A stretch of DNA of 64,000 nucleotides, from NCBI GenBank assembly GCA_016213825.1, contig JACQZP010000013.1, positions 1 through 64,000 of the forward strand. The letters are read 5' to 3'. The stretch is from Acetobacterium woodii (lineage in GTDB: Bacteria; Bacillota; Clostridia; Eubacteriales; Eubacteriaceae). Below are positions 1 through 64,000 of this stretch, one piece after another (position 1 is the first letter of the stretch; each line of letters opens with the position of its first letter). The notes below the pieces were generated by a model. It did not search any database, was not told the origin of the DNA, and saw only the letters and a list, made by a program, of their open reading frames with translations. A program made the translations under genes and the position numbers.

Positions 1-75
1 CCAGGTAGATAGGCTGGATGTGGAAGTATGGTAACATATGGAGCTGACCAGTACTAATCGACCGAGGTCTTGATC
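1..75 (+). rRNA. 23S ribosomal RNA, 3' end (partial)
   Basis: The first 75 bases match the conserved 3' end of bacterial 23S rRNA, including the segment GGCTGGATGTGGAAG and the terminal TACTAATCGACCGAGG run. The 5' part of the gene lies outside the window. The exact mature 3' end is estimated from the conserved sequence. About 100 bases of AT-rich spacer separate it from 5S, so this is the distal part of an rRNA operon read on the plus strand. Confidence 0.95.
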
Positions 76-179
76 CAAACATTTATACACTGTGCTGTTT
101 TGAATGATCATCTTAATTGAGATCATAAAAGACAATTGATAATGCAATCATAATTAAATAATATTAACTAGTTAATCTA

Positions 180-297
180 GTTCCGTAATGATGGCGGAAG
201 GGCCACACCTGTTCCCATACCGAACACAGAAGTAAAGTCTTCCAGCGCCGAAAGTACTTGGTGGGCAACTGCCTGGGAGGATAGGACATTGCGGGAC
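180..297 (+). rRNA. rrf: 5S ribosomal RNA
   Basis: A 118-base segment carries the 5S landmarks, such as the CCCATACCGAACAC core and a GCGCCGA segment. The ends were set by pairing: GTTCCGTA at the 5' end pairs with TGCGGGAC at the 3' end to form helix I with G-U pairs. It follows the 23S end by about 105 bases and closes the rRNA operon. No tRNA gene was seen between or after the two rRNAs. Confidence 0.95.
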
Positions 298-453
298 TTT
301 TTAAACTTTTTGCCAAAATTTTGTAAAAATTTGGTATACAGCTGAGCGTTAGCGCAGCAAAGGTGCAAAAACTTACGCAGTTGACGAGGGTTTGATCCGA
401 TAAGGAATTAAACAAACCCGAGGAAACTACGATCATTTAAAAAGAAGTCATGC
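298..453 (+). other. rRNA operon trailer with potential hairpins, no gene seen
   Basis: This non-coding stretch lies between 5S and a strong terminator, so it is probably transcribed as the rRNA trailer. It holds three visible inverted repeats: an AT-rich one at 313-334 (CCAAAATTTT with AAAAATTTGG), GCTGAGC-GTTA-GCGCAGC near 340-357, and GGGTTTG with CAAACCC near 389-420. I do not recognise an RNA family. Its role could be trailer processing or a separate small RNA. Confidence 0.4.
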
Positions 454-506
454 AAAAAAATAGAGATTAAAGAACAAATAATTTTGTTCTTTAATCTCTA
501 TTTTTT
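454..506 (+). terminator. Strong intrinsic terminator of the rRNA operon
   Basis: A near-perfect inverted repeat of about 24 bases per arm (core TAGAGATTAAAGAACAAA and its complement) with a very short loop runs into a T-rich tract. It is AT-rich but long, and its position downstream of 5S fits termination of the rRNA operon. Confidence 0.8.
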
Positions 507-514
507 ATATTTTT

Positions 515-595
515 AGGAAGGAGCCATCTGGCGACTGACGCGACGAAGGCGCAGCGCCAGCGGAGACGAAGCGCCGCATGAGCGAGTAAAAAAAA
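515..595. repeat. GC-rich structured block, possible interspersed element
   Basis: This block is far richer in G and C than its surroundings and is full of short inverted repeats, for example GGCG-CAG-CGCC at 548-558 and GCGG with CCGC at 560-576. It lies between the rRNA terminator and the converging FlxA-like gene, and ends in an A-run at 588-595. It does not have the T-tract layout of a terminator on either strand. It shares the short string GCGCAGC with the trailer hairpin near 340. A repeated intergenic element is an inference that needs a genome-wide comparison. Confidence 0.35.
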
Positions 596-628
596 CGTTG
601 ATTTACAGGGCCTTTAACATATTGCCCC

Positions 629-1405
629 TTAGAAACGAACATCAACAGAATCATAGGTAATAAAAGCTTCACTTGAGTTATTTGGATCAAGAAGAGCATT
701 TATATCAGAATCTTTATCTTTGTCAAGTTTGTCTTCATCTTTGTCATTATTCTTGGCAGGATCAACATTTTCAGTTTCTTTTGATCCAGCGCCATCTTTA
801 ACGTGTTGATTGATTTCAGCAAGATCAGCAGCGGTATCCATAGAAATTGAGTTAATATTGCCTTGGATGTCAGAAAGTTTGGCACTTTTGGCTGATGTAT
901 CAGCGCCGCGGCTTCGATCTAGTTTTATTTCGCCAGACAAAACCCCGCTTTGACCTTCCAGCTTAGTTTTAACTGCATTGGTAATATTTATTTTGTCCAT
1001 TGTATATTCGGAGTTAATCATACTTTTCATAGCAGTTGAATTCATACCTGCATCGCTGATAGAGACAGTATCAGTCTTTTCTTTTGCGCTTAAATTCGCT
1101 TTATTATTAGTAGTTTCATTTTCTGATTGACCAGTATTTTTTTCTAATGCTTCTTTTCTGATTTCTGTTTGTCTTTGCGATAATTGGTTGTTTAAATCTT
1201 GCAATAGGTCTTGTAGTTCATTACGTCTGTTCATTTTATCTTTTGGAGAGAGTGTTTCATTTTTTGAAAGATCAGAGATCTGTTCTTTGATATTTTCAAT
1301 TTGTTTCTTGATGCCTTCAGAAATACCATCACTCTTCTGAGATGAAGTCTTTTGTGTGTTTTGAGAAAGTAAAGGCGCAGTGTTTGTGGTTGAAGCGATT
1401 CTCAT
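629..1405 (-). CDS. FlxA-like hypothetical protein
   Basis: A 258-residue soluble, highly polar protein. The N-terminal third has a predicted coiled coil (roughly residues 30-85, rich in E, K, Q, N and L), of the type found in FlxA-like proteins. The C-terminal region is a low-complexity acidic/lysine stretch. A segment near residue 115 reads TVSISDAG, also seen in this kind of protein. No signal peptide or membrane segment is visible. I chose the ATG at 1405 because GGAGGT sits 4-9 bases upstream of it; an in-frame TTG 12 bases earlier overlaps that ribosome site. The gene stands alone and converges on the rRNA operon. Its function is unknown; FlxA is linked to the flagellar regulon in enterics, but nothing flagellar is nearby. 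Confidence 0.6.
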   Translation of the reverse strand: MRIASTTNTAPLLSQNTQKTSSQKSDGISEGIKKQIENIKEQISDLSKNETLSPKDKMNRRNELQDLLQDLNNQLSQRQTEIRKEALEKNTGQSENETTNNKANLSAKEKTDTVSISDAGMNSTAMKSMINSEYTMDKINITNAVKTKLEGQSGVLSGEIKLDRSRGADTSAKSAKLSDIQGNINSISMDTAADLAEINQHVKDGAGSKETENVDPAKNNDKDEDKLDKDKDSDINALLDPNNSSEAFITYDSVDVRF

Positions 1406-1664
1406 TATGACCTCCAATTTATTTAAAAATAGTAGAAATTAATTTAAATGTTGCATAGATATAAATTAATCATATATCAAATATCACTATTTGTCTAGAT
1501 AAAAGTGTATGATTATCCAATTATTAATGAAATTCTCGAATTACTAGAATATGATCTCAATTAGTTGGTTGAAAATCATTTTATTCAATTGCCTACTTTA
1601 TTATCGATATTTGATACCAATATCTCACAGCGGTAATTTAGCGGAATATAGTGTCAAGTATTGA

Positions 1665-1693
1665 TTGAAGGGACTTGCTGAATGTGATAAAAT
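1665..1693 (+). promoter_or_regulatory. Promoter for the CASTOR/POLLUX-like channel gene
   Basis: TTGAAG, 17 bases, then TAAAAT, with TGA just before the -10 (extended -10 form). It lies about 105 bases upstream of the start at 1799. The remaining 390-base gap between the two divergent genes (1406-1798) is AT-rich; I found no riboswitch or further gene in it. Confidence 0.6.
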
Positions 1694-1798
1694 ATCCAAG
1701 TCATGAATTGATTTTTTCTGGGTCACGAATAAATAACGCGATTAATATCGGATGAATTTGAAAGTGACAAAATATTTCTGCAGAAGAGGTGCTTTAAA

Positions 1799-3673
1799 AT
1801 GAACGAAGTTGGTTTTTTTGAAAAACTGCGGTACAAATTTGATAATCTGATGTCAAAAGGAACAGGCATCCTGTTATTATCGTTGGCCAGTGCCACGGCA
1901 ATTATGATTGCTGTTATTTCGTTGATCGTTTGGATTACTCAATCCGGTCCAACATCCAGTTTCACTGAGTTGCTCTGGATGGGATTAATGCGAGCCATCG
2001 ATTCAGGAACAGTCAGTGGCGATACAGGAAGTGCAGGTTATATCTTTTTAATGTTTGTTACTACATTGGGTGGTATCTTCATTTTAAGTATCCTAATTGG
2101 TATTTTAACAACCGGTATAGAATCCAAGTTGGATTCGCTTAGAAAAGGCAGATCCCGGGTAATTGAAAATGACCAGACCATTATATTAGGATGGTCAGAA
2201 CAGATCTTTACCATTATTGAAGAACTCATTGAAGCGAACAGCAATCGTAAACGAGCTTGTATTGTCATTATGGGGAATCATGATAAATCTGAAATGGATG
2301 ATGCCATCCGTGAGCGAATTACTGACACAAAAACAACGAGAATTGTAACTCGCCAAGGGAATCCTATCGATATTGATGATCTTGAAATTGTCAGTTTAAA
2401 TACATCTCGTTCAATTATTATTATACCCGAGGACGACACCCGGGTGATAAAGACCATTCTGGCGATTACCAATAATCCCAATAAGCGCAGTGAACCCTAT
2501 AATATTGTCACAGTATTAAGAGATCCGGAAAATGTGCAGGTCGCTCATATTGCCGGAAATAATCAAGCCGAAATTATTCTCAGTGATACCTTGATTTCTC
2601 GTATTATTGCTCAAACTTGTCGACAACCAGGTCTCTCAACCGTATATACAGAACTGCTTGACTTTGGTGGAGACGAAATTTATTTTAGTAGTTGTCCTGA
2701 AACTATTGGCAAAACTTTTGCTGAAATTCTGTTCTTATTTGAGAAATCCACAGTAATCGGCATTCAGTCCCAGGGTAAAACGTATTTAAATCCGCCAATG
2801 GATACAGTATTGAACCAGGGAGACCATATTATTGCAATTTCAGAAGATGATGATACAATCGTTGCAAAAGTTGATCAGGATATTAAAATTGAAACAGATG
2901 CGATTATACAAACACTAGTAGAAACCCCGGATATACCGGAAAAAACCCTGATTTTAGGTTGGAATGATAATGCCCATTTAATTATTCATGAAATTGACAA
3001 CTACGTTCCACAGTCATCAATTTTGACAGTTGTTTCTGATTGTGTTGAAGATGAAGATTTCCAGGGGACGCTAAGCCGGGTTGTTAATCAAAAAATCGAA
3101 CTGCTAAAGGGTGACCCTAAGGACCGAGCAATTTTAGATGATTTGATGGTGAAAAATTATGACCATGTGATCATTCTTTCAAATAATTCAGAACTTGATG
3201 TTCAAGAATCCGATGCGAATACACTGGTGGTCCTTCTGCAATTGCGGGACATAGCGGAAAAACTTAATTGCCGTTTTTCAGTTGTCAGCGAAATGATGGA
3301 TTTTAGAAACAAGAAACTGGCAGAAGTCACCAAAGTCAACGATTTTATAGTTAGTGAAAAACTGATCAGTTTAATGCTGACCCAGGTTTCCGAGAATAAG
3401 ATGGTCAATACTGTATTTGAAGATTTATTCGATGCAGATGGTTCAGAACTTTATATTAAAAAGGCGGCAAAATATGTTGTGCTGGACAAATCGGTTAGTT
3501 ATTATACTCTGGTTGAAGCGACAAAAAGAAAGAATGAATTGGTAATTGGTTATGTGATTGCAGCAGAACAAAAAGATGCGCTAAAGAACTACGGAATTTA
3601 TATTAATCCAGCTAAATCAACAACGGTAACACTTGGAGAGAAGGACGGTTTGATAGTTATCGCAGAAGATTAG
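1799..3673 (+). CDS. CASTOR/POLLUX-type putative ion channel with RCK/TrkA-N domains
   Basis: 624 residues. Two membrane helices (about 22-47 and 80-106) flank a pore-like stretch. They are followed by two cytoplasmic nucleotide-binding regulator domains: the first begins near 127 (TIILGWSEQ) and the second near 382 (TLILGWNDN). This layout fits the CASTOR/POLLUX/DMI1 family of ligand-gated cation channels, here in its bacterial form, probably conducting K+ or Ca2+ across the cell membrane. The ion and the ligand cannot be read from sequence. The start ATG has AGAGGTG about 9 bases upstream. It is a single-gene unit with its own promoter and a strong terminator. A NAD-binding TrkA-like protein is the alternative name, but the membrane segments favour a channel. 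Confidence 0.8.
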   Translation: MNEVGFFEKLRYKFDNLMSKGTGILLLSLASATAIMIAVISLIVWITQSGPTSSFTELLWMGLMRAIDSGTVSGDTGSAGYIFLMFVTTLGGIFILSILIGILTTGIESKLDSLRKGRSRVIENDQTIILGWSEQIFTIIEELIEANSNRKRACIVIMGNHDKSEMDDAIRERITDTKTTRIVTRQGNPIDIDDLEIVSLNTSRSIIIIPEDDTRVIKTILAITNNPNKRSEPYNIVTVLRDPENVQVAHIAGNNQAEIILSDTLISRIIAQTCRQPGLSTVYTELLDFGGDEIYFSSCPETIGKTFAEILFLFEKSTVIGIQSQGKTYLNPPMDTVLNQGDHIIAISEDDDTIVAKVDQDIKIETDAIIQTLVETPDIPEKTLILGWNDNAHLIIHEIDNYVPQSSILTVVSDCVEDEDFQGTLSRVVNQKIELLKGDPKDRAILDDLMVKNYDHVIILSNNSELDVQESDANTLVVLLQLRDIAEKLNCRFSVVSEMMDFRNKKLAEVTKVNDFIVSEKLISLMLTQVSENKMVNTVFEDLFDADGSELYIKKAAKYVVLDKSVSYYTLVEATKRKNELVIGYVIAAEQKDALKNYGIYINPAKSTTVTLGEKDGLIVIAED

Positions 3674-3723
3674 GCAGCGATAAAAAAACGAAAGCAGATC
3701 GTTCGTGATTTTTATATGCAGTA

Positions 3724-3760
3724 CAGCCGTCAAAAGAAAAATCTTTTGACGGCTGCTTTT
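3724..3760 (+). terminator. Intrinsic terminator after the channel gene
   Basis: A perfect 14-base stem (CAGCCGTCAAAAGA with its complement) with a 4-base A loop is followed by CTTTTATT. It lies about 50 bases after the channel stop codon. Confidence 0.85.
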
Positions 3761-3865
3761 ATTAATATCAGGAAACTAAATTCGCCTTTTAAGAATAGCT
3801 GCATTAATATGCTCATAGATTAGACCGAATTGCCTGACAAAGGGACTTAAAAAGTATCAGACAAT

Positions 3866-4492
3866 TCAAATAATGGTCTGAATTCCTGCCGATAATTCTA
3901 TGGACACAGGGTATGCTTGCAAATCAGCTGCAATTTGCTTAGCAAGATTATCAATAGTTTGTGGTATTCCAACTAAACCAGCAGCACCATCTACGATAAT
4001 ACTTCCAACAATATCATAGCCGCCTGCGCATAAAGTTGTTTGCATTGCTAACAAGGCGCCGGTAGCTTGGTTAGGCAATTCACTAAAAGGCGAAGGGGAA
4101 TTACAGGCTGTTACTATAGCAGCCTTTTTGCCTGCATGTAAGGGTCGAGGCATTTCAAGACCACTTGAGGAAATTTCTTCAAGTGCTGTTAATGAACGAT
4201 CAATTAAGGTTTTGAATGGACCGGTGATATTTCCAAAATAGGTTGGACTCCCAATAACTAAAGCATCGGCATGTCGAATTAGTTTTGCGACCTGATGACC
4301 ATCATCATGCGGAAGAATGCATGATTTATCGGGCCGACATTGTAAACAGGCTTGACAGGGTTTAATATTAAGATTGTTGACGTCTATCCACTGAACAATG
4401 TGTTTTGAATCCAGGTGACTTTCGATATGTCTCATTGTACCAGCTGTGTAGCCATTTAGACGTGGTGATGCATTAAGAAATAGAATATTCAT
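3866..4492 (-). CDS. NAD(P)H-dependent FMN reductase, flavodoxin-like
   Basis: 208 residues with the flavodoxin-like fold of FMN reductases. The phosphate-binding loop is near the N terminus (LFLNASPR, residues 4-11) and a GSPTYFGN flavin loop lies near residue 80. A cysteine cluster CQACLQC-x4-C near residue 48 resembles the CX2CX2C motif of iron-sulfur flavoproteins, so it may bind a cluster or use cysteines in redox sensing. The ATG at 4492 is chosen because GGAG lies 10 bases upstream. The gene is divergent from the MmyB-type regulator at 4613, which probably controls it. Likely role: reduction of quinones, flavins or similar electrophiles in the cytoplasm; the substrate is not known. Confidence 0.8.
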   Translation of the reverse strand: MNILFLNASPRLNGYTAGTMRHIESHLDSKHIVQWIDVNNLNIKPCQACLQCRPDKSCILPHDDGHQVAKLIRHADALVIGSPTYFGNITGPFKTLIDRSLTALEEISSSGLEMPRPLHAGKKAAIVTACNSPSPFSELPNQATGALLAMQTTLCAGGYDIVGSIIVDGAAGLVGIPQTIDNLAKQIAADLQAYPVSIELSAGIQTII

Positions 4493-4552
4493 TTTGTTAC
4501 GCTCCAATTCAAATTATTATTGATATAGATATACTTTAACATTTGGGCTATA

Positions 4553-4562
4553 CTGGTACCAG
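4553..4562. promoter_or_regulatory. CTGGTACCAG palindrome, candidate operator
   Basis: A perfect 10-base palindrome sits in the 120-base gap between the divergent flavin reductase and the regulator gene, 61 bases from one start and 51 from the other. Such a site between a redox enzyme and its divergent regulator is a good operator candidate. Binding is inferred from position only. Confidence 0.45.
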
Positions 4563-4612
4563 AAGTCAATTTATACTAGCATATATTTAAATAGGATAAA
4601 GGTGATAGGAGC

Positions 4613-5449
4613 ATGATTAACAGTGAAAAAAAGCGTTATATTGAATTAGGTAATTTTCTTAAGACGAGACGTAATAGGATATCACCGTTACAAGTGGGAT
4701 TGCCAGTGGGTACCCGACGGAGAACTCCTGGATTAAGGCGTGAGGAAATAGCGCAATTAGCAGGAATCGGACTGACATGGTATACATGGCTTGAACAGGG
4801 ACGCCAAATTAATGTGTCGGATCAGGTTTTAGAGAGCTTATCCAAGGTGTTACTGTTGGATGACGAAGAACGTAAGCATTTGTTTACCCTTGCAATGAAA
4901 CCGCTGCCAAATGAAAATGATTTTAACAAGGGTCAACTGAAAGACTCGCTACAAAACGTTTTAGATAGTTTGGAAACAAGTCCGGCATATATTATGGATC
5001 AGAGATGGAATATTTGTGGTTGGAATAAAAGTGCCTGCCGGGTTTTTGGTGATTTCAGTCAAATCGATCAATTAGAAAGAAATGTGGTTTATATGATGTT
5101 CTGCAAGAATGAGTATATGGAATTATTTGAAGACTGGGAATTTCATGCCAAAGGCATTATTGCCAGGTTTAGAGTAATGTGTGGCAAAAACATTGCTGAT
5201 CCCTGGGTTGCAGATTTTACAAACAATCTCAAAGAAAAAAGTGCTGATTTCAACTTGTGGTGGTCTATGTATAAAATCAATAGTATGAGTGATATTACAA
5301 AAGAATTAGTGCACCCGGTCGTCGGAAAATTAGTATTTGAGTTTAACAGCTTTGATGTATCAGATAATCCAAATTTAAAAATGTTAATTCATACGCCAGT
5401 CTTGGGAACAGGTACCATCGACAAAATGAAACACCTGGTAACAAGTTAA
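4613..5449 (+). CDS. Helix-turn-helix regulator with MmyB-like ligand domain
   Basis: 278 residues. The N-terminal part (about 8-80) is an XRE-type helix-turn-helix with the family hallmark RRTPGLRREEIAQLAG, followed by TWYTWLEQGR. The rest (about 105-265) matches the MmyB-like PAS-fold domain, with the typical WNKSACRVFGDF segment. Proteins of this class bind a small ligand, often a fatty acid or a redox-active compound, and regulate a neighbouring enzyme. The divergent FMN reductase is the obvious target. AGGTGATAGGAGC precedes the ATG. There is only a weak hairpin after the gene (about 5465-5490). Confidence 0.85.
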   Translation: MINSEKKRYIELGNFLKTRRNRISPLQVGLPVGTRRRTPGLRREEIAQLAGIGLTWYTWLEQGRQINVSDQVLESLSKVLLLDDEERKHLFTLAMKPLPNENDFNKGQLKDSLQNVLDSLETSPAYIMDQRWNICGWNKSACRVFGDFSQIDQLERNVVYMMFCKNEYMELFEDWEFHAKGIIARFRVMCGKNIADPWVADFTNNLKEKSADFNLWWSMYKINSMSDITKELVHPVVGKLVFEFNSFDVSDNPNLKMLIHTPVLGTGTIDKMKHLVTS

Positions 5450-5550
5450 GGTATCTTCTAATCGCACCTAACTTAGTATGGGGTGTTTTAAAGAAAACAT
5501 GGCACCTGTTGAAGACGTGATGACGTTTAAATTTGTTTTAATCGTGCTGA

Positions 5551-5958
5551 TTACTGCTCCGAAATAAATTTCACGGCTGTAGCATAATTCGTAACTTGTT
5601 TGACAATAAAGTATTTTTTAAACTCTTTGGTCCACATGTCCATTTCTGATTTAAGTTCGTTGATTTCGTTCACAATAAAAACGACGATCTTACAATCTGT
5701 TTTTGACATGGCTGGCAGCAAGACGGAAAAACCCCAAGTGACATCTTCTTTTTCATCTTCAAATCCATTTCGTGCATCGACAACAAAATTGCTTCCTGGA
5801 TAACGATTCAACAGGTCAACTGCAAAAGTGGTTGGGTTGCGATAGTTATTTTTAGAACAGAATTTTTTCCAAGTCAGAAGGACGATATTGTCAGCAGCTA
5901 TATATTCAACATGACTATATTCCGAATCGAAGTCATTGATTTCAATTATTTTTCGCAT
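5551..5958 (-). CDS. STAS-like hypothetical protein
   Basis: 135 residues, soluble, with no signal peptide. The alternating beta/alpha pattern, with hydrophobic strands at about 25-31, 57-62 and 89-95, and the FVVDARNGFEDEKEDVTWG segment in place of the usual regulatory loop, suggest a STAS/SpoIIAA-like fold, seen in proteins that act by protein contact. I cannot assign a function. The ATG has GAAAGGA upstream. It is transcribed alone and converges on the regulator gene. A plain hypothetical protein is the cautious name. Confidence 0.5.
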   Translation of the reverse strand: MRKIIEINDFDSEYSHVEYIAADNIVLLTWKKFCSKNNYRNPTTFAVDLLNRYPGSNFVVDARNGFEDEKEDVTWGFSVLLPAMSKTDCKIVVFIVNEINELKSEMDMWTKEFKKYFIVKQVTNYATAVKFISEQ

Positions 5959-6212
5959 GAGTTGTATCCTTTCAAATGATCACAAAAGTCATAAAAATCG
6001 CTAAAAAGCAAGTTTGTATCTATTATAACTATTTTTCAGGCAGATATCTACAATAATGACGAAATGTATTCATAATTGTTCATAAATTACCAGTTCAAAA
6101 AAATTTATCCAATATTTGCTCCTTGATATGGACACGGTAACGGATGATGAGGTATATTTAACAAAACGAGTTAATCTTAAGTGAACAGAAATATAAATAG
6201 CGGAGAGATGAT

Positions 6213-6815
6213 ATGTTTAAACAAAAGATTGGATCAACAAAAGCGGTTGTGATCATTCCGGAAATTTATGGAATTAATCAGTATATAAAAGATTGGACAG
6301 AATTTTTTAGGTTGCGTGACTATGACACCTACTGTGTGGATCTGGGCGGGACCTATTCATATTCAGAGGGCCGCACGGCATATGATCATTTTATAACCGA
6401 TATTGGCTTTGAACGATATGAAAAAGTTGGGATTGAGATTAGCAAACTGAGAGATCGGTATAAAAAAATCATAATTTTCGGATCAAGTGTTGGCGCTACA
6501 ATTGCCTGGCGGCTCACTGAAAATCAAAGTTGTGATGGGATGATTGGTTATTATGGATCACGAATCCGGGACTATTTGGATGTCAACCCGATTTGTCCCT
6601 GTCTGCTGGTATTTCCGGAACAGGAAAAATCGTTTGATGTACAGTCGATTATCCCAACGCTTGGGCAGAAGGAAAAGGTTGAGACGCATGTTTTGCCTGG
6701 CAATCATGGATTTGCTGATCCCTATGGAAGTGATTTTCATTTGCGGTCAGAAAAAAAAGCTTTAGCTATGGTAGAATACTTTTTAAGTAGAACTGAACAA
6801 TCAGAACAGATTTGA
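6213..6815 (+). CDS. Dienelactone hydrolase-like alpha/beta hydrolase
   Basis: 200 residues. The alpha/beta hydrolase core has the dienelactone hydrolase landmarks: an IPEIYGIN segment near residue 11, a nucleophile elbow GSSVGA near residue 93, and the histidine loop PGNHGFADP near residue 168. The classical family nucleophile is Cys in G-x-C-x-G; here the elbow reads G-S-S-V-G, so a serine would act. That may mean a general esterase rather than a true lactone hydrolase. The ATG follows GGAGAGATGAT. The stop lies only 14 bases before the sirtuin ATG, so the two form one unit. The substrate is unknown. Confidence 0.75.
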   Translation: MFKQKIGSTKAVVIIPEIYGINQYIKDWTEFFRLRDYDTYCVDLGGTYSYSEGRTAYDHFITDIGFERYEKVGIEISKLRDRYKKIIIFGSSVGATIAWRLTENQSCDGMIGYYGSRIRDYLDVNPICPCLLVFPEQEKSFDVQSIIPTLGQKEKVETHVLPGNHGFADPYGSDFHLRSEKKALAMVEYFLSRTEQSEQI

Positions 6816-6829
6816 GAAAAGAGGATAAG

Positions 6830-7552
6830 ATGACAGACATTGAAAAATTAAAGGAACTGGTAGAAGAATCAGGCAATATTGTTTTTTTTGGCGGGGCTGG
6901 TGTTTCCACTGAAAGTGGGATTCCCGATTTCCGGAGTGTCGATGGATTGTATAATCAAACCTATCAATATCCCCCAGAAACAATTCTTTCTCATAATTTT
7001 TTTATGAATAATACGGAAGAATTCTATCATTTCTATCGTAATAAGATGTTGTATCTGGATGCAAAACCAAATGATGCACATATCACCTTGGCTGAATTGG
7101 AGGCAGCGGGAAAGCTGAAGGCGGTAATTACCCAGAATATTGACGGACTTCACCATCTGGCCGGGAGCAAAAATGTGTTGGAACTCCATGGTTCGGTACA
7201 TCGCAATTACTGCATGCGATGTCAGCAGTTTTATCCGGTTCAAGCGATTCTTGAAAGTGAAGGGGTTCCCAAATGTACCTGTGGGGGGACGATCAAACCA
7301 GATGTGGTGCTATATGGTGAAGGTCTGGATAATGAGATTATGAATCAATCGTTGTCGGCGATTGCCAAAGCAGAGGTTTTGATCATCGGCGGGACATCGC
7401 TGGGCGTTTACCCGGCTGCAGGGCTTATTGATTATTATCGTGGGAACGAGCTGGTGCTGGTAAATAAATCTTCAACACCCATGGATTCCCGAGCAAATCT
7501 GATCATTAAAGGAAGCATCGGTGAAGTCTTTAAACATCTAAAACGTAGCTAA
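6830..7552 (+). CDS. cobB: NAD-dependent protein deacylase, Sir2 family
   Basis: 240 residues with all sirtuin motifs in order: GGAGVSTESGIPDFRS for NAD binding (about 22-37), TQNIDGLH (about 101-108), the catalytic LHGSVH (about 122-127), a four-cysteine zinc site (CMRC then CTC) between about 130 and 155, and GTSLGVYPA near 190. It removes acyl groups from lysines of cytoplasmic proteins using NAD. The ATG at 6830 is preferred over an in-frame TTG at 6812, because AAAAGAGG lies between them at the right distance. It is co-transcribed with the hydrolase 14 bases upstream and ends at a strong bidirectional terminator. Confidence 0.92.
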   Translation: MTDIEKLKELVEESGNIVFFGGAGVSTESGIPDFRSVDGLYNQTYQYPPETILSHNFFMNNTEEFYHFYRNKMLYLDAKPNDAHITLAELEAAGKLKAVITQNIDGLHHLAGSKNVLELHGSVHRNYCMRCQQFYPVQAILESEGVPKCTCGGTIKPDVVLYGEGLDNEIMNQSLSAIAKAEVLIIGGTSLGVYPAAGLIDYYRGNELVLVNKSSTPMDSRANLIIKGSIGEVFKHLKRS

Positions 7553-7607
7553 GTACGAATTATTGGGCATGATAACAAAATGCAACATGATCGTCGTAAT
7601 GAGCATA

Positions 7608-7653
7608 AAAATACCAGATGCTTTTGCAATCTCAAAAGCATCTGGTATTTTTT
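7608..7653. terminator. Bidirectional intrinsic terminator
   Basis: A perfect 19-base stem (AAAATACCAGATGCTTTTG and its complement) with a 6-base loop has T-runs on both strands. It separates the sirtuin gene on the plus strand from the converging TIGR00300-family gene on the minus strand and probably serves both. Confidence 0.9.
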
Positions 7654-7654
7654 G

Positions 7655-8740
7655 TTATTTCAATGATAAATTGCGTTGTAAATTGACCACAAAATCCTGA
7701 ATATTGGTAATAATGGATTTGGAGCTGAGACTACCGCGGTCTTTGAGTTTATTGACAACAAATTCAGAAATGTCCACGGTGTAAAAATAAACCGGGCGGA
7801 CCACGCCATCAACCACCTGATAAGATGGGGTCATGTTGCCGGTGGCAATGGTGTGGAGCTGGGTTGCCAGGCAAATGATGGTGGTTGCCTTTTTAGTATG
7901 GACCCGAAGTGCATCCTGAGCTCTGTAAACATCGGAATAGACCCCTGGTAAAGGACCATCATCCCGGATGGAGCCGGCTAAGACCATGGGAACTTTATTT
8001 TTGATGCAGGCACTGACAATACCATCTTCAATTTTATATTTTTCGATTAAATTATCTAGAGATCCGCAACCCCGAGCCCGATTGATGGTTTCGATATGGT
8101 GATAGTGACCCAGTGATTTATTTTCTTTGGAATATATATCCTGCCCTAAAGCGGTGTTAAAAAAGTGGGATTCCAAATCGTGGGTTGCCAGGGCATTTCC
8201 GGCAAAGAGGGCATCCACATAACCTGCTTCGACCAGGTGGGTCATGGCATTTCGGGAGTCTTGATCAAAGGTCACCGCTGGGCCAAGAACCCATAAGATA
8301 TAACCGTTATCCCGCTCGAATTCCAACAATTCGTAGAGTCGGTCATAATCTCGGGAATACGCAGTTTCTCGGGAGTTGGAGGTTCGAAACGAAAAATTGT
8401 CCCCCTCGTTCTGTTTTTTATTGAAGGCAAAATGATCGACATAAACACCGTTGCCACCGTCTTCGTGACGTCCGACAACAACCGCATCGCCTTTTCTGAC
8501 ATTTCTGAATTCGACGGCGTTTGGTCGATCGTTTTCGATGACAACCACGCAGTCCATCCGGCTTTCAGACATCAGTTGCCAAGAGTTATGAATTTTAAAA
8601 TACTCAGGAAAGATGGTGGTCGCATAAAAATTTTCAGGAACGACACCATCCATAGGAGCCGGCATGGTTCGGACACTGGGGGCTTTTTCAAAAAAGGTTT
8701 CGGTAAAGTCGGGAGCGATATAATCTGGTAATTTAAACAT
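7655..8740 (-). CDS. TIGR00300 / LOR-SDH-type protein, possible ornithine cyclodeaminase
   Basis: 361 residues, soluble. The whole protein matches the family annotated as TIGR00300 or the conserved LOR/SDH region. Members include the archaeal-type ornithine cyclodeaminase, which turns ornithine into proline and ammonia using NAD. Visible landmarks are GPAVTFDQDSRNAM, the DALFAGNALATHDLE segment and GSIRDDGPLPGVYSDV. The archaeal activity is known; the assignment here is by family only, and no arginine or ornithine gene is adjacent. GAGGTGC lies about 6 bases before the ATG. The gene may be read from its own promoter, since 214 bases separate it from the FmdE-like gene upstream. Confidence 0.75.
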   Translation of the reverse strand: MFKLPDYIAPDFTETFFEKAPSVRTMPAPMDGVVPENFYATTIFPEYFKIHNSWQLMSESRMDCVVVIENDRPNAVEFRNVRKGDAVVVGRHEDGGNGVYVDHFAFNKKQNEGDNFSFRTSNSRETAYSRDYDRLYELLEFERDNGYILWVLGPAVTFDQDSRNAMTHLVEAGYVDALFAGNALATHDLESHFFNTALGQDIYSKENKSLGHYHHIETINRARGCGSLDNLIEKYKIEDGIVSACIKNKVPMVLAGSIRDDGPLPGVYSDVYRAQDALRVHTKKATTIICLATQLHTIATGNMTPSYQVVDGVVRPVYFYTVDISEFVVNKLKDRGSLSSKSIITNIQDFVVNLQRNLSLK

Positions 8741-8954
8741 AGATGCACCTCATTAAGTAATTTGTTTAATTATAGCATATGAAATTAAGTGTTGGGATAG
8801 AATCTTAAACAGTTAGAAATATTATTGATAGTGGGCATAAAAAAACCAATATTCAATTCTCATGACAAGCTGTTGAAACGACTGAGCCGGTTCGCCAGGA
8901 TCTGCGTAAAAGAATAAATATTGGCAGGATCAATCATTAAAAAGGCCAGACAGG

Positions 8955-9359
8955 TTAGGACTTTTGGGGAAGCTCAAAGTGTGGTTTCATGAACTCAAAA
9001 AGTTTTGATGCGTCAGGTTCATTAAGTAGAAAAGCTTCTTTTTGATCTCGTTCCATTTCAGGAAGGTCTTTTAAAACCAATCGGATACTTTTTCCGGTGG
9101 TTTGGTTAAAAACAGAAAAGGCCTGATTACCGCCTTTAATAAAGAAGAGGTTACCTTTTTCCCCGGTGCATCCCAGTACCACCCGAATACCATCAACACT
9201 GCAGGACTCATTTTCAGCCACACAGACGATTTCATCACCAGCTTCAAAATCAATCGGGAGCGCTTTAATTATTTCCAGGGAAGCCCGAACACCAATGGCC
9301 AGACCGGGACAGTGATGGCCGTGATAGGCCACACATTTGGCCCATAATTCTTCATTCAT
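8955..9359 (-). CDS. FmdE-family protein
   Basis: 134 residues. It opens with the FmdE family landmark YHGHHCPGLAIG (about 13-24), followed by cysteines in NESCSVDG and LGCTGEKGN, which probably bind a metal. The family was named from the operon for molybdenum formylmethanofuran dehydrogenase and is common in anaerobes; its exact role is not settled. This copy is short and lacks the C-terminal zinc-finger part seen in longer members. AAGGAG lies 9 bases before the ATG. It follows the UPF0210 gene after a 74-base gap that contains a hairpin. Confidence 0.8.
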   Translation of the reverse strand: MNEELWAKCVAYHGHHCPGLAIGVRASLEIIKALPIDFEAGDEIVCVAENESCSVDGIRVVLGCTGEKGNLFFIKGGNQAFSVFNQTTGKSIRLVLKDLPEMERDQKEAFLLNEPDASKLFEFMKPHFELPQKS

Positions 9360-9382
9360 AGTTGTTTCTCCTTTTATTAAAA

Positions 9383-9411
9383 TAGGAGACCCGCTTTCGC
9401 AAGTCTCCCAA
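9383..9411 (-). terminator. Hairpin with GAAA tetraloop between UPF0210 and FmdE genes
   Basis: On the minus strand GGAGACTTGC-GAAA-GCGGGTCTCC forms a 10-pair stem with two G-U pairs, followed by TATTTTAA. It lies directly upstream of the FmdE ribosome site and may attenuate or end transcription from the upstream pair. The T-tract is short, so read-through is likely. Confidence 0.5.
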
Positions 9412-9433
9412 ATTACTGAAGCATGTTTGTTAA

Positions 9434-10792
9434 TTAATTTTTAAAGCTGTGAATCGGTGCGGGAATCTGTCCGCCGCGATTAATGAAAACAGAACAGTCA
9501 TTTTTATTGACCGCCATAATTGGGGCTCGTCCAAGCAGACCACCAAATTCAGCCGTATCGCCAACATCCTTGCCATAAACCGGAATAACCCGAACACCAG
9601 TGGTTTTATTATTGATGACACCAATGGCGGCTTCATCAGCTAAAATTCCCGAAATGGTGGAAGCCGGGGTATCGCCAGGGATGGCGACCATGTCGATGCC
9701 AACCGAACAAACGCTGGTCATCGCTTCCAGTTTGTCGAAGGTCAGGGCTCCGCATTCCACTGCTTCAATCATGCCTTCGTCTTCGCTGACTGGGATAAAG
9801 GCCCCGCTGAAGCCACCCACCGAGGTAGAGGCCATGATACCGCCTTTTTTAACGGCGTCATTGAGCATCGCAAGGGCGGCGGTAGTACCATGGGTACCAC
9901 AGTGCTGCAGTCCCATTTCTTCTAAAATTCGGGCAACGCTGTCGCCGATTTCTGGGGTTGGGGCCAGCGATAAATCTAAAATCCCAAAGGGAACATTGAG
10001 GCGTTCAGCCACTGTGGTGCCAACCAGATGTCCGGCTCGGGTAATTTTAAAAGCTGTCTTCTTGATGATTTCAGCCATTTCTCCGAAGGATGCATCCTGG
10101 GCTTTTTCAAGCGCCCGTTTCACAACACCGGGGCCGCTGACGCCGACGTTAAGAACTGATTCGGCTTCACCCACGCCGTGAAAAGCGCCAGCCATAAAGG
10201 GATTGTCTTCAACGGCATTGGCAAAGGCGACAAATTTAGCACAGCCAATCGAATCAGCATCCCGGGTCAGGTAAGCTGTTTCTTTAATCACTTCACCAAG
10301 ACGCTTTACAGCATCCATGTTTATGCCTGCTTTGGATGAACCAAGGTTGACTGACGAACAGACACAATTGGTAGTTGCCAGCGCTTCAGGAATGGAATCA
10401 ATTAGAATCCGGTCGCCTTTGGTAAAGCCCTTGGGCACCAGGGCCGAGAACCCACCAATAAAGTTAATGCCCACCGTTGCGGCGGCCGCATCGAGAATTT
10501 TGGCATATTCCACATAATTCAAATCATCACTGCTACCGGCGATAAGCGAAATCGGCGTTACCGAGATCCGTTTATTGACAATCGGGATCCCCAATTCATT
10601 TTCGATCCGTTCGCCTTCTTTAACTAAGTTTTCAGCCAGATGGGTGATTTTATCATAAATTTTTTGTCGGCTTTTCGCGCCGGAAGAATCGATGCAATCA
10701 AGCAAAGAAATTCCCATGGTGATGGTCCGGATATCCAGCCGTTCTTTTTCGATCATTCTTACCGTCTCTAGGACGTCCTTAAACATTGCCAT
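9434..10792 (-). CDS. UPF0210 / PFL-family protein
   Basis: 452 residues, full family length. It has the glycine-rich patches typical of UPF0210 proteins ([40 protein letters not shown]). The fold is related to glycyl-radical enzymes such as pyruvate formate-lyase, but I see no activating partner and the biochemical role is unknown. It is almost always paired with an ACT-domain protein of the UPF0237 family, as here: the ACT gene ends 12 bases upstream. The ATG at 10792 has AGGCGG upstream; a second ATG two codons later is possible. Confidence 0.85.
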
Positions 10793-10804
10793 AATTCGGC
10801 CGCC

Positions 10805-11074
10805 TTAAATGGTGTGCATGGCATTGAAAAGATCTTCATGCTGAATGCGGATGGACATGCCAATGGTGTTGCCGATTTCTTCCAGGGCGGCTTTAAGCAC
10901 ACCAAAATCCACAGACATATTTTTCATGTCGACTAGCATGATCATGGTGAAAAAATCATGCATAACTGTTTGACTGATATCCTCTATATTGACTTCATTT
11001 TCTGCCAAAATCTTTGATACATTATAAATAATACCGGTGCGGTCTTTTCCAATAACCGTAACTACTGCTCTCAT
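10805..11074 (-). CDS. ACT-domain protein, UPF0237 family
   Basis: 89 residues, a single ACT domain (ITVIGKDRTGIIYNVSKIL pattern near the N terminus, then NIEDISQTVM). ACT domains bind small ligands such as amino acids and regulate partner proteins. The partner is most likely the UPF0210 protein encoded 12 bases downstream, since this pair is widely conserved. TAAGGAG precedes the ATG by about 8 bases. First gene of the minus-strand unit. Confidence 0.88.
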   Translation of the reverse strand: MRAVVTVIGKDRTGIIYNVSKILAENEVNIEDISQTVMHDFFTMIMLVDMKNMSVDFGVLKAALEEIGNTIGMSIRIQHEDLFNAMHTI

Positions 11075-11108
11075 TGTTTAATAACTCCTTAATTTTCATT
11101 ATTACATT

Positions 11109-11137
11109 AGTTTAAACCAAAATACGTACAATCACAA
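11109..11137 (-). promoter_or_regulatory. Promoter of the ACT-UPF0210 unit
   Basis: On the minus strand TTGTGA, 17 bases, then TAAACT, ending about 35 bases before the ACT gene start. Positions and spacing fit the housekeeping sigma factor. Confidence 0.5.
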
Positions 11138-11272
11138 GTTATAATGTAGAAATCTTAAAGGAAAGACGATAGAGAATTTATTATTAAGCTTTTTGATATA
11201 AAATCAATACAAATGTTGTGAATTTTTAACAAAATAAATCGCTATTTTTTGCTTAATAGCCAGTTTCGTAAC

Positions 11273-11301
11273 TTGTGAAGGGTGGTGGAGTGTGGTATAA
11301 T
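11273..11301 (+). promoter_or_regulatory. Promoter of the dcw (division and cell wall) cluster
   Basis: TTGTGA, exactly 17 bases, then TATAAT at 11296-11301. It lies 45 bases upstream of mraZ and overlaps the MraZ box, so MraZ could block polymerase here. Confidence 0.75.
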
Positions 11302-11317
11302 GTGGAAGAAAATGGAA
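11283..11317 (+). promoter_or_regulatory. MraZ box: four TGG repeats spaced by 10 bases
   Basis: TGG triplets occur at 11283, 11293, 11303 and 11313, a strict 10-base period, in the contexts TGGTG, TGGTA, TGGAA and TGGAA. MraZ is known to bind direct repeats of a TGGGN-like pentamer spaced by five bases near its own promoter. The array spans the -10 element, which fits autorepression. Confidence 0.7.
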
Positions 11318-11345
11318 GAGCAAAGTAAGAAGGAGGGGGATCTGG

Positions 11346-11777
11346 ATGTTTTTTGGAGAGTATGAACATAATATCGACGACAAGGGACGATTGATCATTC
11401 CTTCAAAATTCAGAGAATCTCTGGGCGGGGAATTCGTTTTAACAAAAGGATTGGACTGCTGCTTGTTTGTTTTTTCAATGGAAGAGTGGGAGAATTTCGA
11501 AAGTAAATTAAAATCACTACCCGTATCGGATAAAGATGCGCGAGCATTTACCCGATTTTTCTTTGCCGGTGCTGCCGATTGTGAACTGGATCGACAAGGG
11601 CGGGCCAGTATTCCCCTATCGCTTCGCAAATATGCAAAAATAACAAAAGAGGTGACCATTATCGGCGTTTCAAATCGTTTGGAAATTTGGGACAGTCAAT
11701 TATGGTCCAGCTATAATGACAATGATGATCTAAACTATGAGGACATTGCCAATAACATGGCAATGCTGGGAATTTAA
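11346..11777 (+). CDS. mraZ: MraZ, transcriptional regulator of the dcw cluster
   Basis: 143 residues, with two AbrB-like SpoVT/MraZ repeats: the first starts [16 protein letters not shown] and the second holds the DRQGRASIP segment near residue 82. It binds repeats upstream of its own gene and represses the division operon. AAGGAGGGGG lies about 8 bases before the ATG. It is the first gene of the cluster and its stop codon touches the rsmH start (TAAATG), which suggests coupled translation. A four-repeat MraZ box overlaps the promoter just upstream. Confidence 0.97.
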
Positions 11778-12734
11778 ATGAAACCTAAAACATTTTCTCA
11801 TACCACTGTTTTGCTGCGGGAATCCATCGAAGGCTTGGCCATTAAACCGGACGGCGTCTATGTGGATTGTACCCTGGGTGGTGGTGGACATTCCCAATGG
11901 ATTTGTGAATCATTGGATGAAAGTGGCATTTTGGTCGGTATTGACCAAGATGATTATGCTTTGGATTATGCAAAAGATCGTTTAGCAGCTTACACCTGCC
12001 AGCGTCATTTTGTGAAAAGTAATTTTGCCAGTTTAGCCAAGGTTCTAAAGAGCCTCCATCTCTTTGGGATCGACGGTATTCTATATGACCTCGGGGTTTC
12101 GTCATTTCAACTGGATGACGATACCCGAGGCTTTTCTTATCATAATGATGGACCGCTAGATATGCGAATGAATCAGTCAGCTGATTTAACCGCCGAAATG
12201 GTGGTCAATGACTATCACCCCGGGGAATTGAAAAAGATTCTATTTCTGTATGGGGAAGAAAAATTTGCCAGTCAAATTGTCAAGGCTATTGTCAGAGCCC
12301 GAGAAATAAAGCGAATCACCACAACCCTGGAGTTAAGCGAGATTGTCAAAAATGCTTACCCTCCGAAAGAACGTTTTAAAGAAAAACATCCCTCAAGAAA
12401 AACCTTTCAGGCCATTCGACTGGAAGTCAATGGGGAATTAAAAATATTGGAAGATGCCTTAACCCAAGGTCTTGATGCCTTAAAACCTGGTGGAAGAATG
12501 TGTGTGATCACCTTTCATTCCCTGGAAGATCGGGTTGTTAAGCATCTCTTTAAAGAGAAAGCCAATCCCTGCACCTGTCCGCCAGATTTCCCTCAATGTG
12601 TGTGTGGAAAACTACCGGAAGTAAAGCTTATTTCCAGAAAACCCATTGTTCCAGGTGTCGATGAGACTTCAGAGAATCGGCGTTCGCGAAGTGCCAAACT
12701 GCGGATTGCTGAAAAGCTGGGAACAGGAAGTTAA
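11778..12734 (+). CDS. rsmH: 16S rRNA (cytosine-1402-N4) methyltransferase RsmH
   Basis: 318 residues, the normal length. The SAM-binding motif is VDCTLGGGGHS (about 29-39), and family hallmarks GILYDLGVSSFQLD and KPGGRMCVITFHSLEDR follow. It methylates N4 of C1402 in 16S rRNA with SAM as donor, tuning decoding at the P site. A cysteine-rich CTCPPDFPQCVCG segment near the C terminus is typical of the family. It directly follows mraZ with no gap. Confidence 0.97.
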   Translation: MKPKTFSHTTVLLRESIEGLAIKPDGVYVDCTLGGGGHSQWICESLDESGILVGIDQDDYALDYAKDRLAAYTCQRHFVKSNFASLAKVLKSLHLFGIDGILYDLGVSSFQLDDDTRGFSYHNDGPLDMRMNQSADLTAEMVVNDYHPGELKKILFLYGEEKFASQIVKAIVRAREIKRITTTLELSEIVKNAYPPKERFKEKHPSRKTFQAIRLEVNGELKILEDALTQGLDALKPGGRMCVITFHSLEDRVVKHLFKEKANPCTCPPDFPQCVCGKLPEVKLISRKPIVPGVDETSENRRSRSAKLRIAEKLGTGS

Positions 12735-12751
12735 GAAAAAAGGAGCGTTCC

Positions 12752-13135
12752 ATGGCGACCACACAAAAAAGAGTAGCTACACCCAAAAAGAAAGAAAAGC
12801 GAATGACCATTAGTTCATATGTCATGATCATTGGTCTGTTAACATTTCTGGCGATGGTTGGAATATTGTTTCAACACGCTGAAATCACACAAAAAAACAC
12901 TGAAATCAGAAGTCTTCAGAAAACCCTGGAGGATGCGATTCAGGTCAATGACAGCAAGGAAGGTCAGTTAGTAACGAACATGAATCTCCAATCCATCGAA
13001 GCTCAGGCCCGAGGATATGGAATGACCGAGCCGGTTCAGGAACAATATCGGCGGGAACTGGTTACTGAAAAGAAGGATGAATCGATTATGTCGGATTCTG
13101 AAATTGTCAAAAGTTGGTTTGAAAATTTGTTTTAA
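12752..13135 (+). CDS. ftsL: FtsL-like septum formation protein
   Basis: 127 residues: a basic cytoplasmic N terminus (about 1-22), one membrane helix (about 24-43), then a coiled-coil external part (about 45-85). This is the FtsL/DivIC shape. FtsL joins FtsB/DivIC and FtsQ/DivIB to activate the septal synthase. Sequence identity in this family is low, so the call rests on topology and on its place between rsmH and the class B PBP. AAGGAG lies 8 bases before the ATG. Confidence 0.8.
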   Translation: MATTQKRVATPKKKEKRMTISSYVMIIGLLTFLAMVGILFQHAEITQKNTEIRSLQKTLEDAIQVNDSKEGQLVTNMNLQSIEAQARGYGMTEPVQEQYRRELVTEKKDESIMSDSEIVKSWFENLF

Positions 13136-13196
13136 GTTAGGGTTTATTTAAGCTGTGTCAGGTAAGCTTGAATAAATAATATTTTGGAGAAAAAAC

Positions 13197-15605
13197 GTGA
13201 ATATAAAAAAGAAGGCACAACGAGAGATTGGACCAGTCGGCAAACAGAATCGAATCATGATTGCCTTGGTTGTACTTTCATTGTGCTTAATTATTGTTAT
13301 TGGAAAATTGTTTTCCCTGCAAATTGTGAATTCAACCGGGAAATATGAACGACAGGTCGATCAATTGGTTGAAGAAGTGCCGATCAAAGCATCTCGGGGT
13401 GATATTTATGATCGTAACAAAAATGTCTTAGCTAAAGATTCATCGGCTACGGCATTAAATGTAATACCCTATGAAGTGGAGCAGCCAGAACGGTTAGCAA
13501 ATACGCTAAGCGCTAAGCTTGGCCTGAAATATGAAGACATTATGGCCAAAATATCGGTGCTGGAAAATGACATAGTCGAGGTCAAAACCGGGATTAGTCA
13601 GGGAGCCGCCGTAATTGTACTGAGTCATAATTTTGATGGGGTCACCATTGAAGATGGCACCTTATATTTTGAACCAATAAAAATTAAAGATCCTAAGGCA
13701 GTGGCGTCAGCAATATCCGGTGATTTGGATTATGATTATGAGTCACTTTATGATAAAGCTACCCGAAAAGAAAATCAGCCGGTACTCATCCGCGGTAAAG
13801 TTGATAACGCTCTGGCATTGGAAATCAAAGACTCAGAGGCGATCAAAGACGATTCAGGAGAAGTTCAAAGCTACAATGGGATTGAACTTTTAGATGACTA
13901 CCGTCGATACTATACCAATGGAAACTTTGCTTCCTACATTTTGGGATTTACCGGAATGGATTATAGTGGTTTATACGGTGTCGAAGCTACCTATAATGAT
14001 GTGCTCAGTGGCGAAGACGGCGTTGTTTATTTTCAAAAAGATGCGGATGGTAACCAAATCCCTTCCCAGACGAAAATTCTGAAAGAGCCGGTTCAGGGTG
14101 AAGATATCGTCCTGACCATTGATAGTAATATTCAGCTAATGGCTGAAAAAGCAGTGAAGGAAGCTGCTGCAACCTGGAAAACAAAAAGTGTTACCGCCAT
14201 TGTTATGGAAACAAAAACCGGTGAGGTGGTCGCCATGGCCACCACCCCGGATTATAATCTCAACGATCCCTTTACTTTAGATCCAACCTTTGCGGCAACC
14301 CATGCTGAAGACTTGGCTGGAAAAACAGATGAAGAAAAATTGGCCGAAATGTATAAAAATCAGGCAGTGAGTTTTATCTATGAGCCGGGTTCCACCTTTA
14401 AGGCACTTACTGGAGCAGCAGCGTTGGAAGAAGGGGTCATTACGCCAGATACAGTCGTCTATTGTGGCGGATCCATACAAATTGGGGATGCTGTCATTAA
14501 TTGTGCAACTGGTCCCCATGGCAGTGTTACGGTTTCAGATGCCATCGCTCATTCCTGTAATCCCGGTTTGGTTCAGATTATTGAAAAACTAAACCCAGAT
14601 GTTTTTTATCAATATGTTTATAATTTTGGACTGGGTCAAACAACTGGTATCGAGTTAGATGGTGAAGAGTCAGGGATTGTCAATCGTCTATCCACCGCCA
14701 ATGGGGGAGTCAATGAAGTGGATTATGCCACCTTTTCATTTGGACAGGGCCTGGCGGTTACACCGATACAAATTATAAGTGCGCTAAACTGTGTAGTAAA
14801 TGATGGGTATTATGAGAAACCGACAATCATTTCCAGTGAAACGAAAGGAGAACCGATTGAGTCGCCTAAGCAAATAATTTCAACAGAAACATCCTCTGCC
14901 ATGAGAGAAATTATGCGTAAGGTGGTCGGCTATGATGCCGACATGACCACACTTTCGGAAGGATATAGCATTGGGGGAAAAACGGGAACAGCGGAGAAAT
15001 TCATTAATGGTGAGTATTCCAGCTCTAAATACGTTACCTCATTTTATTGTTTTTCACCGGTAGAAGATCCTAAATATTCGGTTTATGTGGTCTTGGATGA
15101 ACCGGCGGCCGGAGCCTACGGGAGTACCAGTGCAGCCCCAACCGCAATTAGTTTAATGAAACAAGCGCTTAATTATAATTCGGCGGATGCCACAAGTACC
15201 GGAGGCGCTACGCAGGAGATTCAAAGTGGAACGATTACTGTTCCAGATCTTGTTGGCCAAAATAGTGATTTTGCCGCCAGCATCCTTAATGAAAAAGGGA
15301 TAAAATATTCGATTGATCCAACAACTACGGGCAGTACTGTTATCAGTCAAAGTGTGCCGACAAATTCTGTGTATGATCCGAACACTGAACTTGTTCTGGC
15401 TCTGGGTGATTCGGGTACGGACACTGCTGGTACGGTTGTTGTTCCTGATTTAAAAGGTCTGTCCATCCAAAGCGCCAACGAAATCTTGACGGGATTGAGC
15501 CTGAAACTTAAAATCACCGGCAATGGATTTGCATCAAGTCAGACTCCGGCACCAACAACAGTTGTCGATAAGGGCAGTGACGTCAGCGTAACGTTTACCC
15601 CATAG
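13197..15605 (+). CDS. Class B penicillin-binding protein with two PASTA domains
   Basis: 802 residues. One N-terminal membrane helix (about 21-43), a dimerisation domain, then the transpeptidase with all three active-site motifs: S399-T-F-K, S453-C-N and K595-T-G-T. Two PASTA domains close the protein (about 680-740 and 745-802, starting VPDLVGQ and VPDLKGL). It cross-links septal peptidoglycan outside the membrane, as PBP2B or SpoVD do. PASTA domains are known from both the division and the sporulation forms, so the two cannot be told apart here. The start is GTG at 13197 with TTGGAG 8 bases upstream. A terminator follows, so murF is read at least partly from its own promoter. Confidence 0.92.
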   Translation: MNIKKKAQREIGPVGKQNRIMIALVVLSLCLIIVIGKLFSLQIVNSTGKYERQVDQLVEEVPIKASRGDIYDRNKNVLAKDSSATALNVIPYEVEQPERLANTLSAKLGLKYEDIMAKISVLENDIVEVKTGISQGAAVIVLSHNFDGVTIEDGTLYFEPIKIKDPKAVASAISGDLDYDYESLYDKATRKENQPVLIRGKVDNALALEIKDSEAIKDDSGEVQSYNGIELLDDYRRYYTNGNFASYILGFTGMDYSGLYGVEATYNDVLSGEDGVVYFQKDADGNQIPSQTKILKEPVQGEDIVLTIDSNIQLMAEKAVKEAAATWKTKSVTAIVMETKTGEVVAMATTPDYNLNDPFTLDPTFAATHAEDLAGKTDEEKLAEMYKNQAVSFIYEPGSTFKALTGAAALEEGVITPDTVVYCGGSIQIGDAVINCATGPHGSVTVSDAIAHSCNPGLVQIIEKLNPDVFYQYVYNFGLGQTTGIELDGEESGIVNRLSTANGGVNEVDYATFSFGQGLAVTPIQIISALNCVVNDGYYEKPTIISSETKGEPIESPKQIISTETSSAMREIMRKVVGYDADMTTLSEGYSIGGKTGTAEKFINGEYSSSKYVTSFYCFSPVEDPKYSVYVVLDEPAAGAYGSTSAAPTAISLMKQALNYNSADATSTGGATQEIQSGTITVPDLVGQNSDFAASILNEKGIKYSIDPTTTGSTVISQSVPTNSVYDPNTELVLALGDSGTDTAGTVVVPDLKGLSIQSANEILTGLSLKLKITGNGFASSQTPAPTTVVDKGSDVSVTFTP

Positions 15606-15612
15606 TAATTTA

Positions 15613-15650
15613 AAAGAAAAGCGAGGGGGCAAATCCTTGCTTTTCTTTAT
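15613..15650 (+). terminator. Terminator between the PBP gene and murF
   Basis: A 14-pair stem (AAAGAAAAGCGAGG with CCTTGCTTTTCTTT, one G-T pair) with an 8-base loop. The T-tract is part of the stem, so it may be a partial terminator that splits the dcw cluster into two units. Confidence 0.6.
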
Positions 15651-15669
15651 GTTCAAAGTTTGATATAAT
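15641..15669 (+). promoter_or_regulatory. Extended -10 promoter upstream of murF
   Basis: TGATATAAT at 15661-15669 is an extended -10 element (TGnTATAAT). The matching -35 position holds only TTTTCT, which is tolerated with an extended -10. It follows the terminator directly and can restart transcription for murF and the genes after it. Confidence 0.6.
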
Positions 15670-15756
15670 GTCATGGTCTTTTTGGACAGATGATCTTGCC
15701 GAAAGCATCGAATGATACTTGACGCAAAATAAAGAGAAAGTTCAGGTTGTTTATTG

Positions 15757-17130
15757 ATGGAAAGTATCAGTATTGATGAAATACTTCACATTACCCAGGG
15801 AGAATTGCTCCAGGGGACACGGTCACAGGCCATTACAAATGTCGCCATTGACAGTCGGAAAATAGAAAATGGCTATTTATATGTACCAATTATTGGGGAA
15901 TCAAACAACGGACATGATTATATTAATCAGGCCTTTTTAAATGGATGTACGGTTTGTCTGACCCAGGAGAAAGAGCGAAGTTTTCCAGAGGGGTTAGCAG
16001 TCATTTTTGTTGACTCAACCTTGGCGGCCATGAAAGCATTGGCTGGGTTTAACCGCCATCGCTATCATTTGCCAGTAATTGCTATTACCGGCAGCAGTGG
16101 TAAAACAACGACTAAGGATCTGGTAGCAGCGGTTCTGGCTCAGAAGTATAATACCTTAAAAACGGAAGGCAACTTCAATAATGAATATGGCATTCCTCAA
16201 ACGCTATTTAATTTGGAGTCGGATCATGAAATGGCTGTCATTGAAATGGGAATGGATCACCTAGGGGACATTTCAAAGTCAATCCAAATAGTAGAACCTG
16301 ATATCGGCGTGATCACCAATGTTGGCTTAAGTCACATTGAACGTTTAAAAACTCAGGAAAACATTTATCTGGCCAAAAAAGAAATTCTGCAAACCCTAAA
16401 AAGCCAGGGGATCGCCTATGTTAATGGTGATGATGTTTTTTTAAAAAAATTATCTGAAGAACAAAATAATTTTGAGATCAGAACTTTTGGGATTCACGGC
16501 GACCATACGGTAAAAGCGCTTGATTACCGTTCCCATCAGGACGGCCTGGAAATCCAGGTCGCTTGGGAAGATCGAAGTGAACGGTATACCTTTAATTATC
16601 CCGGTGAACATAATGTCTATAATTGCCTGGTTGCCATTGGCTTGGGGTATTTTTATAAAATGTCTCAGGCTCAAATTCAAAAGGGTCTTGATGCCTTTGT
16701 CCCCAGCGGTAATCGGATGGATATTTTCACCATTGGCGAAACCAAAGTCATCAATGACTCTTATAACGCCAACCCTGACGCCATGAGGGCATCCCTGGAT
16801 GTCCTGGCAACCCTGGGGCGCGATTATAAACGAAAAATTGCCATTCTCGGGGATATGCTGGAAATGGGTGAATATGGTCCACCAGCTCATTACGAGGTGG
16901 GTAACTATGCTAAAGATAAGGCAGATTTACTGATTGGGGTAGGCGAACTGGGACAGCAGATCTGTAATGGCTATGGAGACAGCGGCGAAGTTTATCACGT
17001 TTTGGATGCTCTCGCAGCTGGGGAATACCTGAAGAAGATTGTCCAGCCAAACGATATTATTTTGATTAAAGCGTCCCGGGGAATGGGGTTGGAACGAATT
17101 ATTGACTTCATAAAGGAAGGGAACAGATAA
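15757..17130 (+). CDS. murF: UDP-N-acetylmuramoyl-tripeptide--D-Ala-D-Ala ligase MurF
   Basis: 457 residues. The Mur ligase ATP loop GSSGKTTTKD lies near residue 110, and MGMDHLGDI and SYNANPDAM segments typical of MurF follow. It adds the D-Ala-D-Ala dipeptide to the UDP-MurNAc-tripeptide in the cytoplasm, with ATP. The ATG at 15757 is preferred over an in-frame TTG one codon earlier; AGGT lies 9 bases upstream. In most relatives murE lies just before murF; here it is absent. The stop overlaps the mraY start by one base (TAATG). Confidence 0.96.
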   Translation: MESISIDEILHITQGELLQGTRSQAITNVAIDSRKIENGYLYVPIIGESNNGHDYINQAFLNGCTVCLTQEKERSFPEGLAVIFVDSTLAAMKALAGFNRHRYHLPVIAITGSSGKTTTKDLVAAVLAQKYNTLKTEGNFNNEYGIPQTLFNLESDHEMAVIEMGMDHLGDISKSIQIVEPDIGVITNVGLSHIERLKTQENIYLAKKEILQTLKSQGIAYVNGDDVFLKKLSEEQNNFEIRTFGIHGDHTVKALDYRSHQDGLEIQVAWEDRSERYTFNYPGEHNVYNCLVAIGLGYFYKMSQAQIQKGLDAFVPSGNRMDIFTIGETKVINDSYNANPDAMRASLDVLATLGRDYKRKIAILGDMLEMGEYGPPAHYEVGNYAKDKADLLIGVGELGQQICNGYGDSGEVYHVLDALAAGEYLKKIVQPNDIILIKASRGMGLERIIDFIKEGNR

Positions 17131-18104
17131 TGGAAATAACAATATTAAAGGCAGGTCTGATTGGGTTGCTGATTTCCTTCGGTGTTGTCTATTTGGTAAC
17201 GCCCCGCTTTATTCCAATGCTCAAACGGCTGAAATTCGGTCAGGCGATCCGGGAAGAAGGTCCCCAAAGTCATCTAGAAAAATCGGGCACGCCGACGATG
17301 GGCGGTCTGGTTATTCAACTGGGGGTCGTGGTTGCTTTTGTGCTGTTGTCCGCATTTACGGGAAATTGGGATTTTTTCCCAATTCTGGTGATGTTGTATT
17401 TTGGCTGTGTTGGCTTTATTGATGACTATATTAAAGTTTCCAAAAAACATAATCTCGGTTTAAGAGCCTGGCAAAAAATGGTATTGCAGTGCGTCGGTGC
17501 TCTTGCCATCGCTCTTTATGCATACTATTCGCCGACAATTGGCTCGGAACTGATTATTCCTTTTATGAAACAGCCAGTAGATTTTGGGTTTTGGTATGTA
17601 CCCTTTACCTTTATTGCAATTGTTTCAATCGTCAATGCGGTTAATTTAACCGATGGACTGGACGGATTGGCGTCAGGAGTGACCTTGATTGTGGCCATCT
17701 TCTTTTTTGTAGGGTCCCTAATCTTGCCAGAAGCCAGCACAACCATTTTTATTGGTGCTATTATTGGTGGATGCCTGGGTTTTTTGAGACACAATTCCAA
17801 ACCTGCTGCTATTTTTATGGGCGACACCGGTTCCATGGTTTTAGGTGGAGCTGTTGTGGTGATGGCAATCATCACCCAGCTGCAAGTTTTTTTACTGATT
17901 GCCGGAGCCTTGTTTGTTATCGAGGCTTTATCCGTTGTTATTCAGGTGGGTTACTTTAAGGCCACCAAAGGCAAGCGCTTTTTTAAGATGGCTCCGATTC
18001 ATCATCATTTTGAATTATCCGGCTGGAGTGAAACCCGGGTGGTTACCGTCTTTTGGGTCGCTACAGCAATTTTTGTAAGCATTGCATTTATTTGTTTAGG
18101 ATAG
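17130..18104 (+). CDS. mraY: Phospho-N-acetylmuramoyl-pentapeptide-transferase MraY
   Basis: 324 residues, about ten membrane helices. Family hallmarks are GTPTMGGLV, the acidic FIDDYIKV, NLTDGLDGLASG with the catalytic Asp residues, and APIHHHFE near the C terminus. It transfers phospho-MurNAc-pentapeptide to undecaprenyl phosphate to make lipid I at the inner face of the membrane. It overlaps murF by one base, so the two are probably translated together. Confidence 0.98.
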   Translation: MEITILKAGLIGLLISFGVVYLVTPRFIPMLKRLKFGQAIREEGPQSHLEKSGTPTMGGLVIQLGVVVAFVLLSAFTGNWDFFPILVMLYFGCVGFIDDYIKVSKKHNLGLRAWQKMVLQCVGALAIALYAYYSPTIGSELIIPFMKQPVDFGFWYVPFTFIAIVSIVNAVNLTDGLDGLASGVTLIVAIFFFVGSLILPEASTTIFIGAIIGGCLGFLRHNSKPAAIFMGDTGSMVLGGAVVVMAIITQLQVFLLIAGALFVIEALSVVIQVGYFKATKGKRFFKMAPIHHHFELSGWSETRVVTVFWVATAIFVSIAFICLG

Positions 18105-18116
18105 GAGAAGCACACT

Positions 18117-19478
18117 ATGAGAAAAACAACCCTAGTAATTGGCGCTGCCCGAAGTGGTGTAGCGGTAACAGAATTATTATTAAATCGTGGAGAGACGGTT
18201 GTCTTAACAGATACCCGAGCGTCCAGCATTGTTCATAAAGAGTTCCCACAAATTTTGGATTATGAAAAAGAATCAGAATTTGAATCAATCTTTGGCATTC
18301 AACCCAGTCCGGAGATTTTAAATGCCATTGATGAAGTGGTAGTCAGCCCCGGGGTTCCCTTGATTATTCCGATTATCCAAGCAGCCTACGAACAGGGTAT
18401 TCCTGTCATTGGAGAGGTTGAAGCGGCCTATCGATTGACAAAAACACCTTTTATTGCGATTACCGGAACCAATGGAAAAACCACGACAACTACGCTGCTA
18501 GGAGAAATCTTTAAGGCGAGCGGCAGAGGAACCTATGTGGTCGGAAATATCGGAGATCCGATCACCAACTATGTAGGCAGTGCCAAAGAAATTGAAGTAT
18601 TTGTCACGGAGATCAGTAGTTTTCAATTGGAAACCATTCAGACCTTTCGTCCACGAGCGGCAGCAATTCTCAATTTAACCCCAGATCATTTAGACCGTCA
18701 TCTGACCATGGAAAATTATGTGAAAGCCAAAGGTCGGATTTTTGAAAATCAAACCGCTGAAGATCTGTTGGTCTTAAATGGGGATGATGAGCTAGTCTGT
18801 CAATTGGGTGAAAAAGCGATCTCAAAAAAAGCCTATTTCAGTTATAAAAATAAGGTCGATTATGGTGCCTGGTGTTTAAATGGTGAAATCTGGATTAACA
18901 ATGGGATAGAAACCATCTTTGTCTGCCACGAATCTGAATTGGGCATTATTGGTCCCCACAACACCATGAATGCCTTGGCCGCCCTAACCCTGGCTTATTT
19001 TTCGGGGGTTACATTAGCGGTAATTGTTCAGGTGCTCAAATCCTTTAAAGGGGTGGAACACCGCCTGGAAATGGTCGGCTGTTTTGCCGGGGTGACTTAT
19101 ATCAATGATTCCAAGGGAACGAATACCAATGCTACCATCACGGCTTTGAATGCGGTGAAAGAACCGATTATTTTACTGGCCGGGGGGTATGATAAAAAAG
19201 AAGATTATTCCGAGCTCATGGAACTGGTAGCCAAACGAGTGAAGTTGCTGATTGTTTTAGGCGTGACAGCGGATGATTTAATCAAAACTGCCAAGACTAA
19301 AGGTGTGACGGCAATTTCCAGGGTCGAAACCTATGAAGAAGCTGTTGCCTGTGCAAAAGCAGAGGCTCAGAATGGTGATACCGTGTTATTATCTCCAGCC
19401 TGTGCCAGCTGGGATATGTTTGATAATTATGAAATCCGAGGTCGTGTTTTCAAAGAATTGGTGACCGAAAATCAATAA
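18117..19478 (+). CDS. murD: UDP-N-acetylmuramoylalanine--D-glutamate ligase MurD
   Basis: 453 residues. A Rossmann-like start (VIGAARSGVAV), the ATP loop GTNGKTTTTTLLG near residue 119, the LNLTPDHLDRH segment and the C-terminal LSPACASWDMFDNYEIRG typical of MurD. It adds D-glutamate to UDP-MurNAc-L-Ala. AGGAGAAG lies about 6 bases before the ATG. Placed between mraY and ftsW as in most Firmicutes. Confidence 0.98.
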   Translation: MRKTTLVIGAARSGVAVTELLLNRGETVVLTDTRASSIVHKEFPQILDYEKESEFESIFGIQPSPEILNAIDEVVVSPGVPLIIPIIQAAYEQGIPVIGEVEAAYRLTKTPFIAITGTNGKTTTTTLLGEIFKASGRGTYVVGNIGDPITNYVGSAKEIEVFVTEISSFQLETIQTFRPRAAAILNLTPDHLDRHLTMENYVKAKGRIFENQTAEDLLVLNGDDELVCQLGEKAISKKAYFSYKNKVDYGAWCLNGEIWINNGIETIFVCHESELGIIGPHNTMNALAALTLAYFSGVTLAVIVQVLKSFKGVEHRLEMVGCFAGVTYINDSKGTNTNATITALNAVKEPIILLAGGYDKKEDYSELMELVAKRVKLLIVLGVTADDLIKTAKTKGVTAISRVETYEEAVACAKAEAQNGDTVLLSPACASWDMFDNYEIRGRVFKELVTENQ

Positions 19479-19496
19479 GAAACTGAGGAGTAAACC

Positions 19497-20636
19497 ATGA
19501 AAACAGGAAAAATAGATCGACCTTTTTTAATTGCCCTTTTGCTGCTGGCAGGAATCGGGGTTATAATGGTTTTTAGTGCCAGTATGTACTCATCGACGAT
19601 TAGCGGTGAAAAAGGATACGCCCTGTTTCTGAAACAATTGATTTTCGATTTATTAGGCGTGATCGTGATGGTCATCGTGAGTAAAATCGATTATCGTGTT
19701 TATAAAAAATATTATCTTGTTGGTATTGTGATTTCTATTTTTCTGTTGATCATCGTTTTAATCCCGGGAATTGGATTAAAGGTCAATGATGCCAGAAGAT
19801 GGATTGATTTAAAAGTAACGACTTTTCAGCCTTCAGAATTTGCTAAAGTAGCGATGATTCTTTATTTTAGTACCATTGTCTCAAGAAAACCAGAGATCAT
19901 TAAGGAAAACCTGCCATTTCTATTAAATTGTATGCTGCCGCTTTTCCTGATTTGCGGGATTACCGCGATTGAACCATCACTTAGTGCGGCGATGGCCATT
20001 GCTGTCGGAGCTGGTGCGGTATTGTATTTTGGGGGAATTAAATTCAAACTCTTTTATCCCTATCTCGGCTTTGCCGCTTTGGGAGTTGTTGGTTTAATGA
20101 TTGCCGAACCCTGGAGACTTGATCGCTTTAATGTTTTTTTAGGAAAAGGAGGTTATGATTATCAGATATCCCAATCGCTTTTAGCCATCGGAACTGGCGG
20201 CATTTTTGGCAGAGGCCTGGGAAATGGTAAACAGAAGTATCTGTTTTTGCCGGAGCTACAGAATGACTTCATTTTTGCCAATATTGCCGAAGAATTTGGT
20301 TTTATTGGCTGTTTGCTGGTGTTAGGTCTGTTTGCTTTTATTATCTGGCGGGGATTTCAAATTGCTCAAAAATCACAAGATACCTTTGCTTATTTATATA
20401 CCAGCAGCGTTATGCTGTTACTGGCATTTCAAGTCTTGGTCAATATCGGCGTTGCCTCGGCAATCATACCGGTAACTGGGATGGCGCTGCCGTTTGTCAG
20501 CGCTGGCGGCTCTTCGGTGGTTATCCTGTTTGCGATGATGGGACCGATTTTAAACATTTCCCGAAACGTCGATCTGAGCAAAAAACTTGATTTAAAACCG
20601 AACCCGGTTATCAAAAAGAAAAAGATTGTGAGGTAG
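19497..20636 (+). CDS. ftsW: FtsW-type SEDS peptidoglycan polymerase
   Basis: 379 residues, about ten membrane helices. SEDS hallmarks visible are FQPSEFAK near residue 106, GGIFGRGLGNGKQK near 235, and the C-terminal GMALPFVSAGGSS. It polymerises lipid II at the septum together with the class B PBP encoded upstream. Position in the dcw cluster supports FtsW (or its sporulation twin SpoVE) over RodA. ACTGAGGAG precedes the ATG. The C terminus is basic. Confidence 0.93.
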   Translation: MKTGKIDRPFLIALLLLAGIGVIMVFSASMYSSTISGEKGYALFLKQLIFDLLGVIVMVIVSKIDYRVYKKYYLVGIVISIFLLIIVLIPGIGLKVNDARRWIDLKVTTFQPSEFAKVAMILYFSTIVSRKPEIIKENLPFLLNCMLPLFLICGITAIEPSLSAAMAIAVGAGAVLYFGGIKFKLFYPYLGFAALGVVGLMIAEPWRLDRFNVFLGKGGYDYQISQSLLAIGTGGIFGRGLGNGKQKYLFLPELQNDFIFANIAEEFGFIGCLLVLGLFAFIIWRGFQIAQKSQDTFAYLYTSSVMLLLAFQVLVNIGVASAIIPVTGMALPFVSAGGSSVVILFAMMGPILNISRNVDLSKKLDLKPNPVIKKKKIVR

Positions 20637-20639
20637 TCT

Positions 20640-21743
20640 GTGAAAGTACTCATTGCAGCTGGCGGAACCGGAGGGCATATCTATCCGGGACTGGCCATTG
20701 CTGAAAAAATTAAAAAGGAAAATCCAGATGCTGAAATAATTTTTATTGGCTCCAAAGTGGGGATGGAAAAAAACATCATTCCCCAATTTGGATATCCCAT
20801 TGAGTATATTCGCGTGAGAGGATTTGAACGAAAAGCTTCATTGGAAACTTTGGCGGCGATTAAGGGCATTTTTGATGGTCTTAATGATTCGAAAAAAATA
20901 ATCAGAGATCATCAACCAGATCTGGTTATTGGTACCGGCGGATTTACGGCCGGACCCTTACTTTTAATTGCCAGCCGACGCAAAATAAAAACCATGATTC
21001 ATGAACAGAATGCCTATCCGGGCAAAACAAATCTGATGCTGGGCAAACGGGTGGACCGTATTGCGATCAGTTTTAAAGAAGCACAAAAGTATTTTCCAGA
21101 AGAAAAAACCTTCCTGGCAGGAAATCCAGTACGGTCAGAATATCATCAGATTGACAGAAATGATTTGCGAAAAAAATTGAATCTTTCAGAAAATCAAAAG
21201 ATGGTATTGATTATGGGTGGTAGCCAGGGGGCGGGCTCCATTAATCGTAGTGCCTTGTCACTGATTGAGTTTTATAAGGAGCGAACGGATCGGGTTATTT
21301 ATCATTTGACGGGAAAAGATCAATATGAAACGATCAAAAAAGAAGTGGAAAATATGGGGCTGGCAACATCAGGTCGTGTCTATGTGGATGCTTACAGCAA
21401 TGTGGTTCACCGGCTTCTGGGTGCCGCTGATCTGGTGATCAGTCGATCCGGGGCCATGTCAGTGGCTGAAATCCAGGCGGTGGGAACACCAGCTATTTTG
21501 GTTCCTTATCCCATGGCCGCCGGAAATCATCAGGAATTCAATGCCCGGGTGATCACCGATGCGGGTGGTGGAATGCTCATCAAGGATCGGGATCTGACCG
21601 GTGATCTGTTGATTCAGACAACCGAAGCATTACTGCGGGATGAGTCGAAACTTCAGCGGATGTCTCAAATATCAAAGGAATTAAGCATTATCAATGCCGG
21701 AGATCGGATTTATGATGAAATAAAGAAATTGATGGAGAATTAA
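20640..21743 (+). CDS. murG: Lipid II synthase MurG
   Basis: 367 residues, GT-B glycosyltransferase. Key segments are GGTGGHIYPGLAIAE at residues 8-22, GGFTAGPLL, HEQNAYPGKTN and GGSQGAGSIN. It adds GlcNAc from UDP-GlcNAc to lipid I on the inner face of the membrane. The start is GTG at 20640, three bases after the ftsW stop, with GTGAGG about 9 bases upstream. It overlaps ftsQ by one base (TAATGA). Confidence 0.97.
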   Translation: MKVLIAAGGTGGHIYPGLAIAEKIKKENPDAEIIFIGSKVGMEKNIIPQFGYPIEYIRVRGFERKASLETLAAIKGIFDGLNDSKKIIRDHQPDLVIGTGGFTAGPLLLIASRRKIKTMIHEQNAYPGKTNLMLGKRVDRIAISFKEAQKYFPEEKTFLAGNPVRSEYHQIDRNDLRKKLNLSENQKMVLIMGGSQGAGSINRSALSLIEFYKERTDRVIYHLTGKDQYETIKKEVENMGLATSGRVYVDAYSNVVHRLLGAADLVISRSGAMSVAEIQAVGTPAILVPYPMAAGNHQEFNARVITDAGGGMLIKDRDLTGDLLIQTTEALLRDESKLQRMSQISKELSIINAGDRIYDEIKKLMEN

Positions 21744-22588
21744 TGAAACGATCAAAGAAGAAAAGGCCCAAAGAAAAATCAAATGAAAAACCACTACCCC
21801 GTGAATTAACGAAGCAGGAGCTGCGGGAGCAGCGACGGCGACAACGGAAAGTTAATAAACGCAAACGGATCTTTAAAAGTCTGGTTACAATTCTGATCAT
21901 CCTTGGCATTATCGGGCTGATCAGCTTCGCCTCCTATCAGGCAGTGAAACTGGGTGTCTTTAACGTAGTGGAAATAGAAGTGGTTGGGAATGAGATTATT
22001 GATGCTCAAACGGTAATTGAAGCGTCAGGGATCAGTGTTGGGGAAAGTATTTTCTTAGTTGATGTCAATCAGGCAAACTATAATATCAATGCATTGATGA
22101 ATTTAAAGGAATTGGAAATTTCAAAGATCATGCCAAATAAAATTCTGATTCGGATGGTCGAATCCACGCCCATTTGCGCAGTTAATTTTGACAATAAGGT
22201 TTATTATCTGACTGAGGATAAAGAACTGATCCAAGATGGCGAATATTTAAGAAAAACAGATATCCCACTTGTTTTTGGGAGTGATGCTGTGACCATCTCA
22301 GAAATTGGGAAAGAAGTCGTGGTTGAGCCCTATTGGCGGTTTGATACGATTATGAACATCCTAAAGGATTTAAGGAATGATGGTAATTTAGGAAAAATAT
22401 CTGAAGTGCGAATGACGGATGTTAATACCTATGAGATTGTCACGAAAAATGGTACCATTTTTATACTTTGGGATTATAATAACTATTATGACAACAAGGC
22501 CTATATTCAGAACAATCTGGATAAAAATACCAGTAATATGATTATTAACTTGGCGGCAGGACCAAAACCGGTTATTAAAGGGCGATAA
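21743..22588 (+). CDS. ftsQ: FtsQ/DivIB cell division protein
   Basis: 281 residues. A strongly basic cytoplasmic N terminus (about 1-46), one membrane helix (about 48-68) and an external POTRA domain (about 72-140) with the NVVEIEVVGNEIID strand. The FtsQ/DivIB domain follows. It links the septal synthase complex with FtsL. No disulfide pair is apparent. It is the last gene before a gap of 267 bases that holds the ftsZ promoter. Confidence 0.93.
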   Translation: MKRSKKKRPKEKSNEKPLPRELTKQELREQRRRQRKVNKRKRIFKSLVTILIILGIIGLISFASYQAVKLGVFNVVEIEVVGNEIIDAQTVIEASGISVGESIFLVDVNQANYNINALMNLKELEISKIMPNKILIRMVESTPICAVNFDNKVYYLTEDKELIQDGEYLRKTDIPLVFGSDAVTISEIGKEVVVEPYWRFDTIMNILKDLRNDGNLGKISEVRMTDVNTYEIVTKNGTIFILWDYNNYYDNKAYIQNNLDKNTSNMIINLAAGPKPVIKGR

Positions 22589-22674
22589 CAAATCAACGAA
22601 ATCCAATATTTAGTTCAGATCGTGCCTTGAGATAAAATATTGCGTGATATTTTACTTAATTTATGATTCAATAG

Positions 22675-22703
22675 TTGAAAAATTTGTAAATAAAGGTTAA
22701 TAT
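22675..22703 (+). promoter_or_regulatory. Promoter for ftsZ
   Basis: TTGAAA, 17 bases, then TAATAT. This predicts a leader of about 145 bases before the ftsZ start. A small AT hairpin at about 22633-22653 (AAAATAT and ATATTTT) may weakly end the ftsQ transcript upstream. Confidence 0.65.
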
Positions 22704-22855
22704 AAAGAGGTGAACATTTCTTTCCCCATTAGTTTTGGGAAGATGTGTTATTTAATATGAAAAAAACATCTGAAACAATTTGAACGTTTCTGGAAAAAAG
22801 ATACAAAAGATTTCGATTTACAAGAGAAAGCTGTTTAGTAAGAGGAGGAAAAAAA

Positions 22856-23908
22856 GTGTTTGAATTAGATGGAAATTACGATAATTTCGCAAAAATTCGT
22901 GTAATAGGTGTTGGTGGTGGTGGAAATAACGCCATTAATCGAATGATTGAAGCAGGGATGAAGGGCGTTGATTTTATTGCTGTTAATACAGATAAACAAG
23001 CCCTTGCTTTAGCTTTGTCTGAAAAAAAGCTGCAGATCGGTGAAAAAATTACTCAGGGACTTGGTTCCGGGGGGAATCCCGAGATTGGCCAGAAAGCTGC
23101 CGAAGAAAGCAAAGATGCGATTGCCGATATGATCAAAGATACCGACCTGTTGTTTTTGACGGCCGGTATGGGCGGCGGCACCGGTTCTGGTGCGGCACCG
23201 ATTATTGCCAAAATTGCCAAGGATATGGATATTTTAACCATTGGCGTTGTAACCAAGCCGTTCTCTTTTGAAGGCCGGGTGCGAATGCGCAACGCTCAGA
23301 TTGCCAGTGAGTTTTTACAGGAAAATGTTGATTCTCTGGTGACCATTCCAAATGACCGACTTTTAAGAATGGCAGATAAATCGACTTCGCTGAAAGATGC
23401 TTTCAGACTTGCTGATGACGTCTTACTCCAAGGGGTAAAAAGTATTTCCGATCTGATTGCAATGCCAGGACTAATTAGTCTTGACTTTGCGGATGTTAAA
23501 ACCATCATGAAAGATACTGGCCTTGCTCACATGGGTGTTGGTCGTGCGAGTGGCGATAATCGTGCTGAAGAAGCTGCTAAACAGGCAATTCTCAGTCCCT
23601 TACTGGAAACTCAGATCGATGGCGCAACCGGCGTGTTGCTTAATATCACCGCTGGCGAAGATCTGTCGTTATTTGAAGTGGATAAGGCAGCAAGTATTGC
23701 CAGAGAAGCTTCAGATCCAGATGCCAACGTTATTTTTGGTGCAACGATTGACGAATCGCTGGGCGATGAAATCAAAATCACGGTCATTGCAACAGGATTT
23801 TTGTCCGGTGGCGAAAAAGAAAAGAAAGCTGTTATCAAAAAAGTTGTTAAGAGTGCCAGCGACTCCGTTGGTGAATTTTCAATTCCAGATTTCCTAACCC
23901 AAGATTAA
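22856..23908 (+). CDS. ftsZ: Cell division GTPase FtsZ
   Basis: 350 residues. GTPase landmarks are [13 protein letters not shown] near the N terminus, the tubulin signature [10 protein letters not shown] near residue 105, and the T7 region around DFADVKTIM. The last residues ([11 protein letters not shown]) form the conserved tail peptide that binds partner proteins. It forms the division ring at mid-cell. The start is GTG with GAGGAGG 7 bases upstream. The linker before the tail is short. ftsA, usually just upstream, is absent. Confidence 0.98.
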
Positions 23909-23913
23909 TACCG

Positions 23914-24396
23914 ATGAAATGTCCGTATTGTGCGTTTGATGACAGCAAGGTGGTCGATTCACGGCCATCTGAAGAGGGGACAATGATCCGTAGACGGCGG
24001 GAGTGTAACAAATGTAATAAACGTTTCACAACCTATGAACGGGTCGAGAACATCCCTCTGATTGTTGTAAAAAAAGGTGGTCAGCGAACGGCTTTTGATA
24101 AAAATAAAATATTTAATGGGATGATCAAAGCCTGCGAAAAACGGCCAGTGCCCATTGATTCCATAAAAATTGTGGTTGATGACCTGGAACGGAAACTCTA
24201 TCAAAGCGAAATGAAGGAAGTCCCATCTTCTTTAATTGGCGAACAGGTGATGGCAGCATTAAAAACCATGGATCAGGTAGCCTATGTTCGTTTTGCGTCG
24301 GTATATCGACAATTTAAAGATGTAGCCTCGTTTATGGATGAGCTGGAGCGTCTGATTTCAGAAAAACAGGCTGAGGGAATGCATGAAACAGTTTGA
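23914..24396 (+). CDS. nrdR: Transcriptional repressor NrdR
   Basis: 160 residues. A zinc ribbon formed by C3-x2-C6 and C31-x2-C34, then an ATP-cone domain (about 49-139). NrdR represses ribonucleotide reductase genes when ATP/dATP levels signal enough dNTPs, binding paired NrdR boxes. The start lies five bases after the ftsZ stop and has almost no ribosome site of its own, so translation probably depends on ribosomes leaving ftsZ. It overlaps the Nudix gene by 14 bases. No reductase gene is in the window. Confidence 0.96.
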
Positions 24397-24925
24397 AAAA
24401 ACCATAAAAAGTGAAGAAATCTACAATGGGCGGATTGTTAAGCTCAGAGTTGATGAGGTTGAGCTTCCTGATGGCAGTTTTTCTAAACGTGAGATCGTAA
24501 CCCATCAGGGTGCTGTGGCGGTTTTAGTTATCAAAGATGGCCAAATGCTCTTTGTCAAGCAATACCGTATTGCCAGTCAGCAGCTACTGACCGAAATTCC
24601 CGCTGGTATTCTTGAAATCGGCGAAGATCCTGAAGATGCCGCTATCCGGGAATGTCAGGAAGAAATTGGCTATCGCCCACTTAACTTGTTTAAATTGGGA
24701 GAATTTATTCCAACGCCAGGATATTGTACTGAAAAAATTACGCTCTTTTGCGCCACCGAATTAATCTGGGACCCGTTAGAAGAAGATGCGGATGAATTTA
24801 TCCGGGTGGTGAAAATTCCGATCCGAACAGCCAGAACTCTGTTTATTAATGGACAATTCATCGATGGTAAAACGGTAGCTGCGCTGGGATACTATTTTTC
24901 GATTGCGGCCAGAGAGTGTTTATAG
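24383..24925 (+). CDS. Nudix hydrolase, ADP-ribose pyrophosphatase type
   Basis: 180 residues. The Nudix box is complete: G-x5-E-x7-REC-x-EEIG-Y at about 71-93. A proline 16 residues after the box (EFIPTPGY) is typical of ADP-ribose pyrophosphatases. It most likely splits ADP-ribose into AMP and ribose 5-phosphate. ADP-ribose arises from NAD use, for example by the sirtuin in this window, but the two genes are far apart. It overlaps nrdR by 14 bases and ends before a long hairpin. Confidence 0.88.
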
Positions 24926-24945
24926 AATAAGAATAATGTTCAATG

Positions 24946-25000
24946 TGAATAGATGGTTTATTTCAATGCAGAGCATTAGAATGAATCATCTATTTTGTAT
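24946..25000 (+). terminator. Long imperfect hairpin after the Nudix gene
   Basis: AATAGATGGTTTATT pairs with AATGAATCATCTATT with a few G-T pairs, and an inner AATGC-AGA-GCATT hairpin caps it. The sequence then reads TTTTGTATT. This probably ends the dcw-nrdR-Nudix transcript, though the T-tract is interrupted. Confidence 0.5.
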
Positions 25001-25040
25001 TATGCATCAAAGAATGAACGCATAAGTTAAGGAGAAATTA

Positions 25041-25148
25041 ATGAAAAGCAAATTTTGTTTAGAGTCGAACTGGGATTTTGTTAAAATTTCCAGACTAAGA
25101 AAATCAGCTGCAAGAAATTATGTAATGAGGTGGGTAGATCATGTTTAA
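25041..25148 (+). CDS. Small 35-residue ORF upstream of the site-2 protease
   Basis: An ATG with an excellent ribosome site (TAAGGAG, 6 bases upstream) opens a 35-codon frame that begins MKSKFCLESNWDFVK and ends NYVMRWVDHV. The product is basic and aromatic, with no membrane helix. The stop codon lies inside the first codons of the site-2 protease gene, an eight-base overlap, so translation of the two is probably coupled. It may be a real small protein or a leader peptide that controls the protease. I do not recognise it; conservation in relatives would decide. Confidence 0.55.
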   Translation: MKSKFCLESNWDFVKISRLRKSAARNYVMRWVDHV

Positions 25149-25782
25149 TTTTACCCCGGACTATTTTTTCAATCTGCTCTTAAGCCTGCCGGGAATTTTG
25201 ATTGCCATTAGTTTTCATGAAATGGCTCATGGTTACGCAGCTGATTCAATGGGCGATCCAACCCCCAAAAATGCTGGGCGTTTAACCTTAAACCCCCTTA
25301 AACACATCGATCCACTGGGATTTTTGTCGATGCTCTTATTCCGCTTTGGATGGGCTAAACCAGTGCCAGTCAACCCCGGAAACTTCAAAGACCGAAAAAA
25401 AGGAATGATTGTAGTCTCTTTAGCTGGGGTTATTACTAATTTAATCCTTGGTTTTTTTGGGATGGCCGCTTATTTGGCAGTAGTTCCCTTGAATAATGAA
25501 GTCCTGCTGATTGTTTTACAGTATGTTTATATTTATAATATTATGTTTGCGGTGTTTAATATCATTCCCATTCCACCCTTGGATGGATCTCAGATTCTAG
25601 AATTGTTTTTACCGCCAAAGGCGAAGATGACCTATTATAAATATCAGCGGTATGGAATGATTGCAATTTTTGTTCTGGCCCTGACTGGATTGTTGGGAAT
25701 CATCATTAACCCCGTTATTAATGGAATAGTGAGTCTGTTTTCGACGATTTTATTGCCAATTTTCAATCTAATCTGGTCTTAA
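25141..25782 (+). CDS. Site-2 protease family membrane metalloprotease
   Basis: 213 residues with about five to six membrane helices. The zinc motif is H26-E-M-A-H30 in the first helix region, and the second metal-binding segment is NIIPIPPLDGSQIL near residue 140, both typical of the short M50 family. Such proteases cut substrates inside the membrane. The short form lacks a PDZ domain, unlike RseP, and its substrate is unknown. It lies two bases before scpA, and a small ORF overlaps its start. Confidence 0.9.
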   Translation: MFNFTPDYFFNLLLSLPGILIAISFHEMAHGYAADSMGDPTPKNAGRLTLNPLKHIDPLGFLSMLLFRFGWAKPVPVNPGNFKDRKKGMIVVSLAGVITNLILGFFGMAAYLAVVPLNNEVLLIVLQYVYIYNIMFAVFNIIPIPPLDGSQILELFLPPKAKMTYYKYQRYGMIAIFVLALTGLLGIIINPVINGIVSLFSTILLPIFNLIWS

Positions 25783-25784
25783 CA

Positions 25785-26525
25785 ATGGCATATGCGGTAA
25801 GTTTAGATGGATTTGAAGGTCCATTAGATCTTTTAATCAATCTGATTCAGAAAAACAAAATTGATATTTGTGATATTCCCATCTCAACCATCACCAATCA
25901 ATATTTATTACAGATTAGAACCTGGCAGGATATGGATATGGATGTGGCCAGCGAATTTATTGTTATGGCAGCCCGATTGTTGGAGATAAAGGCCAAAGCC
26001 CTGCTTCCCAAAAATGAAGAAGCAAAAGAAGATGAAGAAGATCTGCAGGCTAAGCTTGTTCGCCAATTGGTGGAATATAAAATTTTTAAAGAGATCAGTT
26101 ATTATTTTCAGTCGCAGGAGCAGCGGGAACTAGGCGCTATTTATCGAGATCCGGAGTATATTCCTCAGAACATGGAAGAAGCGCCATTGGTTATTGATCC
26201 TTATTCGTTGGAACAATGTTTTAAGCGTCTGCTTTTTGAGCGAGAAGAAGAAATAGAGGCCATGGCTCCGCCCCAAAAGATCATCCGGGAATTGTTCAGT
26301 ATCGAAGAAAAGATTGCCGAAATAACTGAGATTCTGGTTCAGGCAGGAGCGTCAGGTGTCAGCTTCTCAGAACTGCTGCACCCGGATATTTGCCGGGAAG
26401 AGGTGGTAGTGACCTTGTTGTCGCTGCTTGAAATGGTTAAAACCAGCGGTTTGCGACTGCTTCAAAACCGGGTATTTATTGATTTCCAAATTCACAGGGA
26501 GGTGGAGAAAAATGAACAGCGATGA
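25785..26525 (+). CDS. scpA: Segregation and condensation protein A
   Basis: 246 residues. The N-terminal family hallmark FEGPLDLLINLIQKNKIDI (about 9-27) is clear, and the C-terminal winged helix is present. ScpA is the kleisin that bridges the heads of the SMC dimer and helps chromosome segregation. Starts two bases after the protease stop and overlaps scpB by 14 bases, the usual scpA-scpB order. Confidence 0.95.
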   Translation: MAYAVSLDGFEGPLDLLINLIQKNKIDICDIPISTITNQYLLQIRTWQDMDMDVASEFIVMAARLLEIKAKALLPKNEEAKEDEEDLQAKLVRQLVEYKIFKEISYYFQSQEQRELGAIYRDPEYIPQNMEEAPLVIDPYSLEQCFKRLLFEREEEIEAMAPPQKIIRELFSIEEKIAEITEILVQAGASGVSFSELLHPDICREEVVVTLLSLLEMVKTSGLRLLQNRVFIDFQIHREVEKNEQR

Positions 26526-27162
26526 ACTGGCCGGTATTATCGAAGGCATCCTATTTGGGGCAGGTGACGGTGTTTCGATGACTGAACTGTGTCGGTGTCT
26601 GGATAAACCGATAACAGAAGTACAGTTTGCCATCGAAATACTGAAACAGGATTATCAATCCAAAGCCCGGGGTATTCGCCTGGTTCAGGTGAAGGACAGC
26701 TACCAACTTTCCACAAAACCTGATTATTATGGCTACATTAAAGAAATCACCAGGCATCAGGAAAAAACAGGTCTTTCCCGGGCGGCCTTGGAAACTCTGG
26801 CAATTATTGCTTATCGTCAGCCAGTCACCCGATTGACAGTCGATGAGTTAAGAGGGGTGAGTTCAAGCAGTGCCATTCAGCGTTTGCTGGATCGGGGACT
26901 GATTTGCGATGGGGGGCGCCTGGAAGCTCCCGGGCGGCCAATTTTATATAAAACCACCAATGCTTTTCTAAAAACAATGGGCTTTACGAGTCTTAATGAA
27001 ATACCTGAGTTTGAAGTGTTTTCCCAAGGTAAACAGGAAAGTTTCGATCTGGAACTGTTAAACAATGAAACAGAAAACAAAGGCCAGTCCGGTGAAGATT
27101 TATTAGCAAATATGCTAGAAAAGACGATGGGCGATGCCGCGATAATTGAGGTTGCCCAATGA
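26512..27162 (+). CDS. scpB: Segregation and condensation protein B
   Basis: 216 residues, two winged-helix domains. The segment LSRAALETLAIIAYRQPVTR (about 81-100) is the family hallmark, followed by RGVSSSSAIQRLLDRGLI. ScpB binds ScpA in the SMC complex. The ATG at 26512 is chosen because GGGAGGTGG lies about 6 bases upstream; the same frame is open further up but runs inside scpA. It overlaps the pseudouridine synthase gene by four bases (ATGA). Confidence 0.95.
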   Translation: MNSDELAGIIEGILFGAGDGVSMTELCRCLDKPITEVQFAIEILKQDYQSKARGIRLVQVKDSYQLSTKPDYYGYIKEITRHQEKTGLSRAALETLAIIAYRQPVTRLTVDELRGVSSSSAIQRLLDRGLICDGGRLEAPGRPILYKTTNAFLKTMGFTSLNEIPEFEVFSQGKQESFDLELLNNETENKGQSGEDLLANMLEKTMGDAAIIEVAQ

Positions 27163-27869
27163 GAATTCAAAAATTTATGGCGCAATGCGGCGTTGCTTCC
27201 CGCAGAAAATCGGAAGCAATGATCGAACAGGGCTTAGTTCAGATAAATGGGGTTATCATTAAAGAACCGGGTTTTCCAATTGATCCTGAAAAAGATGAAA
27301 TCATTGTTGCGGGAAAAAAAATATCCGAGTCTTCAAAAATCTATGTGATGGTTAATAAACCCAAAGGCGCATTGTCAACATCCGAAGATACTCATGGACG
27401 ACAGCGGGTGCTGGATCTGGTGCCCATCAAAGAACGGCTCTACACCGTTGGACGATTGGATATGGAAACAGAAGGTTTGCTGCTGTTGACAAACGATGGT
27501 GATCTGACCTTTTTCTTAACCCACCCCAAGCATGAATTTGAAAAAACCTATATAGGCTTGGTGCGCGGATGTCCGGATAAAAACAGTTTAGCAAAGTTTA
27601 GACAGGGAATGGATATCGAAGATTATCACACGGCGCCAGCTGCGATCAAGATTATCAAGGAGAACCGAGATACCAGCCAGCTGGAAATGAAGATTCATGA
27701 AGGAAAAAAAAGACAGATTCGCAAAATGTGTGCCGCCATAGGGCATCCAGTTATCGAGCTTAAACGGATTGCCATTGGCGAGCTGACCCTGGGAAATTTA
27801 AAATCGGGTGAATGGCGTTATTTAAATAAAGACGAAATTATGTATTTAAAAGGAGATAAAAAATGGTAA
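27159..27869 (+). CDS. rluB: Pseudouridine synthase, RsuA/RluB family
   Basis: 236 residues. An S4 RNA-binding domain (about 2-60) precedes the catalytic domain with the active-site segment GRLDMETEGLLLLTNDG, catalytic Asp101. The KKRQIRKMCAAIGHPV segment is typical of the RluB/RsuA group. It converts a uridine in 23S rRNA (RluB) to pseudouridine. RluB is favoured by the scpB-rluB gene order, common in Firmicutes. ATGA overlap with scpB. Confidence 0.92.
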   Translation: MRIQKFMAQCGVASRRKSEAMIEQGLVQINGVIIKEPGFPIDPEKDEIIVAGKKISESSKIYVMVNKPKGALSTSEDTHGRQRVLDLVPIKERLYTVGRLDMETEGLLLLTNDGDLTFFLTHPKHEFEKTYIGLVRGCPDKNSLAKFRQGMDIEDYHTAPAAIKIIKENRDTSQLEMKIHEGKKRQIRKMCAAIGHPVIELKRIAIGELTLGNLKSGEWRYLNKDEIMYLKGDKKW

Positions 27870-28258
27870 AAATAGGATTTCCAAGAGAGTTTAATCAAAT
27901 TAAGGCCTTATTTCCAGAAAAAGAAAAAGAACGGGATTTATATATTGTGGCAGAAAACACCGCTAATTCTGAGATCCTCGGAGCGGTTCGTTTTTTTTAT
28001 CATGATGAACAGGTTGATATTTATGAAATGCTGATGACTTATGAAGGCGAACAAGTCATTGCCGTATTTGATGGAATTATCAGAACGCTACTCTATAAGA
28101 TGGCCGAAGAGGGCTGTACGACGCTAACTGTTCAAGGGGCAACTGGCGAATTTGCAGATTATTTTAAAGATCATCAATTTTTGGAGGAAGACGGTGTACT
28201 GATTCATCGAGCATATCCTGGTGAATTTTTTAAACCCTGTGCCGGTTGCAGTGAATAA
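27863..28258 (+). CDS. Hypothetical protein, possibly GNAT-like
   Basis: 131 residues, acidic, no membrane segment. The strand-helix order (ILGAVRFFYHDEQVDIYEMLM, then a helix with RTLLYKMAEEGCTTLTV and a final FKDHQFLEEDG) resembles the GNAT acetyltransferase fold, but the acetyl-CoA loop R-x2-G-x-G/A is not visible, so catalysis is doubtful. The C terminus ends in CAGCSE. AAAGGAG lies 10 bases before the ATG, and the gene overlaps rluB by 7 bases and the next gene by 8. Function unknown; its position suggests a role in RNA modification or growth control. Confidence 0.6.
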   Translation: MVKIGFPREFNQIKALFPEKEKERDLYIVAENTANSEILGAVRFFYHDEQVDIYEMLMTYEGEQVIAVFDGIIRTLLYKMAEEGCTTLTVQGATGEFADYFKDHQFLEEDGVLIHRAYPGEFFKPCAGCSE

Positions 28259-28832
28259 TCAATCACTTCGGGTAACTAATTTAGCTTGGGATTTTTTGAA
28301 ACCAATTATTAAACCCGGTGATATTGTGGTTGATGCCACCGCCGGCACTGGTCAGGACACCTTATTTCTGACCCAATGTGTCGGCGAAACCGGACACGTT
28401 TTTGCCTTTGACATTCAAGCGGCAGCTTTGAAACAAACGCAAGCGGTTGTTGAAAAAAACGGGTTTGCCGGCAACATCACCCTGGTCCATAAAAGTCATG
28501 ATTTAATCTTGAATGTGCTTAAGCAACAAGGAATTAAAGAACAAACGGTAATGGCTATTATGTTTAATCTAGGCTATTTCCCAGGCGGCGATCATGCCAT
28601 TATTACAAAAGTTGAAACAACCATCAAGGCTCTCAATGGAGCACTGGCATTATTAGCTTCCGGCGGGTTGATTACCATTTGTTTATACCCGGGTCATTCT
28701 GGCGGGTTAGAAGAGTCCGAAGCGGTAATTAATTGGTGTGAAAAGCTGGAAAAACCCTTTATCAGCCATCATTTTCGCACCTTGAATCGAAAATCGCCGC
28801 CCACATTAGCCATGATCCAAAGAACGAGGTAG
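28251..28832 (+). CDS. mnmM: tRNA wobble-uridine methyltransferase MnmM (YtqB family)
   Basis: 193 residues, a Rossmann SAM methyltransferase with the YtqB hallmark GDIVVDATAGTGQDTLFL near residue 22 and an FNLGYFPGGDH segment. MnmM converts nm5s2U to mnm5s2U at the tRNA wobble position in bacteria that lack MnmC. I chose the GTG at 28251, which overlaps the previous stop by 8 bases and gives a protein start matching the family; a GTG at 28221 in the same frame would add ten residues. Neither has a strong ribosome site. Confidence 0.82.
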   Translation: MNNQSLRVTNLAWDFLKPIIKPGDIVVDATAGTGQDTLFLTQCVGETGHVFAFDIQAAALKQTQAVVEKNGFAGNITLVHKSHDLILNVLKQQGIKEQTVMAIMFNLGYFPGGDHAIITKVETTIKALNGALALLASGGLITICLYPGHSGGLEESEAVINWCEKLEKPFISHHFRTLNRKSPPTLAMIQRTR

Positions 28833-28835
28833 GAA

Positions 28836-29759
28836 ATGAAAGAAGTATCAAATATAAAAGAAAGCCGAGATATTTTTTCAGTCATTAAAAAACGGTATGC
28901 TAAATTAAGCAAATCCCATAAATTAATTGCCGACTACATGTTTAGTCATTATGAACGAGTTTCTGAAATGTCAGCTGTGAAGGTTGCTCAAAGTGTTGGG
29001 GTCAGCGAAGCTACGGTAGTTCGTTTTTCGGTGACTTTAGGATACGAAGGCTACCCGGAGTTTCGGAGAGCATTAAAAAACGAAATCAATAGCAAGCTCA
29101 CAACGATTGAGCGAATTGACATGACATTAAGAAATGAACAAAAAGAAAGAGCCCTTCAGGAGACCGTTCATAATGTGCTAAAATCGGATCTATCCAATAT
29201 CAATGCAACCTTTGAGGAATTTGACTATGAGATTTTTAAGTCGTGTATTGACTTAATTTTGGGGGCCAGAAAAGTTGTTATTATTGGGTTTCGAACAACC
29301 ACCCTGCTAACTGAGCATTTGGGATATTATCTCAATCTGATCCTGGATAACGTCCGGGTGGTTAATTATGGGGTTTCGGATATTTATGAACATTTAATTC
29401 GGGTTAATGAAGAAGATGTGGTGATTGCCATCAGTTTTCCCAGATATGCCCAAAAAACTTATGAAGCAGTTGAATTTTTAAAGAATAAAGGGGTAAAAAT
29501 CATTACGATTTCTGATAATGAAAATGCTCCGATTAATGTATTTACTCAATATCGGCTGATTGCCAAAAGTAATGTCTACTCATTTGTGGATTCGCTGGTG
29601 GCACCCTTGTCGCTCATCAATGCATTGGTGATTTCGGTAGGTTTGAGAAATATTGGCAAAACCAAAGAAACCTTTAATGAACTTGAAGAAATCTGGCGAG
29701 AACATTATATTTATACTGGTGATGAATCAGAAAACAGTTCACGAAAGGACAAAGAATAA
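28836..29759 (+). CDS. RpiR/MurR-family transcriptional regulator
   Basis: 307 residues. An RpiR-type helix-turn-helix (about 20-80, with VAQSVGVSEATVVRFSVTLGY) is followed by a SIS sugar-isomerase domain (about 130-260). SIS domains bind phosphosugars, often cell-wall or amino-sugar derivatives. No sugar gene is adjacent, so the target is unknown. GAGGTAGGAA precedes the ATG, three bases after the mnmM stop. Confidence 0.88.
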   Translation: MKEVSNIKESRDIFSVIKKRYAKLSKSHKLIADYMFSHYERVSEMSAVKVAQSVGVSEATVVRFSVTLGYEGYPEFRRALKNEINSKLTTIERIDMTLRNEQKERALQETVHNVLKSDLSNINATFEEFDYEIFKSCIDLILGARKVVIIGFRTTTLLTEHLGYYLNLILDNVRVVNYGVSDIYEHLIRVNEEDVVIAISFPRYAQKTYEAVEFLKNKGVKIITISDNENAPINVFTQYRLIAKSNVYSFVDSLVAPLSLINALVISVGLRNIGKTKETFNELEEIWREHYIYTGDESENSSRKDKE

Positions 29760-29762
29760 TCA

Positions 29763-30998
29763 ATGAGCAAAATAGCAGTAATTGGTGGCGGCCCTGGCGG
29801 CATGATGGCGGCAGTGGCAGCCGGAGAAAAAGGACATCAGGTTGATTTGTATGAAAGCAACGAAAAACTGGGAAAAAAACTCTATATAACGGGCAAAGGT
29901 CGATGTAATCTCACCAATGCAGTTGAGATTGGCGACTATTTCGATAGCATTGTACATAACCACAATTTTATGTATAGTGCCTTATACTCGTTTACGAATG
30001 AAGATTTTATGGCATTCATGGAAAAAAACGGCGTGCCATTAAAAACAGAGCGGGGTGACCGGGTATTTCCAGTTTCTGATAAATCCAGTGATGTGATCAG
30101 TGGGTTTAAGGCGGCTTTAAAACAAAGTCGCTGTCATGTTTATTTAAACACAAAAATAACAGACCTCTTGATCGAGAACAATCTAATTAATGGTATCGTT
30201 CTTGAAAACGGAGAAACCAGAAACTACGATGCGGTAATTCTGGCAACTGGCGGAAAGAGTTATCCATCTACCGGTTCAGATGGGGGCTTTTTTAAGGTGT
30301 TGAAAAGTTATGGGCATCAAATCAGCCCGCTGGCGCCGGGACTGGTACCGATTAATACTAAAGAAGATTGGCCCCGGGATTTACAGGGGCTGGCCCTTAA
30401 AAATGTGGCTCTGACCCTTTATCAAAAAACACCTAAGGGCCAAAAGAAAGTAAAATCCATGCTGGGGGAGATGTTGTTCACTCATTTTGGCATATCCGGA
30501 CCATTGGTTTTATCATTGAGTTCCTATTTGGTGGGAAATTCAAAAGATTTCAGCCTGGAATTGGATTTAAAACCAGCATTAAGTTTGGAACAGATGGACA
30601 ATCGGATCCAACGGGATTTTTTGAAATATCAGAACAAAGATTTTGGCAATTCTCTGGGCGATTTACTGCCCTCGAAAATGATTCCGGTAATGGTTGAATT
30701 ATCCGGGATTGATTCGGGAACCAAGGTCAATCAGATCACCAAGGACCAGCGAAAAAAACTGGTCGAATGTTTTAAACAATTAACGATTGGCATTGCCGGT
30801 CTGCGCGATTTTACAGAAGCCATTATTACTGTTGGCGGTGTGAATGTAAAAGAAGTGGACCCGGGAACCATGGAGTCAAAAATAATTAAAAATCTTTATT
30901 TAGCCGGAGAGATGCTGGATGTGGACGCCCTGACTGGTGGATATAATATCCAAATTGCCGTTTCCACCGGTTGGCTGGCTGGAAATTCAGTGAATTAA
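29763..30998 (+). CDS. HI0933-type NAD(P)/FAD-dependent oxidoreductase
   Basis: 411 residues. A Rossmann FAD loop at the start (GGGPGGMMAAVAAGEKG), the GKGRCNLTNA segment and the C-terminal GGVNVKEVDPGTMESK typical of the HI0933/BaiN family. Family members are flavoproteins, often labelled aminoacetone oxidase or BaiN-like; the real substrate is not known. It starts three bases after the RpiR stop and is followed by cmk 26 bases later, in a common clostridial order. Confidence 0.88.
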   Translation: MSKIAVIGGGPGGMMAAVAAGEKGHQVDLYESNEKLGKKLYITGKGRCNLTNAVEIGDYFDSIVHNHNFMYSALYSFTNEDFMAFMEKNGVPLKTERGDRVFPVSDKSSDVISGFKAALKQSRCHVYLNTKITDLLIENNLINGIVLENGETRNYDAVILATGGKSYPSTGSDGGFFKVLKSYGHQISPLAPGLVPINTKEDWPRDLQGLALKNVALTLYQKTPKGQKKVKSMLGEMLFTHFGISGPLVLSLSSYLVGNSKDFSLELDLKPALSLEQMDNRIQRDFLKYQNKDFGNSLGDLLPSKMIPVMVELSGIDSGTKVNQITKDQRKKLVECFKQLTIGIAGLRDFTEAIITVGGVNVKEVDPGTMESKIIKNLYLAGEMLDVDALTGGYNIQIAVSTGWLAGNSVN

Positions 30999-31024
30999 AA
31001 AAGAGTTGGATGAGGGAGAGTAAG

Positions 31025-31678
31025 ATGCAAATTGCCATAGATGGTCCTGCCGGAGCAGGAAAAAGTACCATTGCCAAAAAAATAGCAGCAACCTATAAAA
31101 TGACCTATTTAGATACTGGAGCCATGTATCGGTGTATCGCCCACTGTGTTTTGAATCAGCAGGGTGATCGATTCGATGATAATCGGGCCATTATTGAAAT
31201 TGCGAAAACTACAAAAATCACTTTTGATGGTGACAAGGTTTTTTGCAATGACAAAGATGTCACCCAGGAAATACGCACCCCCCTGGTTTCCCGGCATACC
31301 TCAGACGTTGCTAAAATAAAAGAAGTCCGGAATTTGATGGTCAATCAACAGCGTGATTATGCCAAAAACCATTCGGTGGTTATGGATGGCCGAGATATTG
31401 GTTCGGTAGTATTGCCTGATGCGGATCTTAAATTTTTTCTGGATGCTGATGTTCTGGAACGGGCCCAACGAAGAAAAAAAGAAATGGATGAAAAAGGCAG
31501 CAGCAAAGCGCTGGAAGAAATCAGGAGCGACATCGAAAATCGGGATACTAATGACCGAAACCGTATTGAAGGCCCCCTGGTGCAGGTAGCTGATGCGATT
31601 GTTATCGATACAACTGGGAAAAGTATCGAGGTTGTTTATCAAGAAATGAAAAAATACATTGATGAGGCCAGCCGATGA
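31025..31678 (+). CDS. cmk: Cytidylate kinase
   Basis: 217 residues. The P-loop is IDGPAGAGKSTIAKKIA (residues 4-20), followed by YLDTGAMYR and the MDGRDIGSVVLPDADLKFFL segment typical of Cmk. It phosphorylates CMP and dCMP with ATP. The ATG at 31025 is chosen because GAGGGAGAG sits just upstream; the frame is open earlier, but that part overlaps the preceding gene. It overlaps plsC by four bases. Confidence 0.97.
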   Translation: MQIAIDGPAGAGKSTIAKKIAATYKMTYLDTGAMYRCIAHCVLNQQGDRFDDNRAIIEIAKTTKITFDGDKVFCNDKDVTQEIRTPLVSRHTSDVAKIKEVRNLMVNQQRDYAKNHSVVMDGRDIGSVVLPDADLKFFLDADVLERAQRRKKEMDEKGSSKALEEIRSDIENRDTNDRNRIEGPLVQVADAIVIDTTGKSIEVVYQEMKKYIDEASR

Positions 31679-32256
31679 TTTATAAACTTGGCCGTTTCAT
31701 TACTTATCTTATCAGCTTGATCCTCTTTCGGATCACCATTATTGGTAAAGAAAACATTCCGGAAACGGGAGGGGCGCTGATTTGCCCTAATCACATCAGT
31801 AATATTGATCCGGTGGTGATTTCATTTACCACACCCAGGGAGATTCATTATATGGCCAAAGCGGAGCTGTTTAAAAATTCCCTCCTAGCCTGGTTCTTTC
31901 GTAAGGTCAAAGCTTTTCCCGTTAATCGGGAAAAAGTTGGCATTGAAACGATTAAAACATCTTTGAAAATTCTGAAAGAAGAAGAGATTCTAGGTATTTT
32001 TCCGGAAGGACATCGAGTTGACCCGGAAGATCGAACTGCACCAGCCAGTGGTTTTGTGGTTTTTGCCATCAAGACAAAATCACCAATTATTCCGGTGCGA
32101 ATCAAAGGAAAATACAAATTCAGAGGTAAGATTGAAATTATTATTGGTCAACCCATTTATCTGGAAGAATACTATGGAAAAAAATTATCCGATGAGGAAA
32201 CCCATCAGTTAAGCGAAAAAATAATGGATACCGTTTATGAATTGGAATCCGCTTGA
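31675..32256 (+). CDS. plsC: 1-acyl-sn-glycerol-3-phosphate acyltransferase
   Basis: 193 residues. One N-terminal membrane helix (about 7-24), the catalytic NHISNIDP (H-x4-D) near residue 40 and the FPEGHR motif near residue 110. It makes phosphatidic acid at the inner face of the membrane. It sits between cmk and ispH-rpsA, a common order in Clostridia. Overlaps cmk by four bases. Confidence 0.94.
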   Translation: MIYKLGRFITYLISLILFRITIIGKENIPETGGALICPNHISNIDPVVISFTTPREIHYMAKAELFKNSLLAWFFRKVKAFPVNREKVGIETIKTSLKILKEEEILGIFPEGHRVDPEDRTAPASGFVVFAIKTKSPIIPVRIKGKYKFRGKIEIIIGQPIYLEEYYGKKLSDEETHQLSEKIMDTVYELESA

Positions 32257-32263
32257 GGTTAAA

Positions 32264-34531
32264 ATGGAAATAATCGTTGCCGATAAAGCCGGGTATTGCT
32301 TTGGAATCGAAAATGCCATGAAAATGGTTCAAGATACAATTGATTCTGGTCAGGAGAAAATATATACTTTAGGCCCCATCAGCCATAACACCCAGGAAAC
32401 CCAGCGATTAGCTGACCAGGGGATTGTCATAATTGAAGATGACGATGTGAAAAATATTGAAACGGGATGCATCATCCTCCGTTCCCATGGGGTCGGCAAA
32501 AAAATCATCGCCGCCATACAAGAAAAAGGACTGCCGATCATTAATGCTACCTGCCCATTTGTAAGAGCGGTTCAAAAAAAAGTCGAAGCTTATGATGCGG
32601 CAGGCTATCAGGTGGTCATTGTCGGAAATAAAGATCATCCGGAGGTTATTGGAGCAAATGGCTGGTGCAATGATAAAGCTTTAATAATTAATGATATAAA
32701 TCAGTTGGAAAATATTGAAAGTTATGATAGAATATGTATCGTGGCTCAGACCACCATCATCGAATCCAGATTCAATGAAATTTGTGATGCGATCAGGTCG
32801 AGAGTCAATGAAGCCGTTATATTTAATACTATTTGTAGTGCCACCGCTGAAAGACAAGCAGCGGCAGCGAAAACTGCAAAAGAAGTAGAATATATGATCG
32901 TAATCGGTGGATACCACAGCTCGAACACACAAAAGCTGGCGGATATTTGTAAGTCCCATTGCGAAAAAACTTGTCACATAGAAACCATCCGGGATCTGGA
33001 TCTCGCTGAAGTAATGAAATATCGGAAAATTGGTATTACGGCAGGAGCATCAACACCGGATTGGATCGTTAAGGAGGTATTGGAAGGTATGGAAGAGCAA
33101 AACAAAATTGCTGAGGAAAACGTGGTCGTAGAAGTGACGACTGAAGAACAGCCAACTGTTGTAGTTGAGGAAGTGGTGGAAACCATTGAAAAAGACGAAT
33201 ATGATGATGCTAATTTCGATTTCGCTGCAGAAATTGAAGAATCATTAAAAACAATTCGTCGAGGTGCTGAAATCGAAGGCGAAGTTATTCACATTGCTGA
33301 AGATGAAGTAATCTTAAACATTGGCTACAAAGCAGATGGTATCATCAAAAAGAATGATTTCACATGGAGAAGCGATGAGGTATTATCTGAACTTGTACAA
33401 TTAGGAGACAAAGTTTGGTGTATCGTTACTGATTTGAATGAAGGTTCAGGAAATGTAAAACTTTCAAAAATCAAATATGATAACCGTCTCGTACAAAAAC
33501 AGTTAAGTGACGCCTTTGATAATAAAACGATCTTAGAAGGAACAATCAAAGATATTTCTGGAAATGGTTTAATCGTCGATATCGGATTTACCGATATTTA
33601 TATGCCAGCTTCCCAATATCATGTTCGTTACGTTAAAGACTTGAACACCCTAATCGGCGAAAAAGTTAAGGGAATCATCATTGATTACAACCCAAAACGT
33701 CGTCGCGCAATTCTTTCTCAGAAAATTATTCTTGAAAAAGATATGAAAGAACGTCGGGAACAAGTAAAAGAAATGAAAGACAAACGTTTTGACGAATTAA
33801 ACGTTGATGATGTTGTCAAAGGTGTGGTTAAGACCATTACTAATTTCGGAATCTTTGTTGATCTTGACGGCATTGATGGTTTTGTTCATCGTTCAGACCT
33901 GACTTGGGAAAAAATCAATGAGCCTAAAGACATCGTTGAAAAAGGCCAGGAAATTGAAGCTAAGGTTATCGCTAAAAATGATGAAGACAAAAAAATCAAA
34001 TTAAGCGTAAAAGCATTAATGGATCGTCCATGGGATGATTTCATTGCTAAATATAATGTTGATGATGAAGTTGAAGTTACCATCACTAATATTTTAGATT
34101 TTGGCGCATTTGCTGAAGTGATTCCAGGCGTTGAAGGTTTAATTCACGTTTCTGAAATCAGCTACAACCGAGTTGAATCCGTAGCTTCAGTTTTAAACAC
34201 AGGTGATGTGTTAACTGTTAAAATTATCGGAATTAACCCAGAAAAAGAAAAAATCAGCTTAAGTAAAAAAGCAACCGAAGAAGCTCCGGCTCGTCCTGCT
34301 CCAACACCAAGAAGCAGCAACAGCAGTAGCAATGCCGGTTCTGGCGATCGCGACAGAAGCAGCAACTACGGTGGTGGCGGAGACAGAAATCGTCGACCGC
34401 AACAAAGCCATAACAGCAACAATAATCGCAACAAAACAGTTTACGAAGAAACCGCCAATGTTACCCTTGGGGATGCATTTGCTGATATGTTCAGCGGTCT
34501 TACTTTCGAAGACAGCGAAGACGACAAATAA
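32264..34531 (+). CDS. ispH: IspH-ribosomal protein S1 fusion
   Basis: 755 residues in two parts. Residues 1-280 are 4-hydroxy-3-methylbut-2-enyl diphosphate reductase: the [4Fe-4S] ligands C12, C97 and C191 and the histidines H41, H75 and H125 are all in place, so the last step of the MEP isoprenoid pathway should work. After an acidic linker (about 285-335), four S1 RNA-binding domains follow (about 346-640), as in ribosomal protein S1. The tail is low complexity, rich in S, G, N and R. The ATG at 32264 has GAGG just upstream. The fusion is known in Clostridia. A strong terminator follows. Confidence 0.95.
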   Translation: MEIIVADKAGYCFGIENAMKMVQDTIDSGQEKIYTLGPISHNTQETQRLADQGIVIIEDDDVKNIETGCIILRSHGVGKKIIAAIQEKGLPIINATCPFVRAVQKKVEAYDAAGYQVVIVGNKDHPEVIGANGWCNDKALIINDINQLENIESYDRICIVAQTTIIESRFNEICDAIRSRVNEAVIFNTICSATAERQAAAAKTAKEVEYMIVIGGYHSSNTQKLADICKSHCEKTCHIETIRDLDLAEVMKYRKIGITAGASTPDWIVKEVLEGMEEQNKIAEENVVVEVTTEEQPTVVVEEVVETIEKDEYDDANFDFAAEIEESLKTIRRGAEIEGEVIHIAEDEVILNIGYKADGIIKKNDFTWRSDEVLSELVQLGDKVWCIVTDLNEGSGNVKLSKIKYDNRLVQKQLSDAFDNKTILEGTIKDISGNGLIVDIGFTDIYMPASQYHVRYVKDLNTLIGEKVKGIIIDYNPKRRRAILSQKIILEKDMKERREQVKEMKDKRFDELNVDDVVKGVVKTITNFGIFVDLDGIDGFVHRSDLTWEKINEPKDIVEKGQEIEAKVIAKNDEDKKIKLSVKALMDRPWDDFIAKYNVDDEVEVTITNILDFGAFAEVIPGVEGLIHVSEISYNRVESVASVLNTGDVLTVKIIGINPEKEKISLSKKATEEAPARPAPTPRSSNSSSNAGSGDRDRSSNYGGGGDRNRRPQQSHNSNNNRNKTVYEETANVTLGDAFADMFSGLTFEDSEDDK

Positions 34532-34545
34532 GAATAATATTTATC

Positions 34546-34584
34546 AAAACAATCTTTGGAATATCCAAAGATTGTTTTTTTTAG
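34546..34584 (+). terminator. Terminator after ispH-rpsA
   Basis: A perfect 14-base stem (AAAACAATCTTTGG and its complement) with a 5-base loop followed by a long T-run. Confidence 0.92.
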
Positions 34585-34613
34585 GTTTAAGAAAAATATT
34601 TTTAAAATAACTA

Positions 34614-34641
34614 TTGAAAAAATTTTAAAACGTGCTATAAT
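34614..34641 (+). promoter_or_regulatory. Promoter of the isc operon
   Basis: TTGAAA, 16 bases, then TATAAT with TGC before it (extended -10). About 54 bases separate the -10 from the iscR start. The stretch 34655-34685 (GGTGGAATACTCGGAAATAATCC) holds a loose dyad and could be the IscR site, inferred from position. Confidence 0.7.
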
Positions 34642-34694
34642 AGTCATTAAATCCAGGTGGAATACTCGGAAATAATCCAAGGGGGGTTAAACAC

Positions 34695-35102
34695 TTGAGA
34701 CTTTCAACAAAAGGAAGATATGGTGTACTTGCCATGGTGGAACTGGCGCTTCAATATGGAGATGGCCCAGTTTCTATTAAAGAAATCGCCGAAAAACAAA
34801 ATTTTTCGGATTCATACATGGAGCAACTTTTTTCAACGCTAAAAAATGCCGGACTGGTAAAAAGCCTGAGAGGCGCTCGCGGCGGGTATATCTTAGCAAG
34901 AGATCCGGAAGAGATCACTGTTGGTGAAATTATCAGAGCTCTGGAAGGCCCCATTGAATTGGCGGAATGCATCGACGGTGGTGGCAACATGACCTGTGTC
35001 AAATCACCGGAATGTGTAACCCGCGGACTTTGGAAAGACATCAGCGACAGTATCAGCAATGTTATTGATAATCGATCATTACAGGATTTATTAGGCAAAT
35101 AA
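34695..35102 (+). CDS. iscR: Rrf2-family Fe-S cluster regulator, IscR type
   Basis: 135 residues. Winged helix (about 1-65) with the RGARGGYILA wing, then three cysteines C92, C101 and C107 that fit the [2Fe-2S] ligands of IscR. It senses Fe-S supply and controls the cysteine desulfurase operon downstream, probably including itself. The start is TTG at 34695 with a strong GGGGGG-type ribosome site; the family begins MRLSTKGRYG, which matches. It lies 19 bases upstream of nifS. Confidence 0.93.
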   Translation: MRLSTKGRYGVLAMVELALQYGDGPVSIKEIAEKQNFSDSYMEQLFSTLKNAGLVKSLRGARGGYILARDPEEITVGEIIRALEGPIELAECIDGGGNMTCVKSPECVTRGLWKDISDSISNVIDNRSLQDLLGK

Positions 35103-35121
35103 ATCACGAAAGAGGGATAAA

Positions 35122-36327
35122 ATGAAAAGAATATATTTAGATCATGCGGCCACGACTCCGGTTGATCCAACCGTTGTTGAAACAATGCTTCCATTCTTCA
35201 CAGAGAATTTTGGAAATCCATCATCTGTTTACACAGAAGGTCGGACGGTAAAGAAAAGTCTTGAGGTAGCGCGTTTACAAATAGCAAAAGCGATTAACGC
35301 TGATCCCCGGGAAATCTATTTTACCGGCAGCGGATCAGAAGCCGATAACTGGGCAATCAAAGGGATTGCCATGAAAAATCAGGCCAAGGGAAAACACATC
35401 ATTACCACAACCATTGAACATCATGCCGTTCTTCACACCTGTGAATATCTGGAAAAACAGGGGTTTGAAGTAACCTATTTACCGGTTGATGAGTTTGGAC
35501 TCATTTCATTGGATGATTTAAAAAATGCCATCAGAAAAGATACCATCCTCGTAACCATAATGTTTGCGAATAATGAAATCGGAACAATTGAGCCAATCAA
35601 AGAAATTGGTGAGATCGTTAAGGAAAAGGGCATTATTTTTCATACCGATGCCGTCCAGGCGCTGGGAAATGTTCCTGTGGATGTGAAGGACTTAAATGTC
35701 GATTTGCTTTCTATCTCTGGACATAAAATTTACGGCCCCAAAGGAATTGGCGCATTGTTTATCCGAAAAGGTGTACCCATCGATAATTTAATCCATGGTG
35801 GCGCCCAGGAACGAAAAAAACGTGCCGGAACAGAAAATACCGCCGAAATTATGGCCTTTGGAAAAGCGGCCGAATTGGCAAGTGAAAATCTTGAAAAGAA
35901 TGCTGCCCATATGAAAGAATTAAGAGACCTTTTAATTAAAGGGGTCATGGAAAACATTCCCCAGGTTCGGTTAAATGGCCATCCGGAAAAACGATTACCA
36001 GGAAATGCGAACTTCTGCTTTGATTATATTGAAGGTGAATCGATTCTGCTCAGCCTGGATATTATCGGCATCGCTGGTTCCAGTGGATCAGCTTGTACCT
36101 CCGGTTCATTAGATCCATCCCATGTATTATTAGCAATTGGTTTACCGGCAGGGGTTGCACACGGTTCGCTGAGACTGACAATTGGGAACCATACTACCGT
36201 TGAAGATATTAACTATGTCGTGGAAAATCTGATTCAGATTATCGACCGACTGAGAAAAATGTCCCCAATTAACGCAGAGTGCCCTATCGATGATGCGGTT
36301 TTTGAAAAAGCATCCCATCATCATTAA
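35122..36327 (+). CDS. nifS: Cysteine desulfurase NifS
   Basis: 401 residues, a PLP enzyme of aminotransferase class V. The PLP lysine is K202 in SGHKIYGPKG, and the sulfur-carrying cysteine is C325 in SSGSACTSGS. It takes sulfur from cysteine and hands it to NifU. AAAGAGGG precedes the ATG. Second gene of the iscR-nifS-nifU operon. Confidence 0.97.
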   Translation: MKRIYLDHAATTPVDPTVVETMLPFFTENFGNPSSVYTEGRTVKKSLEVARLQIAKAINADPREIYFTGSGSEADNWAIKGIAMKNQAKGKHIITTTIEHHAVLHTCEYLEKQGFEVTYLPVDEFGLISLDDLKNAIRKDTILVTIMFANNEIGTIEPIKEIGEIVKEKGIIFHTDAVQALGNVPVDVKDLNVDLLSISGHKIYGPKGIGALFIRKGVPIDNLIHGGAQERKKRAGTENTAEIMAFGKAAELASENLEKNAAHMKELRDLLIKGVMENIPQVRLNGHPEKRLPGNANFCFDYIEGESILLSLDIIGIAGSSGSACTSGSLDPSHVLLAIGLPAGVAHGSLRLTIGNHTTVEDINYVVENLIQIIDRLRKMSPINAECPIDDAVFEKASHHH

Positions 36328-36372
36328 TATTTAAATAATAGAATATAAATATAAAACTAAGGAGAAAATAAA

Positions 36373-36747
36373 ATGGAATATACAGATGTAGTAATGGAGA
36401 ACTTTACCTGTCCCAAACATGTGGGAGAAATTGAAGGCGCCAACGGTATTGGTCAGGTTGGAAGCCCAGCATGTGGAGACATCATGAAAATCTTCTTAAA
36501 GATTAATGATGATGGTGTTATTGAAGATGCATCCTTTAAAACCTTTGGCTGCGGTGCTGCAGTAGCCAGCAGCAGTATGGCAACCGATATGATCATTGGG
36601 AAAACAATTGAAGAAGCCGGAAAATTTAAAAATTCGGATGTTGTTGATGCCCTGGGCGGGTTGCCAGCCGAAAAAATTCACTGTTCAGTTTTGGCCGCAG
36701 AAGCGATTCAGGCAGCCATTGAAGACTATCAAAAGAAAAAAGCATAA
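36373..36747 (+). CDS. nifU: Fe-S scaffold protein NifU/IscU
   Basis: 124 residues, the IscU-like domain only. Cluster ligands C34 (with D36), C60 and C104 are present. It builds Fe-S clusters with sulfur from NifS. The NFU domain and the central ferredoxin-like part of full-length NifU are missing, which is normal for clostridial short forms. AAGGAG lies 8 bases upstream. Confidence 0.95.
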   Translation: MEYTDVVMENFTCPKHVGEIEGANGIGQVGSPACGDIMKIFLKINDDGVIEDASFKTFGCGAAVASSSMATDMIIGKTIEEAGKFKNSDVVDALGGLPAEKIHCSVLAAEAIQAAIEDYQKKKA

Positions 36748-36766
36748 ACAGCATAAACAGATTGAT

Positions 36767-36808
36767 AAAGACGTCGTTTCTATTGACTAGAGGCCACGTC
36801 TTTCTTTT
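36767..36808 (+). terminator. Weak terminator after nifU
   Basis: AAAGACGT and ACGTCTTT pair across a 21-base loop, followed by CTTTTGG. The loop is long, so this is only a modest terminator. Confidence 0.45.
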
Positions 36809-36834
36809 GGTTATGAATAAAAATGGAGGAACTC

Positions 36835-37467
36835 ATGAAAAGTGAGACATTATTTCAGGTTTCAACCTTGACTGATTTTCAAAAAAAAGGATATGACGGG
36901 CAGATTTCGATAGAAACCATGCTAGCATATGGGGACACGGGATTTGGTACATACCATGAACTTAATGGTGAAATGATTGTCCTGGATGGTGTAGCTTATC
37001 GGGCAAGGGGAGACTGTTCAGTCGAAGTGGCCAATTTATCTGAGACAACCCCTTTTGCTACCCTTGGATTTTTGAAAAAAGATGAAGAACAGTTTTTGGC
37101 AGTAAATGGAGATCTAAGAGCGTTGATGAAAAACTTGAACATTCTGACTGGCATCAGCCAAAAACCAATTTTAGCTAGGCTCACCAGTGTTTTTGATATT
37201 ATTGAACTCCATGGCGTATGGCCACAGAAAAAGCCCTATGAAGAACTTGATAAAATTGTCAGCGATCAATCCATTCTTGTTATGGAAAAAATCAGAGGTG
37301 TTTTAGTGGGAATTTACTGTCCAGAGTCCGCTCAAGGAATGAATGTAGTGGGCTGGCATTTTCACTTTTTATCAGCTGACAAAAAAATTGGCGGTCATGT
37401 CAATGATTTATCAGTCGGAGATCTCGTTGTTGAATTTGAGATTAAAGAATCCCTGTCAATTATTTAG
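36835..37467 (+). CDS. budA: Acetolactate decarboxylase
   Basis: 210 residues. The zinc histidines lie in the C-terminal GWHFHFLSADKKIGGH segment, and a GTYHELNGEMIVLDG segment near residue 38 is also typical. It turns 2-acetolactate into acetoin in the cytoplasm, taking carbon from pyruvate and preventing excess acid. The ATG at 36835 is preferred over an in-frame ATG 12 bases earlier because GGAGGA overlaps that upstream codon. It does not sit with an acetolactate synthase gene, and follows the Fe-S operon instead. Confidence 0.92.
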   Translation: MKSETLFQVSTLTDFQKKGYDGQISIETMLAYGDTGFGTYHELNGEMIVLDGVAYRARGDCSVEVANLSETTPFATLGFLKKDEEQFLAVNGDLRALMKNLNILTGISQKPILARLTSVFDIIELHGVWPQKKPYEELDKIVSDQSILVMEKIRGVLVGIYCPESAQGMNVVGWHFHFLSADKKIGGHVNDLSVGDLVVEFEIKESLSII

Positions 37468-37516
37468 TTGCACTGAATCAATTGGATCCAGGCGCAGGAT
37501 AAAAGAAAAAACAACG

Positions 37517-37545
37517 TTGCCATAAAAAAAATAATAGTGTAAGAT
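37517..37545 (+). promoter_or_regulatory. Promoter for the PRC-barrel gene
   Basis: TTGCCA, 17 bases, then TAAGAT, about 33 bases before the ATG at 37578. Confidence 0.5.
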
Positions 37546-37577
37546 AAGCATATAACTAAAAATGAAAGGAATAAAGA

Positions 37578-38105
37578 ATGAAAGCAAACATTTTACTCAA
37601 TGTGGAAGTTGTTTCGCAATCAAATGGTCGCCGACATGGGTTGGTTAAAAGCCTGGTGGTGGTGGATCATGTCGTAAAGTATCTCATTATTAATCCTGGC
37701 GGCATTATTTCTAAAGCCCAATTTTTTAAGCCAGAAAACATTATTGATGTTAATTATAAACGTTTGATCATTAAAAACGAAAAGGACATCATCAAAACAC
37801 AACGAAAAAAAGTGAAGACCTATTTGGAAGAGGCGTTTCCGTTGATGAACTATCCGGTGGTCGATAAAAACGGTGAGGCATTTGGTCACGTGGTCAATGC
37901 AACCATTGAAGAAGGAACCTTTATTATTTCTGAATATGAAATTTCCCGGAGTTTTTTTGACGATATTGATCATGGTTTTGCGATTATTCAGGCATCAGAA
38001 CTGATTTATAAAGATCAGGTACTCTATTATGAAAAAGACATGTACGATCTGAGTTTTAAAAACCAGGGCACTGGCATTGCCAATAAATTGTTGGGGGTAA
38101 GATAA
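37578..38105 (+). CDS. PRC-barrel domain protein
   Basis: 175 residues, soluble. The N-terminal part (about 1-75) and the segment 90-150 each look like PRC-barrel strands (LVVVDHVVKYLIINPGG and VVDKNGEAFGHVVNATIEEG). PRC barrels occur in RimM and in proteins that bind RNA or membranes. The role here is unknown. The stop touches the AI-2E transporter start, so they are one unit. Confidence 0.72.
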   Translation: MKANILLNVEVVSQSNGRRHGLVKSLVVVDHVVKYLIINPGGIISKAQFFKPENIIDVNYKRLIIKNEKDIIKTQRKKVKTYLEEAFPLMNYPVVDKNGEAFGHVVNATIEEGTFIISEYEISRSFFDDIDHGFAIIQASELIYKDQVLYYEKDMYDLSFKNQGTGIANKLLGVR

Positions 38106-39179
38106 ATGGACGATTCATCAAACAAAAAGAGATTGTTATTGCTTAATCTGATTGTTGTTGTTTTGATTGGTATTCTTTGCCTTTTTGTCTGGCCGACTCT
38201 GGCAGGGATGTTTGCACCATTCTTTTTTGCCATTGTTTTAGCATATTTGCTGAATCCATTGGTTGTAAATTTCGAACGAAAAGGGTTGAATCGGGGAGCT
38301 GCGGTTCTGATTGTGTTTTTTGCTGTACTGGCAATCGTGATTGGTGCATTTATGAGTTTTATTCCTAGTCTCATTACCAACATTGCCAGCATGATCAAAA
38401 GCATCCCAAGCTTTGTTACTCAAATGCAGACCTATATTACAAATCTGTCCGATTATATTTCGAATTTTACCGGCTATGATATTACCCAGTTTTTTAATTT
38501 GGAACAAATTCTGGGAAATGTGCTCCAGGGATTTGCGGCGGCGCTTCAGGGGATTTCTAATGCCCTGCTTCAGAATAGCGGTCAGTTGATGAATATTATT
38601 ATCGTGCCATTGGTGACAATTTTCTTGCTGATGGATAAAGAGCGCTTTATCAAAGGGATTATGTATCTTGTCCCGGTTCATTATCGTGAGAGTATGCTTA
38701 AAATGTGTTGTGATATTGATTTGGTCATTGGTGGTTTTATTAAAGGACAAGGTCTGACTTCACTAATCGCCGGGATTGCCACTGGGATTGGCGCTTTTGC
38801 TTTGGGATTGCCCTATGCCAGTATTATTGGCGTGATTGCCGGGGTGACCACCATGGTTCCCTATTTTGGTCCGGCTGTAGGAACCATTGTGATCGTTCTA
38901 CTGGTCCTGTTTACCAATCCGATGATGATCGTTCCGATGCTGATTGTAATTGGGATCGTTCAGGTAGTCTGCGGTAATTTTCTGGCACCAGCTTTAATGT
39001 CGGGAAATGTCGGGCTTCACCCGGTCTTTATTATTTTCTCAATCTTCTTTTTTGGTGCTATGTTTGGGGGCGTCGGCATGATCATGGCCGTACCCATCGC
39101 CGGAACGATTAAGGTGGTAGCCGGATATATTATTTCGTTGTTTGCCTCAAAGGATACGGTAGAACTAAAAAAGGATTGA
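38106..39179 (+). CDS. AI-2E family transporter
   Basis: 357 residues with about eight membrane helices. The AI-2E/YdiK family signature around GLPYASIIGVIAGVTTMVPYFGP near residue 234 is clear. Some members export autoinducer-2, others are Na+/H+ antiporters; the substrate cannot be read here. It begins directly after the PRC-barrel stop. Its own stop codon overlaps the -35 element of the alaS promoter. Confidence 0.85.
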   Translation: MDDSSNKKRLLLLNLIVVVLIGILCLFVWPTLAGMFAPFFFAIVLAYLLNPLVVNFERKGLNRGAAVLIVFFAVLAIVIGAFMSFIPSLITNIASMIKSIPSFVTQMQTYITNLSDYISNFTGYDITQFFNLEQILGNVLQGFAAALQGISNALLQNSGQLMNIIIVPLVTIFLLMDKERFIKGIMYLVPVHYRESMLKMCCDIDLVIGGFIKGQGLTSLIAGIATGIGAFALGLPYASIIGVIAGVTTMVPYFGPAVGTIVIVLLVLFTNPMMIVPMLIVIGIVQVVCGNFLAPALMSGNVGLHPVFIIFSIFFFGAMFGGVGMIMAVPIAGTIKVVAGYIISLFASKDTVELKKD

Positions 39180-39204
39180 CAATTAAATACTAAATTAATA
39201 TAAT
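39176..39204 (+). promoter_or_regulatory. Consensus promoter of the alaS T-box operon
   Basis: TTGACA, 17 bases, then TATAAT: a perfect consensus for the housekeeping sigma factor. It overlaps the stop codon of the AI-2E gene. Such a strong promoter makes sense in front of a leader that normally terminates. Confidence 0.92.
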
Positions 39205-39230
39205 CATCTTCGTAGGTTAATATTAAATGC

Positions 39231-39471
39231 ATCGAGAACGAAGGCTCTAAAAAATAATTATTACAGAGAAAGAGACGTGGCTGAGAGTCTTTTATAGTGA
39301 TTTTAGAGTTGCCCCGTTCGAGCAGCTGCGAAGAAAGTTTGGAATCATTGAATGAGTATTTTCGGCCGGGAAACCGTTATTAAGAAAGTGAGTTGCAAAT
39401 TATTTTGCAGCTAATTTGGGTGGTACCGCGGATTAAACCGTCCCTTGCATGGATGCAGGGGATTTTTTTGT
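39231..39471 (+). promoter_or_regulatory. T-box leader of alaS (alanine)
   Basis: The T-box core TGGGTGGTACCGCG lies at 39418-39431, followed by the terminator TCCCTTGCAT-GG-ATGCAGGGGA and a T-run at 39463-39469. Stem I runs from GAACG at 39236 to CGTTC at 39315-39319, and its inner helix pairs CTCTAAAA with TTTTAGAG. The loop on the 3' side holds GCC at 39311-39313, an alanine codon, which is the likely specifier. The GGCTGAGAG segment near 39279 matches the distal part of stem I. Uncharged tRNA-Ala would pair with GCC and the T-box and prevent termination. Confidence 0.92.
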
Positions 39472-39542
39472 TTTGATAAAACACGTGATAAGGCAGAAGA
39501 TGTTTTAACAACAATCGCATAAATTTTCTAAAAGGAGAAAAA

Positions 39543-42182
39543 ATGAAACCATTAGGATTAAATGAAATCAGAGAGAAATTTTTAGTATTTTTTGAAGAAA
39601 AAGGACACTTGAGATTAAATAGTTTTCCCTTAGTACCAATTAATGACAAGAGCTTGTTACTGGTCAACTCCGGGATGGCGCCGCTAAAACCGTATTTTAC
39701 CGGCGACGAAATTCCGCCGCGAAAACGGGTAACAACCTGTCAGAAATGTATTCGAACGCCGGATATTGAAAATGTTGGGAAGACCGCCCGACACGGAACA
39801 TTTTTTGAAATGCTGGGAAATTTTTCCTTTGGCGATTATTTCAAAAAAGAAGCCATCCCCTGGGCTTGGGAATTTTGCACCGAGGTAATGGAAATACCAG
39901 AAGACAAGATTTGGATTTCAATTTATTTGGAAGATGATGAAGCTTTTGAAATCTGGAATCAGCAAGTCGGCATCCCGAAAGAACGGATTGTTCGTTTGGG
40001 TAAGGAAGACAATTTCTGGGAACATGGTTTAGGACCCTGTGGTCCCTGTTCTGAGCTTTATTTCGACCGTGGCGAGGAATATGGCTGTGACAGCCCTACC
40101 TGTGGTGTAGGTTGTGACTGTGACCGTTATGTCGAATTCTGGAACCTGGTTTTCACCCAGTTTGATAAAGATGATTCGGGCCATTATAATCTTTTGCCTA
40201 ACCCCAATATTGACACCGGGATGGGACTGGAACGACTTGCCGTTGTGATGCAGGGCGTGGGTACCATCTTCGAAATCGATACAGTCGGTCATGTGCTTAA
40301 TTATATCTGTAAAAAAGCCGGCGTAAAATATGGGGATGATCCGGCTGACGATGTCTCCATTCGGGTCATTACCGACCACATTCGCAGTGTTACCTTTATG
40401 ATTGCCGATGGCGTGATGCCAGGTAATGAAGGCCGCGGATATGTCTTAAGACGTCTGCTTCGTCGAGCGGTGCGCCACGGTAAGCTCCTGGGCATCAAAG
40501 ACTTGTTTTTGTTTGACGTCGCCAAAGAAGCCATTCGGGTTTCCCAAGATGCTTATCCTGAACTCCGAGAAAAACAGGATTTTATCCAGAAACTGATTCG
40601 CATCGAAGAAGAACGTTTTAAAGAAACCATTGACCAGGGTCTGGCGCTTTTAAATAAAGAACTGGATAAAATTATCGAAATGGAAGAAACGGTATTCCCA
40701 GGTGGGGGTGCTTTCAAACTCTACGACACCTATGGTTTTCCCTATGATCTAACCAAGGAAATTGTTGAAGAACGGGGACTTACCATTATTGCCGAAGAGT
40801 TTGAAAAAGAAATGCAGGCGCAACGCGATCGTGCCCGCCGGGATCGGCTAAATAGTGATTTAGCAGTTTGGGCAGATGATCCATTTAACCCATTGGGTCC
40901 CGATGCGGTTAATACCTTTGTGGGTTATGACAATTTGGTATCAGAAGGAAACATCATCGGACTGTATGTCGATGGAAAACTGGTTGAAGAAGCCTATGAA
41001 GGCGATGAAGTCCTGGTTCTTTTGGATCAAACCTCTTTCTATGCCGAAAGCGGTGGTCAAACCGGAGATCATGGCATCATCCAAAAGGGTGATGGGGTCA
41101 TTGAAGTCAAGGATTGTAAAAAAGGTAGCCTCAGTCGTCATATTCACTCTGGGGTTGTAAAATCAGGTAATTTCAAAGTCGGCGAAACGGTAATTACCGA
41201 AGTGAACAAAGAATTAAGAGAAGCTGTACAACGAAATCACACTTCCACCCATTTGCTACATAAAGCCCTGAAACAGGTTTTAGGTGATCATGTCGAACAA
41301 GCGGGCTCATTTGTGTCACCAGATCGCTTGCGTTTTGACTTTAACCATTTCCAGGCGATGACTCGAGCGGAAAAACGTCAGGTTGAAGATATTGTTAATG
41401 CGGCTGTTTTAGAAGCCTATGATGTATCAATCTTTGAAACGAATATTGATAAAGCCAAAGAATTTGGGGCAACTGCATTATTTGGAGAAAAGTATGGTGA
41501 AATTGTCCGGGTTGTCAAAGTTGGCGACTTTAGTACCGAACTTTGTGGAGGATGTCATATCAGTAATTCTTCAAAAGTTGGCTTGTTTAAAATCATCAGT
41601 GAGGGCGGCGTGGCTGCCGGTGTCCGTCGGATTGAAGCGGCAACTGGGTTTAATGCGCTCCACCTGGTCGAGAAAATGGATGATACCCTTATTGATGTAT
41701 CAAACTTGATGAAAACAAACCCAGATCAATTGCTGGAAAAAGTGACTGAATTAAACGAGACCAATAAACAGAAGGAACGGACGATTGCCCAACTTAAACA
41801 AAAATCGGCGGGAAATGCTATTATGGAAATCCATCAGAAAATGGTCCTGATTAATGGCATCCAGGTGACCATTGCCGAAGTCGAAAAAATGCCGATGGAA
41901 GAACTGCGAACCCTGGGTGATTTACTTAAAGATCGGATGGGGTCAGGGGTTGTCCTGCTGGGAAGTGCTCTTGATGACAAGGTTAATTTTGTTGCAACTG
42001 CAACTCCAGATATTGTCAAACGTGGCTTCCATGCTGGTAAAGTCATTAAGGAAGTGGCGACGGTAGCAGGTGGAGGTGGCGGTGGACGTCCAGATATGGC
42101 GCAAGCTGGAGGAAAACTTCCCGAAAAACTGGCAGAATCCCTTGCAAAGGGAGAGACATGCATTCAGGAGCAGTTGAATTAA
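39543..42182 (+). CDS. alaS: Alanyl-tRNA synthetase
   Basis: 879 residues, full length. Aminoacylation domain (about 1-240) with the TVNSGM-like segment LVNSGMAPLKPYF and the ARHGTFFEMLGNFSFGDYF motif; the editing domain has the zinc ligands HTSTHLLH near residue 565 and CGGCH near residue 665; a C-Ala/DHHA1 domain ends the protein with the glycine-rich GGGGGGRPDMAQAGG. It loads alanine on tRNA-Ala. AAGGAG lies 7 bases before the ATG. Expression is set by the T-box leader just upstream. Confidence 0.98.
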   Translation: MKPLGLNEIREKFLVFFEEKGHLRLNSFPLVPINDKSLLLVNSGMAPLKPYFTGDEIPPRKRVTTCQKCIRTPDIENVGKTARHGTFFEMLGNFSFGDYFKKEAIPWAWEFCTEVMEIPEDKIWISIYLEDDEAFEIWNQQVGIPKERIVRLGKEDNFWEHGLGPCGPCSELYFDRGEEYGCDSPTCGVGCDCDRYVEFWNLVFTQFDKDDSGHYNLLPNPNIDTGMGLERLAVVMQGVGTIFEIDTVGHVLNYICKKAGVKYGDDPADDVSIRVITDHIRSVTFMIADGVMPGNEGRGYVLRRLLRRAVRHGKLLGIKDLFLFDVAKEAIRVSQDAYPELREKQDFIQKLIRIEEERFKETIDQGLALLNKELDKIIEMEETVFPGGGAFKLYDTYGFPYDLTKEIVEERGLTIIAEEFEKEMQAQRDRARRDRLNSDLAVWADDPFNPLGPDAVNTFVGYDNLVSEGNIIGLYVDGKLVEEAYEGDEVLVLLDQTSFYAESGGQTGDHGIIQKGDGVIEVKDCKKGSLSRHIHSGVVKSGNFKVGETVITEVNKELREAVQRNHTSTHLLHKALKQVLGDHVEQAGSFVSPDRLRFDFNHFQAMTRAEKRQVEDIVNAAVLEAYDVSIFETNIDKAKEFGATALFGEKYGEIVRVVKVGDFSTELCGGCHISNSSKVGLFKIISEGGVAAGVRRIEAATGFNALHLVEKMDDTLIDVSNLMKTNPDQLLEKVTELNETNKQKERTIAQLKQKSAGNAIMEIHQKMVLINGIQVTIAEVEKMPMEELRTLGDLLKDRMGSGVVLLGSALDDKVNFVATATPDIVKRGFHAGKVIKEVATVAGGGGGGRPDMAQAGGKLPEKLAESLAKGETCIQEQLN

Positions 42183-42216
42183 TTTATTAAGAAAAAGAAA
42201 AATTATCGCATTTGAC

Positions 42217-42245
42217 TTGTCTTTTCTTTAGCTTTGGGGTAAAAT
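42217..42245 (+). promoter_or_regulatory. Promoter for ireB and downstream genes
   Basis: TTGTCT, 17 bases, then TAAAAT, 28 bases before the ireB start. Confidence 0.45.
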
Positions 42246-42273
42246 GATATAAATTGATTGTGAAGGAGGTCAG

Positions 42274-42546
42274 ATGACAATGGGAGAAAATACGGTGATT
42301 GATCGAGGAACCATTATGTTTGAGGTCGATAGCGAAAAGTCTCAGAAGATCGACGAAGTGATGCGAAATGTACATAAGGCTCTAGTTGAAAAAGGGTATA
42401 ACCCCGTCAATCAAATTGTAGGTTATGTCATGTCAGGAGATCCGACCTATATCACAAGTCACAGAGAAGCGCGAAACGCCATACAGAAAATTGAACGGGA
42501 TGAGTTGCTCGAAGAACTTGTACGACGTTACTTGAAAAGTATTTAG
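42274..42546 (+). CDS. ireB: IreB-family regulatory phosphoprotein (UPF0297)
   Basis: 90 residues. Family hallmarks are [12 protein letters not shown] near the N terminus and [24 protein letters not shown]. In enterococci IreB is phosphorylated by the kinase IreK and limits resistance to cephalosporins. Position after alaS and before ruvX is conserved in Firmicutes, though here an unrelated gene intervenes. AAGGAGG lies only 4 bases before the ATG at 42274; a second ATG at 42280 is a possible start. Confidence 0.9.
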
Positions 42547-42672
42547 TAGGCTGATAAATTGGGGCTGTCTCAACCGAGGCAGTCCTATTTTAATTTTAGC
42601 CTGGTGAATTTAGGTTAAGTTATTCAGGTAAAGATTGAAGAACGATTTTTACGGTTAGGAAACCAAAGAAAT

Positions 42673-43617
42673 ATGAAAATAAATATGCTAGGGAACACCG
42701 GTATTTACGTATCCCGGATGTGCTTTGGTAGTTTAACCATTGGGCCCATGCAAAAGAACAAAACCCTTTTAGAGAGCCGAGAAATCATCGCCTGCGCGTT
42801 GGATCAAGGCGTCAATTTTTTTGATACGGCTGATTTATACAACAATTATGATCACCTTCGTCAGGCCATCCAGATGCAAAAGGATGTGGTCATCGCCACA
42901 AAATCCTATGACTACACAGCTGAAGGGGTAATGAAAAGCTTAAATCGGGCGCTAGCTGAACTGGATCGGGATTATGTGGATCTTTACCTGCTTCATGAGC
43001 AGGAGAGTGATAAAACCATTGAAGGGCACTGGGAAGCCATTGAAGCACTGATTAAACAGAAAAAGGCCGGTAAAGTCAGAGCCATCGGCATTTCAACGCA
43101 TCGGGTGGAAGGGGTTTACGGAGCAAATCGCTTTGCTGAATTGGATGTGATCCATCCGTTGATTAATTTAACTGGCATTGGCATTGAAGATGGAACGGCT
43201 GAGGAAATGGCTGTTGCCATTCATCAGGCTAAAAAATGCGGTAAAGGTATTTATGGGATGAAACCACTGGGTGGTGGAAATCTGCTGGCGCAAAAACAGG
43301 CAAGCTTTGAGTATGTATTGGAACTGAATGATCTGGATGCCATTGCTATTGGCGTTCAATCGGTTGATGAAGTATTGTACAATGTCAAAAAATTCAATGG
43401 CGACAGGATTCCGGATGAATTGGAAACAGCCGTGTCCTCTGCAAAAAAATCGCTGCACATCAGCGACTGGTGTACCGGCTGTGGTGCCTGCGTCAAGCGC
43501 TGTAACCAGAAGGCTCTGGCTTTAGTCAACGGAAAAGCCAGCGTTGATGAAACGAAATGTGTGCTTTGCTGTTATTGTAGCTCCGCCTGCAAAGATTTTT
43601 GCATTAAAGTGATTTAA
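42673..43617 (+). CDS. Aldo/keto reductase with C-terminal ferredoxin domain
   Basis: 314 residues. An aldo/keto reductase barrel (about 1-260) with NFFDTADLYNNYDHLR and the GKVRAIGISTHRVEGV segment, then a 2[4Fe-4S] ferredoxin domain (about 265-314) with two C-x2-C-x2-C-x3-C runs. Such fusions are common in anaerobes and may take electrons from ferredoxin instead of NADPH. The substrate is unknown. It separates ireB from ruvX, which are normally adjacent, so it is probably an insertion. A weak hairpin after ireB (about 42560-42590) may isolate it. Confidence 0.88.
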   Translation: MKINMLGNTGIYVSRMCFGSLTIGPMQKNKTLLESREIIACALDQGVNFFDTADLYNNYDHLRQAIQMQKDVVIATKSYDYTAEGVMKSLNRALAELDRDYVDLYLLHEQESDKTIEGHWEAIEALIKQKKAGKVRAIGISTHRVEGVYGANRFAELDVIHPLINLTGIGIEDGTAEEMAVAIHQAKKCGKGIYGMKPLGGGNLLAQKQASFEYVLELNDLDAIAIGVQSVDEVLYNVKKFNGDRIPDELETAVSSAKKSLHISDWCTGCGACVKRCNQKALALVNGKASVDETKCVLCCYCSSACKDFCIKVI

Positions 43618-43647
43618 TACAAACATAACAAATAGATGGGATAATGA

Positions 43648-44064
43648 ATGGAAAGAATTTTAGGAATTGATGTTGGCGATAAACGAATTGGGGTTGCAGT
43701 GACGGACCCTTTACAAATTACGGCACAGGGAGTGATGACTCTCAAACGCAAGACCCGGGACGATGATTTAGCAGCATTTGCGGAACTCATCGCAAAATAT
43801 GAGATCAAAAAAGTGGTGGCCGGATTGCCACTGAACATGGACGGTTCTGAATCCGCTCAAACCCGAAAAACAGTGAATTTCTGTCAATTTATTAAGAAAC
43901 GGTTGAACATTGAAATCATCTATATTGATGAACGTTTGACCTCAGCCTGGTCTGAAAAAGTATTGATCGAAGGGAATGTTTCCCGGGAGAACCGTAAAGA
44001 TTATATTGATATGCTGGCAGCCCAGATCATCCTCCAATCCTATATGGATCGGGCTGTTAAATAA
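43648..44064 (+). CDS. ruvX: RuvX/YqgF-type Holliday junction resolvase
   Basis: 138 residues with an RNase H-like fold. Acidic motif ILGIDVGDKRIGVAV at the start, GLPLNMDGS in the middle and IDERLTSA near residue 93. It is assigned to Holliday junction resolution or 16S rRNA 5' processing in different bacteria. It is part of the conserved alaS-ireB-ruvX-DUF1292 order. Confidence 0.9.
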   Translation: MERILGIDVGDKRIGVAVTDPLQITAQGVMTLKRKTRDDDLAAFAELIAKYEIKKVVAGLPLNMDGSESAQTRKTVNFCQFIKKRLNIEIIYIDERLTSAWSEKVLIEGNVSRENRKDYIDMLAAQIILQSYMDRAVK

Positions 44065-44155
44065 AAGAAATTCATAATTTATGAATTCTTTAAGCATCAA
44101 AAGGTATAATCATAAGATTATGAGCGAAAAAAATAAAATTGAAAGAGAAGTTGAT

Positions 44156-44446
44156 ATGGAAGAAAAAATAATGTTAGTAGATGACACCGGTGTTGAAAGA
44201 GAATTCGATTTAGTCGTGAGTTTTGATATTGAAGATAAAACCTACGTGTTGTTATCAGAAAATGAAGAAAGTGACGACGTGTTCCCATTTGTTGTAACTG
44301 AAGATGAAGATGGGGAAGTTTTAATGCCAGTAGAAGATGAAGCGGAGTTTGAACTCGTTGCAGCTGCCTACGATGAAATTATGGACGCTGAAGATTACGA
44401 AGATGAAGAAGACGAGGAAGACGAAGATGAAGGTGAAACTAAGTAA
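44156..44446 (+). CDS. DUF1292 protein (YrzB family)
   Basis: 96 residues as annotated. The core FDLVVSFDIEDKTYVLLSE-like segment and a very acidic tail of D and E are typical of DUF1292. The role is unknown. I chose the ATG at 44156 because AGAGAAG lies 7 bases upstream and because a TATAAT at 44105-44110 would place the transcript start after the earlier in-frame ATG at 44081. A middle ATG at 44120 is also possible. The tail overlaps the sfsA start. Confidence 0.75.
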   Translation: MEEKIMLVDDTGVEREFDLVVSFDIEDKTYVLLSENEESDDVFPFVVTEDEDGEVLMPVEDEAEFELVAAAYDEIMDAEDYEDEEDEEDEDEGETK

Positions 44447-45137
44447 GTATCCATTAGTTAATGGGATATTTCTTAGCAGACCGAATCGTTTTATTGCAAA
44501 AGTAATGATTAACCAGGAAGAGATTGCTGCTCATGTGCCCAATACCGGTCGCATGAGTGAGCTTCTTGTTCCCGGGGTTCGAGCTATGTTGGCATGGAAT
44601 CCGGCCCCCCATCGAAAAACCGATTACACTTTAATTCTTATTGAAAAAGATAGGCGCTGGGTATCGGTCAATTCGATGTTGGCAAATCAGGTTGCTTACG
44701 AATTTTTAAAAAATCAAGCGGATGTTTTAGAATTGAAACAAGAAGTTACCTATGGGAATAGTCGTTTCGACCTGGCCTGTTATCGTGGTGGAAAATATGC
44801 CTATTATGAGGTGAAAAGTGTCAACCTGGTAGTTAATGAGATTGCCATGTTTCCTGACGCACCAACGGAGCGAGGATCCAAGCATCTGGCCGAATTAATT
44901 AAAGCTCGACAAGAAGGTTATCATTGCGGGGTTATTTTTGTTGTGCAACGCAGTGATGCGAAATCGTTTCAACCGAATCAAGAAATGGATCCAAAATTTT
45001 CTCGTTTATTGGGTCAATGTCATAGTCTGGGAATAGAGATCCGTGCGCTTTCCTGTGATATTGATGGAGTAAACATAGAAATAATCAGTGAGTTGCCTGT
45101 AACTGTTTTATCAGAACAGACGAAAAAAGAGGTGTGA
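44427..45137 (+). CDS. sfsA: SfsA family DNA/RNA nuclease
   Basis: 236 residues. The SfsA hallmark HVPNTGRMSELLVPG (about 32-46), with KTDYTLILIE after it, and the nuclease-like YYEVKSVNL segment near residue 130 are visible. First described as a sugar fermentation stimulation protein, SfsA is now viewed as a nuclease of the PD-(D/E)XK type. The ATG at 44427 overlaps the end of the DUF1292 gene by 20 bases and has GAGGAAGACGAAG upstream. Confidence 0.88.
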   Translation: MKVKLSKYPLVNGIFLSRPNRFIAKVMINQEEIAAHVPNTGRMSELLVPGVRAMLAWNPAPHRKTDYTLILIEKDRRWVSVNSMLANQVAYEFLKNQADVLELKQEVTYGNSRFDLACYRGGKYAYYEVKSVNLVVNEIAMFPDAPTERGSKHLAELIKARQEGYHCGVIFVVQRSDAKSFQPNQEMDPKFSRLLGQCHSLGIEIRALSCDIDGVNIEIISELPVTVLSEQTKKEV

Positions 45138-45142
45138 CAGCC

Positions 45143-45592
45143 ATGAATAACGAAAATCAAATTGTGGATGCACTCAGAAAAAGAGGGAACAAAGTAACCC
45201 CTCAACGTCTGGTTACAATAGAGGTTCTGATGACCTTGGGACAGCAGCACTTTAGTGTTGAAGAATTATTCCAAGGTGTTAAACAACGCAATCCTGAGGT
45301 GGGAATGTCGACCATTTATCGAACGGTGCAAATATTAGAAGAAATGGGACTCATTACCAAACGTAATTTTGATGATGGTTTTGCTCGGTACGAACTCTGC
45401 GAGTTGGATGAAAAACACTGGCATCATCACTTGATTTGTGTAAAATGCGGAAAGGTTATCGAAATGCAAGACGATTTCCTCGAAGCCCTTGAAAAAGAAA
45501 TAGAAGAAAAGAAAGATTTTATTATAATCAATCACGAACTTAAGGTGTACGGATACTGTTCGGATTGTTATGGAATAACGAAAGGAGAATAA
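45143..45592 (+). CDS. Fur-family metal/peroxide regulator
   Basis: 149 residues. Winged helix (about 10-85, GNKVTPQRLVTIEVL and VGMSTIYRTVQILEEMG) and a metal-binding C-terminal part with HWHHHLIC, CVKCG and CSDC. The two C-x2-C pairs form the structural zinc site. PerR or Fur cannot be separated by sequence alone; PerR is the common one in this gene context. The ATG at 45143 is chosen over GTG at 45134, which overlaps the ribosome site GAGGTG. Confidence 0.9.
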   Translation: MNNENQIVDALRKRGNKVTPQRLVTIEVLMTLGQQHFSVEELFQGVKQRNPEVGMSTIYRTVQILEEMGLITKRNFDDGFARYELCELDEKHWHHHLICVKCGKVIEMQDDFLEALEKEIEEKKDFIIINHELKVYGYCSDCYGITKGE

Positions 45593-45593
45593 T

Positions 45594-47333
45594 TTGACTG
45601 AAAACAACAACATAATAGCGTCGGGAGCCCAACGATTGGAGGGCCGATCACGATCGAGACGAAAACCGCAGGCTCAAAAGAACAAAGATAAACTGAGGTT
45701 GATACCATTGGGAGGTTTAGGCGAAATCGGAAAAAACCTGACGGTATTTGAATACAAGGATGATATCATTCTCGTCGATTGCGGCTTGAAGTTTCCAGAT
45801 GATGACATGTTTGGAATTGACATTGTCTTACCGGATTTCAATTATATTTTGGAAAATCAGGATAAGGTAAAAGGCGTTGTCATTACCCATGGTCATGAAG
45901 ATCACATTGGGGGGCTGGTATATCTGCTCAAAAAGATAAACATCCCCATCTATGCGACCAAATTCACCATGGGGCTCATCGATAAAAAACTCAAAGAACA
46001 TGGTTTGTTAACTAAAACCACCCGAGTGATTGTGAAACCAAAAGAGCGGATTGACATTGGTGAATTCAATGTTGAGTTTATTCGGGTTAACCATAGCATC
46101 GCCGATGCTGTGGGATTATGTATTAAATGTGTGGCCGCAACGGTTGTCCACACTGGCGATTTTAAAATAGACTACCATCCAATTGGCGGAGAAGTAATCG
46201 ACTTGCAGCGATTTGCCAAAATTGGATCTCAGGGTGTCGATCTGCTGATGTCAGACAGCACCAACGTGGAGGGCGCCGGCTTTACCCCATCTGAAAGTAC
46301 CGTGGGACCAACCTTATATAATTTATTCAGAGGCGCAAAAGGACGAATCATTGTGACCACTTTTGCTTCAAATGTGCATCGGCTGCAGCAGGTGATTGAT
46401 GCCGCAGTTGAATATAACCGTAAGGTTATTATTTGTGGACGTAGCATGGAAAACGTCAGCGAAGTTGCCATGGATCTCGGTTATTTGAAAGTACCGGCTA
46501 ATTTATTAGTTCAATTAAAGGATATTAAAAACTATAAAGATAAAGAATTAGTGATCATTACCACTGGAAGCCAGGGCGAACCCATGGCGGCTTTAGGGAG
46601 AATGGCACTTGGTGAGCACCGTCACCTGACTATCAAAAAAGAAGACATGGTCATCATTTCAGCATCGCCAGTACCGGGTAATGAAAAAATGGTTTCCGAA
46701 GTCATCAATAAGCTGGTAGAACTGGGATCAGACGTCGTTTATGGACGTTTTGCTGAAATCCATGTTTCCGGGCATGCCAGACAAGAAGAACTGAAGTTGA
46801 TGATCACACTGGTCAAACCAAAACATTTTCTTCCTGTTCATGGGGAAAGCCGAATGTTGATGCAGCATGCCGAGCTTGCTCATAATGTCGGCATGAATAA
46901 AGATAGGACTTTTATCATTGAAAATGGAAATATTCTGGAGATTGATAAGCGAACTGTTCAGGTAGTCGGCAAAACCCAGGCCGAACCAGTGCTAGTGGAT
47001 GGTTTAGGGGTTGGGGATATTGGGAACATTGTCCTCAATGATCGGAAACGTTTATCGGAAGATGGTCTCTTTATAGTGGTTTGTACCATGCATAAAGGCA
47101 AAGCGATTTCAGGGCCAGATATTATTTCCCGGGGCTTTGTTTATGTGAGAGAATCAGAAGAACTCATCAACAATGCCCGAGAAGAAGTAAAAAAAGCCTT
47201 GATATCATGTGAAGAAAAGGGTATTATCGACTGGAATTCCATTAAAAATGTAATTCGGGAAAGTCTGTTCAAATACCTGTATGAAAAAACCCAAAGAAAA
47301 CCGATGATACTGCCCATCTTGATGGAAGTATAG
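45594..47333 (+). CDS. rnj: Ribonuclease J
   Basis: 579 residues. The metallo-beta-lactamase motif THGHEDHIGG near residue 102, then the beta-CASP domain (with STNVEGAGFTPSE and TTGSQGEPMAAL) and the C-terminal FKYLYEKTQRKPMILP end typical of RNase J. It degrades and matures RNA by endo- and 5' exonuclease action. The start is TTG one base after the fur-type stop, with AAAGGAG upstream. A basic N-terminal tail of about 30 residues precedes the core. Confidence 0.96.
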   Translation: MTENNNIIASGAQRLEGRSRSRRKPQAQKNKDKLRLIPLGGLGEIGKNLTVFEYKDDIILVDCGLKFPDDDMFGIDIVLPDFNYILENQDKVKGVVITHGHEDHIGGLVYLLKKINIPIYATKFTMGLIDKKLKEHGLLTKTTRVIVKPKERIDIGEFNVEFIRVNHSIADAVGLCIKCVAATVVHTGDFKIDYHPIGGEVIDLQRFAKIGSQGVDLLMSDSTNVEGAGFTPSESTVGPTLYNLFRGAKGRIIVTTFASNVHRLQQVIDAAVEYNRKVIICGRSMENVSEVAMDLGYLKVPANLLVQLKDIKNYKDKELVIITTGSQGEPMAALGRMALGEHRHLTIKKEDMVIISASPVPGNEKMVSEVINKLVELGSDVVYGRFAEIHVSGHARQEELKLMITLVKPKHFLPVHGESRMLMQHAELAHNVGMNKDRTFIIENGNILEIDKRTVQVVGKTQAEPVLVDGLGVGDIGNIVLNDRKRLSEDGLFIVVCTMHKGKAISGPDIISRGFVYVRESEELINNAREEVKKALISCEEKGIIDWNSIKNVIRESLFKYLYEKTQRKPMILPILMEV

Positions 47334-47408
47334 ATTTTCAACATTAGGCTGATGCAAACCCATTGTTTTAGCATTCGCCTGAAATATTTATAAAAATAGG
47401 AGTTTAGC

Positions 47409-47777
47409 ATGAACGTATATGATGAAGCCAATAGTTTGGCAAAAGCACTCAAGGAATCCACTGAATACAAGAATTTTGTAGCCGCTAAAGAAAAACTGGA
47501 ACTAGATCCGGAAAAGTATGAAATGGCCAAGGATTACATGCGCAAGCAAATGGAAATTCAATCCTTCCAAATGTTGGGAAATGAACTTTCCCAGGAACAG
47601 ATTACTTCCTATAATGCCATTGCCAACACGATTATGGGGGTCCCTGAAATCGCCGAATTTTTTCAGGCGCAAATGTATTTTTCAGTCGTTTTCCAGGACA
47701 TCACCGACATCATGGCAAAAGCAGTTGACTTGGATATGGGTCTTTTTGACTCAGAAGAAGAAGGCTGTGGGGCTTAA
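47409..47777 (+). CDS. YlbF/YmcA-family regulator
   Basis: 122 residues, mainly helical. The NVYDEANSLAKALKES start and KDYMRKQMEIQSFQM segment match the YlbF family. In Bacillus, YlbF, YmcA and YaaT form a complex that guides RNase Y; here only one member is present. TAGGAG lies about 6 bases upstream. It follows rnj, which fits a role in RNA turnover. A strong terminator follows. Confidence 0.85.
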   Translation: MNVYDEANSLAKALKESTEYKNFVAAKEKLELDPEKYEMAKDYMRKQMEIQSFQMLGNELSQEQITSYNAIANTIMGVPEIAEFFQAQMYFSVVFQDITDIMAKAVDLDMGLFDSEEEGCGA

Positions 47778-47803
47778 ACATCCATTCAAATAGTAACTAT
47801 TCG

Positions 47804-47852
47804 AAAAGAATATAGGTGCCCACCTCTATCGCGGTCCTATATTCTTTTTATG
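47804..47852 (+). terminator. Terminator after the YlbF gene
   Basis: A 13-base stem (AAAAGAATATAGG and its complement) with an inner AGGTG-CCC-ACCT loop and a T-rich tail. Confidence 0.82.
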
Positions 47853-47881
47853 GTTTTAAATAAACGGAAAGAAGGTGAAGT

Positions 47882-48964
47882 ATGGGAGATAAAACAGTTC
47901 GATCAGGAAAGCGTCCCCAAAGAAAAAAAGGGAAACTCATTGCAATTATTCTTTTATTATTAGTGATTTTTGGGGCAACCGGTATTTTTAGCTACAACTA
48001 TTTTATCGGACAAATGTTGGAGCCAGTCGGTGATGGGGATCTGGTCTATGTTCAAATCGAAGAAGGGGCAGTCATTGGTGATGTATCACAGCTTTTGGTC
48101 GAAAATAAGCTAATTCGGGATGCCTTTGCATTTGAGATGTTAGCCAAAAAAAGTAACACCGCCAATCAGATTCAATCCGGCTATTATGCCTTCAGTCCCA
48201 CCGAATCGGCTCAACAGATTCTGGATCGTCTGATCTCGGGCGATGTGGCTGACGCAACGGTAACCATCCCGGAAGGGCGTAACATCTCAGAATTTGCTAA
48301 GATTTTAGAAGAAAAAGACATCTGCGATGCTGATGCATTTATTGAAGAAACAAAAAAAGTAGCCGAATATCAAAAGAATTATCCGATTTTAAGCAGTATT
48401 CCATTGGAGCCTAAGGATGGTGTTAGCCGAACCTTGGAAGGTTATCTGTTTCCTGATACCTATAGCTTTACTCCGAATACCGAACCATCTGAAGTGGTGA
48501 CCGCCATGCTGGATCGGTTTGTGGAAGTTTACAATAAAGACGATTTAAAGCGAACCACCGAAATGGGTAAAACGGTGGATGAGATTGTCATTATGGCCTC
48601 CGTTGTCGAACTGGAAACAAAGTTAGTCGAAGACAAGGCTAATGCTGCCAGTGTATTTTACAATCGTATTGCCGCAAATATGCCATTACAATCTGACATC
48701 ACTGTGGATTACGCTCGTGGTGAAAAAACGGCGGTACTGACCACCGACCAAACCCAATTTGCCTCGCCCTATAATACCTATATCAACACCGGTTTGCCCT
48801 TTGGACCGATTTGTTCCTTTGGAGAAACGTCATTGGAAGCAGCCTTACATCCAGCGACAACTAAGTATTTATACTTTGTTGCCGATATGAATTCCGGAAA
48901 AATATATTTTAACGAAACCTATGAAGAACATCTGGCAGATGTAGAAAAATATATGGGAAATTAA
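47882..48964 (+). CDS. mltG: Endolytic transglycosylase MltG
   Basis: 360 residues. A basic N terminus, one membrane helix (about 18-40), a LysM-like part and the YceG catalytic domain with MASVVELET (E243/E245), VFYNRIAANMPLQSD and the final Y-F-V-A-D segment. It cuts new glycan strands and sets their length near the membrane. The family gene order mltG-trmR-U32 is conserved in Firmicutes, as here. GAAGGTGAAG precedes the ATG. Confidence 0.93.
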   Translation: MGDKTVRSGKRPQRKKGKLIAIILLLLVIFGATGIFSYNYFIGQMLEPVGDGDLVYVQIEEGAVIGDVSQLLVENKLIRDAFAFEMLAKKSNTANQIQSGYYAFSPTESAQQILDRLISGDVADATVTIPEGRNISEFAKILEEKDICDADAFIEETKKVAEYQKNYPILSSIPLEPKDGVSRTLEGYLFPDTYSFTPNTEPSEVVTAMLDRFVEVYNKDDLKRTTEMGKTVDEIVIMASVVELETKLVEDKANAASVFYNRIAANMPLQSDITVDYARGEKTAVLTTDQTQFASPYNTYINTGLPFGPICSFGETSLEAALHPATTKYLYFVADMNSGKIYFNETYEEHLADVEKYMGN

Positions 48965-49034
48965 GCAAATTTAGTAAAACAAACCATTTGAAAATAAAAA
49001 AGGTTATAAATTAAAAAAGAATGAAGGCCATATC

Positions 49035-49688
49035 GTGAGTGAAATTGTACAAGATTATATTGAGGATTATATTAGAGGTTTAATTCCAGCTAGTAATACT
49101 CAAATGGAAGACTTTAGAAATCAGGCAATAGCCGATGAAATACCAATTATTCATCTCGAAGTTCAAAAACACATTGAGCTGTTAATTCAGTCTCATAAAG
49201 TTCAGTCGATTCTGGAAGTGGGAACGGCAGTGGGTTTTTCTGCTGCAGTCTTTGCTCAGGCCATGGGCCCCCAGGGTCTGGTGGATACCATTGAGCGGAG
49301 TTTTAAAATGGTGGTTCAGGCAGATGAAAATATCACGCGACTAGGTTTAAAAAATCAGATTACGCAGATCATCGGAGATGCCCAGGAAAAATTGACAGAA
49401 CTGGACAAAACCTACGACATGATTTTTTTGGATGGTGCCAAAGGACATTATATCCATTTGCTGGACGATTGTCTTCGCTGTCTAAAACCAGGCGGCTTGC
49501 TGATATCGGATAACGTGCTGTTTAAGGGTATGATTGCGTCCAACGATCTGGTCATTCGGCGGAAAATAACGATTGTGAAACGGATGCGAAAATATCTGGA
49601 AACCATATCCAATCACCCCCAACTGGTTACCAGCATCTTACCGTTGGGCGATGGCTTGGCGATCAGCTGGAAAAAAGAGTTATGTTAA
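49035..49688 (+). CDS. trmR: tRNA 5-hydroxyuridine methyltransferase TrmR
   Basis: 217 residues, an O-methyltransferase of family 3. SAM-binding segment ILEVGTAVGFSA, metal-binding IFLDGAKGHY and PGGLLISDNVLFKG. TrmR methylates 5-hydroxyuridine to 5-methoxyuridine at the tRNA wobble position. The start is GTG at 49035 with AAGGCC upstream. The next gene probably supplies its substrate. Confidence 0.88.
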   Translation: MSEIVQDYIEDYIRGLIPASNTQMEDFRNQAIADEIPIIHLEVQKHIELLIQSHKVQSILEVGTAVGFSAAVFAQAMGPQGLVDTIERSFKMVVQADENITRLGLKNQITQIIGDAQEKLTELDKTYDMIFLDGAKGHYIHLLDDCLRCLKPGGLLISDNVLFKGMIASNDLVIRRKITIVKRMRKYLETISNHPQLVTSILPLGDGLAISWKKELC

Positions 49689-49705
49689 CGGAACGGAGAA
49701 ACAGC

Positions 49706-50932
49706 ATGAAAAAACCGGAACTTTTAGCACCGGCGGGAAATTTTGAAAAATTAAAATATGCACTGCATTATGGGGCCGATGCAGTTTACTGTGCCGGAAA
49801 AAAATTCGGACTCAGAGCCAAAGCCGATAATTTTGACGAGCAAGGCCTGCGCGAAGCCGTTGCTTATGTACATGCTCATCATAAAAAGATCTATGTGACC
49901 TTAAATATTATTGCCCATAACGAAAATCTGGAAGGCTTACCGGAATATGTGAAAGAACTTTCAGATATCGGAATCGACGGTGTTATCGTTGCCGATCCCG
50001 GCGTTTTTTCGATCATTCGCGAAGTCGCGCCGGAGCTTAAAATTTCAGTCAGCACCCAGGCCAATAATACCAATTGGCGCAGCGTGGCATTCTGGCATGC
50101 CCAAGGAGCTAAACGTATCGTTTTAGCCCGAGAACTGGGTTTGAAAGAGATTCAGGAAATTCGCGAAAAGGTCGATCCCGAAATGGAAATTGAAACCTTT
50201 GTTCATGGCGCTATGTGCATTTCTTATTCCGGACGCTGTTTGCTGAGTCATTACATGACTGGTCGAAATTCGAATCAGGGCGATTGTGCCCATCCTTGCC
50301 GGTGGAAATATCACCTGATTGAAGAGACCCGACCAGATGAAGCCTTTTCTATTGAGGAAGACGCAACCGGATCGTTTATCTTCAACTCTAAGGATTTATG
50401 CCTGATCAATGAAATACCAGAGCTGATGGCAGCAGGGGTAGACAGCTTTAAAATCGAAGGCCGTATGAAAAGCCTCTATTATGTGGCAACGGTTGTTTCA
50501 ACTTATCGCAATGTCATTGATTACTGTTATGACCACCCGGAAGTTAGAAATTTGGATGAAGGTTATTATGAAGAGTTGACAAAAGTCAGTCACCGTAATT
50601 ACACCACCGGTTTTTTTAACGGCAAAACCACATCAGAGGATCAAAACTATGGCACTGGCAGTTATACCAGGCATTATGATTTTGTCGGGCTGGTGCAGGA
50701 ATATGACCCAGAAACCAAAATGGCTGTGATTCAACAGCGAAACAAGATTTCCCTGGGTGAAGACATCGAAGTTATGATTCCCGGAAAAGGTTTTTTCACC
50801 CAAAAAGTGACGGTACTGACCGACAAAGCTGGAGAACCGATCGACGCCACGCCCCATCCCAAAATGATTTATCATTTAAAAATGGATCAACCGGTGAGTC
50901 CCATGGATATTTTAAGAAAACAGGAAATTTAA
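49706..50932 (+). CDS. trhP: U32-family tRNA hydroxylation protein TrhP
   Basis: 408 residues. PELLAPAGNFEKLKYAL at the start and the U32 signature around FVHGAMCISYSGRCLLSHY, with CAHPCRW just after; these cysteines probably hold an Fe-S cluster. TrhP makes 5-hydroxyuridine on tRNA wobble position from prephenate; TrmR then methylates it. The ATG at 49706 is chosen because ACGGAGAAAC lies upstream; an in-frame ATG at 49682 overlaps trmR. Confidence 0.9.
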   Translation: MKKPELLAPAGNFEKLKYALHYGADAVYCAGKKFGLRAKADNFDEQGLREAVAYVHAHHKKIYVTLNIIAHNENLEGLPEYVKELSDIGIDGVIVADPGVFSIIREVAPELKISVSTQANNTNWRSVAFWHAQGAKRIVLARELGLKEIQEIREKVDPEMEIETFVHGAMCISYSGRCLLSHYMTGRNSNQGDCAHPCRWKYHLIEETRPDEAFSIEEDATGSFIFNSKDLCLINEIPELMAAGVDSFKIEGRMKSLYYVATVVSTYRNVIDYCYDHPEVRNLDEGYYEELTKVSHRNYTTGFFNGKTTSEDQNYGTGSYTRHYDFVGLVQEYDPETKMAVIQQRNKISLGEDIEVMIPGKGFFTQKVTVLTDKAGEPIDATPHPKMIYHLKMDQPVSPMDILRKQEI

Positions 50933-50954
50933 ATATACCGCTAATGGAGGAATC

Positions 50955-51368
50955 ATGAGAATATATATTGCCGCTTCATGGAAGCATCAACACGCTGTCG
51001 AAATGCTGACGGATTTACTGGAAACCCAGGGACACACGATCTTGTCCTGGATTCGTGAAGGACGACCAGAAGAAGCGTTTCTTTCCCAAAAAGAACTGAC
51101 TCATTTTATCGAATCGTCTGAGGGTGAACGGGTTTTTGATTTCTGTATCTCATCCGTTACCAGTGCCGATCTGATCATTTATGTGGGACCTTCCGGTTGT
51201 GATGCCTGGGCCGAAATCGGTGCCGCCTACGGTTCCAAGATTCCGATTTTCGGATTGCTGGCAAAAGCTGAACAGGTTGGGCTGATGCGCCATATGATTA
51301 AAAACTGGTACAGCTCGATTTCGGAACTGATGATAGCAGTCGACGAAATGAATACATTAGAAGTATAA
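50955..51368 (+). CDS. Nucleoside 2-deoxyribosyltransferase-like protein
   Basis: 137 residues. IYIAASWKH at the start and LIIYVGPSGCDAWAEIGAAYG near residue 75 fit the Rossmann-like fold of nucleoside 2-deoxyribosyltransferases and related Toll/TIR-like pockets. The catalytic Glu of that family is plausible at WAEIG. Function is uncertain. TGGAGGAAT precedes the ATG and a good terminator follows. Confidence 0.65.
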   Translation: MRIYIAASWKHQHAVEMLTDLLETQGHTILSWIREGRPEEAFLSQKELTHFIESSEGERVFDFCISSVTSADLIIYVGPSGCDAWAEIGAAYGSKIPIFGLLAKAEQVGLMRHMIKNWYSSISELMIAVDEMNTLEV

Positions 51369-51378
51369 ATACTTTATA

Positions 51379-51419
51379 GCATGGTCTAGACAATTCAATT
51401 TGTTTAGACCATGTTTTTT
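51379..51419 (+). terminator. Terminator after the deoxyribosyltransferase-like gene
   Basis: CATGGTCTAGACAA pairs with TTGTTTAGACCATG (one mismatch) across a 6-base loop, followed by seven T residues. It closes the long alaS-trhP gene run. Confidence 0.88.
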
Positions 51420-51523
51420 TGTTTTAATTACAATAATAAGAAAATTAATCAACCATATGGCTGGACAGTTGTTTTATTGTCATGTAAAATGATTTTATAA
51501 ACAACAAAAAGAAGGTGAATGGA

Positions 51524-52246
51524 GTGTTTAATATTGCGATATGCGACGATCAGGTTGCAATCTGTTCGGCAATTGAAAATATTATTTTAGAATATCAAGA
51601 ATTAACCTTGCAGGATATCCAAATTGAAGTATTTTATTCAGCTGAAAAACTCGGCGTTTTTATGGAACATCAACATAATTTTGATTTGATCTTTCTAGAC
51701 ATCGAAATGAAAGGTTTAAATGGACTCGAACTGGGACGGAAAATTCGTGAAGAGATGGATAATCAAATCACCCAGATTGTCTACGTTTCTGGCAGAGACA
51801 GTTATTTCAGAGAGTTGTTTGAGGTTCGACCGATGAATTTTCTGTCAAAACCGGTGGAGCCGGATAAGGTGATTAAAGATATCGAGCTGGCAATGAAATT
51901 GATAAATCGTTTAGGTGGTCTTTTTAGCTACAAAAAAGGATCGGATACACATAAGCTTCCCATAAAAAACATCATTTATTTTCAAAGTATAAACAGAGAA
52001 ATTAAAATTGTGACCACAACCGGGGAAGAATTGTTTTATGGAAAACTGCAGGATGTCTTTCATCAAGTTGCTAAGTATCAATTTATGAATATCCATAAAT
52101 CGTACATTGTTAATTATGAATACATCGCCAAGTTCAGGTATGACGAGGTTGTGATGTCTAATTCGGTTTGTCTGCCTATCAGTCAGTTAAAACGAAAAGA
52201 AGTCAGAGGCTTACAGATGAAATTTGAAAACGAGCGGTTTCTTTGA
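51524..52246 (+). CDS. LytTR-family response regulator, orphan
   Basis: 240 residues. Receiver domain (about 1-120) with acidic pair D8/D9, phospho-acceptor D59 in LIFLDIEM and lysine in FLSKPVEP. A LytTR DNA-binding domain (about 138-238) follows. LytTR regulators usually pair with a GHKL-type kinase encoded next door; none is intact here. GTG at 51524 is favoured over GTG at 51515 because AAGG lies 8 bases upstream of it. The stop codon overlaps an ATG (TGATG), the usual layout for a coupled kinase gene, but that frame closes after 11 codons. Confidence 0.88.
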   Translation: MFNIAICDDQVAICSAIENIILEYQELTLQDIQIEVFYSAEKLGVFMEHQHNFDLIFLDIEMKGLNGLELGRKIREEMDNQITQIVYVSGRDSYFRELFEVRPMNFLSKPVEPDKVIKDIELAMKLINRLGGLFSYKKGSDTHKLPIKNIIYFQSINREIKIVTTTGEELFYGKLQDVFHQVAKYQFMNIHKSYIVNYEYIAKFRYDEVVMSNSVCLPISQLKRKEVRGLQMKFENERFL

Positions 52247-52338
52247 TGGATTTTATAAAACTTGCCAGGGTGAACGTCTAAGAGTGGAGAAACAATCTCC
52301 AACAGCGAATAAAAATGCAAGCTAACATGGGGGCTTGA
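52246..52338 (+). pseudogene. Candidate decayed kinase gene after the LytTR regulator
   Basis: The regulator stop overlaps an ATG. That frame reads MDFIKLARVNV, a stop codon, then EWRNNLQQRIKMQANMGA and a second stop. The piece RNNLQ resembles the RNHLQ helix that follows the active histidine in GHKL-type kinases, but the histidine itself is missing. I read this as a badly deleted partner kinase; it could also be chance. Confidence 0.3.
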
Positions 52339-52378
52339 AAAGATAAAAACTGTTTTATAAAAATATGATCGTTCGATG

Positions 52379-52408
52379 GATATTACCCAGTGGGGTAATA
52401 TCTTTTCG
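52379..52408 (+). terminator. Terminator downstream of the LytTR gene
   Basis: A perfect 10-base stem (GATATTACCC and its complement) with a 4-base loop, followed by TTTTCGG. Confidence 0.8.
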
Positions 52409-52722
52409 GTTTCTCTGCTATTGTTTGTATAGATGGTTGTTGCGAGCATTCTTTTAATATGATTGCTCGCTTTTTATTTAAATTAAAAAACCTTAGTTCA
52501 CTACAAAAAAATATATTATTTTCAACACAATCTGGCACAAATGAAAATGTGTGGTAGATTTAGGCAGGTAAAAGATAAAAAAAGGGGATCTGCTGACGGA
52601 GTTAGAGCCATTGGTCGTAGTGAATCCCGTATTTGATCATGTTTTTTTGCAAATAATGTACCAATAACATGTAGCAGAGATTACTATTATCCTGTAATAT
52701 TTATAAACTCATAGGAGAATTT
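52409..52722 (+). other. AT-rich intergenic region with a coding remnant
   Basis: About 310 bases with no intact gene. At 52572-52667 one frame stays open for 31 codons with protein-like composition (GDLLTELEPLVVVNP then VFDHVFLQIMYQ, stop) but has no start codon and follows a stop. It looks like a leftover of an earlier gene. No clear promoter for 52723 was found. Confidence 0.35.
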
Positions 52723-53253
52723 ATGAAAGATCAATCAAAAAAAAACTTGATAATAATCTGTTACTCTACCTTACTTGCAATAATGCCAATAATTATAATT
52801 TCCATAATGCCTTTATTTAAGCAAAAGATCAATGCATATGCTGACAGTCTTTGGATATCTAATACAGGTATTTTGAACATAGATCCTTTTCTATATCCCA
52901 ATTATGTGAATTATTTTTCTGGATTATTGACGGGTCTTCTTGCTGGAATAATATTATTTTTTATTATTCGAAATATCTCATCTTATGCCAGTCTACCTGC
53001 AATGATTGGTTGTGTAATTGGTATTCTTTTTTCTTTAATCGGTTGTTTAAGTTTCTTGGCTTTTTTGGGTCTCGATTCATATTTTAGTACATTAGTTTAT
53101 AAAATATCATTAAATGAATTTTTTACTTCTTATGATTCGGCGATGCTTTTTAAAGTCAGTCTAATATTAATTGTTTATTTGTTTATATTGATTGAACTTT
53201 TCCGTCTGAAAAATGAAAAAAAGTGGTATTCTATCAAAAATCCAAATACTTAA
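52723..53253 (+). CDS. Hypothetical membrane protein
   Basis: 176 residues, about four membrane helices (roughly 9-30, 62-84, 88-113 and 140-160). AT-rich codon use sets it apart from the housekeeping genes on both sides. ATAGGAG lies about 7 bases before the ATG. No family is recognised. It is the first of a set of small membrane proteins read in the same direction. Confidence 0.6.
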   Translation: MKDQSKKNLIIICYSTLLAIMPIIIISIMPLFKQKINAYADSLWISNTGILNIDPFLYPNYVNYFSGLLTGLLAGIILFFIIRNISSYASLPAMIGCVIGILFSLIGCLSFLAFLGLDSYFSTLVYKISLNEFFTSYDSAMLFKVSLILIVYLFILIELFRLKNEKKWYSIKNPNT

Positions 53254-53289
53254 TCTGTAGTATTCACAAAAACATAAAGGTGAGTTTTA

Positions 53290-53334
53290 ATGGCGGGGAC
53301 CTCTCGCGATTTCCAGATGCCTGAATCACTTTGA
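53290..53334 (+). other. 14-codon mini-ORF with a ribosome site
   Basis: AAAGGTGAG precedes an ATG that opens MAGTSRDFQMPESL and then a stop. Its GC content is higher than the AT-rich surroundings. It may be a scrap of an older gene or a leader peptide. Low confidence. Confidence 0.2.
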
Positions 53335-53356
53335 TGCAAGGATGAAGGGAAATGTA

Positions 53357-53539
53357 ATGATTGATTGGATTTATATTATATATGCTATTCTAGGTTTTCT
53401 TTTCTTGAAGAACACAATAAAATTTTTCTTATATTATCGAAAAGAGAATGCAAAAGCTAATAGAAATTTAGGGATATTATATTTAGTGCTTTTTATGTTG
53501 ACAATTATTGTAATAGCTACAAAAATAATGAAGTTATAA
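53357..53539 (+). CDS. Small hypothetical membrane protein (60 residues)
   Basis: 60 residues with two membrane helices (about 3-20 and 38-56) joined by a basic, polar loop (YYRKENAKANRN). The ATG at 53357 has AAGGGAAA upstream; an in-frame ATG at 53342 is less well placed. AT-rich like its neighbours. No family recognised; the size and shape resemble small accessory subunits of membrane complexes or toxins and their partners, but that is only an analogy. Confidence 0.5.
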   Translation: MIDWIYIIYAILGFLFLKNTIKFFLYYRKENAKANRNLGILYLVLFMLTIIVIATKIMKL

Positions 53540-53647
53540 TTTTATGAGATCATAAAAATAGTGGTAAGGTTGATTGTCATGTATGCTTATATAAAATGCA
53601 CAAAGTTAATATGTGACTGAAAGCAATGATGGAAAGGGGTGAGTAAT

Positions 53648-54220
53648 GTGAGATTCCTATTAGAAAAAATTCCGAAAAATGATAATTTTGATCCTGAGAT
53701 TGAGGGTTATCATGCTATCGGTAAGCCAAGCTTTTTAAAACTTTGCTTGATGGCAATGCCAGTTATTGTTATATCGATTTTTATAATTGGGTTAATGTTA
53801 AAGATCCGGTTTGGAGCTGATTATCATTTGAGTATGACAAATAGTTGGCGAGATGTCTTTTTATTCGTAGCTTTGATTCCAATTCATGAAATGCTGCATG
53901 TAATAGTATATCCCGATCGGATTTCGTTTGCAGAGATTTTCATTGGTAGTTATCAAGGGTCAATTTATCGATCTTTTTTAGGAGACATAAAAAAAGAACG
54001 GCTATTATTGCAGCTCATATTTCCGATCATTATTTTAACGGTGGTACCGATCCTAATGCTATTGATCTTAAATGTAAATTATCCACTTTTGTCAAAAATT
54101 GCCTTGATGAATATGGTTCTATCGAGTATGGATGTCATATCATTTGCTGGTGTATTAAGAAAAATACCGGCAAATGCGAAAGTTCGGAATAAAGGGGAGC
54201 GTTCATATTGGAAATTATAG
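53648..54220 (+). CDS. DUF3267 membrane metalloprotease-like protein
   Basis: 190 residues, about four membrane helices. H80-E-M-L-H84 is an HExxH zinc motif placed at the start of a helix, as in the DUF3267 family of putative zinc proteases. The substrate is unknown. The start is GTG; I chose 53648, because AAAGGGG sits 9 bases upstream, over GTG at 53639. It belongs to the same AT-rich group of membrane proteins. A protease beside small membrane proteins suggests peptide processing or quality control, by inference only. Confidence 0.7.
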   Translation: MRFLLEKIPKNDNFDPEIEGYHAIGKPSFLKLCLMAMPVIVISIFIIGLMLKIRFGADYHLSMTNSWRDVFLFVALIPIHEMLHVIVYPDRISFAEIFIGSYQGSIYRSFLGDIKKERLLLQLIFPIIILTVVPILMLLILNVNYPLLSKIALMNMVLSSMDVISFAGVLRKIPANAKVRNKGERSYWKL

Positions 54221-54278
54221 TAGCGGAGGTTATTATTTGGTAATTGATGGTGCTATTTAGTCAGAGGGGAATGATACG

Positions 54279-54698
54279 ATGAATAAAAGAATAATAACAG
54301 TTGGTTTAATGATCGGGTACCTATTATTTTTTATACTGATGGATTTTTGGATTTTATCGATTCAAAACAGCTTTAATACGATGGAACCGCTGAGTGAGAG
54401 CTTTTATTTTATTCGCTTTTGGGGGATGATGCTGATAGTTTTTTTGAAATGGTTTGTTCTTGGCTTGCTGCTGCATTTTTTAAGTGAGAGCAAAAAGTTC
54501 AGAATCAAAGTTGACATCATTTATCTTGCCATTGCAATTACGTGTGCAGCGATATATTTTATGATAAATTATTCCATTCTTGTTCCAATACCAACGATTT
54601 ATAGCGGGAAATTTATGACTCAATTGATTTCTCTCATCCCGATTTTATCTGGATTTTTTATGTTTGAAGGTTTGTTTTCAAGTGAAGCATCTTCTTAA
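54279..54698 (+). CDS. Hypothetical membrane protein, paralogue A
   Basis: 139 residues with four membrane helices (about 5-26, 43-66, 78-99 and 114-134). The end LIPILSGFFMFEGLFSSEASS matches the end of the next gene product at 10 of 21 positions, so the two are probably diverged copies. AGAGGGGAATG lies upstream of the ATG. No family is recognised. Confidence 0.55.
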   Translation: MNKRIITVGLMIGYLLFFILMDFWILSIQNSFNTMEPLSESFYFIRFWGMMLIVFLKWFVLGLLLHFLSESKKFRIKVDIIYLAIAITCAAIYFMINYSILVPIPTIYSGKFMTQLISLIPILSGFFMFEGLFSSEASS

Positions 54699-54761
54699 TG
54701 CAATGTATAAATACAAACAATAGAATGATAAAGAGATTACAGAAAAAGAAAGGTGTTTATT

Positions 54762-55211
54762 TTGAATATATTAAAAAAAATCTACCCATACTTTGTTATA
54801 CCATTGGTAATGTTGTATATCAGTATTATTGCCAAGATGAAATTATTATATAAGAGCAGTCCGATAGATTCAAACTTTAATTCAACCTTGCCATTTTTTA
54901 TCGGTGATGGTTTTTTCTTTACGTTTGTTACGCTGCCGCTGATTAGCATGATTTTTGGAATGTTGTTAGAATTATTGACCAGAAAACCAGCAGCACTTAA
55001 AATCAAGATAAACGGATCGTTTCTGATTATCGCATTTATTATTGGCTTTTTATATTATATGCCTTATACACCGGCATTTATTCTGTTTTCATATATAAAT
55101 TTCAACTCGGTTTTGATTATAAGTGCGCCAGCCTGCTATCTCATCCCAACCCTGGCTGGATTTTGTTTGACAAAAGGCTTGCTTGCTTCAAAAGAAAGTG
55201 AAAATGACTGA
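54762..55211 (+). CDS. Hypothetical membrane protein, paralogue B
   Basis: 149 residues with four membrane helices (about 8-24, 47-68, 83-105 and 112-135). Its end LIPTLAGFCLTKGLLASKES resembles that of the preceding protein. The start is TTG at 54762 with AAAGG 8 bases upstream; GTG at 54753 overlaps that site. Last gene of the AT-rich set; a terminator follows before sbcD. Confidence 0.55.
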   Translation: MNILKKIYPYFVIPLVMLYISIIAKMKLLYKSSPIDSNFNSTLPFFIGDGFFFTFVTLPLISMIFGMLLELLTRKPAALKIKINGSFLIIAFIIGFLYYMPYTPAFILFSYINFNSVLIISAPACYLIPTLAGFCLTKGLLASKESEND

Positions 55212-55284
55212 CTTGGTTTGACCTAAATAGAAGCCTTTATTTAAAAGAAAAATAAAAAATTATATAAACATACCATATATTCCC

Positions 55285-55312
55285 GCTTTGGCATTTGCCG
55301 GAGCTTTTTTTG
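55285..55312 (+). terminator. Terminator upstream of sbcD
   Basis: GCTTTGGC pairs with GCCGGAGC (two G-T pairs) across an ATTT loop, followed by seven T residues. Confidence 0.7.
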
Positions 55313-55379
55313 TTTGGTCTATACAAAAAAAAGCGGCTGTGGGATAATAAACAAAACGGACAAGAGTGAGGACGGACAA

Positions 55380-56600
55380 ATGAGAATAATGCATACTGCC
55401 GACTGGCATTTAGGAAAAAACATCGAAGGTCACAGCCGCATGGATGAGCAGGCGAGCTTTCTGGCGGACTTTGTTAAAATAGTAGATGAACAAAAGATTG
55501 ATTTAATCATCATTGCCGGGGATGTTTATGACAGCTATAACCCGCCGGCCAGAGCAGAGGAATTGTTTTATGAAACCCTTAAGCAATTGTCCGACGGCGG
55601 TAAACGGCTGATCCTAGTGATTGCCGGAAATCACGACAATCCTCAGCGGCTTGAAGCCCCAGGGCCACTGGCCAGGGATCACGGCATTCTGATGGCGGGT
55701 ATCCCTAAAACCGTCATTCAAACTGGGGAATACGGCAACCATCGAGTCGTAAAATCCGGCGAAGGCTATGTCGAGATCGAAATCAATGGGGAACAGGCCG
55801 TGATTCTGCTGTTGCCATATCCCAGCGAAAAACGATTGAATGAAGTTTTGTACGACATAACCACCGAAGATGAGACGAACCAACAGTCCTACAGTGATCG
55901 GATTCACAGCTACTTTTCACAACTGGAGTCCCATTTCAGAGAGGACACCATCAATCTGGTGACCACCCATATCTTTACCATGGGCAGCGAAGAATCCGGA
56001 TCGGAGCGAACTATTCAGCTGGGTGGTACCTATATTGTCGATGGTCAGTGCTTTCCGGAAAAGGCTCATTACATCGCATTGGGCCATATCCATAAACCTC
56101 AGGCAATCCCGGGTACCAATGGCCGGGGCCGTTATGCCGGTTCCCCGATCCATTTTAACCGTCGGGAAATTGCCTATGGAAAAAAATGCATCATCGCTGA
56201 GATAATCGTAGAAAATGATAATACTGTCAAAAATGAGATCACAGAGATTGATCTTCAAATATACAAACCCATTGAAGTCTGGAAATGTGAAAATGTCGAT
56301 GCCGCCATTGCCAGATGCGCAGCAAACGCCGACCGATCCTGCTGGGTTTACCTGGAAATTGAGACCGATCACTATATCCGGGAAGATGAAATCAAAAAAA
56401 TGAAGGCCTTTAAGGGTGATATTCTGGAGGTGATCCCCAAACTGACCGCCCTGGAAACCGAGGCCAGTCTGGAAGCGCTGACCGAGAAATCCTTTGGGGA
56501 TGTCTTCAAAGAATTTTACCGCCGGGAAAGGGGTACCGAAGCTGATGATGAGGTTCTGGAACTGCTGCTTTCATTGGTTCTTGAGGAGGAAAAACAATGA
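55380..56600 (+). CDS. sbcD: Exonuclease SbcD (Mre11-like)
   Basis: 406 residues. Metallophosphoesterase motifs in order: HTADWHLGKN, IIAGDVYDSYNPP, GNHDNPQR, TTHIF and LGHIHKPQ. It forms a complex with SbcC that cuts hairpins and blocked DNA ends. The ATG at 55380 has GAGG about 9 bases upstream; the frame is open earlier but lacks a ribosome site. It overlaps sbcC by four bases. Confidence 0.95.
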   Translation: MRIMHTADWHLGKNIEGHSRMDEQASFLADFVKIVDEQKIDLIIIAGDVYDSYNPPARAEELFYETLKQLSDGGKRLILVIAGNHDNPQRLEAPGPLARDHGILMAGIPKTVIQTGEYGNHRVVKSGEGYVEIEINGEQAVILLLPYPSEKRLNEVLYDITTEDETNQQSYSDRIHSYFSQLESHFREDTINLVTTHIFTMGSEESGSERTIQLGGTYIVDGQCFPEKAHYIALGHIHKPQAIPGTNGRGRYAGSPIHFNRREIAYGKKCIIAEIIVENDNTVKNEITEIDLQIYKPIEVWKCENVDAAIARCAANADRSCWVYLEIETDHYIREDEIKKMKAFKGDILEVIPKLTALETEASLEALTEKSFGDVFKEFYRRERGTEADDEVLELLLSLVLEEEKQ

Positions 56601-59600
56601 GACCGATCCGACTAAAAATTAAAGGCATCAACAGCTTTCAGGAAGAACAGCTCATTGATTTTGAAACCTTGACCCAGGCCGGAATTTTCGGTATTTTCGG
56701 GCCCACCGGCAGCGGTAAATCGACCATTCTGGATGGCATTACCTTGGCGCTGTACGGCAAATTATCCCGGAACAGCACCAATTATATCAATGTCAACGAA
56801 GAAAAGGCCAGCGTGATTTATGAGTTTATCATCGCCGGTCAGGAAGAAAAAACCTATCAGGTCAGTCGGGAATTCAAGCGCAATAAAAATGAGGGCATCA
56901 ATCAGGGGAAATGCCAGCTGCTGGAATTAAGGCCGGAAGGTTCGCTAGTGTTGGCTGACAAAACCACCGAGGTAACCAGTGCCTGCGAAGCGATCATTGG
57001 CCTGGGTCTTACCGATTTTACCCGGACGGTGGTACTGCCCCAGGGAAAATTCAGCGATTTCTTAAAGTTGGAGGGGAAACCCCGCCGGGACATGCTGGAG
57101 CGGCTTTTTAACTTGTCCAAATATGGGGATGATCTCACCAATCGTCTAAAATCAGAACGAATCAGTGAAGTTGAAAAGCTCAACCAAATAGTCGGCAGTA
57201 TGATGACCTATGAAGGCGTCACCTTGGAGGCGTTGGCAGAAAAGAAGAGCAGCCATGAGCAAAATCATCAACAGCTGGAAGAAAACCGGGAACGATTTAA
57301 AAAGCTGGACACCCAACTGACAGAAGCCAAGGCTTTAATGGATTTGCTTGCCGAGCTGAAGAACGCCGCTACTGAAGTCCAAAACCTTGCCGCAAAGCAA
57401 CCGGAAATCACCGTAAAAGAAGCGCAGGTGGTTCTGGGAAAAAAGGCCCTGGAAGTGAAACCTTTTCTGGAAGCCTTTGAAACCCTTAAAAATCAGGTCG
57501 AAGTAAGTCAAAACAGTCTGATTGACAGTGAAGAAAAACTGGCGGCCTTGCTTACGGAAAAAGAAAATTGCGAAAAAAGCTTTAATCAAACCGATGACTA
57601 TAAAAATGAAAATCTCTTTAAATTTCAGAGCAAGCTGGAAAAAGTAGCCGATGCCATCCTCTGGAAAGAAGCTCAGCTCGCTTTGGATAAGGAAATCCAT
57701 GAGCTGAATAAAAAAATGGATGCGGACAATCATCAGAAAATTGGCCTGGAAAATGAAAAAGCACGTTTGCTTCAGACCATGGAAAAAGAAAAGAGGCAGC
57801 TTGAAGGCCAGCGTCGGGAGGAAAAGAAGTGTCGGATTGAACCAGACTATCGGGAGAAAATCAACCGGGGTATTGCCATCACCGAAAGCATCACCCGGGT
57901 AAGAAACGAAATCGAAAATGAAGGAAAGCGTTTGGAGAAGAACCACAGCGATCTCAACAAACGCATCGAAGCAGAAAAAAACCTTGATGAGCAGAAACAG
58001 ATAAAAGAAGACCAGCTGTCAGTTGTCGATTTGGAACTAAAAGAGCATCAGAAGGTTCAGCCAGCCACCTGGGACAGTATTGGAAAGGGAAAAGAGGAGA
58101 TCATTCAGATCAGGAATCTATTTCTGAAACAAAGCGAAACGAACAAGAGTCTTAAAGCAGTGGAAGATCAGCTTGATACCCTGATCCAGACCCTTGAGAC
58201 GAAAAAGCATACTGAAAAAATATTAAAAGAAAAAATGTCAGCGGTAGAGAAAGAACTGATCCATCTGGAATATAAAAATATGGGTCATAAACTGCGAGAA
58301 CAACTAAAAGCTGGGGAACCCTGCCCGGTTTGCGGCGCTGCCGAACACCCACTGGCTGACTATCCGGATGAATCAGATGATGCCATCCGGGAGGAGGTCA
58401 TCAAAAAAGCCCATCAAAAACAGGAAAAAGAGTTGGCTGAACTGACGGCAGAAATTGCCCAATTGACGGGAAGTTTTACCATCCTGGTGGAAAATCAGAA
58501 AAGTCTAAAATCAGAAATCGCCGGTCTTGGGGAAGCCATTCCCGAGGGACAGCCGGAATTGCTGGAAGTGGCCAATACCGAGCTGAACCAGGCGATGGAA
58601 GCTTGGGAAGTGTTGTTTAAAAACCTGGAAACCCGGAAGCAGGAAGAAAAAAACCAGTTGTTGAAGCTGGAAGGGGATCTTAAAGAAAAAGCGGCAATCC
58701 GGGAAGCATTGGCACTTCAGACCCGGGAGTTGGAAGAACTTAAAAAAAATAAGGAATTATCATTAGCCGAACTTTTGGCTGAAGGCAATGCCATCAGAAC
58801 AAAGCTGAAGGTTTCAAAACTCTTTGATTTTTATGCCACGAATGATACCATCAAAAAAATGGATCAGCGCCGGGGTGAATTGATGGACAGTCTTGAAATA
58901 CTGGAAAAAGAGCTGAACAGTCATCAGCAGCAACTGGAAAAACAGAGTGAAACCATTAATGGCATTAACCGTCAGGTTCAGGAGTATTTACTGCGTATTG
59001 GTGAAAAAGCGAGGCAGTTTAAAGAAAAAAGAACCGCCATCGAGGAAAAGCTGGGAAAAGATTATCAATTAGAAGAGCTGAGCGAATTAAAAGATAAATT
59101 CATCGGTAATATCAAATGGATCGAAAATGCCTGGAATGCTGCTAAGAAAAAACTGGAAATTACCCGGGAAGAATACGGAAAAACCCAGGAAACGGCGACC
59201 GCAAAAAAAGCCAATCGCCAAACTCTGCAAAGTCAGTTTGATACCGCTGCGGTAGCTTTGAAAAAACAGCTGGATACCCTCGGTTTTAAAGATCTGCCCA
59301 CCGCCCAAAATGCCTGTATCGCGGACGAAACCATCAAAAAATTGGAAGCGGAGATTGACAGTTATTACCAGAACCGCACCAAACTAAGTGGCAAGCTGGA
59401 AGACCTGAACAAAAAAATTGATGGTCGGGATATGACTGAAGCGACCTATGAGGAGATCCGGTCATCCCACCAGTTGCTGGAAGAAAGCATTGAACAGCAA
59501 AAGGCTCTGGAAATTCGCTTAAAAACCAGCATTGACGATCTGGAAAAACGTCTGGCGGAGCTGGCAAACTATTTGGCAGCAAAGGAAAAGGTAGATCATC

Positions 59601-60109
59601 GATTAGCATTGATTGCAGATCTGGAAAAACTGTTTTCCGGTAAACGCTTTGTTGAATTTGTGGCGGTTTCCCGGCTTAAATACATTTCCATTGAGGCTTC
59701 TAAACGGCTTACCGACATCAGCAATGGCAACTATGGACTGGAAGCGGATGATGAAGGAAAATTCATTATCCGGGATTACAAAAATGGCGGCGCCTCCCGG
59801 GATGCCTCAACCCTGTCCGGTGGGGAAACCTTTCTGGCCTCCTTGTCGCTGGCGCTGGCGCTCTCAGCAGAAATCCAGTTAAAAGGACGGGCTCCGCTGG
59901 AATTTTTCTTTCTGGATGAAGGTTTTGGCTCCCTCCACGAGGATGCTTTAGAGGTGGTGATGAACTCCATTGAAATGATTCATAACGATAAATTAAAGGT
60001 GGGGATTATCAGTCACGTGGAATCCATCAAAAACCGGATGCCGGTAAAACTGCTGATTACCCCGGGTGAAGCCGGTATTGGCGGCAGTCGGGTGCGGATT
60101 GAACGGTAG
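56597..60109 (+). CDS. sbcC: Exonuclease SbcC (Rad50-like ATPase)
   Basis: 1170 residues. Walker A GPTGSGKST at 35-43, long coiled coils on each side of the zinc hook C576-P-V-C579, the ABC signature LSGGETFLASLSL near 1072, and Walker B FFFLDEGFG near 1100. SbcC bridges DNA ends and drives SbcD. Codon use here is richer in G and C than in the membrane-protein patch just upstream. ATGA overlap with sbcD. Confidence 0.96.
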   Translation: MRPIRLKIKGINSFQEEQLIDFETLTQAGIFGIFGPTGSGKSTILDGITLALYGKLSRNSTNYINVNEEKASVIYEFIIAGQEEKTYQVSREFKRNKNEGINQGKCQLLELRPEGSLVLADKTTEVTSACEAIIGLGLTDFTRTVVLPQGKFSDFLKLEGKPRRDMLERLFNLSKYGDDLTNRLKSERISEVEKLNQIVGSMMTYEGVTLEALAEKKSSHEQNHQQLEENRERFKKLDTQLTEAKALMDLLAELKNAATEVQNLAAKQPEITVKEAQVVLGKKALEVKPFLEAFETLKNQVEVSQNSLIDSEEKLAALLTEKENCEKSFNQTDDYKNENLFKFQSKLEKVADAILWKEAQLALDKEIHELNKKMDADNHQKIGLENEKARLLQTMEKEKRQLEGQRREEKKCRIEPDYREKINRGIAITESITRVRNEIENEGKRLEKNHSDLNKRIEAEKNLDEQKQIKEDQLSVVDLELKEHQKVQPATWDSIGKGKEEIIQIRNLFLKQSETNKSLKAVEDQLDTLIQTLETKKHTEKILKEKMSAVEKELIHLEYKNMGHKLREQLKAGEPCPVCGAAEHPLADYPDESDDAIREEVIKKAHQKQEKELAELTAEIAQLTGSFTILVENQKSLKSEIAGLGEAIPEGQPELLEVANTELNQAMEAWEVLFKNLETRKQEEKNQLLKLEGDLKEKAAIREALALQTRELEELKKNKELSLAELLAEGNAIRTKLKVSKLFDFYATNDTIKKMDQRRGELMDSLEILEKELNSHQQQLEKQSETINGINRQVQEYLLRIGEKARQFKEKRTAIEEKLGKDYQLEELSELKDKFIGNIKWIENAWNAAKKKLEITREEYGKTQETATAKKANRQTLQSQFDTAAVALKKQLDTLGFKDLPTAQNACIADETIKKLEAEIDSYYQNRTKLSGKLEDLNKKIDGRDMTEATYEEIRSSHQLLEESIEQQKALEIRLKTSIDDLEKRLAELANYLAAKEKVDHRLALIADLEKLFSGKRFVEFVAVSRLKYISIEASKRLTDISNGNYGLEADDEGKFIIRDYKNGGASRDASTLSGGETFLASLSLALALSAEIQLKGRAPLEFFFLDEGFGSLHEDALEVVMNSIEMIHNDKLKVGIISHVESIKNRMPVKLLITPGEAGIGGSRVRIER

Positions 60110-60129
60110 CAGCAACGAAAGGCCATAAA

Positions 60130-60810
60130 ATGATGACAGACTATACCATTAAGTATTCAAAACGAAAAACCATGGGTCTCTATATTACTAAAAACGCTGA
60201 GATTGAAGTGCGGGTTCCGACAGGAACTCCGACTAAATATATTGAAGATTTTGTCAGCCAGCACAAGCACTGGATTAACACCCACCACGGAACAGTGGCC
60301 CAGCAGGTGGAAGCACGGGAGAATTTTCAGCTGGAATTTGGCGCAGCGCTTTTATTCCTGGGGCAGACTTTTCCATTGATTCCGGTAAAAAAGAAAACCA
60401 CCGGATTTAGTGGCGAACATTTCTATGCCTATGCGCATCTATCGCCGGAGGAATTAAAAGTCAGCCAGGTTGACATCTACCGGACCCTGGCCAAACGAGT
60501 GATTGAGGATCAGGTAGATAAGCTGAGCAAACATATGGGTTTAAAACCCAGGTTGGTGAAAGTAAATGGGGCCAAAAGCCGTTGGGGTTCCTGCTCCAGT
60601 GCCGGGAACTTGAATTTCTCCTGGTATCTGGTGATGGCTGAGGAAAGTACCATTCGTTATGTGGTGGTTCATGAACTGGCCCATCTCGTCGAAATGAATC
60701 ATTCGGCTAATTTTTGGGAAATTGTCGAACAGGTGCTGCCCAATTATAGAAGTGAACGGGAAAAACTCAAAGAGCTCCAGAAAAAATTAAAAACCGAAAA
60801 CTGGGAATAA
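60130..60810 (+). CDS. M48-type metallopeptidase (YgjP/DUF45 family)
   Basis: 226 residues, soluble. The motif VVVHELAHLVEMNHSANFW near residue 180 holds the HExxH zinc site and the third histidine. KSRWGSCSSAGNLNFSW just before it is the family hallmark. Substrate unknown; YgjP-like proteins are linked to protein quality control. It follows sbcC by 20 bases and ends at a terminator. Confidence 0.85.
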   Translation: MMTDYTIKYSKRKTMGLYITKNAEIEVRVPTGTPTKYIEDFVSQHKHWINTHHGTVAQQVEARENFQLEFGAALLFLGQTFPLIPVKKKTTGFSGEHFYAYAHLSPEELKVSQVDIYRTLAKRVIEDQVDKLSKHMGLKPRLVKVNGAKSRWGSCSSAGNLNFSWYLVMAEESTIRYVVVHELAHLVEMNHSANFWEIVEQVLPNYRSEREKLKELQKKLKTENWE

Positions 60811-60843
60811 AAATAGAGTAGCATTTAAATGATAGTCAGTATT

Positions 60844-60870
60844 AAAAGAGTCCTAAGGGACTCTTTTTTT
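60844..60870. terminator. Bidirectional terminator
   Basis: AAAAGAGTCC-TAAG-GGACTCTTTT with T-runs on both strands, placed between the metallopeptidase gene and the converging MerR gene. Confidence 0.85.
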
Positions 60871-60880
60871 GTGAGATAAC

Positions 60881-61660
60881 TCATACCAGCACCTGGAATT
60901 CAAGTAAGGGCCGGCCATAATCAATGGTTTCTAGCGATGGACCGGTAATGATAACAGATGCTTGTTTTTTGGCGTCAAAAATCGTCGCAAATAAATCTTT
61001 TGGGTCAGGAAAGGTTTCAGACAAGATCTGGCAGCATCGATAATCCCCTTCAGGCAGAATTCGGATCAGATCCGTTTCAAAGTCCGGCATGATGGTTTCA
61101 AGAAAGGTGTAAGCCGCCATCTGCCCATCATCATAATCTTCGATGGTGCCAAAGGGAAAAGTAGCGTAGATATTGTTTTCCTGAGCTAAAACAAAGAGCT
61201 GGGACAACTGCTCTTCATATTCTCTGATTGTCAATTTAGGGGCATTGGGGATGCAAATAACATATCGCTGTTGGATATGTTTGGTATACAGTCCTTTTAT
61301 GCCTTGATAGGCGGCGCTTTCATTAATCCGGTTTAGATTAATTTCGATTTTCTTGAGGGCATCCTCGATCTGCCTGATTTTCTGCGTCGCAATTTTCTTA
61401 CCATCCTCCAGGAGCATTTTTATTTCGAATTGTCCCTCGTCATTGGTGTAATTGTTCATGTCTTTGAGGGGAATTTGCAGCTCGATGCACAGGATAATCA
61501 AGTCCACAGTCATGAGCTGATCCAATGAGTAATAGCGGTAATTCGTTTCGGGATTTGTATAGGACGGAATCAGGACGCCAATTTTCTCATAATAACGCAA
61601 CGATTTGATACCGATATTTTTTATTCTCGCAACTTCCCCAATTGATAAATAATTTTTCAC
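60881..61660 (-). CDS. MerR-family transcriptional regulator
   Basis: 259 residues. MerR helix-turn-helix (about 3-70, LSIGEVARIKNIGIKSLRYYE), a coiled-coil dimer helix (about 78-120) and an effector domain of the GyrI-like/BmrR type that probably binds drugs. It is divergent from the MATE exporter and most likely activates it through the 19-base-spacer promoter just upstream. The GTG at 61660 is chosen because AAAGGAAAG lies upstream; an earlier in-frame start would overlap the operator. Confidence 0.88.
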   Translation of the reverse strand: MKNYLSIGEVARIKNIGIKSLRYYEKIGVLIPSYTNPETNYRYYSLDQLMTVDLIILCIELQIPLKDMNNYTNDEGQFEIKMLLEDGKKIATQKIRQIEDALKKIEINLNRINESAAYQGIKGLYTKHIQQRYVICIPNAPKLTIREYEEQLSQLFVLAQENNIYATFPFGTIEDYDDGQMAAYTFLETIMPDFETDLIRILPEGDYRCCQILSETFPDPKDLFATIFDAKKQASVIITGPSLETIDYGRPLLEFQVLV

Positions 61661-61679
61661 GGATTTCTTTCCTTTGCAG

Positions 61680-61710
61680 TTGACTCTCCCACAGTGGGAT
61701 AGTTTATAGT
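61680..61710 (+). promoter_or_regulatory. MerR-type promoter with 19-base spacer and operator
   Basis: TTGACT, 19 bases, then TATAGT. The long spacer holds the dyad TCCCA-CAG-TGGGA, extended by ACT and AGT outside one mismatch. MerR activators need such an over-long spacer and twist the DNA to bring the boxes into line. It points toward the MATE gene. Confidence 0.8.
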
Positions 61711-61895
61711 ATATCAGGGAGAGCAAAAAACGTCTATCAAAACAATGGATTTAAGCAAAACCAGACACTGAAAATCGGAAATCAGAAAGGCGTCATTTAT
61801 CGGTGATTTGGAGACGACTTTGGAATTTTAAGACTTTGAAATTCTAAAGCTAAGGTAATGATTATAAAAGCCAGTTTTTAGGAGGAAATTTAAAC

Positions 61896-63317
61896 ATGAA
61901 CAATACAGCAACAATGGCGACTAAAGAAAACACGCTCGGAACAGATCCGATCGGGAAATTAATGGTCAAGTTTGCAGTACCGAGTATCATTGCGATGGTC
62001 GTTAATGCCCTTTACAACATTGTCGACCAGATTTTTATTGGTAGAGGGGTTGGTTTTCTGGGAAATGGTGCCACCAACGTGGTTTTACCAATTACCATTC
62101 TGGTGATCGCCCTGGCCCTGTTAATCGGTGATGGCGGGGCTGCATACATGGCCCTGCAACTGGGTAAGGGCGATAAAAAGGCGGCAGCAAAGGGAGTCGG
62201 TAATGTGGTGACCCTCGCTGTTATATTGGGCATCGGGTTTGCCGTCATCTGCATGGTATTTCTGGAACCTCTTTGCCTACTGTTAGGGGCAACCGAAAAC
62301 ATTCTGCCATACGCCCTGGATTACGGACGGATCATTATTATCGGTTTTCCTTTTTCAGTGATCAGCATCGCTCTAAGTGGGGTGATTCGAGCTGATGGAA
62401 ACCCAAAATATTCGATGATGGGAATGATTTTAGGATGTATTACCAATGTAATTTTAAACCCCATTTTTATCTTCATCTTTCATTGGGGCGTTCAGGGCTC
62501 AGCGCTGGCGACAATTATTGGTCAGGCGTTAAATTGTGGCATGTATTTGCTTTACATCAGAAAATTTAAAAGCATTGACATGAAGCGAAACTACCTAAAA
62601 TTAAAAGCTGGTGTGATTACAAAGGTATGCAGTCTGGGGGTCTCAAGTTTTATTACCCAGATAGCCATTGTCGTGGTGATTGCCGTCAGTAACAATGTGC
62701 TGGTTAAGTATGGCGCCATGTCTGTTTACGGAGCCGATATCCCTCTGACAACCATGGGCATTACAATGAAGGTCAGCCAATTGAGTATGGCCATCGTTTT
62801 AGGGATCGCAACTGGTGCTCAGCCGATTCTTGGATATAATTACGGGGCTGGAAATATGGAACGGACGAAGAAAACATTCAAGATCACCATTATCGCAGCG
62901 ACGATTTGTATGGTGGTAGCAACCATTGTTTTCCAATTCTTTCCCAAAGCACTGGTGGATATTTTTGGAACAGAGTCCGAACTGTACACAACCTTTGCGA
63001 TTATGTGTTTCCGGGTTTTTCTGTTGTTTTCTGTTTTCAGCGCTTTTCAAATGTGTACCGGGATCTTTTTTCAGGCAATTGGTAAACCGGTTGAGGCAAC
63101 CATTTTATCGATGTCCCGACAGATTATCATCTTTATCCCTGCGACATTAATTTTGCCGATGTTTATGGGCGTTGAAGGGGTGCTTTGGGCAGGACCAGTA
63201 TCAGATTTACTGGCCTTTATTCTGGCTACTATACTGCTGACCACCCAATGGAATAAAATATTCCATAAAGAGCCAAGTAAAGAAGGCGTCAGCGAAAATG
63301 TTTTACAAAATGCATAA
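61896..63317 (+). CDS. MATE family efflux transporter
   Basis: 473 residues, about twelve membrane helices. The family landmarks include MVVNALYNIVDQIFIGRGVG-like TM1 and the GAQPILGYNYGA segment near residue 307. MATE pumps export drugs or metabolites using Na+ or H+ gradients. AGGAGG lies about 10 bases before the ATG. About 185 bases separate it from its likely MerR-controlled promoter. A strong terminator follows. Confidence 0.93.
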   Translation: MNNTATMATKENTLGTDPIGKLMVKFAVPSIIAMVVNALYNIVDQIFIGRGVGFLGNGATNVVLPITILVIALALLIGDGGAAYMALQLGKGDKKAAAKGVGNVVTLAVILGIGFAVICMVFLEPLCLLLGATENILPYALDYGRIIIIGFPFSVISIALSGVIRADGNPKYSMMGMILGCITNVILNPIFIFIFHWGVQGSALATIIGQALNCGMYLLYIRKFKSIDMKRNYLKLKAGVITKVCSLGVSSFITQIAIVVVIAVSNNVLVKYGAMSVYGADIPLTTMGITMKVSQLSMAIVLGIATGAQPILGYNYGAGNMERTKKTFKITIIAATICMVVATIVFQFFPKALVDIFGTESELYTTFAIMCFRVFLLFSVFSAFQMCTGIFFQAIGKPVEATILSMSRQIIIFIPATLILPMFMGVEGVLWAGPVSDLLAFILATILLTTQWNKIFHKEPSKEGVSENVLQNA

Positions 63318-63357
63318 AAAACGATGAGTTGAAAAAATAAAATTATCTCTGACCTAA

Positions 63358-63419
63358 GGTCGATTATTGATAAATGCATGCTTCTGGTATACATTTATCA
63401 ATAATCGGCCATTTTTTTT
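63358..63419 (+). terminator. Strong terminator after the MATE gene
   Basis: A 19-pair stem (GGTCGATTATTGATAAATG with its complement, one G-T pair) is followed by eight T residues. Confidence 0.92.
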
Positions 63420-63429
63420 GCAAAATAAC

Positions 63430-63458
63430 TTGACAAGACCATGAAAATTTGGCATAGT
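63430..63458 (+). promoter_or_regulatory. Promoter of the GntR-ABC unit
   Basis: TTGACA, 17 bases, then CATAGT. The -10 lies inside the long palindrome that follows, so the regulator would shut its own promoter. Confidence 0.6.
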
Positions 63459-63488
63459 GTATATATAGTATATATACACTATGCCAAA
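63448..63488. promoter_or_regulatory. 41-base palindromic operator of the GntR regulator
   Basis: TTTGGCATAGTGTATATA and its exact complement flank a 5-base centre, giving arms of 18 to 19 bases. It overlaps the promoter and lies just before the GntR gene, the typical place for an autorepressor site. Confidence 0.85.
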
Positions 63489-63505
63489 CGAACAGAGGTG
63501 ATCCA

Positions 63506-63880
63506 TTGAATATCGTCATTAGTAATTCAAGTGACAAACCCATTTATGAACAGATATCAAATCAAATCAAAAAAATGATTATCAGCGGCGAGCTAAGCAC
63601 CGGAGAGGCATTGCCCAGCATGCGCTTTTTAGCTAAGGAACTGCGTATCAGCGTGATTACCACCAAGCGGGCCTATTCAGATCTGGAGCGGGATGGCTTT
63701 ATTGAAACCGTCACTGGCAAGGGCAGTTTTGTGGCCAGCCAGAATCTGTCATTTATCAGAGAAGAGCAATTACGGCTGACCGAAGATCTTTTGCAAAAGG
63801 CTGTGGATATTGCCAAAAGCAGTGATATTTCCTGGGATGAATTAATAGAGTTGCTGGAACTATTGTATAAGGGAGAATAA
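63506..63880 (+). CDS. GntR/YtrA-family transcriptional regulator
   Basis: 124 residues. GntR winged helix (about 10-75, PIYEQISNQIKKMIISGELSTGEALPSMR) with a short helical tail, the YtrA subfamily shape. These repressors control ABC transporters encoded next to them, and the ATPase gene starts one base after the stop. AGAGGTGATCC precedes the start, a TTG at 63506. It probably binds the palindrome upstream. Confidence 0.92.
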   Translation: MNIVISNSSDKPIYEQISNQIKKMIISGELSTGEALPSMRFLAKELRISVITTKRAYSDLERDGFIETVTGKGSFVASQNLSFIREEQLRLTEDLLQKAVDIAKSSDISWDELIELLELLYKGE

Positions 63881-63881
63881 A

Positions 63882-64000
63882 ATGATTAACACCATCGAAA
63901 TTAAAAACTTAAGCAAGAACTATCATGATTTTAACTTAAAGGACGTCAGTTTTAATGTGCCCAAAGGGTGTATCGTAGGATTTATCGGTGAAAATGGTGC
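63882..64000 (+). CDS. ABC transporter ATP-binding protein (partial, 5' end)
   Basis: The frame is open from the ATG at 63882 to the window edge (40 codons). It reads IEIKNLSKNYHDFNLKDVSF and then the start of Walker A (GFIGENGA). The rest is outside the window. AGGAGAATAAA precedes the ATG. Together with the GntR regulator one base upstream it forms a YtrA-YtrB type unit, often for drug or lantibiotic stress. Confidence 0.9.
   Translation, partial: MINTIEIKNLSKNYHDFNLKDVSFNVPKGCIVGFIGENG

Follow-up and report, generated by a model that had tools for sequence, protein, structure and literature searches.

The window, the whole 64,000-nt stretch of Acetobacterium DNA that was analyzed, contains a small open reading frame (smORF) directly in front of a gene for an M50 metalloprotease. 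Table 1 lists the features of this locus. The smORF follows the conserved NUDIX hydrolase gene, and the M50 gene is followed in the same row by a gene which we take to encode ScpA. The TAA stop codon of the smORF occupies 25146-25148 and the M50 ATG begins at 25141, so that the two genes overlap by 8 nt (25141-25148).

Table 1. Features at the smORF-M50 locus of the window
Feature	Position	Strand	Description
NUDIX hydrolase gene	24383..24925	+	conserved upstream neighbour; Pfam PF00293
Conserved 22-bp AU-rich RNA hairpin	24947..24995	+	between NUDIX and smORF; in 19/19 genus genomes
Shine-Dalgarno AAGGAG of smORF	25029..25034	+	6 nt 5' of ATG; position of lysA SD in relatives
Small ORF (smORF), 35 codons	25041..25148	+	ATG..TAA, product MKSKFCLESNWDFVKISRLRKSAARNYVMRWVDHV; most likely a lysA that suffered an internal deletion and then eroded
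GAGGTG, M50's own Shine-Dalgarno	25127..25132	+	inside smORF 3' end; duplex energy -10.4 kcal/mol
Predicted local hairpin, stem GGGUAGA/UUUACCC	25130..25157	+	M50 start codon in loop; fold prediction
M50 (site-2-type) metalloprotease gene, 213 aa	25141..25782	+	Pfam PF02163 Peptidase_M50, 44 bits; in 19/19 genus genomes
Downstream gene of same row	25785..26525	+	from the ORF list

An earlier note had described a 35-codon ORF that overlaps the start of the site-2 protease gene. Its coordinates, the Shine-Dalgarno (SD) sequence AAGGAG and the 8-nt overlap were all verified, and we agree, judging by eye, that the product is not a simple hydrophobic leader. The overlap alone is weak evidence, because the M50 start ATGTTTAAT holds a TAA in the smORF frame; the stop of the smORF is supplied by ATGTTTAA at the M50 start. 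When the 215-nt gap was resampled with a first-order Markov model, and the ORF end was allowed to fall from -5 to +20 of the M50 start, an ATG ORF of 20 to 70 codons with a 6-base SD appeared in 18 of 20,000 resamples. With the looser demand for any of four 4-base SDs, 331 of 20,000 carried a comparable ORF.

The 35-aa product had no match in Pfam or NCBIfam, and it lacks the full decarboxylase domains of a functional diaminopimelate decarboxylase (LysA; TIGR01048). A repeat or mobile element was rejected, as the gap sequence occurs only once in the genome it comes from (the one other match covered 14 bases, with E 4.8). A known RNA family at the gap was also rejected, with no Rfam match at gathering score.

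The place of lysA in the gene row

In all 16 of the other family genomes examined, lysA lies directly before the M50 gene, and the NUDIX gene precedes lysA in 15 of them. These 16 belong to the 18 other family genomes in a set of 61 genomes (in G027 the M50 gene lies at a contig edge, and G031 gave no M50 match); family genomes G061-G063 stand outside this count. The lysA stop in the 16 genomes falls from -32 to +8 of the base aligned with the M50 start of the window, and the lysA gene of locus L022, whose product ends in ..GEQHV, overlaps M50 by the identical 8 nt. Ten of 24 genomes from other families of the order were also taken; within the stretch taken, lysA was found upstream of M50 in nine, and its stop lay within 63 nt of M50 in seven. 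The lysA match at L091 (G056, 1701-2961) consists of two tblastn pieces in different frames, which may be a frameshift or an assembly error.

The spacing between NUDIX and M50 is too short for lysA in 19 of 19 Acetobacterium genomes, and where a smORF is present it holds the place of lysA in the row. The SD of the smORF stands where the lysA SD of relatives stands, as the lysA start of L024, ..AAGGAGAAACTGAATG, shows. The 21 bases TTAAGGAGAAATTAATGAAAA at the smORF SD of the window copy (L001) are identical in L013, a copy that most likely comes from A. woodii.

We found no LysA above the TIGR01048 cut-off in any of the 19 Acetobacterium genomes, compared with 11 of 14 control genomes. A divergent LysA homologue, about 27-30% identical, is encoded elsewhere in 17 of the 19, with scores of 271-286 bits against a cut-off of 297.9; as for the exceptions, G006 has none and G018 has a 58-bit match. 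This LysA-like protein is possibly a replacement diaminopimelate decarboxylase. In one genome (G000:C10, L036 1453-2706, minus strand), the divergent homologue adjoins a TrmB-like regulator and an AzlD-like ORF, both named by eye.

Traces of LysA were then sought in the smORF products with HMMs of the two LysA ends (residues 1-22 and 362-425), using 4000 composition shuffles for each of nine of the ten ORFs (L002, which has the same peptide as L003, was left out). With the C-end HMM, none of 4000 shuffles scored as well as L012, L015 or L016; with the N-end HMM, the numbers of shuffles as good were 0 for L021, 1 for L012 and 4 for L015. The 76-codon ORF of L012 (A. paludosum) and L015 (A. tundrae) carries an N-end (GHDTV, in LysA register) and then a C-end (TGAYN..NR..KG), in LysA order, and residues 24-65 of L015 align with positions 371-412 of the LysA HMM (LQTGAYNDLIVRKSNRL.. 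on lntGaynysmasnynrl..). This ORF thus reads as two LysA ends with about 350 codons missing. L016 has the C-end alone (N-end, 2194 of 4000 shuffles as good), and L021 has the N-end alone (C-end, 2114 of 4000).

The window ORF itself gave a borderline score: 134 of 4000 shuffles were as good over both ends (p about 0.03), 133 over the C-end and 1151 over the N-end. Over both ends, 402 shuffles equalled L003, 1090 equalled L013 and 1453 equalled L017, while L020 had no score. Because the HMM results of L013, L017 and L020 were not significant or gave no score, the LysA identity of these copies rests on position.

Position-specific matrices (PSSMs) gave a related picture. The N-end PSSM, built from 22 of 24 LysA N-ends (L084 was too short and L086 lacked the motif), was passed by L012, L015 and L021; L001-L003 and L020 were marginal (115-199 of 5000 at width 10; 183 of 5000 for the window in the sliding test), and L013, L016 and L017 did not pass. 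When the register was fixed (residues 5-14, one ORF per lineage for seven lineages), 0 of 20,000 randomizations equalled the N-ends; p was 0.0001 without L012 and 0.02 without both L012 and L021. Taken singly, the fixed-register p was 0.26 for the window and a marginal 0.04 for L013. Among the ten ORFs, L016 alone passed a PSSM of the last 26 LysA residues (24 distinct of 27 tails), also after the W column was removed; the C-end match of L012 and L015 lies further in than these residues. The full-length LysA HMM (21 proteins, L023 with an untrimmed upstream stretch) gave a best smORF E of 0.5 in a search of 10,010 targets, and shuffled sequences scored nearly as well.

It may be supposed that the ORF arose de novo in the gap, unrelated to lysA. 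The window copy taken alone is not clearly LysA-like, and L013 and L017 are not significant, as this reading would have it. However, LysA ends stand at the same place in L012, L015, L016 and L021, and the N-ends are in LysA register. The sequence comparisons thus disfavour a de novo origin for those four, and we consider such an origin highly improbable for the smORF as a whole. What ties the window copy to LysA appears to be mainly its position, together with its relatedness to the L013 ORF. Taken together, the order of the locus and the LysA ends in relatives argue strongly that the smORF originated as a gutted lysA.

Retention of the reading frame and drift of the peptide

The earlier note had named conservation of the frame in relatives as one check on its proposal. 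An SD-led ATG ORF ending on the M50 start was found in 10 of the 19 genus genomes, in seven separate lineages that are distant from one another at synonymous sites, and is absent from nine. The smORF has 35 codons in L001-L003 and L013, 28 in L016, 25 in L017, 22 in L020, 30 in L021 and 76 in L012 and L015. In the window and the nine further genomes, the ORF has its own start signals and a stop that overlaps or abuts the downstream start, as a coupling leader does; the junction is an 8-nt overlap in 7 of the 10 smORFs and TAATG in 3. Eight of the genomes without the smORF (L004-L011, including A. dehalogenans L006 and A. wieringae L008) form one clade in the NUDIX/M50/ScpA tree, and their ORF is broken or lacks an SD. 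In the ninth (L014, A. fimetarium) the ORF has collapsed to 3 codons. L021 (G006) has about 200 nt more than the window between the upstream hairpin and the stub, from about 381 to 85 nt before M50.

To judge this retention, we simulated neutral evolution along the NUDIX/M50/ScpA tree with 4-fold branch lengths (1500 runs per rate), the tree being rooted by choice between L017/L020 and the rest. "Intact" was defined more loosely than in the genome count: any of five 4-base SDs, an ATG, GTG or TTG start, and a stop from -20 to +10. At least 10 intact ORFs of 19 appeared in 0 of 1500 runs at the full 4-fold rate, in 0 of 1500 at half that rate, and with frequencies of 0.0007 at a quarter and 0.18 at a tenth; the test hangs on the assumed rate, and the deep branches are saturated and poorly estimated. 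The count of 10 in 19 is a fairer one than 7 in 7 lineages, which was picked after seeing the data.

These numbers bear on an alternative in which the smORF is plain gene ruin: a decaying lysA fragment without function, its open frame a matter of leftover time. The nine genomes without an intact ORF are in keeping with such decay, as is the M50 gene's own SD in every genome, and neutral retention would not be rare if the local rate were a tenth of the 4-fold rate. Such a low rate is unlikely, because only 51% of the nucleotides agree between the ORFs of L001 and L013; despite this divergence, the open frame and SD persist in seven lineages. In near pairs, dN is not clearly below dS (0.038 to 0.055 and 0.035 to 0.082, from few changes: 3 nonsynonymous and 1 synonymous in L001/L003, 6 and 4 in L012/L015), which also accords with decay. 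On balance we consider plain ruin unlikely. The L001/L003 smORFs differ at 4 of 99 bases, against an M50 dS of 0.19, and this low divergence is possibly due to a slower local rate or to constraint at the nucleotide level.

The peptide tells a different story from the frame. The earlier note had suggested a small partner of the protease, which would make the smORF a fast-evolving functional small protein that assists or regulates M50. Three of the 21 lineage pairs have clearly alike peptides: L001/L013 (13 identities of 35, z 7.2, equal length), L017/L020 (z 5.8) and L016/L017 (z 4.2). The L001/L013 smORF also gave a dN of 0.65 against a saturated dS of 2.6 (NG86), values unlike those of the near pairs. 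Against this, the L001/L013 differences are spread over the codon positions as 18/14/17, of 33 each, with no codon periodicity. Peptide length varies between lineages, from 22 to 76 aa, most of the peptides are unlike one another, the window peptide belongs to no Pfam or NCBIfam family, and nine genomes have M50 without an intact ORF. We therefore depart from the earlier suggestion and regard a functional small protein as very improbable. A frame that is kept while its peptide is free to change fits, by analogy, the pattern expected of a coupling leader.

The M50 start, the upstream hairpin and a possible coupling leader

A usable SD of its own precedes M50 in all 19 genus genomes. The idea that M50 needs coupling for want of an SD is thereby ruled out, and coupling cannot be essential; the smORF is dispensable, being absent in nine genomes whose M50 gene has its own SD. 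The M50 SD is on average stronger where the smORF is kept (-11.2 versus -8.8 kcal/mol), the duplex energies being computed against an assumed anti-SD.

The local hairpin predicted at the M50 start of the window had an energy of -7.7 kcal/mol in a 50-nt fold and an opening cost of 6.6-9.7 kcal/mol, and it recurred in a second, separate fold. Across the genus, the mean cost of opening the M50 start at three fold sizes was 6.8, 7.7 and 7.2 kcal/mol where the smORF is kept and 4.6, 4.5 and 4.6 kcal/mol where it is not; p was 0.010, 0.0029 and 0.0022 when counted by genome, and 0.053 when counted by lineage. L013 is an exception (4.5-5.2 kcal/mol, smORF kept). In the M50 gene of L013, roughly the first eight codons appear to be duplicated in tandem (MFNFMPDY FNLTPEYF, L013 1477-1530).

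The hairpin between NUDIX and the smORF is more conserved than its flanks and ends 45 nt before the smORF. Among its 13 distinct sequences, one pair is changed on both sides and one cell is broken; the remaining stem changes are A-U/G-U or C-G/U-G exchanges, and nearly all keep the pairing. No strong match to the hairpin was found elsewhere in 101 genomes. Weak matches in these genomes under stricter filters (best E 9.7e-4 outside the genus and 6.6e-4 elsewhere inside it) were taken as chance. Several other family genomes have, by eye, different hairpins with T runs before lysA, and we take the Acetobacterium hairpin as the successor of the NUDIX-lysA intergenic element. It could be a terminator, a processing site or a regulatory element.

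Such conservation raises the alternative that RNA is under selection, with the hairpin and leader controlling the M50 transcript and the ORF as a by-product. The presence of the hairpin throughout the genus, its pairing-keeping changes and the low L001/L003 divergence at both site classes would agree with this. However, the hairpin lies 45 nt from the ORF and is equally well kept in genomes without it, which leaves the retention of the frame unexplained, and a simple terminator scan did not flag it. We judge selection on RNA to be a rather unlikely account of the smORF. Attenuator leader peptides are likewise short ORFs before a gene. An attenuator leader was rejected here, since the same scan found no terminator-like site on the plus strand around the smORF; the locus also differs from attenuators in that its conserved hairpin lies upstream of the ORF.

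The explanation that we favour, with somewhat better than even confidence, is that the smORF is a stub of a gutted lysA which still acts in cis as a coupling leader for M50, its peptide being irrelevant. The order of the locus, the LysA ends in relatives and the retained frame are seen in the sequences; we infer from them a single ancestral deletion, translation of the stub, coupling and a benefit of coupling. The family ancestor would have had the row NUDIX, hairpin, lysA and M50, with lysA reaching nearly to the M50 start or overlapping it. An in-frame deletion in the Acetobacterium ancestor would have removed most of lysA, about 350 of 425 codons if the 76-codon copy of A. paludosum and A. 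tundrae is a guide. The ribosome site and start codon of lysA would thus have been left fused to its last part and to the M50 junction, and the 35-codon ORF of the window would be that stub after long drift.

Under the coupling-leader proposal, ribosomes would load at the former lysA SD, translate the stub and terminate on the M50 start; there they might open the start region or re-initiate, so that M50 translation would be coupled to the stub while the stub peptide itself would have no specific role. The earlier note had taken the ribosome site and overlap as pointing to real translation and coupling. This is plausible in that frame, SD and junction are kept in 10 of 19 genomes, although the overlap alone proves little; from the sequences, we hold coupling of M50 to the stub to be an evenly balanced question. 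It is conceivable, if doubtful, that selection preserved three things of lysA (its ribosome site, its frame and its stop junction) to serve the protease as a translation ramp of no particular sequence, with the genus-wide hairpin setting the transcription of the unit.

Translational coupling occurs between adjoining operon genes whose stop and start overlap or lie close. A junction of this form stands between lysA and M50 in the relatives, and here the upstream partner is a stub of 22-76 codons. A closer likeness is CbrX-CbrA of Pseudomonas putida, in which, according to the accessible text of PMC6591292, a small upstream ORF in another frame overlaps the start of a membrane protein gene, and translation of cbrX rather than the identity of its peptide drives cbrA. 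As described there, cbrX is highly conserved, its overlap is 17 nt, and cbrA has no recognizable SD. The stub, in contrast, derives from an enzyme gene, has a drifting peptide, precedes an M50 gene with its own SD and is missing from roughly every second genome of the genus. Coupling has been demonstrated for CbrX-CbrA (PMC6591292, same text), whereas for the smORF and M50 it is proposed from sequence. Decayed genes have also been described as a source of gene remnants and small orphan ORFs (PMC2374718 and PMC2447293, in their accessible parts). The smORF resembles them as a short ORF left by a lost gene, but unlike a randomly decaying gene it has retained its start signals, its frame and the stop junction in 10 of 19 genomes.

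The smORF thus looks ordinary but most likely has an unusual past, as the remains of a gutted lysA whose open frame, running into the protease start, survives in roughly half of the Acetobacterium genomes. If this is true, small ORFs can arise not as new proteins but as stubs of lost operon genes that go on helping to translate the gene behind them, which could explain some of the unconserved yet translated ORFs before bacterial genes. The genus would then offer a natural species series, from 76 codons with both LysA ends through shorter stubs and a 3-codon relic to full loss, and such a series allows coupling to be tested. It also carries a caution, as a strong SD and an overlap should not be taken as a sign of a functional microprotein.

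For A. woodii, Ribo-seq and dRNA-seq data are publicly available (PRJEB33460; PMC8407422 and PMC7873083), and the accessible text of these two papers does not mention the locus. In genome G009, most likely that of A. woodii, the 35-codon ORF spans C1:1127705-1127812. A search by title and the start of the abstract found no literature on the locus or a lysA stub, and a search for Acetobacterium woodii with diaminopimelate decarboxylase found none either; subscription papers lay mostly outside both searches. Elsewhere in the window, Rfam matched a T-box leader (39223-39448, 105 bits) before the large ORF at 39543, and a 5S rRNA. The GC content of 52001-54000 was low, 0.31 compared with 0.38-0.41 in the neighbouring segments.
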